A DNA stretch of 34,640 bases, taken from contig JADGDH010000004.1 of NCBI GenBank assembly GCA_016745015.1, forward strand, positions 5,140-39,779, read 5' to 3'. Positions 1 to 34,640 of the stretch are shown one piece after another. This DNA is from Colwellia sp. (lineage in GTDB: Bacteria; Pseudomonadota; Gammaproteobacteria; Enterobacterales; Alteromonadaceae). Made by a program: the position numbers and the translations under genes. Every line of letters starts with the position of its first letter. Position 1 is the stretch's first letter. A model generated the notes under the pieces. It saw nothing but the letters and a program-made list of their open reading frames with translations. It was not told the origin of the DNA and did no database searches.

Positions 1-857
1 ATAGTGATACTTGCAGCAACAACAATACGACGTTTAGCTGTCATATGAAAACCAATATAGCCATTTAACCAGAATAGGCTAAAAGCTAGCATTACAGAAA
101 TCAACATTACGAACAATGGTAATATAGAATTGCTAGCGCTATTAAAGCTAACAATACTCTCTAACACATCACTGAACCACATAAGATTGAAAAAGACAAA
201 ACTCACGCCAAGTTGTGCCATCACCCTAGCATCATGCTTACTTAAGTGAGATACCAAAGCGACCCCCGCGGGCCATAGAGCAAACCCTAATGTCATACTA
301 ATTGTCGGTACTAATAACTGACTAAAATTAATTTCTTTTGGCGTGTTTAGATAGAAAACACCCCCCGCGATTAATGTAAATAAAGCAATACTTAATATTA
401 ATGCTACAGGGTGACGCATTAAATTAATAAAACTTTCAAACGGGCTAAAGGTTACCGTTGCTTCTACTGGATGATCTGCAAATAATATTCGTAACTGACT
501 TTTACCTAAAGTGATTACATCACCATCTTTTATTATATGATGATTAGCAGAGCGCTTCTTTTCATTTATGTTTTCAATAAAAGAGCCGTTTACTGTTTGG
601 TTATCGGTAATTTGCCATTGTCCATTAACTTGTTCAATGCTTATGTGACTGGGGCAAATATGAGGATCAGCTAAAATGATATCATTATGATAATCGCGAC
701 CAATATGAATTTGTTCTTGTGACAGTTTATGTCGATGAAGTAACTTATGGTTTCGACTAACTTCTTCAATGATTATTTCTTTTGTTTTCACTCTATCCGT
801 CACTACATCCGTGTCCTCTTCTTCTATGTTCGTTATTTCCATGCTCTCTATTTCCAT
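1..857 (-). CDS. FHA-domain membrane protein (partial, 3' end off window)
   Basis: This reading frame is missing from the ORF track because it runs off the left edge. Translation from the ATG at 857 gives about 285 residues. An FHA (phosphothreonine-binding) domain spans about residues 27-125: IGRDYHND, then S-x-x-H in CPSHIS, then TVNGS, the usual FHA signature order. After it come four likely membrane segments, at about 150-170, 181-203, 213-230 and 244-268. The N-terminal 25 residues are acidic. The start is supported by GGAGG seven bases upstream, lying inside the end of the protease gene, and the two genes overlap by 10 bases, so translation is probably coupled. FHA domains read phosphorylated partners, so a cytoplasmic sensor or scaffold tied to the membrane is a reasonable inference. 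The partner and the missing C-terminus are unknown. Confidence 0.8.
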   Translation of the reverse strand, partial: MEIESMEITNIEEEDTDVVTDRVKTKEIIIEEVSRNHKLLHRHKLSQEQIHIGRDYHNDIILADPHICPSHISIEQVNGQWQITDNQTVNGSFIENINEKKRSANHHIIKDGDVITLGKSQLRILFADHPVEATVTFSPFESFINLMRHPVALILSIALFTLIAGGVFYLNTPKEINFSQLLVPTISMTLGFALWPAGVALVSHLSKHDARVMAQLGVSFVFFNLMWFSDVLESIVSFNSASNSILPLFVMLISVMLAFSLFWLNGYIGFHMTAKRRIVVAASIT

Positions 858-2104
858 GATACTGCCTCCATGAATTGACGAGTAAAGGCTAAAGCATTGG
901 GTTGACTAATGCCTGCAATAGTAAAGTGGCTTACTAACGCTTGTTTGTTTTTGTCTACAGAAGCACTTAAATAAAGGATATCGAATAAATTAGGAAATTT
1001 TTTATAAGCCCGAGTACAAAAAATAGTTTTGTTATTGATAGCTTGGTTGTCAGGTATTACTAAGTCATTATGACATTGATATTCAGTAACATTTTCTTTG
1101 TTTGCTCTATTGCCTGCTCCTGCACGCGCAATATGTTGTTGGTATAAATGGTAAAACTTATTAGCACTTATATTTTTAGCTTTCATAGTACGAAATTCTA
1201 TTTCCATTGTGCCAGTAAAAAAGTGAGAAGAAATATAAGTATTCTCATCTAACGAGCAATTAGCTACAGCTGTTAAAATTAAAGCATCTGCTTTATCTGC
1301 ATTTGAGTCACCCCAGCAGCGAATAAAGGGCACATCAATAATAGGAATAACGCTATTTTCGCCAAGCTGTTTTTCTTGCCATGGGCTATTGAGAATTGAT
1401 GTTATTAACTTATCTTGGCTCGCCATTAGTTGTTCAGCCATTTGTTTTTCTATTGAAGTAGGTGGCGTTTTCGTAAAGCTTTGATAAAGCACTACTAACT
1501 TGTCGTGTGGAACTAAAAATCCGATAGAATTACCTGATGTTGCAACATTAACACCAACAACTTCTGCATTTTTGTTTACAACAGGGCCACCACTCATACC
1601 TGAATTGATTGAGCCAGTAAAATGAATGCGATCGTTAAATGATTCTTTTTTCAAACCATTGTAAGTACCTGGCACAACGATCATACCTAAATCATGCGGG
1701 TTACCTAATGAGAATAATTGTTCACCTTTATGAGGTGTGGCTTGTGATAACTGAAAGAATTTCATTTCTTGTTCAACATCACGTCGAACTAAAGCAAGAT
1801 CATTAATAACATCAACACTTTGTAAGGATAAATCTCCTTTGTTTCCTTCGCCATCAAGATATTCTATTTTGTATTTTTTGGGGTGTAAGGCATAGCTTGA
1901 AATAACATGATAGTTAGTGGCAATAATACCATCACTGCTGATTTGAAAACCTGAACCAATAGATGATTTTTCACCACTGGCTTTGTCTATTAACTTTATT
2001 TGATAAAGAGATGGTTTTAATTGATTAAAAAGTTGTTCTGCTTGCTCTGTGGCATAACTACTACTGCTTAGTAAGATAAATACTAAGCTAAAAAAAACTT
2101 TCAT
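848..2104 (-). CDS. exported trypsin-like serine protease (S1C-type)
   Basis: The 418-residue protein has a clear signal peptide (about 1-18, ending SSYA). A trypsin-fold protease domain follows, at about 25-210. The catalytic triad is visible as H66 in ATNYHV, D102 in INDLALV and S171 in GSINSGMSGGPV, the arrangement of HtrA/DegP-like enzymes. No PDZ domain is evident. Instead there is a C-terminal region of about 200 residues that I do not recognise; it has four cysteines (in RCWGD, ANCSL, YQCHN and IFCTR) that could form disulfides in the periplasm. It is upstream of and overlaps the FHA membrane protein gene, so the two probably act together, for example as a periplasmic protease with a membrane-bound signalling partner. 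The protease assignment is firm. Substrate and regulation are not visible. Confidence 0.88.
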   Translation of the reverse strand: MKVFFSLVFILLSSSSYATEQAEQLFNQLKPSLYQIKLIDKASGEKSSIGSGFQISSDGIIATNYHVISSYALHPKKYKIEYLDGEGNKGDLSLQSVDVINDLALVRRDVEQEMKFFQLSQATPHKGEQLFSLGNPHDLGMIVVPGTYNGLKKESFNDRIHFTGSINSGMSGGPVVNKNAEVVGVNVATSGNSIGFLVPHDKLVVLYQSFTKTPPTSIEKQMAEQLMASQDKLITSILNSPWQEKQLGENSVIPIIDVPFIRCWGDSNADKADALILTAVANCSLDENTYISSHFFTGTMEIEFRTMKAKNISANKFYHLYQQHIARAGAGNRANKENVTEYQCHNDLVIPDNQAINNKTIFCTRAYKKFPNLFDILYLSASVDKNKQALVSHFTIAGISQPNALAFTRQFMEAVSWK

Positions 2105-2354
2105 TTACATTCCCGTTAAAAAATTACCATCCTATTGTGCCATTGTCTGAGTATTATACCAATCAGATTAATTGATGGTTCAAATTTTAATGAGAATAAA
2201 TTTTCAAGAACAGGTGTTTTTTGACTACAGTGCTGTTGGGGTATTACAGTCACTTTCCCTAGCAGGTGACGAGGAGGAGTTATGCCCGAATGAAAGCTAA
2301 GCGAATTGAATTGCTAAAATCACTTGAAACAAGCCGGTATTATTCAATAATTCA

Positions 2355-2384
2355 TTGAGTTAGCTTTATTAAAACGAATATAAT
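2355..2384 (+). promoter_or_regulatory. sigma70-like promoter for the TonB receptor operon
   Basis: TTGAGT (2355-2360) and a perfect TATAAT (2379-2384) are separated by 18 bases, about 90 bases before the receptor start codon. The -35 matches four of six consensus positions. Transcription should start near 2391, immediately at the palindrome below. Confidence 0.55.
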
Positions 2385-2392
2385 AGTGTGTT

Positions 2393-2409
2393 TGCGACAT
2401 TTTGTCACA
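2393..2409. promoter_or_regulatory. palindromic operator candidate TGCGACA-TTT-TGTCACA
   Basis: A 7-3-7 inverted repeat with six of seven paired positions lies just after the -10 box, where a bound repressor would block initiation. The regulator is not encoded next to it and I cannot name the family from the motif. It is not a good match to the Fur consensus. Confidence 0.45.
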
Positions 2410-2474
2410 CTGCAAGAATGTAAAATTATTTTATTATGGCGGTAATTTAAATAATCAAAATAATAGCTATCAAC

Positions 2475-4577
2475 ATGAATAAAAAAATAAAAATATCGTT
2501 GCTTTCTCTTCTCGTTAGTCAATATTGTGGTGCTGCTTTTGCAGAAACACCCGTTATGGATGATGAAGCTGCTGGTTTTGAACGAATTACCGTAACCGCA
2601 ACACGTCAAGAGTCTTTAGATACCGATTTAGCAATGTCTGTAAAAGGCGTTGGTAAAGAAGAGCTAGCGCTTGATAATGGTCAGCATGTTGCTGAATCAT
2701 TGAACAGTATTTCAGGGGTGTTAATTGACCAACTTTCGGGTGGTCAAGGCCATAAAGCAGCTATTAGAATGCCAATGAATACAGGTGGTTACTACCTGTA
2801 TTTACAAGATAATATTCCACTGCAATCTGCCGCATTTTTTAATCATAATGCGTTGTGGTGGTCTAGCTTTAATTCAAATGTTGCCCGCATGGAAGTATTA
2901 AAGGGTGCCGGAACGGCACTTTATGGTTCAGGTGCTGTAGCAGCTACAGTAAATATTTTATCCGCTGATGTAGCCGAATCACCACAAACCAGTATTGATT
3001 TAATGCTAGGTGAAGATGAGTACACGAAAGTACAAGCTAGCCATAGTAATAAAATATCTGACACTCAGGGTTTTCGAATTGCAGGTTCATATTTAAAAAA
3101 TGACGGCTGGCGTGATCATACTGGCTCTGAACGTGGTGAGTTAACTTTTCGCCATGAACTTGATTTAGGTGATAATGAACGCTTAATTACGTCTTTTGTT
3201 GCCTCAGATCTTGAGCAGGAAATGGCGGCAAGTTTAACAGAAGATTTATATGAAAATGATAAAACTAATTCAGGCCTTTCAGATACCGTTTTAGCTAGCG
3301 ACCCGTTGAGAAAAACACAGTATATGCGCCTTTCAACACAATGGGATAAAGCGGATGGAAATAACTTTTATTCAGTTATTCCTTATTATCGTTATCGTAC
3401 CAATGACTATACCGCCACTTGGAATCAAAACATGCCGAAAGTAGAATCTGAAGTGCAAACTTTAGGTTTATTAGCCTTAGCAAACTTTGAACACAGTAGT
3501 GATAGTGAAACAACTACAGGGATAGATATCGAGTTGACAGAAGGTGATCAACTTTCTTATCAGCCACTTGATTTTACTACCTCTGGTTGGGGTGCAGATA
3601 CTTTTGTAAAAGGGGAAAAATTCTATGATGATACAACTCAGTTTATCAGTATATCTCCTTATATTCAGCACAAGCGTAGCTTAACTGAAAAGCTTGATTT
3701 AACTCTAGGCGCTCGTTACGACTATGCTAAATATGACTTTGATAATCACTTAGGGATTTATGGCGATATTGGTCATGGCAAAATAAGTGTAGAAAACAGA
3801 AGTGATGATTTTAAACATTTTAGCCCTAAAGCAAGTTTAAACTATCATTTAACTGAAGATAGCAGCGTTTATGTTCGTTATGCCAATAGTTTTCGCTTAC
3901 CTACGGCAGGCAGCATATATCATTTAACCGTGAAAGATGATGGTGATGCAAAAGCGGTAGATCCTGAAACGTCAGATACTTACGAGCTAGGTTATAAAGC
4001 GAACTGGAAAACAGTTACCTTTGATACGGCTATTTATTATATGGATGTTGATGACGGTATTGTTCACGCTTATAACGATGATGGTCAACGTTATTTAACC
4101 AATGCTACTCGTGTTATCCATAAAGGAGTTGAAGCATCCATTTTATGGCAAATTACTGAGCAATTAAATATTAGTACTGCTTATAGCCAATCTGAGCATG
4201 AGTTTGATGAACATGAGAAATATGCTGGTAATGAAATGTCAGCTGCTCCTGATTATATTGCTAATGTACGTGTGCGTTACATGCCTGATTTCTTGCAAGG
4301 TTTTACTGCCATGTTAGAGGTGCAATCTATTGGTGAGTACTGGTTAGATGATGCTAACAGTCAAGATAGTGAAGGTAATGATCGCATTGAAGATGGCTAC
4401 ACTATCGGTAACTTAAAAGCGCGTTATCAGGTATCTGAGCAACTTGCATTTCATGCTAGAATATTGAATATTTCTGATGAAGAATATGCACAAGAAGCAT
4501 CTTATCGATATGGCAAAACACAGCTTTCGCCTGGTGCACCAAGAACAGCCTATGTTGGCTTAAGTTATAATTGGTAA
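2475..4577 (+). CDS. TonB-dependent outer-membrane receptor
   Basis: The 700-residue protein begins with a signal peptide (cleavage after AFA, residue 23). A TonB box follows (ERITVTATR, residues 36-44), then a plug domain to about residue 160, then a long beta-barrel ending in aromatic W, as expected for outer-membrane insertion. The plug carries MEVLKGAGTALYGSGAVAATVN, the conserved TonB-receptor plug motif. It imports a substrate across the outer membrane using TonB energy. The plug also has a Met/Tyr/His/Trp-rich stretch (RMPMNTGGYY, NHNALWW) that could contact a metal or chelate, but the ligand cannot be read from the sequence. It is first gene of a three-gene operon; the next start codon is ten bases after its stop. 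No strong Shine-Dalgarno is seen before its ATG. Confidence 0.9.
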   Translation: MNKKIKISLLSLLVSQYCGAAFAETPVMDDEAAGFERITVTATRQESLDTDLAMSVKGVGKEELALDNGQHVAESLNSISGVLIDQLSGGQGHKAAIRMPMNTGGYYLYLQDNIPLQSAAFFNHNALWWSSFNSNVARMEVLKGAGTALYGSGAVAATVNILSADVAESPQTSIDLMLGEDEYTKVQASHSNKISDTQGFRIAGSYLKNDGWRDHTGSERGELTFRHELDLGDNERLITSFVASDLEQEMAASLTEDLYENDKTNSGLSDTVLASDPLRKTQYMRLSTQWDKADGNNFYSVIPYYRYRTNDYTATWNQNMPKVESEVQTLGLLALANFEHSSDSETTTGIDIELTEGDQLSYQPLDFTTSGWGADTFVKGEKFYDDTTQFISISPYIQHKRSLTEKLDLTLGARYDYAKYDFDNHLGIYGDIGHGKISVENRSDDFKHFSPKASLNYHLTEDSSVYVRYANSFRLPTAGSIYHLTVKDDGDAKAVDPETSDTYELGYKANWKTVTFDTAIYYMDVDDGIVHAYNDDGQRYLTNATRVIHKGVEASILWQITEQLNISTAYSQSEHEFDEHEKYAGNEMSAAPDYIANVRVRYMPDFLQGFTAMLEVQSIGEYWLDDANSQDSEGNDRIEDGYTIGNLKARYQVSEQLAFHARILNISDEEYAQEASYRYGKTQLSPGAPRTAYVGLSYNW

Positions 4578-4587
4578 AGGAAGTATT

Positions 4588-5847
4588 ATGCCCATACTTA
4601 TTTATAAATCATTATTTTTGACCGTGTTTGCTTCATTATTGCTTACTGTAAATAACAGTGTTGCCGTAGAGCATAATCACCAAGCAACACTCGCAAAAGA
4701 AACATCAGCAAAAATGATGCAAACAGATAACTGTGAAGCAACAGATATTACTTGTGCTAAAACCGTTACTTCAACATTTGCGCCAAATGGTGATTTATGG
4801 CGTTTATGGGCATTAAACTCTAACCTCTATTTTCAAATATCAACGGATAATGGCTTAAAATTTTCAGCGGTTAATAATATTGCGATAGATAAAGAAAAAA
4901 TATCAGCCCGCAATGAAAACCGACCGAAAATAGCTTTCGATAAGTATCAAGGCGTTTATTTGTCATGGGCAACACCAAAAGAGAAAAAATATACTGCAGA
5001 TGTACGTTTTTCCTATTCTAGTGATTATGGTAAAACATTTACCAAGCCAGTAACCGTTAATGATGACAACTTGCTAACAGGACATAGCTTTAATGAAATG
5101 TTAGTAACCGATGAGGGTGACATTAGCATTGTTTGGCTTGACTCACGTTTAGCTTATCAGCTTCGAAAAGAAGGGAAGAAAACAAATGGCTCAGCATTGT
5201 ATATTGGCAGAGCTAATTATAGAAAAAATGAAACAAATTTTTCTAATGAGCAGTTAGCGAATAATACTTGTGTTTGTTGTCGTATCGCTATGAATTATAA
5301 TAATCATGGCGAGTTAGCAATATTATGGCGACATATATATGGAGATAATATTCGCGAGTTTGCTTTGTTAACATTAGCTCAAGGCGAAAACGCACAAAAA
5401 ATACCCTACCAAATAAGTTACGACCATTGGAAAATTAATGGCTGCCCTCATCAAGGTGGCGCTATTAGTATTAATGGCAATAACCGCTACCATATGGTGT
5501 GGTTTAATCAAGGCGATGCAGGGAAGGGGATTTTCTATGCCTCAAGTAATGATCAAGGACGAACATTAACAAAGCCTATTTCTGTAGGTGTGCACTCAGC
5601 TCAAGCTGCTCACCCTCACATGAATACAAATGGTAATAATATAGACATCGTTTGGACACAGTTTAATGGCACCGAGCATGAATTATGGCACCAACACTCA
5701 ACAGATAATGGAAAATCGTTTACTGCTGCAATAATGTTAGCTACGGCTGATAACGGCTCTGACCGACCATTTATCATTAAAAAAGACAATGTTAGTTATG
5801 TATCATGGCACCGTCCTAAGCGAGGACACTTGGTACAAGTATTATGA
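4588..5847 (+). CDS. exported Asp-box (sialidase-like) beta-propeller with CxCC motif
   Basis: The 419-residue protein has a signal peptide (about 1-26). At least four Asp-box repeats of S-x-D-x-G-x-x-F/L type are visible: STDNGLKFS (85), SSDYGKTFT (144), SNDQGRTLT (320) and STDNGKSFT (371). This predicts a sialidase-fold beta-propeller. I do not see the arginine triad context needed to call a true sialidase, so the enzyme name should not be used. Six cysteines stand out for an exported protein: C49, C56, a CVCC cluster at 228-231 and C286 in NGCPHQGG, near several histidines. These suggest metal binding or disulfide chemistry. AAGGAAG precedes the start. The stop overlaps the next gene's start as ATGA, so this protein and the thioredoxin-like protein are translationally coupled. 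Confidence 0.78.
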   Translation: MPILIYKSLFLTVFASLLLTVNNSVAVEHNHQATLAKETSAKMMQTDNCEATDITCAKTVTSTFAPNGDLWRLWALNSNLYFQISTDNGLKFSAVNNIAIDKEKISARNENRPKIAFDKYQGVYLSWATPKEKKYTADVRFSYSSDYGKTFTKPVTVNDDNLLTGHSFNEMLVTDEGDISIVWLDSRLAYQLRKEGKKTNGSALYIGRANYRKNETNFSNEQLANNTCVCCRIAMNYNNHGELAILWRHIYGDNIREFALLTLAQGENAQKIPYQISYDHWKINGCPHQGGAISINGNNRYHMVWFNQGDAGKGIFYASSNDQGRTLTKPISVGVHSAQAAHPHMNTNGNNIDIVWTQFNGTEHELWHQHSTDNGKSFTAAIMLATADNGSDRPFIIKKDNVSYVSWHRPKRGHLVQVL

Positions 5848-6326
5848 GCTTTATAAGAAAGACTAATTGTATTTTACTTGTTGTATGTTTGTTTTTTGCC
5901 AGTAATATCAATGCAAATTCTATAGAATTTAGTAAGGAGCAATGGGTTAAAGTAAAGAAACAAAACATGGGAAAACAATGGTTAATATTATTGTGGTCAA
6001 TTGATTGTCCTGCATGTTTTAAAGAGTTAGCAATCATTCAAACATTACAAAAGCAACATAATGACTTAGCCGTGGTAATTATTAATACTGATGCTAATGA
6101 TGAAATAAATGAAGAGCGTATTGAAATAATAGAAAAGTTTGAATTGGGTCATTTTAACAACTTCCATTTTGCTGATGGTAAAGGTGATCAGAGTCGATTT
6201 TTTATTGACCCTACTTGGTACGGTGAATTACCGCGAAGTTATTTTATTGAAAGTAATGGTAAGTTTCATGGTAAAAGTGGGTTAGTGAAAGAGTCATTGT
6301 TAACACAATGGCTAGTATCTCAATAA
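5844..6326 (+). CDS. exported thioredoxin-fold (TlpA-like) protein, CPAC motif
   Basis: The 160-residue protein has a signal peptide (about 1-25) and a thioredoxin-like domain. The active site CPAC is at residues 55-58, preceded by LLWSID, and the cis-proline loop appears as GELPRSYFIE near the C-terminus. Such TlpA/ResA-like proteins reduce disulfides or handle metals in the periplasm or on membranes. The ATGA overlap with the Cys-containing propeller gene makes that protein its likely client. This client relation is inference. A terminator follows 38 bases after the stop, ending the operon. Family assignment to thioredoxin fold is secure; the exact subfamily is not. Confidence 0.82.
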   Translation: MSFIRKTNCILLVVCLFFASNINANSIEFSKEQWVKVKKQNMGKQWLILLWSIDCPACFKELAIIQTLQKQHNDLAVVIINTDANDEINEERIEIIEKFELGHFNNFHFADGKGDQSRFFIDPTWYGELPRSYFIESNGKFHGKSGLVKESLLTQWLVSQ

Positions 6327-6363
6327 TAATGTGTATTTCTATTGGATAAAATCATCTAGTGCA

Positions 6364-6400
6364 CGGCTATTTTAGTTTATCTAGCCGCGTTGCTTTTTTT
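6364..6400 (+). terminator. Rho-independent terminator of the receptor operon
   Basis: CGGCTA (6364-6369) pairs with TAGCCG (6382-6387), followed within a few bases by seven Ts (6394-6400). Confidence 0.6.
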
Positions 6401-6461
6401 AAGATAAATTAAAAGCTGTAAACCATGTCAAGTTGTATAAGCTAGAGAATAGGGGAACATA

Positions 6462-6854
6462 GTGAGTGACAACCTAAGCGAGCAAGTGGAAAAGTATCTA
6501 CTTTCAAAACCAGAAGCCTCTTTGTATTATCCTTTTGGTGATGACGTTAAAGTTTTTAAAGTGAAAAGTAAAATGTTTGCTACTTTAGCGTTGGGCAAAA
6601 TGGGTAAGGGCGATGGCGAAAAGCAATACTGGTGGTTGAATCTTAAATGTGAGCCAGATGAAGCAATAATGTTACGTGATATATTCCCTTCAATAATTCC
6701 TGGTTATCATATGAATAAGAGGTTATGGAATACTGTGATCTTAGATGGCTCAATTCCGCAAGGTGAAATTGAACGCATGATGGATAATTCGTATTTGTTG
6801 GTAGTAAATAAAATGACCAAGAAAGATCAGCAGTCTATATTACTACACCTTTAA
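6462..6854 (+). CDS. MmcQ/YjbR-family protein
   Basis: The 130-residue protein matches the YjbR/CyaY-like fold family: YPFGDDVKVFKV, then KQYWWLNLKCEPDEA, then IPGYHMNKRLWNTV, with a C-terminal helix. Members are small cytoplasmic proteins often annotated as DNA-binding, with no firm biochemical role. The start is GTG at 6462, chosen because AGGGG lies six bases upstream. Its last third is repeated, diverged, at 7727-7867, on the other side of the toxin-antitoxin pair. It stands alone as a transcription unit. Confidence 0.8.
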   Translation: MSDNLSEQVEKYLLSKPEASLYYPFGDDVKVFKVKSKMFATLALGKMGKGDGEKQYWWLNLKCEPDEAIMLRDIFPSIIPGYHMNKRLWNTVILDGSIPQGEIERMMDNSYLLVVNKMTKKDQQSILLHL

Positions 6855-6879
6855 AGTCATTATTTAGTTTCTAGTGCAA

Positions 6880-7359
6880 CTAGTTAGCGTTGTTTATTTG
6901 AAGAAAAAGTGTATTTTCAATGCCAATATCAATAAAACCATATTGTCGATAAAATTTATCCATACCATCTAAATAATGCACTAAAATTGCGGCACAACCT
7001 ATTTGTGCAGACACATTTTCTATTCTTTCAATAGCATTAACTAACATGGCTTCACCTAAGCCTTTTCCTGAGTGATTTATATCAACGGCTAGTCTGCATA
7101 ATATGGCTATTGGAATTTCATTTGGTGCATTACGCTGTAACGTTTTTGGAATGTTTTGTCGTTTAATTGTTCCCATTGCTGTTGAATAATATCCAACAAC
7201 TGTATTGTTATTGGTGCTAACAACAAATGTTTGAGTGAACCCTTTACTCGAATTACGCAGCGCTTTTTTTAATAGCCAACTATTTAAAGAAGGCACCCCA
7301 CAATCAAAATTATTTGTTACATGTTCTTTATTTATTGCAGTCGGTGAATTTAGCTCCAT
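6880..7359 (-). CDS. GNAT acetyltransferase toxin (TacT-like)
   Basis: The 159-residue protein is a GNAT-fold acetyltransferase of the type that pairs with DUF1778 antitoxins and acetylates charged tRNA to stop translation. The acetyl-CoA loop is HSGKGLGEAM (96-105), preceded by ILCRLAVD, and the catalytic tyrosine context FYRQYGF places Y140 where known family members have theirs. Its start overlaps the antitoxin end by ten bases, the usual antitoxin-first arrangement. Length and motifs are intact, so the toxin is probably functional. The tRNA target is inferred from family knowledge. Confidence 0.9.
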   Translation of the reverse strand: MELNSPTAINKEHVTNNFDCGVPSLNSWLLKKALRNSSKGFTQTFVVSTNNNTVVGYYSTAMGTIKRQNIPKTLQRNAPNEIPIAILCRLAVDINHSGKGLGEAMLVNAIERIENVSAQIGCAAILVHYLDGMDKFYRQYGFIDIGIENTLFLQINNAN

Positions 7360-7625
7360 GGTTTAGTTTTACTTAATGCTTTACTTAGCTTTTCATTAGC
7401 AGTAAATGGTTCTTGCATCAATTGAGTGAAACGCTCAAACGTACTGTCACAAAGAGCATGCTCTCTGCGATCTAAAAGCACTTCTTCTGCGTATTCAGTT
7501 GCAGTAGAAAGCATAAAATCAGTGCGAGATATATTGAGTAGTTTGGCCGCCTTATCTATTAGATCTCTTTTTATTGGTGGTGCTTTTAACTGTATACGTA
7601 CGGTATTGACTGAAAGTGTAGACAT
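7350..7625 (-). CDS. DUF1778 (TacA-like) antitoxin
   Basis: The 91-residue protein has an N-terminal ribbon-helix-helix region (VRIQLKAPPIKRDLIDKAAKLLNISRTDFML) and a charged C-terminal tail that would wrap the GNAT toxin. DUF1778 antitoxins bind their own promoter and neutralise the partner. AGGAG lies seven bases before the ATG at 7625. A palindrome overlapping the predicted -35 is listed separately. The pair lies between a full and a partial yjbR copy, which points to acquisition as an accessory block. Confidence 0.9.
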   Translation of the reverse strand: MSTLSVNTVRIQLKAPPIKRDLIDKAAKLLNISRTDFMLSTATEYAEEVLLDRREHALCDSTFERFTQLMQEPFTANEKLSKALSKTKPWS

Positions 7626-7653
7626 ACCAGACTCCTTTTTAATTTATTGTCAA

Positions 7654-7683
7654 AGTATAGCTTGTTGTGTGTACGCTGTACAC
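7654..7683 (-). promoter_or_regulatory. toxin-antitoxin promoter with overlapping palindromic operator
   Basis: On the minus strand TGTACA (7682-7677) and TATACT (7659-7654) are 17 bases apart. A perfect palindrome GTGTAC-GCT-GTACAC (7669-7683) covers the -35 and spacer. This is where a ribbon-helix-helix antitoxin would bind for autoregulation; the binding is inferred. Confidence 0.55.
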
Positions 7684-7720
7684 CCTGTGTATTTTTTGAA
7701 CTAAAATTAGTAGTGCTAAC

Positions 7721-7867
7721 GTTTATATGGATAAAAAATTATGGATAACTGTAATTCTTGATGGCTCAATACCGCAAGGGGAGGTTGAACGGATGATGGA
7801 TAATTCATATTTATTGGTGGTGAGTAAAATGACCAAGAAAGATCAGCAATCCATCTTAGGATATTAA
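7721..7867 (+). pseudogene. truncated diverged copy of yjbR 3' end
   Basis: From ATG 7727 the frame reads 46 residues (MDKKLWITVILDGSIPQGE... to SILGY) and matches the C-terminal third of the YjbR protein at 6712-6854. Of 17 differing codons that I compared, about 14 are synonymous and three change an amino acid. The copy therefore diverged as a working gene before it was truncated. Its stop codon overlaps the stop of the converging acyl-CoA dehydrogenase gene. There is no 5' part, so it is probably not functional. Confidence 0.8.
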
Positions 7868-9540
7868 TAGTCCTTTACACTTGCTCGTTTTATAATATAA
7901 GCGCAATCAATACCTGTAGGTAAGTTGCCATAAACTATGCCTAGGGAATTTGGGGCCAAACGAGACTCACAAAATGCTTTGGCTATTTCACTATCACCTG
8001 ACTGAATAAGTAAAGCACCCTGAAAAGTTTTTGCCATTAATTCAACAATGCTTCGTGCTCTATATTCAATGTCTTTAAAATCAGACAATTCATTACTAAG
8101 TTTACTAATAGCGGCATCCAAATTTACATGCTTTCCTTGGCTTAAATTTAGCTCAGCCATAAAAGCGTTAATACATTCAGGCATTTTTTGCATAGTGCGT
8201 AGCATATCTAAACACTGCACATTACCACTGCCTTCCCATATTGAATTAATGGGGGATTCTTTGAATAGTCTTGGCATAATCGTGTTTTCCATTACACCAC
8301 TACCTCCAATGCACTCCATTGCTTCAAAGGCATGCTCTGGTTGACGCTTGCAAATCCAGTATTTTCCGATAGATGTTCCAATTCTAACTAACAGTTCTTC
8401 ATTCTTAGATGTTTCTTTATTGTCCATTGCGCGGGCAATTCTCATTGTTATTGCTAAAGCAGCTTCACTTTCTATAATTAAATCAGCGAGTACATTTTGC
8501 ATTAAGGGTTGATCAATTAAGTAAGCCCCGAATGCAGAACGTTGGCTACAATGGTTAACCGCTTGCACAACACCTTGACGCATACCAGCAGAAGAACCAA
8601 TCATGCAATCAAAGCGAGTCATAGCAACCATATTTAGAATAGTTGCAACGCCTCGACCATCTTCTCCAACCATAAGCGCATATGCACCACGTAGCTCAGT
8701 TTCACATGAGGCATTTGCCACATTACCCATTTTTAATTTTAATTGTTGAATTAGCATAGGGTTTTTACTGCCATCAGGCTTCCATCTTGGCAGAAAGAAA
8801 CAAGACAAACCTTTTTCTGTGTGAGCAAGCACTAAAAATGCATCAGACATTGGTGCAGATACAAAGTATTTATGCCCTGTTAAGCTATAAGCTTGACCAG
8901 AGCCTTCTTGTTCAATAGGGGCTGCAATAGTGGTGTTTGCCCGTACATCAGAACCGCCTTGCTTTTCGGTCATCGCCATACCAATAGTAATGCCTTTCTT
9001 TTGCTCTAAAGGAATATTTCTTGGATCATAATGTTTGGCCATTATTTGAGGCCCATAGCGTTTTAAAATATCAGCTTGATTGATAAGAGCAGGAATAGCG
9101 GCAGATGTCATAGTTATAGGGCACATGTGCGCAGCTTCAACTTGGGTTTTTAGATAAAATTTTGCAGCGCGAGCAACTTGAGCGCCTTTTTGAGGAACAG
9201 CCCAATGAGAAGAGTGGAGACCATGTTCAATGGATGACTTCATTAACTGATGATATGCAGGATGAAAACGAATTTCATCTCTTCGGTGCCCATGGGCGTC
9301 GTGGGTAAAAAAAGTTGGTTTATTTTCATTTGCCTGAAAACCCAGTTCAATTATTTCTGTTGTTCCTAATTCTTCGCCCAAAGCGATTAGTTCATTTTCT
9401 GACCAATTGGCGCCTTCTCTTTTTACAGCTTCTTTTAGTGCGGTATCCTGTTGATAGAGATTATAATTTTCAAGGTTATTTGGCTGATTAAGTACTTCAT
9501 GCGTTTCAGCGTTTAGTTCAGCGTTAGGTTTATAGGTCAT
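7864..9540 (-). CDS. aidB: AidB-like acyl-CoA dehydrogenase
   Basis: The 558-residue protein aligns by eye along its length with E. coli AidB (about 541 residues). Shared features are the N-terminal VLNQPNNLENYNLYQQD, REGANW, RFHPAYHQLM, the flavin-domain motif GMAMTEKQGGSDVRANT, NASCETEL, MTRFDC and the C-terminal SIWEGSGNVQCLDMLR. AidB is an FAD-binding member of the acyl-CoA dehydrogenase family linked to alkylation stress. Its physiological substrate is unsettled, and the symbol marks family only. It is divergent from a TetR regulator, which suggests local control rather than Ada control; no Ada gene is visible. The gene ends by overlapping the yjbR fragment tail to tail. Confidence 0.85.
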   Translation of the reverse strand: MTYKPNAELNAETHEVLNQPNNLENYNLYQQDTALKEAVKREGANWSENELIALGEELGTTEIIELGFQANENKPTFFTHDAHGHRRDEIRFHPAYHQLMKSSIEHGLHSSHWAVPQKGAQVARAAKFYLKTQVEAAHMCPITMTSAAIPALINQADILKRYGPQIMAKHYDPRNIPLEQKKGITIGMAMTEKQGGSDVRANTTIAAPIEQEGSGQAYSLTGHKYFVSAPMSDAFLVLAHTEKGLSCFFLPRWKPDGSKNPMLIQQLKLKMGNVANASCETELRGAYALMVGEDGRGVATILNMVAMTRFDCMIGSSAGMRQGVVQAVNHCSQRSAFGAYLIDQPLMQNVLADLIIESEAALAITMRIARAMDNKETSKNEELLVRIGTSIGKYWICKRQPEHAFEAMECIGGSGVMENTIMPRLFKESPINSIWEGSGNVQCLDMLRTMQKMPECINAFMAELNLSQGKHVNLDAAISKLSNELSDFKDIEYRARSIVELMAKTFQGALLIQSGDSEIAKAFCESRLAPNSLGIVYGNLPTGIDCAYIIKRASVKDY

Positions 9541-9658
9541 ATAATCATCATCTAATCAAAAAGTGAATTTGAGTTCATACTTTAATGGTTCTACTGTAGA
9601 TTTCAAGTTTTTGTGATATATTTTTACTTATACTCTTCTTCTGTAAAGTTCAAAATTT
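9541..9658. promoter_or_regulatory. divergent promoter region, possible TetR operator
   Basis: The 118-base gap between the acyl-CoA dehydrogenase and tetR genes contains TGAATTTGAGTTCA (about 9561-9574), an imperfect dyad with five of seven paired positions. It is a weak operator candidate for the adjacent TetR protein. Confidence 0.3.
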
Positions 9659-10285
9659 ATGGTTTATAAAGCAACAGAAAAAACTAAAGCGCATAAACAA
9701 GCGCGTAGGCTATTACTTATAAATAAAGCGGTTTCTCAAATAAAGTCAGGTGGGTTCACTAGTTTAACAATAGAATCGTTAGCACAAGATGCAGGAATAG
9801 CCGTGGGTACAGTATATAAATACTTTGACTGTAAAGCGTCACTTTGTCTTGAGGTTTTTAAAGTGGCAACAGAAATAGAGTTGGCAATTATTAATGATAT
9901 ATCTTCAGGTTGTGGCACTCCGAATGAAAGGTTAGGTAAGGCTATTACAACCTTTTCTCGTCGTGCTATTCACTCTCAACAACAAGCTTTTGCACTAATA
10001 TTTGAACCCATTAACCCTCTAGTTGAAATGGAAAGACTTAACTATCGAAAAGCGTATGCTTTGATATTTGAAAAAATAATTATAGAGGGAATTGAAAGTA
10101 AGGAGTTCATAGAACAATCAACTTATTTAGCTGCAACTGCTATTGTGGGTATAATTGCTGAAGTACTCGTAAGGCCTTTATCTCAACTTGAAAATAAATA
10201 TACTGAAGATCAGTTTATAGAAGAAATAAAACAATTTTGTCTTCGTTCAATAGCTTGTTCTACACCATATAATAAACATTACTAA
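9659..10285 (+). CDS. TetR/AcrR-family transcriptional regulator
   Basis: The 208-residue protein has an N-terminal helix-turn-helix: FTSLTIESLAQDAGIAVGTVYKYFDCKASLCLEVF, at about residues 34-68, the classic TetR signature with its YKYF recognition helix. The C-terminal ligand domain is variable and does not show its effector. It is divergently transcribed from the AidB-like gene 118 bases away, so that gene is the likely target, possibly with an acyl-CoA or fatty-acid-like effector (inference). The ribosome binding site is weak. Confidence 0.88.
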   Translation: MVYKATEKTKAHKQARRLLLINKAVSQIKSGGFTSLTIESLAQDAGIAVGTVYKYFDCKASLCLEVFKVATEIELAIINDISSGCGTPNERLGKAITTFSRRAIHSQQQAFALIFEPINPLVEMERLNYRKAYALIFEKIIIEGIESKEFIEQSTYLAATAIVGIIAEVLVRPLSQLENKYTEDQFIEEIKQFCLRSIACSTPYNKHY

Positions 10286-10286
10286 T

Positions 10287-10315
10287 AATGCTAATGATTA
10301 AATCATTTTAGCATT
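10287..10315. terminator. hairpin between converging genes
   Basis: AATGCTAATGAT pairs with ATCATTTTAGCATT with a two-base bulge, just after the tetR stop and before the converging hydrolase end. It could terminate both directions, although no strong T-run follows. Confidence 0.4.
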
Positions 10316-10349
10316 CGATAATTTTAGATAATTCACTTTTCAAGCGGAG

Positions 10350-11213
10350 TTAATTTGTTTCTAACCAATGCAATACGTGTTTCCATAGTACTTTTGATTT
10401 TCTACTGAAAAATTTCATGTGGCCTATTTCATCTAGGTCATGATCTTTAGGTGATAATATTAACTTGTGTGCAGGTGAAGCTTTAAATACAGAGATCATG
10501 TCATCTACATTTTTATCATTAGCTATATCATCATCAATAGCATTTACCCACATTGATGGTATAGATAATTCGTCATATAAATGCTTATGTACAGTTTTTC
10601 CAAAGGCTGTTTTTACATAGCCTTGCCCGTTACACCATTCTCGCCATTGTTGGGCTACCGTTTTAGGTAAAGGCTCTCCCATGCCTACTAATTGTGACTT
10701 AGTGTGACCCCAAACGGTATTACTAAAAGGGATAAAAAGATTCATAAAAAAATGGGCTTTTACAAGGTAAGATTTATTCATATTTCTTAATCGCCCTGAT
10801 GAACAGGCAACATTAAATATTGAACTAAAATCCATTGCATTATGCATTAACCCGACAAGTTGACCACCAGCACTATGGCCAATTAAATGATATTTACTAT
10901 TAGGAAAGGTTTGTTTCAATTGGTCAAATACGGCAGGCATATCTTTTTCGCCCCAGCATTGAAGGGATGCGTTATTTTTTGTTATTTTACCTACTAAAGA
11001 CTCACCAATACCTCTATTATCAAACGTTATTACGCCATAACCATGTTCAGCTAAATAAGAAGCAAAGTTATCGTAGAATTGTCTTTTTATACCTGTAGCG
11101 GGCGCAATTAGAAGTGCGGCTTTAACAGGGTTTTTTGGGTGATAAGTTGTTATAGCAAGCACATGTTGATCTGTACATAATACCGTTGACTCACTTGTAG
11201 AATATTCTTTCAT
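10350..11213 (-). CDS. alpha/beta-hydrolase fold protein (COG4757-like)
   Basis: The 287-residue protein has the nucleophile elbow GHSAGG with Ser114. Probable acid and base residues are in AIDDDIAND (about 225) and EIGHMKFF (about 266). The oxyanion region APATGIKRQFYDNFA and FDNRGIGES match predicted cytoplasmic hydrolases of the COG4757 type. No signal peptide is seen. The substrate is unknown. It lies 91 bases downstream of the DUF1513 gene on the same strand, so it may be read through from the iron locus, but the gap contains a perfect AT-rich palindrome (TTTTATTAT-TG-ATAATAAAA, 11227-11246) that may mark a separate promoter. Confidence 0.78.
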   Translation of the reverse strand: MKEYSTSESTVLCTDQHVLAITTYHPKNPVKAALLIAPATGIKRQFYDNFASYLAEHGYGVITFDNRGIGESLVGKITKNNASLQCWGEKDMPAVFDQLKQTFPNSKYHLIGHSAGGQLVGLMHNAMDFSSIFNVACSSGRLRNMNKSYLVKAHFFMNLFIPFSNTVWGHTKSQLVGMGEPLPKTVAQQWREWCNGQGYVKTAFGKTVHKHLYDELSIPSMWVNAIDDDIANDKNVDDMISVFKASPAHKLILSPKDHDLDEIGHMKFFSRKSKVLWKHVLHWLETN

Positions 11214-11226
11214 AATACTATCGTGT

Positions 11227-11246
11227 TTTTATTATTGATAATAAAA
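11227..11246. promoter_or_regulatory. AT-rich palindrome before the hydrolase gene
   Basis: TTTTATTAT and ATAATAAAA form a perfect nine-base inverted repeat around TG, 14 bases before the hydrolase ATG. It contains one GATAAT hexamer, but not in the full Fur arrangement. An operator or a chance AT palindrome are both possible. Confidence 0.25.
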
Positions 11247-11304
11247 GTAACAATGGTAGAACCAGTTGGCAAGTTATAAATTATTTTGGTTTTATAAATA
11301 CTAT

Positions 11305-12417
11305 TTATGCAATGATATGAGTTAGGTGATTATCCCATTTTAAGCCTGAAAAACTGGAGCTTTTTACACTGTTGCTATCACCATTTTGACTGCTGCGAGC
11401 CAGTTTGCTTGTAATAAAATGCCCCTTGCCACTAGTAGCGTATATTTTATCTATATAAGTTAACCCCGCACCATCAGAAAATTTTTCACTACTTAGATAT
11501 TCATCATTTTTTAAAGACCAATAGGTGATTAAATCAGCTCTAGGGCAACTAATGGCGGAAATATCTAACTTATCGTCAATACAAACGCTAGCAGTGTATT
11601 GATTCATTTGTCGCCATATGTGTTCACTTGCTGATAAATAGGTTAGTGACCCTTCGCCATGGTGAGAAATAGCGAGAGGTACTAAGTCTGTTTTAGCTCC
11701 TTGGTATTGTAGCCCTGCGATTACTTTCCCTTGCTTACTTACGGATAAATGGCGAATGCTGAGTTTATGGTTGTCTAAAGAATATGCCCCTTCAACTTTA
11801 CCTGAGTTAATATTCAAGTAAGCAAGGTTAGATGCCATGGTATCAATGTTGAGTTTTTTACGTGGCTGTTCTGGATGGGTTTGAATACCGCCATTAGCAA
11901 TAACAATAGAGTTGCCATTAGGCATTAGCTTTAATTGGTGTGGCCCAATGCCACCAGAATAATATTGCTCAAGTACTTGATAGGTTTGTGTATCGCGTAC
12001 AACAATAAGACCATTACCACTAGCAAAGTCATTTTCGCTTGTTAATAGTACATTATGCTTTTCAGAGATAATCCCATGGCCATAAAAGTGGCTATGGCTT
12101 TGAGCTGAAATCTCATGTGTTATCACACCGTTAATAAAGTCAATTTCGAGCACAAAAGTACCAGGCCGCCTTGCAAAAACTAATGCATGCCCAGGTTTGT
12201 TTGGTATAGCTATAGCGTCATGTCCACGGGCAGGTAGTTTAATTTGACTAATGATTTGACCATTTAAATCAAAAGCAGCTACGAAGTGCTCATTGTGTTT
12301 GTTAGTGCAAGCACTCACTAACCATTGTTTTTCGCTTTGGGCAAAAGGTATATAACCGATGGCTGCAGCAGAACTAGTTGCGGCAGCGGCTATTAAAAAT
12401 TGACGACGAGTTAGCAT
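11305..12417 (-). CDS. DUF1513 protein, Tat-exported
   Basis: The 370-residue protein begins with a twin-arginine signal (TRRQFLIAAAATSSAAA, RR at 4-5), so it is exported folded, often meaning a cofactor is bound first. The rest reads as a beta-propeller-like DUF1513 domain: GRGHDAIAIP, FYGHGIISE, GIGPHQLKLMPNGNSIVIANGGIQTHP. This family is regularly found beside imelysin and di-heme genes in iron-uptake loci, as here. Its biochemical role is not established. It is 25 bases after the TonB receptor stop, so it is in the same operon. Confidence 0.85.
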   Translation of the reverse strand: MLTRRQFLIAAAATSSAAAIGYIPFAQSEKQWLVSACTNKHNEHFVAAFDLNGQIISQIKLPARGHDAIAIPNKPGHALVFARRPGTFVLEIDFINGVITHEISAQSHSHFYGHGIISEKHNVLLTSENDFASGNGLIVVRDTQTYQVLEQYYSGGIGPHQLKLMPNGNSIVIANGGIQTHPEQPRKKLNIDTMASNLAYLNINSGKVEGAYSLDNHKLSIRHLSVSKQGKVIAGLQYQGAKTDLVPLAISHHGEGSLTYLSASEHIWRQMNQYTASVCIDDKLDISAISCPRADLITYWSLKNDEYLSSEKFSDGAGLTYIDKIYATSGKGHFITSKLARSSQNGDSNSVKSSSFSGLKWDNHLTHIIA

Positions 12418-12442
12418 AATAACTACTCCATCTTTTGTTTAA

Positions 12443-14713
12443 TTAAAAGGTATATTTAATGCCAACAATAGCTTGACGTGGTTTGCCTGATCTCGCGCCA
12501 AAAGGTCGACGTGAAACAATAACAGCTTCGTCAGTTAGGTTATCAATTTTACCGTAAATTCTTATTGAATCATTTATCTGATACCAAGATGAAAAATCTA
12601 TTTGTTGAATATCATCGGTGTAATAACCTTCAAGCTCTGTTGCGGTACCCGCAGCTTCTAACATCTCTTCAATATATTTGAATAATAATGATACTTGCCA
12701 ATCTTCATGGGTTAAAGCAACTTCTACACTAAGTTGGTTTTCAGGTAAATAGGGTAATTCATCACCCTTGGTAACAGTTCCCCACTGAGAAAAGTTAGAG
12801 TGAAAGTTGTTTTGAAATTCAGATTGAGTAAAGGTATAAGCAATATTAATTGGCATTTCAATGCTATCAGTAATATCAAAGTGCGTATTAAGACTAGCTT
12901 CTACGCCATATACTTCAACTTCGCCGCCATTAAACTCTTGCCCTAAATCTTCTTGGCAACCATTAGCAAAGGTACAATTTCCTTTTAAGTTAGCATAGTC
13001 ACTATAAAAACCGACTAACTCTGCTTTAGTACTGGTATCGCTATAGCGAAGGCCAAATTCATAATTCCAGCTTTCTTCTGGATCTATGCTGTCATCTTGC
13101 CCTGGGCTGTTAGGTACATAACCTTTGTTAACTCCAAATAAAACACCTAATTGCTCAGTAATTATGTAAAAAGCACCAAAACCAGGCATAACCACGGTAG
13201 TGTCATTTGTTGATCTACTTTCTTCTATACCTGTACCTAAATTAAAGTTAATCGCTTCGCCTTCAATATATTCAACACGCACACCAGCGCTAAGGTTAAG
13301 TTGACCAAAATCTAGATTAGCATTGGCATAGGTTGCAAATGCGGTAGCGGTATCTTCATTAAGGGTAATTATTTTCCTATTACCAATAAGCGCTAAGTGA
13401 CCACCTTGCATAGCATATTCATCTTGTCGATGATTTCTCGCCACTTGATCTTGATGAAGCCTGACACCAAAGTCCATCGCTAAATTAGCATCAAGCCAAC
13501 GGGTATCCCAAAATAATTTAGACTCAATACCTTGAGAGTAGAATTTTCTATCATTTAAGGTGAATAATAAGTGCTCTTGGCTTGTTAATGTATCTCGTTC
13601 ACCTTTGAGTACTTGCATAAACAAAGTATTCACACCTGTATCGGGTGAAGTTAAAATAGTTGCCATACTTCTGTTGGTATTGAAGCTGTTAAATCGATCC
13701 CAATCTCTGTCAAAGTCACGACGATAAGCTTGGGTGTATATGCTAATGTCACCACTTAATTCAATATAATGAGATAGTTGAAATTGATAATGTTCCCAAT
13801 CCATTTTGTCATTTTCACTAGCAACATAGCGGCGAGTAGGTGATTGGGAAAAATCAGCATCGGTTAAGCCTAAATAGGTTTCATGGGAAACTTCTTCACC
13901 ATAGCCCATTTTAAACTGCCAAAACTGATAGTGCTCTGTATTCGACGGGATATAATTAGCTTTGAAAATCACTTCACTTTTATCAAAGCCAGTGTCTTTA
14001 CTTGTTTCACCATTAGTGTCTAACTCTTTAAATCCATCTGATTTTATTGTAATACCTTCAAGTAAAAAACCTAGCTCGCCAATATCTTCTATGTCATAAC
14101 TCTCGCTATAAAAACCATGCGCTTTTTGATAATTAGTTTCACCATAGGCTAAATCAACTTCTGCCTGCCTGCCATCGTCAACACTGACTACCGAGCGAGA
14201 TACCATATTAATAGCGCCGCCGACAGTATTAGGGCCATATTTAATAGCAGCAGGGCCTTTGAATATTTCCACTTGGGTCATGCGTGAAATTAATGGGAAA
14301 TAATAAGCTGCTGGAGCTGCATAGGCGGCTGGCGCAATAAGTACGCCATCTTCCATTAAGGCAATTTTACTACTGCGTTCTGAAGTTGCGCCACGTAAAC
14401 CAATATTAGGACGTAAGCCGTAACCATCTTCTTCACGAATATAAACACCAGGCACTGATTGCAAAACTCGATGAATATCATCAAACTCGTTGAGTTCCAA
14501 TTGTTCTTCGTTTAATACAAAAGCTGAGCCAATGGCTGTTTCTAGTTCGTTGCGTTGTCCAAAAATACTAATGACTTCTATTTGTTTTTTTGTCGTTTCA
14601 GTACGATTGTTCTTTTTTTGGTTTTGTATTTCTTGCGCGTTTGTTGCCTCTTGTGCGAAGGTCGAACAAGAGCAAGCTAGCATTAACGAAAGGGCTAATT
14701 TACTTACTTCCAT
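12443..14713 (-). CDS. TonB-dependent siderophore/ferric receptor (FecA-like)
   Basis: The 756-residue protein has a signal peptide (cleavage near TFA|QE) and a TonB box near IEVISIFGQ (about 44-52). The plug has DDIHRVLQSVPGVYIREEDGYGLRPNIGLRG and FKGPAAIKYGPNTVGGAINMVSR, typical of the FecA-type group. A beta-barrel follows and ends in TF. The YGLRPNIGLRG plug motif points to ferric-citrate or siderophore import, but the ligand is inferred. It lies between the imelysin/di-heme genes and DUF1513, supporting an iron role. The 64-base gap upstream is compatible with operon transcription. Confidence 0.88.
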   Translation of the reverse strand: MEVSKLALSLMLACSCSTFAQEATNAQEIQNQKKNNRTETTKKQIEVISIFGQRNELETAIGSAFVLNEEQLELNEFDDIHRVLQSVPGVYIREEDGYGLRPNIGLRGATSERSSKIALMEDGVLIAPAAYAAPAAYYFPLISRMTQVEIFKGPAAIKYGPNTVGGAINMVSRSVVSVDDGRQAEVDLAYGETNYQKAHGFYSESYDIEDIGELGFLLEGITIKSDGFKELDTNGETSKDTGFDKSEVIFKANYIPSNTEHYQFWQFKMGYGEEVSHETYLGLTDADFSQSPTRRYVASENDKMDWEHYQFQLSHYIELSGDISIYTQAYRRDFDRDWDRFNSFNTNRSMATILTSPDTGVNTLFMQVLKGERDTLTSQEHLLFTLNDRKFYSQGIESKLFWDTRWLDANLAMDFGVRLHQDQVARNHRQDEYAMQGGHLALIGNRKIITLNEDTATAFATYANANLDFGQLNLSAGVRVEYIEGEAINFNLGTGIEESRSTNDTTVVMPGFGAFYIITEQLGVLFGVNKGYVPNSPGQDDSIDPEESWNYEFGLRYSDTSTKAELVGFYSDYANLKGNCTFANGCQEDLGQEFNGGEVEVYGVEASLNTHFDITDSIEMPINIAYTFTQSEFQNNFHSNFSQWGTVTKGDELPYLPENQLSVEVALTHEDWQVSLLFKYIEEMLEAAGTATELEGYYTDDIQQIDFSSWYQINDSIRIYGKIDNLTDEAVIVSRRPFGARSGKPRQAIVGIKYTF

Positions 14714-14777
14714 ATTGATTATCCAGTGATTATGTTTGGTTTTAATAGGTCAATGTTATCTTTTATTTAATAATGGG

Positions 14778-15953
14778 CTAATCACCATCATTTGAGTTGA
14801 AGCCAATATTGATATCTGTTGCTTGGATAAAATCAGCAGTGATCACATCTCTAAGCTCCCGAATTTTTTGTATTGCTTCTGTAAGTTGTACTCGGCTAGT
14901 TTCATCATTAAGTAGCTCGGCATAACTCATATTGCTATCTAAGGCATTTAATGCTGTAGAAATTGCCGAAATTTTAGTTGTTATCTCCGTGCTTATAGCT
15001 GGTTGGTCAAGATGGTCGGTTAAAATATCATCAAAACCATGACCATTATTAGCAGTGAATAGTTTGTTAAAAGTTTTAGCGTTAATTTTTACGCTCGCAA
15101 TTGAAGCATCACTTAATACAAATTCGGCAATGGTAGGAATACCAGGTGCGTTAACTGCTAAGGGCTGTAATAATTTTTCATCTTTAACGCGCTCTACTTG
15201 CTCTAACCAGTTGGTAATCAATTCCTCAACAGCATCTTTTTTGCTAGTGAATTCTCCTGTGCCCGCAGTAAGTGATGCGACATAGTTGCCGCCAGAGCTT
15301 TGCCATTCGGTATTAACATCGTTAGTAATATTAGCTAAGTTTTCACTAATTGCTTGCACTGCTTCACAGCGCTTTTCTTTGTCACTCGCTGCTAATAAGG
15401 AATCTTGCACTGCATCGGTGAACAATAAAATTTCTAGAGCTGGAATGCCTTGACCACCAACATTCTTACTAGAAACGTAATCAGCGGTTAGTGGCTCAGC
15501 TGTAAGAAGTAAATTATTTAACCCATTTTCTACGGCATTATTGCTATCAGGCCAAAATTCAATTCTGAAGTTGCGACTACTTTCAAGTACAGGGCCTACC
15601 TTTAACCACTGAATGTCTTGCCAACTAGCATTAAAGTCAAACCAACTTTGTTGTAAAGAGTGTAAATCACTATTATTTGCACTGTTAAGTGCACAAAAAG
15701 TTGTACTTTGCGCGGACAATGCTTGTGCTTTAGTCTTTAAATCCTGATAACTTGGCAAAATAAAATTATTAGATAAATCGGTTAACCATAAACCGAATTG
15801 CTCATCATCAGTTGATGTTGTCGGTGTTGTTGGGGTTGTTGGGGTAGTCGGTGAGTCTGAACCACCGCCGCCACAAGCTGTTAAAATAAAAGATAAAAGT
15901 ATTGGTGTTAAAATGTTAACAGGTGCTTGTTTGGTAAAATAAGACATAATCAT
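14778..15953 (-). CDS. imelysin-family (M75) lipoprotein with degenerate GxHxxE
   Basis: The lipoprotein (391 residues as given) has the lipobox LTAC followed by GGGG and a TTPTTPTTPTT linker, then an imelysin domain with WFDFNASWQDIQWLKVGP and RNFRIEFWPD. Where the other imelysin in this window has GYHAVEFLLW, this one reads GIPALEILLF, so the metal-motif histidine is a proline. I recall a GLPALE-type subfamily, so this may be normal for the branch. Imelysins are exported proteins of iron uptake. The true start may be the third codon (ATG at 15947), because AGGA lies six bases before it. The upstream di-heme gene stops only two bases before the annotated start. Confidence 0.85.
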   Translation of the reverse strand: MIMSYFTKQAPVNILTPILLSFILTACGGGGSDSPTTPTTPTTPTTSTDDEQFGLWLTDLSNNFILPSYQDLKTKAQALSAQSTTFCALNSANNSDLHSLQQSWFDFNASWQDIQWLKVGPVLESSRNFRIEFWPDSNNAVENGLNNLLLTAEPLTADYVSSKNVGGQGIPALEILLFTDAVQDSLLAASDKEKRCEAVQAISENLANITNDVNTEWQSSGGNYVASLTAGTGEFTSKKDAVEELITNWLEQVERVKDEKLLQPLAVNAPGIPTIAEFVLSDASIASVKINAKTFNKLFTANNGHGFDDILTDHLDQPAISTEITTKISAISTALNALDSNMSYAELLNDETSRVQLTEAIQKIRELRDVITADFIQATDINIGFNSNDGD

Positions 15954-15955
15954 TC

Positions 15956-17416
15956 CTATATTGACTTTAGAAACATCAACAGCGCTTGGCGTTGATCTTT
16001 AGTTAATTGTTTGAATTTTTCTTGCGCAGTTTTTGCTTCACCGCCATGCCATAAAATAGCTTCGGTAATTGTTCTTGCTCTACCATCATGTAAAAAGCGT
16101 TGTTGACCAGTAATTGTTTTTTGCAAGCCTATTCCCCATAGCGGTGGCGTGCGCCATTCGGATCCTGTGGCTTTAAATTCATAAACACCGTCGGCCAATC
16201 CTTCGCCCATATCATGCAAAGCTAGATCGGTATAAGGCCAAATAGTTTGCCCAGATAAAGCAGGAACATGATAATTTTTATCAGTTGTATAACTCGGAAT
16301 ATGACATTGAACACAACCTAGCTGATGAAATAATTTTTGCCCCTGCTGCTTTTTAGGTTGAGATAAACTGCGTGCAGGTGGTACGCCTAACAAACCGTTA
16401 AAGCTGATTACCAAATCAAGTAATTTATCTGGTATTTCAACACTTTTGTGTCCACCTAACTCACTAGCTTGTTGGCATAATATTTGTTTTTTGGTACATG
16501 ATTCCATAGGGAAATAACTGTTGGTAATACCTATATCATCCCTAAATGCTGCTGCAACTTGTTGAGCAAGGTTGGGATGCTTTGCTTTTAAACCAAAACG
16601 ACCTATTTCAATATCACCATTTTTCACATTGGGAACGCGGTTATATTTTGCTGAAATACCATCATTATTAATATCTTTGCTATCTTCTTGCGCTAATAAA
16701 TCGTTATCACTAATGGCATCAAGTAAACCCGCACCAAAAATATTTGGTGCGAACCTTGGAGAAGGAAAAATATGCTCAGGTAGTTCACCATAGCCTAAAC
16801 GTGTTAGTTCATAACTTGGTTTTTGCAATTGATAGACTTCGCCATCACTAAATTGACCATTAACAGGGCTATAACTGAGTTTTAACCATGCTTCACTGTT
16901 AGGTGAATTGTTATGCTGCCCATGAACAAATTTAGTAACTCGTGGTTGAACTTGCCCACCGTAAACATTGTTTTCATGATTCATATTTGGTTTGTTAAAA
17001 CCGAGACGAATGGTTAATGCTGTTGGTAAGCTTTCACCTGTCTCTGACATACCAGCACGAGCACCAGCCTGATGACATGCAATGCAAGATCTAGCGTTAA
17101 ATAGTGGACCTAATCCATCTCGGTCTTTGGTAGCACTAGGCGCGGTTACCCAAGGATCTCTAAACAGTGAAAAACCTGTCCAAAAGGCAAGCTGCTGTTT
17201 TTGTGTTGCGCCTTCTCCAGCATACACAAAACTACGTTTAGATAAACGCCTAACTGTCATATTACCGCCAGCTTTTGTTTGCGATGCTAATAGTTCCTTA
17301 TTAAGAACATTATATTCATTGGTTGCTGTTAGTGTCACAGGTGATGCGGTTAGGTAGGCAGCAGTGATTACCGTTATAATCACTGCTGTTGAAATAACCA
17401 TTTTTACTTTTTTCAT
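15956..17416 (-). CDS. di-heme oxidoreductase (DUF1111 family)
   Basis: The 486-residue exported protein has an N-terminal membrane/signal segment (about 6-25) and two c-type heme sites, CIACH (111-115) and CVQCH (about residue 370). It has the family hallmark FLHDGRARTITEAILWHGGEA near the C-terminus. DUF1111 proteins are periplasmic c-type cytochromes, related to MauG-type di-heme enzymes, that occur with imelysins in iron loci. Here it probably handles electrons for iron release or oxidation at the cell surface (inference). Its ATG directly abuts the TAA of the second di-heme gene (17416/17417) with no spacer, so the pair is coupled. Confidence 0.88.
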   Translation of the reverse strand: MKKVKMVISTAVIITVITAAYLTASPVTLTATNEYNVLNKELLASQTKAGGNMTVRRLSKRSFVYAGEGATQKQQLAFWTGFSLFRDPWVTAPSATKDRDGLGPLFNARSCIACHQAGARAGMSETGESLPTALTIRLGFNKPNMNHENNVYGGQVQPRVTKFVHGQHNNSPNSEAWLKLSYSPVNGQFSDGEVYQLQKPSYELTRLGYGELPEHIFPSPRFAPNIFGAGLLDAISDNDLLAQEDSKDINNDGISAKYNRVPNVKNGDIEIGRFGLKAKHPNLAQQVAAAFRDDIGITNSYFPMESCTKKQILCQQASELGGHKSVEIPDKLLDLVISFNGLLGVPPARSLSQPKKQQGQKLFHQLGCVQCHIPSYTTDKNYHVPALSGQTIWPYTDLALHDMGEGLADGVYEFKATGSEWRTPPLWGIGLQKTITGQQRFLHDGRARTITEAILWHGGEAKTAQEKFKQLTKDQRQALLMFLKSI

Positions 17417-19090
17417 TTATAATGACTCAACAAAATCAATAAGTTGCTGGCGCTCTTCTTGGCTAAGAGCCATAAATGCTTCTTTGCGTGATTCTGCTTC
17501 ACCATCGTGCCATAAAATAGCTTCTTCTATGGTTCTTGCTCTACCGTCATGTAAGAAGGTCGCCTTTGGATTTACGGTTTTGACTAAGCCTATTCCCCAA
17601 AGTGCAGGTGTTTTCCACTCTGAACCAGAAGCATCACCTTGAATTAAGCCATCAGCTAGCCCATCACATCGTTGCACATACATACATTCTGCACCTGTCG
17701 TACATGAATCACCAATATCTGTTTCACGTGTGACGACACAAGATCCACCCATATCATGAAGTAATAAATCTGTGTACGGGAAAATAGTTTGCTCAGATAA
17801 CATAGCAATAGGCTCAGCATTTTCTTCTAAGCCTGTTAGTGTTAATTTACCTAACACGCTACCCTTAGCTTCACCCGTTACATGCCTAGGAGTATGACAA
17901 TCTACACATTGAGTATCAAAAAATAACTTTCTACCAGCAATGATATTTTCATCCCAAGTGCTATTGTTTTTATCAAAACCTCGGCGAGCAGGCACGCCTA
18001 ATGTTCGGTTATAAAATTCAACCAGTGCTAAGTTTTTATCAGAAAAATCATGTTCGCTACCTACTTTACTTTCTTGATCTGCAGCCATTTGACAAGCTTG
18101 CTGTTGTTCAGTACAAGACTCGTTAGGAAAAATACTATTAGAAATACCGATGTCGCCACCATAAGCACCAGCTACTTGCTGTAATACCGATGTATTTTGT
18201 GCTTTATAAGCAAAACGTCCTAGTTTTGTTTCACCGCTAAATACATCAAGTGCCATAGATGCTCGACCTGAAATGTCATTTCCATCGGTATCATTTTCAT
18301 CAGCTAAAGAAATAATGTTTGCAGCAGGAATTGCATCTAGTAAGCCAACACCAAAAGCTTGTGGAGCTATACGGACAGAAAAGCGAATGTTTTCCATAAA
18401 TAAACCAAAGCTTAAATTTTTAATTTTGTAAATTGGATTTCTTAATTCATAACTGGTGCCATCGGGATATGTACCATTAATTGTTTCATATACGATGAAC
18501 GGGAAGGCTTCACCATATAACTCTGTACCGTTAATAGAGCCATCGTGAATAGATATACCAGAGCTAAAATCAGGCGTTTTAAAGCTTTGTACAGCGAAAG
18601 GTTGTAATTGGTCACCATAAATTGGGTCAGCTGCACCAGTGTTATTGCCTAGTTTAAGTAACATACTTAACATAGGTGCTGTCGGTGATGCTGGTATGTT
18701 ACCTCGCCCGTCATTTATGTGACAACCTTGACAACTCCCCGTACTTAGCATGGGACCAATATCTCTATCTGGCGTACGAAACAAATGATCACCTGAAGTG
18801 AAAAAACCATCTAATTTAAAATTGTCAGCAATCATTTTCGGACGTGTACTAAAAGCATCTTCGTTATTTTTAAACACTGTTGCATCACCACCAGGTAAAT
18901 GTTCTTTAGGATCAACAGTATTATTGATTAATGGGGATAAACCACTGTGATCAACAATTGGTTCTGGTGTTGGAGTAACGACAGATTTTGTTTCATTAGA
19001 TCCACCGCCACCGCATGCTGTTAAGGCTATAGAAAGTACACCTAATATTATGGTGGGTTGGATACTTGAAAAATAGGACTTGTTTTTCAT
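17417..19090 (-). CDS. di-heme oxidoreductase (DUF1111 family) lipoprotein
   Basis: The 557-residue protein has a lipobox ALTAC (lipidated C26) followed by GGGG. Heme sites are CQGCH (120-124) and CVDCH in the C-terminal half, and FLHDGRARTIEEAILWHDGEAE closes the family signature. It is longer than its neighbour because of a Cys-rich insert, CVVTRETDIGDSCTTGAECMYVQRC, which the 486-residue paralogue lacks; six extra residues of this kind could form disulfides or contact a partner. It is probably anchored to the outer membrane. It is the first gene after a strong terminator, so it needs its own promoter or readthrough. Confidence 0.88.
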   Translation of the reverse strand: MKNKSYFSSIQPTIILGVLSIALTACGGGGSNETKSVVTPTPEPIVDHSGLSPLINNTVDPKEHLPGGDATVFKNNEDAFSTRPKMIADNFKLDGFFTSGDHLFRTPDRDIGPMLSTGSCQGCHINDGRGNIPASPTAPMLSMLLKLGNNTGAADPIYGDQLQPFAVQSFKTPDFSSGISIHDGSINGTELYGEAFPFIVYETINGTYPDGTSYELRNPIYKIKNLSFGLFMENIRFSVRIAPQAFGVGLLDAIPAANIISLADENDTDGNDISGRASMALDVFSGETKLGRFAYKAQNTSVLQQVAGAYGGDIGISNSIFPNESCTEQQQACQMAADQESKVGSEHDFSDKNLALVEFYNRTLGVPARRGFDKNNSTWDENIIAGRKLFFDTQCVDCHTPRHVTGEAKGSVLGKLTLTGLEENAEPIAMLSEQTIFPYTDLLLHDMGGSCVVTRETDIGDSCTTGAECMYVQRCDGLADGLIQGDASGSEWKTPALWGIGLVKTVNPKATFLHDGRARTIEEAILWHDGEAESRKEAFMALSQEERQQLIDFVESL

Positions 19091-19219
19091 TGTTATTGTT
19101 CCACTTCAGCTTCAATTAATAATTATGATTACTTGTAACTATAAAAGTTTTTTTTATTTGATATATTGATCTTAATCGCAAATGTTAAAGATAACTATTG
19201 TTATTCTTTATTAGAAAGG

Positions 19220-19247
19220 AAAAAATAGGCTCGAAAGCCTATTTTTT
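19220..19247 (-). terminator. strong bidirectional hairpin terminator after the first imelysin gene
   Basis: AAAAAATAGGCT pairs perfectly with AGCCTATTTTTT around a four-base loop. On the minus strand the loop reads TTCG and six Ts close the stem. It lies 32 bases after the imelysin stop and would separate that gene from the di-heme genes, or set their ratio by partial readthrough. Confidence 0.8.
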
Positions 19248-19278
19248 AGCAAAAATGCATTATATAACTACATTAGCT

Positions 19279-20667
19279 TTAAATGTCTTCTTCAGTATCT
19301 TGACGAATATCGCCAGCTGATACACCTAAAGCATCTATTGCTTGTTCAATTTCATCTGTTTGCTTAACTAAAGCTTTAATTACTGCCACAACATTTGGTT
19401 GTTCAATACCTTCTTGAATCAATACATCAAACGGTGTACCTGTTTTCGCTTTAGTATCAACAACGGCAGCAGCAGACATTGTAGCTTCTAAAGAACCACG
19501 TAAAGAATTTGCTAGTTCGTGATCACCACCAACAACTAATAAGTCGTAGATAGATGCACCCGAAATTACTTCGCCATCAATACGTGTGTATTGTGCGTTG
19601 AAAGTATTTTGAACACCTTTAGCATTTAAGAAAATATCTCTGTGAGTATTATCACTAAAACATGAATGTTCATCTTCTTGTGAATCAGTAGTTAGGGCTA
19701 TGTTGATGCGCTCACCTGCTAACTCACCAAAACTTAAACGACCCATACCTTCTAAAATTTTAGCTAAAGATACATCTCCACCAGTAATGAATGCTTTGTA
19801 GTGTGTACCTGTAACAGGTTCCCATGCGTTAACAATAGGCTCTAAATCAGCAATAAGTAAATCAGCTACGGCAGTTAAATATTGACCACGACGAGTACAT
19901 GTTGTTGGTGTAACAGTGTTACCAGCACCAGAAGTACAAGTGCCGTCAAGTGCATAATCAGTTACAGGACGTTGACCACCACTGCTATCACGAGTACCTG
20001 CACCAGCTAGATCTGTATTTAAATCTTGCCCCCAAAGTAAAAATTCAACTGCGTGATAACCCGTTGTTACATTACGCTCATCTTCACCATGCTCAAAAGC
20101 ACCTGCAATAGATGCGGCATCAATGGTTGGGAAATCAGTAGTGTTAGCTATAATATTGTTTGCTAAGGCATTAGCTGGAGTTTCAGGACCAGAATCACCA
20201 TCTACTTCTACAGCAACATAATCAATAATTGCTTCACCTAAAGGCCAAGCATTTATTTTACCTTCAGGGCCATCGCCTTCTTCACCAATAGTACCATCAT
20301 CTTTTAGCGCATCAATTGGTCCTACACGAAAGCGATAAACTTCAGTTTGTCCGTATGGTTCGCGAGAATCTATCCATGCTTTCTTCGCTGCTTTCATGTT
20401 GATTTCATTGGGTAAAGCAACAAAAGTAGTAATTGCCGTACGTAATGATTGTGCGGCAATAAGTGAGTCAGAATAAGCCGCATAAGCAATATTGGCATTG
20501 GTTTTCAATACGTCATCGCGTGTTACAAAAGTACTTACACCGTTAGTGCCATTAGCACCATTTTCGCCAGTAATACCTGCTTGACCATCATCACCATCGT
20601 CAACACAAGCAGTTAAAGAGCATGCCATAAGTAAAGCAACAGATACTTTTTTAAGGTTAAAGTTCAT
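19279..20667 (-). CDS. imelysin-family (M75) lipoprotein
   Basis: The 462-residue protein has a lipobox SLTAC (C21) and then a short collagen-like run GQAGITGENGANGTNG (28-43, five Gly-X-Y triplets). The imelysin domain follows, with the intact metal motif GYHAVEFLLWGQDLN (203-217), KKAWIDSREPYGQTEVYRFRVGPID and FGELAGERINIAL. Such proteins sit in the outer membrane or periplasm and belong to iron-uptake regulons; related M75 domains occur in EfeO. It has its own promoter and terminator, so it can be expressed more strongly than the rest of the locus. Confidence 0.9.
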   Translation of the reverse strand: MNFNLKKVSVALLMACSLTACVDDGDDGQAGITGENGANGTNGVSTFVTRDDVLKTNANIAYAAYSDSLIAAQSLRTAITTFVALPNEINMKAAKKAWIDSREPYGQTEVYRFRVGPIDALKDDGTIGEEGDGPEGKINAWPLGEAIIDYVAVEVDGDSGPETPANALANNIIANTTDFPTIDAASIAGAFEHGEDERNVTTGYHAVEFLLWGQDLNTDLAGAGTRDSSGGQRPVTDYALDGTCTSGAGNTVTPTTCTRRGQYLTAVADLLIADLEPIVNAWEPVTGTHYKAFITGGDVSLAKILEGMGRLSFGELAGERINIALTTDSQEDEHSCFSDNTHRDIFLNAKGVQNTFNAQYTRIDGEVISGASIYDLLVVGGDHELANSLRGSLEATMSAAAVVDTKAKTGTPFDVLIQEGIEQPNVVAVIKALVKQTDEIEQAIDALGVSAGDIRQDTEEDI

Positions 20668-20714
20668 TTTTTTTCCAGTTAGTCAGGTTAATATAAGGAT
20701 TTTTATTTGAAAAC

Positions 20715-20743
20715 ATTGTAAACAAAGGTAATCGTAATAGCAA
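20715..20743 (-). promoter_or_regulatory. sigma70-like promoter for the first imelysin gene
   Basis: On the minus strand TTGCTA (20743-20738) and TACAAT (20720-20715) are exactly 17 bases apart, about 48 bases before the ATG. Confidence 0.5.
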
Positions 20744-20753
20744 GCTTGATACG

Positions 20754-20766
20754 AATGATTTGCATT
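20754..20766. promoter_or_regulatory. weak Fur-box-like dyad
   Basis: AATGATTTGCATT, with outer AATG/CATT arms, resembles the AATGATaatCATT core of Fur sites and lies just upstream of the -35. The match to the 19-base consensus is only about half, so this is a candidate supported mainly by context. Confidence 0.28.
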
Positions 20767-20777
20767 TAAGTTAATAA

Positions 20778-20807
20778 TTAAGAAAAGTGCCTGTGTACTT
20801 TTCTTAA
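20778..20807. terminator. perfect hairpin between siroheme-synthase-like gene and imelysin
   Basis: TTAAGAAAAGT pairs with ACTTTTCTTAA, extended by a G-U and a C-G pair around a CTGT loop. It lies about 90 bases after the siroheme-synthase-like gene on the minus strand and probably terminates the rraA transcript. Confidence 0.5.
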
Positions 20808-20896
20808 AAAGAACAATAAGAAAGTTATAGAAGGAAACTTACTCCAAACTCTTTTACAAACAAGGCTAAGTTGATTTTTGTCAGGCTGTGTAAGCT

Positions 20897-21862
20897 TTAT
20901 TCGCCACTAATAATTTTTTTGACTATTATTCCGCTTTGTATTAGCGCTTCATTTTGAGGCAAAGCTTCATTGTCTGATAACAAATAAATAACCTTTTTTC
21001 CTTGTTTGGCAAGTTCAATCGCATGTTGATAATTAATTAATATACTTGAATTTATATCTTGTGGAAATTTCTCCGCATCGCGACGTATGTACTCAATTAA
21101 CTCAATATTTACTTCATCATCATAAAATACGGCATCGGCAAATTGCATAGCACGGTGGGCACTTAACGTTAAGTTGTCTGGATTACCTTCTTTAGTGTGA
21201 ATAAAAATAATTTCACCGCAAGGAAGTGCTATTTTTTGTTTGATGCTGGCAATTAATTGTTGCTCGGCTTGCTGTTGATTACCGTTCAGTACTGCTTGTC
21301 CTATTGGACCTTTAAGGGTACTTTCCCAAAAACTGCGTCTATTACGTAAACCCTTTACTCTAGCCTTAACATGATCGCGGAATTTATAGGAAAAATCAGC
21401 TAGCTTGCCATAAGCTTGTGGTAGTGATCTTTCTATTTGCTCCCGCAACATGCGAATTAAAATAGGTGAACAGCCAGAACTTGATAAAGCAATAATCATT
21501 GGGCTTCTATCAATAATAGCAGGCGTTATATAGGTACAGAGATCAGGTTGATCAACGACATTGGTTAATATCTTTAATGGTGTTGCTTCTTGGTAAATAG
21601 CTTTATTGACAGACATATTATCAGTAGCGGCTATTACTAAAGTAATAGTCGTTAAATGTCCTGTTTGATAATCATGTTTCAGCCATGTTAATTGATGTAT
21701 GTTTATTAACCTCTCTACACTAGTGCAAACATTTTTGCTCATCACCGTGATGTTAGATGTAGATTTTAATAACAACTCAATTTTACGGGTAGCGACTTCT
21801 CCACCGCCAATTACCATGGCTGATATTTTTTTTGCATCGAGAAAAACAGGAAAGTATTTCAT
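20897..21862 (-). CDS. precorrin-2 dehydrogenase/ferrochelatase with decayed methyltransferase tail
   Basis: The 321-residue protein matches the N-terminal half of CysG, which oxidises precorrin-2 with NAD and inserts iron to make siroheme. The nucleotide loop is VIGGGEVATRK (GGG at 19-21). D104 in NVVDQPD and S128 in SSSGCSP fall at the numbered positions of the Salmonella enzyme. From residue 216 it resembles the start of the methyltransferase domain (NPDNLTLSAHRAMQFADAVFYD, YIRRDAEK), but the SAM loop expected as GAGPGD reads HTKEGN, and a GGDPFxFGRG-like motif is absent near KVIYLLSDNEA. The protein stops there, so the second methyltransferase half is missing. A separate uroporphyrinogen methyltransferase must exist elsewhere. 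It follows rraA by 27 bases. Confidence 0.82.
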   Translation of the reverse strand: MKYFPVFLDAKKISAMVIGGGEVATRKIELLLKSTSNITVMSKNVCTSVERLINIHQLTWLKHDYQTGHLTTITLVIAATDNMSVNKAIYQEATPLKILTNVVDQPDLCTYITPAIIDRSPMIIALSSSGCSPILIRMLREQIERSLPQAYGKLADFSYKFRDHVKARVKGLRNRRSFWESTLKGPIGQAVLNGNQQQAEQQLIASIKQKIALPCGEIIFIHTKEGNPDNLTLSAHRAMQFADAVFYDDEVNIELIEYIRRDAEKFPQDINSSILINYQHAIELAKQGKKVIYLLSDNEALPQNEALIQSGIIVKKIISGE

Positions 21863-21889
21863 TGTGTGGCGCTAGCTAACTAATTTTTC

Positions 21890-22375
21890 TTACTTTAACA
21901 CTAATTGTTTTTTGCTGATAGCCAAGCCATTGCTATCACCATAAATATACTGACCCGCTATAAACTCAAGGTTAGCAAATTTAATGTTTTTATTAACTTC
22001 ACCAACACCCAACTTTTCAGTTTTAATAGGGTTGCAACCCAAAGCTTTCACACCTAAAGCTAGTGTTGCAATAGTGCCTGCATCACGAATGCAGCCATTA
22101 ATAACAATACCTTGCCAACCATTTTTTACGGCTAATTCGGCTAACATATCACCCAGTAATGCTCTGGTTAAACTGCCTTTACCATCAACTACCATTACTT
22201 TGCCAGTGCCGTCAGTTGCTACTAACTCTTTTACTTTTGAATTGTCGTTAAAGCAATCAACAGTAATAATTTCACCTGAAAAAATAACTTTACCGCCATA
22301 ATCATTAAACAATGGCTCAGCTAATTGTAATTGCTCAGGATAAATATCAAATAAATCGGGAAGTAAATCTAGCAT
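21890..22375 (-). CDS. rraA: ribonuclease E activity regulator RraA
   Basis: The 161-residue protein matches E. coli RraA in length and through LFDIYPEQLQLAEPLFNDYGG, VVDGKGSLTRALLGDMLAELAVKNGWQGIVINGCIRD and the C-terminal YGDSNGLAIS. RraA binds RNase E and dampens mRNA decay. The N-terminus (MLDLLPDLFDIY) aligns with the known start. It is divergent from prmA and leads a two-gene minus-strand unit with the siroheme-synthase-like gene, an unusual pairing with no obvious functional link. Confidence 0.93.
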   Translation of the reverse strand: MLDLLPDLFDIYPEQLQLAEPLFNDYGGKVIFSGEIITVDCFNDNSKVKELVATDGTGKVMVVDGKGSLTRALLGDMLAELAVKNGWQGIVINGCIRDAGTIATLALGVKALGCNPIKTEKLGVGEVNKNIKFANLEFIAGQYIYGDSNGLAISKKQLVLK

Positions 22376-22475
22376 AGTAATTTTCTCTTATCATGTGAAT
22401 TTGTTCCTACTCTATCATCAATAAATGATAAACTTACATCAAGCTCATTTATTGCCATTATTTATCGAGAAAAAA

Positions 22476-23357
22476 ATGCCTTGGATACAACTTAGATTAA
22501 GCGCTAATGAAGAAACAGCTGAAAAATATAGTGATTGGCTTGTTGCTAGCGGCTCGCAAGCGGTTACTTTTATTGATGCCAAAGACACGCCAATTTATGA
22601 GCCATTACCCGGAGATGACGTTATTTATTGGTCAAATACCGTAGTCATGGGTTTATATGATGCCAGCCATGATATGGACAAGGTGATTAGTTACTTACAA
22701 GGTATTCACCCAGACAAAGCTGATATGAGATATAAGTTAGAGCAGTTAGAAGATAAAGACTGGGAACGTGAGTGGATGGATAATTTCCACCCAATGAAAT
22801 TTGGTGAACGTTTATGGATTTGCCCAAGCTGGTGTGATGTACCTGAGCCTGATGCAGTAAATGTTATGTTAGACCCTGGACTAGCCTTTGGTACAGGTAC
22901 ACACCCAACCACAGCGCTTTGTTTAACGTGGCTTGATAGTTTAGAGCTTCAAGATAAAACGGTAGTCGATTTTGGTTGTGGCTCTGGCATATTATCATTG
23001 GCCGCATTGAAGTTGGGTGCTAAAAAAGTCATTGGTATTGATATTGACCCACAAGCATTACAAGCAAGCCTTGCCAATGCTCAACGTAATAATGTTGATG
23101 ATAGATTAGAATTATACCTACCAAAAGATCAACCAACATTTAAAGCTGATGTAGTGGTCGCTAATATTTTAGCAGGACCATTACGTGAGTTAGCGCCTAC
23201 TATTGTAGAGTATGTTGGCGATAAAGGTTTATTAGCCCTGTCAGGCGTATTAGAAGAACAAGCTCAAACCCTACAAGCCATTTATGGTCAATGGTGCAAT
23301 ATGGATCCCGTTACTGTTCAAGAAGAGTGGGTGCGCTTAAATGGGCAACGGAAGTAA
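22476..23357 (+). CDS. prmA: ribosomal protein L11 methyltransferase
   Basis: The ORF track starts at 22425, but the protein should begin at ATG 22476 ([13 protein letters not shown]), preceded by GAGA. That gives 293 residues, the usual PrmA length. The SAM-binding motif is [33 protein letters not shown], the catalytic-site motif is [12 protein letters not shown], and FGTGTHPTT is the diagnostic PrmA segment. It trimethylates L11 in the cytoplasm. It precedes dusB-fis, the common order in this class. Confidence 0.95.
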
Positions 23358-23395
23358 CTTATTAAAGAATGCAGAAGTATGAGTTAAGGGGGACA

Positions 23396-23411
23396 GGTGA
23401 TTTTTATCACA
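23396..23411 (+). promoter_or_regulatory. CRP-like binding site upstream of dusB-fis
   Basis: GGTGA-TTTTTA-TCACA fits the CRP consensus TGTGA-N6-TCACA with one mismatch. It lies about 140 bases before the predicted -10 of dusB-fis. CRP is known to act on fis transcription in E. coli; binding here is inferred. Confidence 0.45.
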
Positions 23412-23512
23412 GAAACTGAACTTCAATTGTACAAAAACTGTTCACATTAATAGTTTGGCAAAAGTCAATATCAAAAAAACAAAAAAAAACAAATATTGTT
23501 CAAATTCTATGC

Positions 23513-23541
23513 TTTTCAATTCGGAAAAAAACACGTAAACT
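23513..23541 (+). promoter_or_regulatory. dusB-fis promoter with GC-rich discriminator
   Basis: TTTTCA and TAAACT are 17 bases apart and are followed at once by TAGCGCCC, a GC-rich discriminator typical of promoters under stringent control. A long A-tract region (about 23473-23492) upstream could act as a UP element or bend. Confidence 0.45.
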
Positions 23542-23590
23542 TAGCGCCCTTTTGCGGCAGTGCTTAAAAAACAGCCAGTGAGGTAATGGT

Positions 23591-24622
23591 TTGAAAATCG
23601 GCTCATATCAATTTGATAGTAACGTTTTTCTTGCCCCTATGGCAGGAATTACTGATCAGCCTTTTCGAGAATTATGTTGTCGATTAGGTGCTGGTTTAAC
23701 TGTGTCAGAAATGGTGTCGTCAAACCCTAAAGTATGGAATACCGAAAAATCTAAACTGAGAATGATTCACAGTAAAGAAGCTGGTATTCGCAGTGTACAA
23801 ATTGCAGGTAGTTGTCCTAATGAGTTAGCTTTTGCAGCTCAGATTAATGCTGAAAATGGTGCGCAGATTATTGATATTAATATGGGTTGCCCAGCAAAAA
23901 AGGTAAATAAAAAATTAGCGGGCTCTGCTTTATTAAAAGAGCCAGCGCAGGTTGAGCAAATTTTGAAATCTGTGGTGAATTCGGTAAATATTCCGGTTAC
24001 GTTAAAAATTCGCACTGGTTGGTGTGAAAACAGCCGTAACGGCATTGAAATAGCTAAAATTGCTCAAGAGAATGGTATTGCTTCGCTTGCAGTACACGGT
24101 CGAACTCGTAATGACTTTTATAAAGGCTATGCGGAATACGACACTATAAGAGCAATTAAACAAGCGGTTTCAATTCCTGTTGTGGCAAATGGCGATATAA
24201 CCTCGGTAGAAAAAGCCGAGCAAGTATTAAGCTATACTGGAGCTGATGCAATTATGATTGGCCGAGGTGCCCAAGGGCGACCTTGGATTTTTCGAGAAAT
24301 TAATCATTTTTTGAAAACAGGAACCAAATTACCTGCTCCCTCAGTGAATGAGGTGCGTTCAATATTACTTGGACACGTAAAGGAATTACATCAGTTTTAT
24401 GGTGACTACATGGGCGTAAGAATCGCTCGTAAACATGTGTCTTGGTATATACATTCTCTTGCTTTATTAGGTAAAGAGCTAGGTAAAGAAAAAGGTGAAG
24501 GTTATACGCAGCATTTTGCTGATGACCGAGGCAAAGCTTTTAGAGCTACTTTTAATGGTTTGTCGTCAACAAGTGAACAACTTGAGGCGTTAGATCTTTG
24601 TTTTGATCAACTAGTTCACTAA
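23591..24622 (+). CDS. dusB: tRNA-dihydrouridine synthase B
   Basis: The 343-residue protein matches Dus[22 protein letters not shown], the active-site Cys in [26 protein letters not shown] and [14 protein letters not shown] (FMN phosphate binding). It reduces uridine to dihydrouridine in tRNA. The start is TTG at 23591, with AGGT about seven bases upstream; the nearby ATG at 23586 is out of frame and closes at once. A TTG start suggests modest translation of this first gene relative to fis. The dusB-fis pair is a conserved operon in gammaproteobacteria. Confidence 0.94.
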
Positions 24623-24668
24623 TGAGCTGTTGATTGTTTATTTTTATTAATAGAAAGAGTTGTACATT

Positions 24669-24956
24669 ATGTTCGAACAAAATATTTCTTCTCCGTTTAT
24701 CACTGGTGATATTCAAACGCAAACTAAAACGTCTCCATTACGTACACAAGCTAAAATAGCTATCAACAATTACTTAAAGCAGTTAAATGGTAACGACGTT
24801 GATGATATGTACGACCTTGTACTAAGTGAGATTGAAGCGCCAATGTTAGAAGAAGTAATGATGTATACGCGCGGTAATCAAACAAGAGCCGCAAACTTAT
24901 TAGGTATCAACCGTGGTACTTTACGTAAGAAATTAAAAAAATATGGTATGAACTAA
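24669..24956 (+). CDS. fis: nucleoid-associated protein Fis
   Basis: From ATG 24669 the protein is 95 residues ([10 protein letters not shown]...), close to the 98 of E. coli Fis. The ORF track's TTG at 24660 adds MYI and is unlikely. The C-terminal helix-turn-helix [25 protein letters not shown] is nearly identical to the E. coli sequence. The N-terminal arm is more divergent and shorter. Fis bends DNA and drives rRNA and growth-phase genes. It is the second gene of the dusB operon, 46 bases after dusB. Confidence 0.96.
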
Positions 24957-24972
24957 ACCCGTATTTTTATAG

Positions 24973-25003
24973 AAAGCACCTTAGGGTGCTTTTATTGTTT
25001 TTA
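24973..25003 (+). terminator. fis terminator
   Basis: AAAGCACC pairs perfectly with GGTGCTTT around TTAG, followed by a T-rich run. Confidence 0.82.
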
Positions 25004-25038
25004 ATATTTGAAATTTTTTATAAGGTATACAAAAAATC

Positions 25039-26652
25039 ATGGATACTCCACGTCCAATTAAACGCGCACTGTTAAGTGTTTCAGATAAAACGGGTATTGT
25101 TGACTTTGCTCGTAGCTTGAGTGAAAAAGGTGTTGATCTACTTTCAACTGGCGGTACGGCAAAATTATTAGCTGAAAATGGTATTCCAGTAACAGAAGTG
25201 TCTGATTACACAGGTCACCCTGAAATTATGGATGGTCGTGTTAAAACATTACACCCTAAAGTACACGGCGGTATTTTAGCACGTCGCGATATGGATGAAA
25301 CCGTAATGCAGGAAAACAACATCAGTGCGATTGATATGGTTGTGGTTAACTTATATCCATTTGCAAATGCAGTTAGTGATAAAAACTGTACCTTAGAAAA
25401 TGCTATTGAAAACATTGATATTGGCGGGCCAACAATGGTACGCGCAGCTGCAAAAAATCACAAAGATGTGACTATTGTTGTTAATGCGGGTGATTACTCT
25501 CGTGTTATTGATGAAATGAATGGCAATAATGATTCATTAACGTATCAAACACGTTTTGATTTAGCGATTGCTGCTTATGAGCATACTGCAAGCTACGATG
25601 GTATGATTGCTAACTACTTTGGTAAAATGTTACCCGCTTACAGTGAAAAAGAAACACCAGCCGCTTTTGATTCTCTAACAAGTGAAAAGGTTAAATTCCC
25701 TCGTACTTTTAATAGCCAATTTATTAAAACGCAAGACTTACGCTACGGTGAAAATTCTCATCAAGATGCTGCTTTTTATAAAGAAGCAACGCCTGAAGAA
25801 GCGTCAATTTCTACTTCAATACAATTGCAAGGTAAAGCACTGTCATACAATAATATTGCTGACACTGATGCTGCGTTAGAATGTGTGAAAGAATTTGATG
25901 AGCCAGCCTGCGTTATCGTAAAGCATGCTAACCCGTGTGGCGTTTCAATTGGTGAGAACATTTTAGAAGCTTATGAAGGCGCTTATAAAACTGATCCAAC
26001 TTCAGCATTTGGCGGTATTATCGCTTTTAACCGTGAATTAGATGCAGACACTGCAGAAGCTATTGTTTCTCGTCAGTTTGTTGAAGTCATTATTGCTCCA
26101 AAAGTGTCGGATGCTGCGGCGCAAATTGTTGCGGCTAAGCCTAATTTACGTTTATTAGAATGCGGTCAGTGGGATAGTAAAACTTCAGGTTTTGATTATA
26201 AGCGTGTTAATGGTGGTTTATTAGTACAAGACAGAGATCAGGGCAGCGTAAGTAGCGATGATTTAAACGTTGTTACTAAACGCCAACCTACAGATGCAGA
26301 AATGCGTGATTTACAATTTTGTTGGAAAGTTGCTAAATACGTTAAATCTAATGCCATTGTTTATGTTAAAAATAGTATGACCATTGGTGTTGGTGCTGGT
26401 CAAATGAGCCGTGTTTATTCAGCTAAAGTTGCGGGTATTAAAGCGGCTGATGAAAACCTTGAAGTCATTGGCTCTGTTATGGCATCTGATGCGTTCTTCC
26501 CATTCCGTGATGGTTTAGATGCAGCAGCAGCAGCAGGCATCACTGCCGTAATTCAGCCAGGTGGTTCAATGCGTGATGATGAAGTTATTGCTGCAGCTGA
26601 TGAGCATAACATTGCTATGGTGTTTACATCAATGCGCCATTTTCGCCATTAA
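25039..26652 (+). CDS. purH: bifunctional AICAR transformylase / IMP cyclohydrolase
   Basis: The 537-residue protein is of full length for PurH. The N-terminal IMP cyclohydrolase (MGS-like) domain shows [22 protein letters not shown] and [17 protein letters not shown] (about 69-83). The C-terminal AICAR formyltransferase part shows [21 protein letters not shown] and the closing [29 protein letters not shown]. It catalyses the last two steps to IMP in the cytoplasm. AAGG precedes the ATG at a long distance. It is followed by an exported methyltransferase-like gene and then purD, so the usual purH-purD order is interrupted. Confidence 0.97.
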
Positions 26653-26799
26653 TTTTGATTCTTGTCGTTGTTAGGCACAATTTAGTTGTCGAGTGTATTC
26701 ATTGACTAGCGTCAACTCCGTGCATTCTCCTATAAATTGAATCTAACAACTTAAAGAACCTTTATTAAGGGTTATCTGTAAATAGTTTTAATGTAAAGT

Positions 26800-26841
26800 A
26801 GTGTTGATTTATTAGGTTACATAACAAATAAATTCAACACT
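26800..26841. repeat. long inverted repeat between purH and the exported methyltransferase
   Basis: AGTGTTGATTTATT pairs with AATAAATTCAACACT with one bulged base around a 13-base loop. No T-run follows, so it may be a processing or protective 3' hairpin of purH rather than a simple terminator. A TATAAT at 26853-26858 may start the next gene. Confidence 0.55.
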
Positions 26842-26913
26842 GCTTGTTTATATATAATCTGCTATAACTAATGGTCTTTTTTTATTAATACCCCCACAGC
26901 TAATGGAAATATT

Positions 26914-27816
26914 ATGACCAAATTAAAAAGTTTACAGTCGTTTGTTACTTCAGCAATCGTCACTTCAGCGCTTAGTTTTACTGCCTTAACCAGTGTGAAT
27001 CTTTTTGCACATGACAACCATGTAAAAAATGAAGGCCATGTTCATGATGCTAAAGCATTAGAACAAGCAGTCAGCGGTGATCACCGCTCAGCTAAAAATA
27101 AAGCACGGGATCAATATCGTCATCCAGTTGAAACATTAAGTTTTTTTGGCTTCACTCCAACAATGACAGTGGTTGAAATAACACCTGGTGGAGGTTGGTA
27201 TACAGAAATTTTAGCGCCTGCTCTAAAAGGTAAAGGCAAGCTTTATGCTGCGCATTACCCTGATACAGGTGAAGATAACTATTATTCTAACTCACGTAAA
27301 AAATTAGAAAAAAAAATAGCTTCTAATGACGTATTTAGTGAGGTCATGTTAACTAATTTTGTTCCGCGTAAAAAAAGTGAATTAGCACCGCAAGCTAGTG
27401 CAGACATGGTGTTAACTTTTCGTAATTTACATAACTGGAAAGATGCTGGCGTGGAGCAAGTATTTAAAGATGCTTTTAATGCTTTAAAACCCGGTGGTGT
27501 ATTAGGAGTGGTTGAACATAGATTACCTGCTGGTATTGCAGCTGAAAAGGCTGTTGGTTATGTTTCAGAAGCCAACACCATTAAACAAGCAAAAGCCGCT
27601 GGCTTTCGTTTTGCTGGCGCTAGTGAAATTAATGCCAACCCTAAAGATATGACTCAGCATCCCAAAGGTGTATGGACTTTACCGCCAGTTTTACGTTTAG
27701 GTGAAGAAGATAAAGAAAAATATTTAGCGATAGGTGAAAGTGATCGCATGACGTTAAAGTTTATTAAACCTGAAAATACTAATTTTAGTGATTTTAAAAA
27801 GCAAAGTTTAAAATAA
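26914..27816 (+). CDS. exported SAM-methyltransferase-like protein (COG4798-like)
   Basis: The 300-residue protein has a clear signal peptide (1-32, cleavage near LFA|HD), then a histidine-containing stretch (HDNHVKNEGHVHD). A Rossmann methyltransferase-like domain follows, with VVEITPGGGWYTEILAP as motif I (about 86-102), ADMVLTFRNLHNW and AFNALKPGGVLGVVEHR. The family is known as predicted exported methyltransferases. SAM is not expected outside the cytoplasm, so the ligand or reaction is unclear. It lies between purH and purD, 22 bases before purD, and so is cotranscribed with purD. Confidence 0.82.
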   Translation: MTKLKSLQSFVTSAIVTSALSFTALTSVNLFAHDNHVKNEGHVHDAKALEQAVSGDHRSAKNKARDQYRHPVETLSFFGFTPTMTVVEITPGGGWYTEILAPALKGKGKLYAAHYPDTGEDNYYSNSRKKLEKKIASNDVFSEVMLTNFVPRKKSELAPQASADMVLTFRNLHNWKDAGVEQVFKDAFNALKPGGVLGVVEHRLPAGIAAEKAVGYVSEANTIKQAKAAGFRFAGASEINANPKDMTQHPKGVWTLPPVLRLGEEDKEKYLAIGESDRMTLKFIKPENTNFSDFKKQSLK

Positions 27817-27838
27817 AGTAAATAATAGGAAAATATAA

Positions 27839-29134
27839 ATGAAAATTTTAGTTATAGGCAGTGGTGGTCGTGAGCATGCATTAGCATGGAAAGCGGCGCA
27901 GTCTAGTCAAGTTACTAAAGTATTTGTTGCGCCAGGAAATGCTGGCACGGCAATAGAGAACAAATTAGAAAATGTTGCACTCGATATCAGTAATAATGAG
28001 GCTGTAGTTGCTTTTGCACAAAGCGAAAATGTTACCCTAACTATTGTTGGTCCAGAGCAACCATTGGTTGATGGTGTAGTTGATGCGTTTCAAGCGCAAG
28101 GTTTAGCTATTTTTGGTCCAAGTGCCAAAGCTGCTCAGCTTGAAGGTTCAAAATCTTTTACTAAAGACTTTTTAGCTCGCAACAAAATTCCGTCTGGTAG
28201 CTATGAAAATTTTACTGAGGTTGAGCCTGCGCTTGCTTATGTGCGAGAACAAGGCGCACCTATTGTTGTTAAAGCCGATGGCTTAGCGGCAGGTAAGGGG
28301 GTTATTGTTGCGCTTACACTAACTGAAGCAGAAGATGCTATTACAGACATGTTAGCAGGTAATGCATTTGGTGATGCTGGGCACCGTGTGGTAATTGAAG
28401 AATTCTTAGAAGGTGAAGAAGCAAGTTTTATCGTGATGGTTGATGGTAAAAATGTTTTACCTATGGCAACAAGTCAAGATCACAAACGCGCTTTAAACGG
28501 TGATTTAGGTCCTAATACTGGTGGTATGGGGGCATATTCACCAGCACCCGTAGTAACACCTGAAATTCATGATCGCATTATGGCCGAAGTTATTATGCCG
28601 ACTGTTGAAGGTATGTCAGCAGAAGGCGCACCTTATACTGGCTTTTTATATGCGGGCTTAATGATTGCAGCAGATGGCACACCAAACGTAATTGAATATA
28701 ATTGTCGTTTTGGTGATCCTGAAACCCAACCTATTATGATGCGTTTACAATCAGATATCGTTGAACTTTGTTTAGCGGCTACACGTGGCGAGTTGGACAA
28801 AACAACGATTGAATTTGATAGCCGCGCTGCGGTTGGGGTTGTACTTGCTGCCAATGGTTATCCAGCAAGCTACCCTAAAGGTGATGTGATTTCAGGTCTT
28901 GAAACTAACACTAATGCTTTGGCGAAAACGTTTCATGCGGGGACTAAGTTAAATGATCAAGGTGAAGTTACAACGAATGGTGGTCGCGTATTATGCGCTA
29001 CAGCACTTGGTAATACAGTAACTGAAGCACAGCAGCTTGCTTATGAGTTGTTGCACCAAATTACTTGGCAAGGTGTCGAGTTTAGAACTGATATCGCTTA
29101 TCGAGCCATTGCTAGAGAGCAAGAAAACACTTAA
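27839..29134 (+). CDS. purD: phosphoribosylamine-glycine ligase (GAR synthetase)
   Basis: The 431-residue protein is of normal PurD length. The N-terminus MKILVIGSGGREHALAWK, the ATP-grasp core (PIVVKADGLAAGKGVIVA, GDLGPNTGGMGAYSPAP) and the metal site NCRFGDPETQP are all present. It joins glycine to phosphoribosylamine in purine synthesis. AGGAAA precedes the start. Confidence 0.97.
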   Translation: MKILVIGSGGREHALAWKAAQSSQVTKVFVAPGNAGTAIENKLENVALDISNNEAVVAFAQSENVTLTIVGPEQPLVDGVVDAFQAQGLAIFGPSAKAAQLEGSKSFTKDFLARNKIPSGSYENFTEVEPALAYVREQGAPIVVKADGLAAGKGVIVALTLTEAEDAITDMLAGNAFGDAGHRVVIEEFLEGEEASFIVMVDGKNVLPMATSQDHKRALNGDLGPNTGGMGAYSPAPVVTPEIHDRIMAEVIMPTVEGMSAEGAPYTGFLYAGLMIAADGTPNVIEYNCRFGDPETQPIMMRLQSDIVELCLAATRGELDKTTIEFDSRAAVGVVLAANGYPASYPKGDVISGLETNTNALAKTFHAGTKLNDQGEVTTNGGRVLCATALGNTVTEAQQLAYELLHQITWQGVEFRTDIAYRAIAREQENT

Positions 29135-29164
29135 TCTTTATTTAAATTTTTTGAATAGTTAAAG

Positions 29165-29193
29165 GCCGATAATGAAAGTTATCGGCTTTTTTT
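29165..29193 (+). terminator. purD terminator
   Basis: GCCGATAA pairs with TTATCGGC around TGAAAG, followed by seven Ts. Confidence 0.88.
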
Positions 29194-29270
29194 GTAGGTG
29201 GGAATTAATTCGAGCTTGTTTGAGTGTTGGAATAGCGCGTTTTTACATTAATTACCTATTAAATAGGCAC

Positions 29271-29306
29271 AAAAAAGCCCACGTTTTCTTTCAAAAAGTG
29301 GGCTTT
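29271..29306 (-). terminator. EF-G gene terminator
   Basis: On the minus strand AAAGCCCAC pairs with GTGGGCTTT and six Ts follow, 34 bases after the stop codon of the converging EF-G gene. Confidence 0.82.
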
Positions 29307-29339
29307 ACATTAACGTTTATCTTAATTAAAAGCTGTTAA

Positions 29340-31445
29340 TTATTTTTTAGCGGCGCGTTTAGCTGCATCAGCAGCTTTAACTTCAGCAATTACAGTTTCA
29401 GCTACGTTATTAGGACAAGGCATATAGTGAGAGAATTCCATAGAGAATTGACCACGACCTGATGTCATTGTACGTAAAGATCCTATGTAACCGAACATTT
29501 CTGAAAGAGGTACGTCAGCTTTAATACGAACACCAGAAACACCCGCGTCTTGACCTCCGATCATGCCACGACGACGGTTTAAATCACCAATAACATCACC
29601 AACGTGATCATCAGGCGTAAACACATCAACTTTCATGATAGGTTCAATTAACTGAGCACCAGCTTTTGGAATTGACTGACGGAAAGCACCACGAGCAGCA
29701 AGTTCAAATGCAACAGCAGATGAATCAACCGCATGGAAACCACCATCGTATAATTCAATTTCAACGTCAAGTACAGGGAAACCAGCAAGAACACCAGTAT
29801 CCATCATGTTTTTGAAGCCTTTCTCGATAGCAGGGAAGAATTCTTTAGGAACATTACCACCAACAACAACAGAGCTGAATACGAAACCAGAACCAGGTTC
29901 GCCAGGCTTGATACGGTAATCAATTTTACCGAACTGACCAGAACCACCAGATTGCTTCTTATGTGTGTAAGAATCTTCAATTGCCGTTGTGATTGTTTCA
30001 CGGTATGCAACTTGTGGCTTACCAACTTCTAATTCAACACCATAGGTACGTTTTAGAATATCTACTTTGATATCTAGGTGAAGTTCACCCATACCAGATA
30101 GAATCGTTTCACCTGAATCGATATCAGTTTCAACTTTAAAAGTAGGATCTTCTGCAACCATTTTACCGATAGCAAGACCCATTTTCTCAGTTGAACCTTT
30201 ATCTTTTGGTGTTACAGAAATTGAAATTACAGGCTTAGGAAATACCATAGCTTCTAGGACGATTGGGTGTTTAGGATCACATAATGTGTGGCCTGTTTGA
30301 ACGCCACTTTTCATACCAACAATTGCTATGATATCACCAGCTTGTGCAGAAGTAAGTTCGTTACGGTCATCGGCTTGCATTTCACACATACGGCCAACAC
30401 GCTCAGTTTTTCCTGTTGCAGCATTAAGAATGGTATCGCCTTTTTTCAACATACCTGAATAGATACGTACGAAAGTTAATGTACCAAAACGGTCATCAGT
30501 GATTTTGAATGCTAATGCTTTGAATGTTTCATCTGCAGAAACGATTGCGTATTCACCATTAGGCTCACCTTCTTCATTAGTCAGTGGTTGTGGATCAACC
30601 TCCACTGGTGACGGTAAATAATCAACAACAGCATCAAGAATGTTTTGAACACCCTTGTTTTTAAAAGCAGCACCACAGTAAGTAGGGAAGAAGTCCATAG
30701 TACGTGTGCCTTTACGGATACAACGCTTGATATCTTCCATAGATGGCTCTGTGCCTTCTTCTAAATATGCTTCGAAAAGATCATCATCTTGCTCAAGAGC
30801 AGTTTCAAGAAGCATTTCGCGGTATTCTTCTACTTTATCAACCATGTCTGCAGGCACATCAGTGATTTCAAAGTTTTCAGGAAGACCTGAGTCATCCCAT
30901 ATCCATGATTTTCGGGTAAGTAGGTCAACAACACCAACAAACTCATCTTCTTCACCAATGGGTAACACCATGACAAGTGGGTTAGCACCTAATATATCTT
31001 TAGTTTGCTTAACAACGCGGTAGAAATCAGCACCTAAACGGTCTAATTTGTTTACAAAGATAATACGGGCAACTTCTGAGTCATTCGCATAACGCCAGTT
31101 AGTTTCTGATTGTGGCTCAACACCACCACTACCACAGAATACACCAACGCCACCATCAAGTACTTTAAGTGAGCGGTAAACTTCAACGGTGAAATCAACG
31201 TGACCAGGAGTATCGATAACATTGAAACGGTGATCGTTCCAAAAACAGCTTACCGCAGCAGACTGGATGGTAATACCGCGCTCAGCTTCTTGTTCCATGA
31301 AATCAGTTGTTGACTCACCGTCATGTACTTCACCAGTTTTATGGATCTGACCGGTTAATTTTAGGATACGTTCAGTTGTTGTGGTTTTACCAGCATCAAC
31401 GTGAGCGAAGATACCAATGTTTCTGTATTTGGATAAATCTGCCAT
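29340..31445 (-). CDS. fusA: elongation factor G, EF-G2 type
   Basis: The 701-residue protein has all GTPase motifs: AHVDAGKTT (G1), RGITIQSAA (G2), DTPGH (G3) and NKLD (G4), then the five-domain EF-G architecture. It resembles the gammaproteobacterial second EF-G (start [33 protein letters not shown]) more than E. coli FusA, with [24 protein letters not shown] as an example. It is not in the rpsL-rpsG-fusA-tuf arrangement; instead it lies divergent from the S10 operon. A canonical FusA is therefore probably encoded elsewhere. EF-G paralogues can specialise in translocation or recycling; which applies here is not visible. A long hairpin lies in its leader. Confidence 0.92.
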
Positions 31446-31472
31446 TAGTTTACTCTATTTAGTTAGTGTCTA

Positions 31473-31533
31473 TTCTGCTTTCTTATATTTATAAAAATTA
31501 TCTTTACCTATAAATAAGTATAAGAAAGCAGAA
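31473..31533 (-). ncRNA. long hairpin in the EF-G2 5' leader
   Basis: TTCTGCTTTCTTATA (31473-31487) and TATAAGAAAGCAGAA (31519-31533) are a perfect 15-base inverted repeat, with further partial pairing inside the 31-base loop. It ends about 28 bases before the EF-G start codon on the minus strand. No T-run follows it, so it is more likely a leader structure or mRNA stabiliser than a terminator. Confidence 0.6.
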
Positions 31534-31551
31534 CTGTTGAAAATTTGCGCG

Positions 31552-31569
31552 CGAGTATATCATTACTCG
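31552..31569 (-). promoter_or_regulatory. EF-G2 promoter -10 with GC-rich discriminator and dyad
   Basis: On the minus strand TATACT (31559-31554) is followed by CGCGCGC, a discriminator typical of growth-controlled promoters. The -10 lies in a dyad CGAGTA-N6-TACTCG. No convincing -35 was found. Confidence 0.4.
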
Positions 31570-31727
31570 ACAAGGATCGGTAGAAGATTGACAAATAAAT
31601 TGTAAAAGAAGGTAAAAGAAAGGTTATTTGGTTTAAATATGATGGAATAGTTACAGCAATTGAAGAAGAGAAAAAGCGCGATAAAAATATAGTGTTATAC
31701 GGAAATAATAAGAAATGAAATGAGTAC

Positions 31728-31755
31728 TTGCCCAATTCATTATTTTAGGTATAAT
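31728..31755 (+). promoter_or_regulatory. S10 operon promoter
   Basis: TTGCCC (31728-31733) and a perfect TATAAT (31750-31755) are 16 bases apart. The discriminator ACGCGACC is GC-rich. Transcription should begin near 31762, giving a leader of about 205 bases. The stretch 31570-31727 between this promoter and the EF-G2 promoter shows nothing I can name. Confidence 0.7.
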
Positions 31756-31760
31756 ACGCG

Positions 31761-31941
31761 ACCACATTCAGGTGAACTGGGTGTGGTTTTATTAGTTTAG
31801 GTTTTTATATAAACGTAAACAAACTAAGGTCATAGCAAGTTAGTTATTTCCTTAATACAGCAACGCTAATTTTGCGTTGAATGTTTATTTAGTAATACAC
31901 CCCCTTCCAGCACATAAGGAAGCAGAGGGATGTATTTTTTT
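31761..31941 (+). promoter_or_regulatory. structured S10 operon leader, probable L4-responsive attenuator
   Basis: Three hairpins are visible: ACCACA/TGTGGT (31761-31787), CAACGC/GCGTTG (31861-31879), and a long terminal stem in which AATACACCCCCTTCC (31894-31908) pairs imperfectly with GGAAGCAGAGGGATGTATT (31918-31936) and runs into seven Ts. A final stem before a U-run matches the architecture of the E. coli S10 leader, where L4 promotes termination and blocks translation. rplD (L4) is the third gene. The L4 role is inferred from this resemblance. Confidence 0.62.
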
Positions 31942-31963
31942 GTTCTTTAAAAAGGGGATTTGA

Positions 31964-32278
<315 letters not shown>

Positions 32279-32292
32279 GAGGAGTTTTAACA

Positions 32293-32931
32293 ATGACTAT
32301 AGGTCTAGTTGGACGTAAAGTGGGTATGACTCGTGTCTTCACAGAAGATGGTGTTTCTACTCCTGTTACTGTTCTAGAAGTTGAAGCGAACCGTGTTTCT
32401 CAGGTTAAAACTGTAGACAACGATGGTTATTCAGCGCTTCAAGTTACTACGGGCAAGCGTAAAGCAAGCCGTGTAACAAAACCAGCAGCTGGTCATTTCG
32501 CTAAAGCAGGCGTTGAAGCAGGTCGTGGCCTGTGGGAATTCCGCTTAAACGAAAATGAAGGTAGCGACATTGAAGCTGGCAGTGAAATCACTGTTGAGAT
32601 TTTCAATGATACAAAATTAGTAGACGTAACTGGTACATCTAAAGGTAAAGGTTTCCAAGGCGGTATTAAACGCTGGAACTTCACCATGCAAGATGCTACT
32701 CATGGTAACTCGATCTCTCACCGCTCAAACGGTTCGTTAGGTCAGTGTCAAACACCAGGTCGCGTTTTCAAAGGCAAAAAAATGTCTGGTCACATGGGTT
32801 CTGTGCGCGTTACTACACAAAACCTTGAATTGGTTCGCGTTGACGCAGAACGTAACTTGTTGCTTGTTAAAGGCGCAGTTCCGGGTGCTATCAATGGCAA
32901 CGTAATCATCAAACCAGCTGTTAAAGCTTAG
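32293..32931 (+). CDS. rplC: 50S ribosomal protein L3
   Basis: The 212-residue protein has [37 protein letters not shown] and [19 protein letters not shown], the full L3 signature. The Gln in the [17 protein letters not shown] segment is the site methylated by PrmB in E. coli. AGGAG precedes the start, 14 bases after rpsJ. Confidence 0.98.
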
Positions 32932-32947
32932 TCCAGGAGATTTTGTG

Positions 32948-33553
32948 ATGGAATTATCATTAAAAGACGCAACAGGTGCTCTTGAAGTGTCTGAAGCAAC
33001 TTTTGGACGTGAGTTTAATGAAGCGTTAGTACATCAAGTAGTAGTTGCTTATGCAGCTGGTGCTCGTCAAGGTACTCGTGCTCAGAAAACTCGCTCAGAA
33101 GTTAGTGGCGGTGGTGCAAAACCATGGCGTCAAAAAGGTACTGGCCGTGCACGTGCTGGTACTACTCGTGGTCCAATTTGGCGTTCAGGTGGTGTAACAT
33201 TTGCTGCTAAACCTCAAGATCACAGCCTAAAAGTTAACCGTAAAATGTATCGTGGTGCTATTGCTAGCATCCTATCTGAACTAGTTCGTCAAGAACGTTT
33301 AGTTGTAGTGAACGATTTTTCGGTAGAAACGCCTAAAACTAAAGACTTAGTTTCTAAGTTAAAAGGTTTAGAGCTTAAAGACGTATTGATTGTAACGAAA
33401 GAAGTTGATGAGAACTTGTTCTTATCTGCACGTAACTTGTATAAAGTTGATGTTCGTGACGTTGCAGCAATCGACCCTGTAAGTTTAGTTGGTTTCGAAA
33501 AAGTTTTAATTACTGCTGATGCAGTTAAAGAAATTGAGGGGATACTAGCATGA
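32948..33553 (+). CDS. rplD: 50S ribosomal protein L4
   Basis: The track begins at GTG 32945, but ATG 32948 is better spaced (seven bases) from AGGAGA and gives 201 residues starting MELSLKDA, the same length and start as E. coli L4. [34 protein letters not shown] is the conserved loop reaching the exit tunnel. L4 is the likely autoregulator of this operon. Its stop overlaps the rplW start (ATGA). Confidence 0.97.
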
Positions 33554-33852
33554 TAAACGAAGAACGTTTGTTGAAAGTGCTTTTAGCACCAAATATTTCT
33601 GAAAAAGCAACTGTAGCTGCTGAAGCAAACAACACTGTTGTTTTCAAAGTAACTACTGATGCAACTAAAGCTGAAATTAAAGCGGCAGTAGAGAAGCTTT
33701 TTGAAGTTTCTGTTGTAGGTGTTAATACACTTAATGTTAAGGGTAAAGTAAAGCGTACAGGGTCTCGTACTGGTCGTCGTAACGATTGGAAGAAAGCCTA
33801 CGTAACTCTTGCAGAAGGTAGTGACATCGACTTCGTTGGCGCTGAATCATAG
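33550..33852 (+). CDS. rplW: 50S ribosomal protein L23
   Basis: The 100-residue protein [25 protein letters not shown]... with [30 protein letters not shown] is a complete L23, located at the exit tunnel where trigger factor and SRP dock. It is translationally coupled to rplD by the ATGA overlap. Confidence 0.97.
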
Positions 33853-33863
33853 GAGTAGTTAAA

Positions 33864-34640
33864 ATGGCTATTGTAAAATGTAAACCTACTTCTCCGGGTC
33901 GTCGTCACCTAGTTAAAGTGGTAAACAAAGAGCTTCATAAAGGTAAGCCTTATGCACCATTGTTAGACACTAAGTCTAAGTCTGGTGGTCGTAACAATAA
34001 TGGTCGCATTACAGTTCGTCACATTGGTGGTGGACATAAGCAGCATTATCGTATCGTCGATTTTAAACGTAATAAAGATGGCATTCCAGCCAAAGTAGAG
34101 CGTTTAGAATATGATCCAAACCGAAGTGCTAACATTGCATTAGTATTATATGCAGATGGTGAACGTCGTTATATCTTAGCCCCTAAAGGGTTAACAGCTG
34201 GAGATACTATCCAGTCTGGTGTAGACGCTCCTATCAAAGCGGGTAATACTATGCCGTTACGCAACACGCCATTAGGTAGTGTTGTTCACGCAATCGAACT
34301 TAAACCAGGTAAAGGTGCTCAAATTGCACGTGCTGCTGGTACTTACGCACAATTAGTTGCGAAAGATGGTGCTTACGTTACTTTACGTCTTCGCTCTGGC
34401 GAAATGCGTAAAATCGAAGCAGATTGTCGTGCTACTTTAGGTGAAATCGGCAACGCTGAACACATGCTTCGCTCTCTGGGTAAAGCTGGTGCTTCACGCT
34501 GGCGTGGTGTTCGCCCAACTGTTCGTGGTGTTGCCATGAACCCAGTTGATCACCCACACGGTGGTGGTGAAGGTAAAACATCTGGCGGTCGTCACCCGGT
34601 ATCACCTTGGGGTGTACCAACTAAGGGTTACAAGACTCGT
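33864..34640 (+). CDS. rplB: 50S ribosomal protein L2 (partial, 3' end off window)
   Basis: This frame is absent from the ORF track because it is open at the right edge. From ATG 33864, preceded by AGGAG, it encodes [30 protein letters not shown]... through the [25 protein letters not shown] segment, including the conserved catalytic-site region of L2, and ends at VPTKGYKTR. It covers 259 codons of about 274, so only the last few residues and the stop are missing. Confidence 0.97.

Follow-up and report, generated by a model that had tools for sequence, protein, structure and literature searches.

The locus studied here lies in a 34,640-nucleotide stretch of a contig (JADGDH010000004.1) from a marine Colwellia sp., referred to as the window. 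Three consecutive plus-strand genes, termed the cassette in the following, encode a TonB-dependent receptor (TBDR), a beta-propeller protein and a thioredoxin-like protein. The features are:

2393..2409 (+): 17-base palindrome TGCGACATTTTGTCACA, a RegR/RegA-like putative operator, from aligned upstream regions
2432..2437 (+): -10 element TATTAT, at +38 counted from the first G in the core of the palindrome
2475..4577 (+): TBDR, 700 aa (PF00593, 149 bits; PF07715, 43.6 bits)
4588..5847 (+): exported beta-propeller, 419 aa, with CxCC (228-231) and WxIxGCP (281-287), from AlphaFold, Foldseek and conservation
5844..6326 (+): exported TlpA/ResA-like thioredoxin, 160 aa, with WSxDCPAC and an LPRS cis-Pro region, from weak profile matches and a model
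6364..6400 (+): possible intrinsic terminator, a CGGCTA/TAGCCG stem followed by a T run, from the sequence, with a weak fold

The three open reading frames, the gap of 10 bases between the TBDR and propeller genes and the ATGA overlap of the propeller and thioredoxin genes (5844-5847) agree exactly with the initial annotation, and its view that all three proteins are exported agrees with a signal-like N-terminal segment on each. Its terminator is retained in part: stem and T run are present, but the hairpin is weak (-9.9 kcal/mol, z = -1.29), which makes a terminator plausible, not compelling. The promoter originally assigned to 2355-2384 (TTGAGT-18-TATAAT) is unconserved in relatives, and matches of this type occur close to chance (24 found vs 18.7 expected); this assignment is probably wrong. 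Judged from the -10 element listed above, transcription is expected to start near 2444.

A search for the three families together in other genomes had been suggested, and they do recur: the trio is kept as an operon in about 20 Gammaproteobacteria. The propeller is present in 11 of 296 genomes of the order, own genome included, and the nearest loci outside this genome are from Colwellia (82% identity). Of the nine closer relatives within the order, eight have the receptor, propeller and thioredoxin genes in a row, most of them also with the 4-base propeller/thioredoxin overlap, and the ninth has propeller and thioredoxin. The trio is likewise consecutive in 11 of the closer loci from the genome-contig scan described below. 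It was found in Shewanella hanedai, Litorilituus, Pseudoalteromonas denitrificans, Kangiellaceae and others. Seen from the receptor, at least 50% identity is reached in 11 of 395 genomes of the order, and the propeller adjoins the receptor in 10 of these. In the exception (G016), the orphan receptor retains the operator, and no propeller or thioredoxin remnants were found behind it. Since the three genes recur together in relatives, their arrangement is beyond chance.

The mature TBDR is free of cysteines, and the receptors of different cassettes share 50-57% identity. Its best PDB matches are YncD/PqqU and its best NCBIfam matches generic siderophore and haemin models, all with scores far below the family cut-offs. 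Membership in the OprC/NosA copper receptors was considered and rejected: the TBDR reaches 32.7 bits with TIGR01778, where membership needs more than 472 bits, and the CxxxM and HxM copper ligands are absent from the eight receptors inspected. The next receptor relatives (28-31% identity) precede PepSY_TM genes, two of three with the palindrome.

The propeller protein has seven repeats, and seven of its Trp residues are spaced by about 55 residues. Profile matches were limited to sub-threshold BNR hits, and a PDB search with its sequence found no relative. The AlphaFold model (pLDDT 89.7) is closest to sialidases (E 1e-10) and to seven-bladed PLL/PHL lectins in Foldseek. C228, C230, C231, C286 and the NGCPH motif are present as first described, and three of the sialidase-type Asp boxes fit the strict pattern S/T-x-D-x-G-x-x-aromatic. 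An alignment-based scan of genome contigs returned more than 550 relatives, of which 80 were kept, among them Alphaproteobacteria, Nitrospira, Bacteroidetes, Acidobacteria, Planctomycetes and others. The family is large, uncharacterised and mislabelled as "sialidase"; the database label is "sialidase family protein". Across 75 sequences, C228, C230, C231, C286, R248, R256, W281, F168 and W183 are invariant, confirming the conservation of the cysteines, and for H166, D185 and R187 conservation is 96% or higher. For the cysteines, W281 and P287 the invariance follows in part from the search itself, because the retrieval patterns and the filter contain both cysteine motifs; for H166, F168, D185, R248 and R256 it does not. 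Both motifs occur in 92 of 93 loci, though either pattern alone sufficed for retrieval. Reading the strand order of the secondary structure in the model, we infer that H166, C228-C231 and C286 lie on successive loops leading into the inner strands of adjacent blades, on one face. The gammaproteobacterial propellers have two extra N-terminal cysteines, and in most of them the mature protein starts with a His-rich segment (HNHQ, HKHH, DHSKH). In three proteobacterial MAG loci (L059, L074, L101), two or three CxCC paralogues, some of them divergent, are found side by side.

The third protein, described from the outset as a CPAC thioredoxin-fold protein coupled to the propeller, has weak Redoxin, ResA, DsbE and TlpA-type profile matches. 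Its AlphaFold model (pLDDT 92.1) matches ResA, StoA, CcmG, TlpA and TlpA-ScoI complexes in Foldseek. With an exported thioredoxin fold, a CxxC motif and a cis-Pro it belongs to the TlpA/ResA-like proteins; W51-S52-x2-C55-x2-C58 and P130 are invariant in 21 such thioredoxin-like proteins.

The centre of the palindrome lies about 73 bases before the TBDR start. Allowing no more than one mismatch, its consensus, TGYGACAnnnTGTCRCA, precedes 19 of 21 cassettes, a level that shuffled upstream regions reach in 0.3% of cases. The exact core has just two copies in the Colwellia genome, one before the cassette and the other 65 bases before a receptor with OprC as best PDB match (7.8e-21). This second receptor has an ACxNxM stretch, the same as the OprC stretch that holds two copper ligands (PMC8610252). 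In 150 genomes of the family, the raw genome-wide count is only slightly above that of a reversed control (87 vs 75), but 56 of 87 exact sites are intergenic, compared with two of 30 sites of the reversed pattern (p = 2e-8). The signal is position, not number.

Forty-three distinct promoter sites were assigned to target genes, partly by family scan and partly by close sequence likeness to scanned members. Fourteen precede OprC-type or TonB-copper receptors (nine of which were scanned by name against family libraries), nine precede nosR (three scanned by name), six cassette receptors, four other receptors (siderophore- or haem-like), three Met/His-rich MetA-like outer-membrane proteins, and two MbnP genes; the remainder comprise two PepSY_TM-like proteins, one cytochrome bd subunit and two others. 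The MetA-like proteins behind RegA-type sites (L125, L129 and L169) carry the signature DHxHxxGEWM[IV]SYR[YF]M and are candidates for copper-related outer-membrane proteins. In 38 of 58 palindrome promoters a -10-like hexamer (TAnnnT) is found at +38 or +39 from the core, and the palindrome would therefore be located near -43, the position of an activator.

When compared by eye, the palindrome agrees at 14 of 15 positions with the published RegR box GNGRCRTTNNGNCGC (PMC5506826). In Bradyrhizobium, RegR controls copCAB and binds to the promoter of nosR (PMC4064962), a known RegR target (PMC5506826, PMC4064962). RegB/RegA-like genes adjoin the cassettes in L022, L035 and L041, and in the Colwellia genome a RegB/RegA pair is encoded elsewhere (L230:712-2506). 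RegA was detected in all 27 propeller-bearing genomes searched vs 55 of 198 genomes of the order. Among the 150 family genomes, 39 of the 42 that have an intergenic site also have RegA, vs 46 of the 108 others, the p-value of this association (p = 4e-9) being inflated, like others of its kind, by kinship of the genomes. RegA is no more than 10 kb away from 17 of 87 palindrome sites, but from only one of 75 control sites. With a RegA-type box in its promoter and RegA in its genome, the operon is a predicted member of a RegA regulon. As members of the RegA family sense redox or respiration, such membership is no proof of a copper substrate.

Some further genes around the cassette deserve mention. 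Upstream, the window encodes a trypsin-like protease (848-2104, minus strand). In four genomes (L178, L181, L185, L186), genes for homologues of this protease diverge from adjacent copper receptor genes that carry the palindrome, and in three Colwellia-type loci (L028, L031, L032) a homologue adjoins a copper-type receptor located immediately before the cassette; in L028 a class D beta-lactamase-like gene (1523-2359) is located between protease and receptor. Downstream, a small overlapping gene pair (6880-7625, minus strand) probably represents, as far as the sequence shows, a GNAT-toxin/DUF1778-type toxin-antitoxin pair. The minus-strand cluster at 11305-20667, probably a second metal-uptake locus, contains DUF1513, a TonB receptor, an imelysin (M75), two di-haem oxidoreductases (DHOR) and a second imelysin; a similar DUF1513-receptor set is found behind the cassette of Litorilituus (L030).

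Outside the cassettes, propeller genes occur in copper gene clusters of many phyla. Cus, CopA or multicopper-oxidase genes occur at 26 of 64 distant loci, within fetched stretches of up to about 7 kb on each side, and these include Bacteroidetes, Acidobacteria and Lysobacterales. On Roseobacter plasmids the propeller gene is found among genes for CopA-type ATPases, multicopper oxidase, azurin, TolC and CusAB, and in L058 it lies inside a cusA-cusC-propeller-cusB run. More than half of the distant propellers (64 loci) are away from copper genes, and most of those at copper loci accompany efflux, not import, genes. A TonB receptor is found near the propeller in Nitrospira, Acidobacteria, Bacteroidetes and Lysobacteraceae loci.

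The initial annotation had read the operon as an import system for a thiophilic metal or metal chelate, naming copper as one possibility, with a metal-binding propeller and a redox partner for its cysteines. Apart from its promoter, this reading has gained in favour of copper, through the promoter element common to copper receptors, MbnP and nosR and through the copper-efflux neighbourhoods of the distant propellers. Copper as the metal concerned is well supported by these sequence comparisons, and import is the likely direction. With moderate confidence, we propose that the operon is activated by RegA and takes up copper, as such or as a chelate, to supply respiratory cuproenzymes, with the propeller accepting Cu(I). 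A RegB/RegA-type two-component system would activate the operon via the palindrome, and the TBDR would import copper. A small Cu chelate is the most likely cargo, because the TBDR lacks the OprC ligands and its next relatives stand beside PepSY_TM, as does CrtA. In the periplasm, the propeller would receive copper on the thiolates C228, C230, C231 and C286, presented on loops of one face together with H166, D185, R187, R248, R256 and W281. The TlpA/ResA-like protein would maintain the cysteines in the reduced state needed for Cu(I) binding, and the propeller would pass the copper on to haem-copper oxidases and, in relatives, N2O reductase. Possible recipients are the products of two genes for haem-copper oxidase subunit I in the Colwellia genome.

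The propeller might instead be a redox enzyme that reduces Cu(II) or opens Cu(II) chelates, releasing Cu(I) into the periplasm, with electrons from the TlpA-like protein or, in Roseobacter, from cytochrome c. The invariant or nearly invariant residues H166, D185, R187, R248, R256 and W281 resemble an active site. A TlpA-like gene directly precedes the propeller in six distant loci, Bacteroidetes among them, and a c-type cytochrome gene does so in most Roseobacter loci. However, the propeller has no known cofactor motif, and its neighbours vary, with several distant propellers lacking a redox-gene neighbour; we regard this explanation as rather unlikely. As a wider and tentative hypothesis, the CxCC/GCP propellers may represent a new phylum-spanning class of periplasmic copper proteins, possibly copper reductases or chelate-openers, which would serve both import and efflux and be powered by TlpA-like proteins or cytochrome c.

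It is improbable that the module serves copper detoxification or sequestration, with the propeller as a periplasmic sink and an incidental receptor. The copper genes at 26 of 64 distant loci and the cus operon of L058 would fit such a role, but the first gene of the cassette encodes a TonB receptor, the promoter element is common to uptake receptors, MbnP and nosR and sits at an activator position, and the surroundings of the gammaproteobacterial cassettes showed no recognisable efflux gene. Slightly more doubtful still is that the receptor imports another cargo of redox or respiratory metabolism (haem, a siderophore or a PQQ-like cofactor), the promoter association with copper then reflecting RegA only. 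The YncD/PqqU, siderophore and haemin matches and the four RegA-type sites before siderophore- or haem-like receptors are in line with this, but none of these receptor scores comes near its family cut-off, and the propeller family is linked to copper independently of RegA. For a sialidase or carbohydrate-binding role of the propeller the probability is vanishingly small: the label, the Asp-box propeller fold and the sialidase and lectin matches suggest it, but the FRIP motif, which in GH33 sialidases accompanies a catalytic Arg triad, is absent from 75 of 75 propellers, sialidase activity being rejected on this ground, and the conserved cysteines and the copper context also speak against it. 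A literature search for propellers or sialidases linked with copper returned nothing relevant.

Outer-membrane copper import is poorly understood, and the trio offers a testable set of genes for its study. The findings also suggest a likely function for the hundreds of proteins that carry the labels "exo-alpha-sialidase" or "sialidase family protein". From the palindrome operator, a copper/N2O-respiration regulon can be predicted for marine Gammaproteobacteria. The connection of copper uptake with nosR is relevant to marine N2O emission.

The statement that the trio matches no named system still holds, though in operon style it resembles the CrtA-type TonB-dependent copper transporters published in 2022-2026, known from the CruR-CrtA-PepSY_TM operon of Bordetella pertussis, where CrtA imports a copper chelate for haem-copper oxidases (PMC12914433, PMC9426467). 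The likeness is one of style: both are small TBDR-led operons whose TBDR has no conserved Cys, and the next relatives of the cassette receptor, as mentioned above, precede PepSY_TM genes. The CrtA-type arrangement, with PepSY_TM and often a cruR gene (DUF2946) in first place, is not that of the cassette. No DUF2946-like ORF precedes the receptor in the ORF list of the window, and sequence inspection recognised no gene of this kind beside the other cassettes; DUF2946 was also looked for, and not found, in the gene before the G077 receptor. Instead of PepSY_TM and CruR, the cassette has the propeller, the thioredoxin and a RegA-type operator. With OprC/NosA (PMC8610252), the cassette has in common the palindrome-bearing promoter, present before OprC-like receptors of the same and related genomes, whereas the CxxxM-HxM site is absent from its receptor. 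In Bradyrhizobium, TlpA reduces ScoI and CoxB before these receive copper (PMC6696091). A similar pair of a periplasmic TlpA-type reductant and a cysteine-based copper protein is proposed for the cassette, but the partner is a beta-propeller, not Sco/CoxB, and the thioredoxin is divergent (about 20% identity). The RegB/RegA regulons (PrrBA, ActSR, RegSR), finally, share with the cassette an operator in agreement with the RegR box and nosR among the targets, whereas the targets of the cassette-type palindrome, a putative operator in the Alteromonadales, are dominated by copper receptors.
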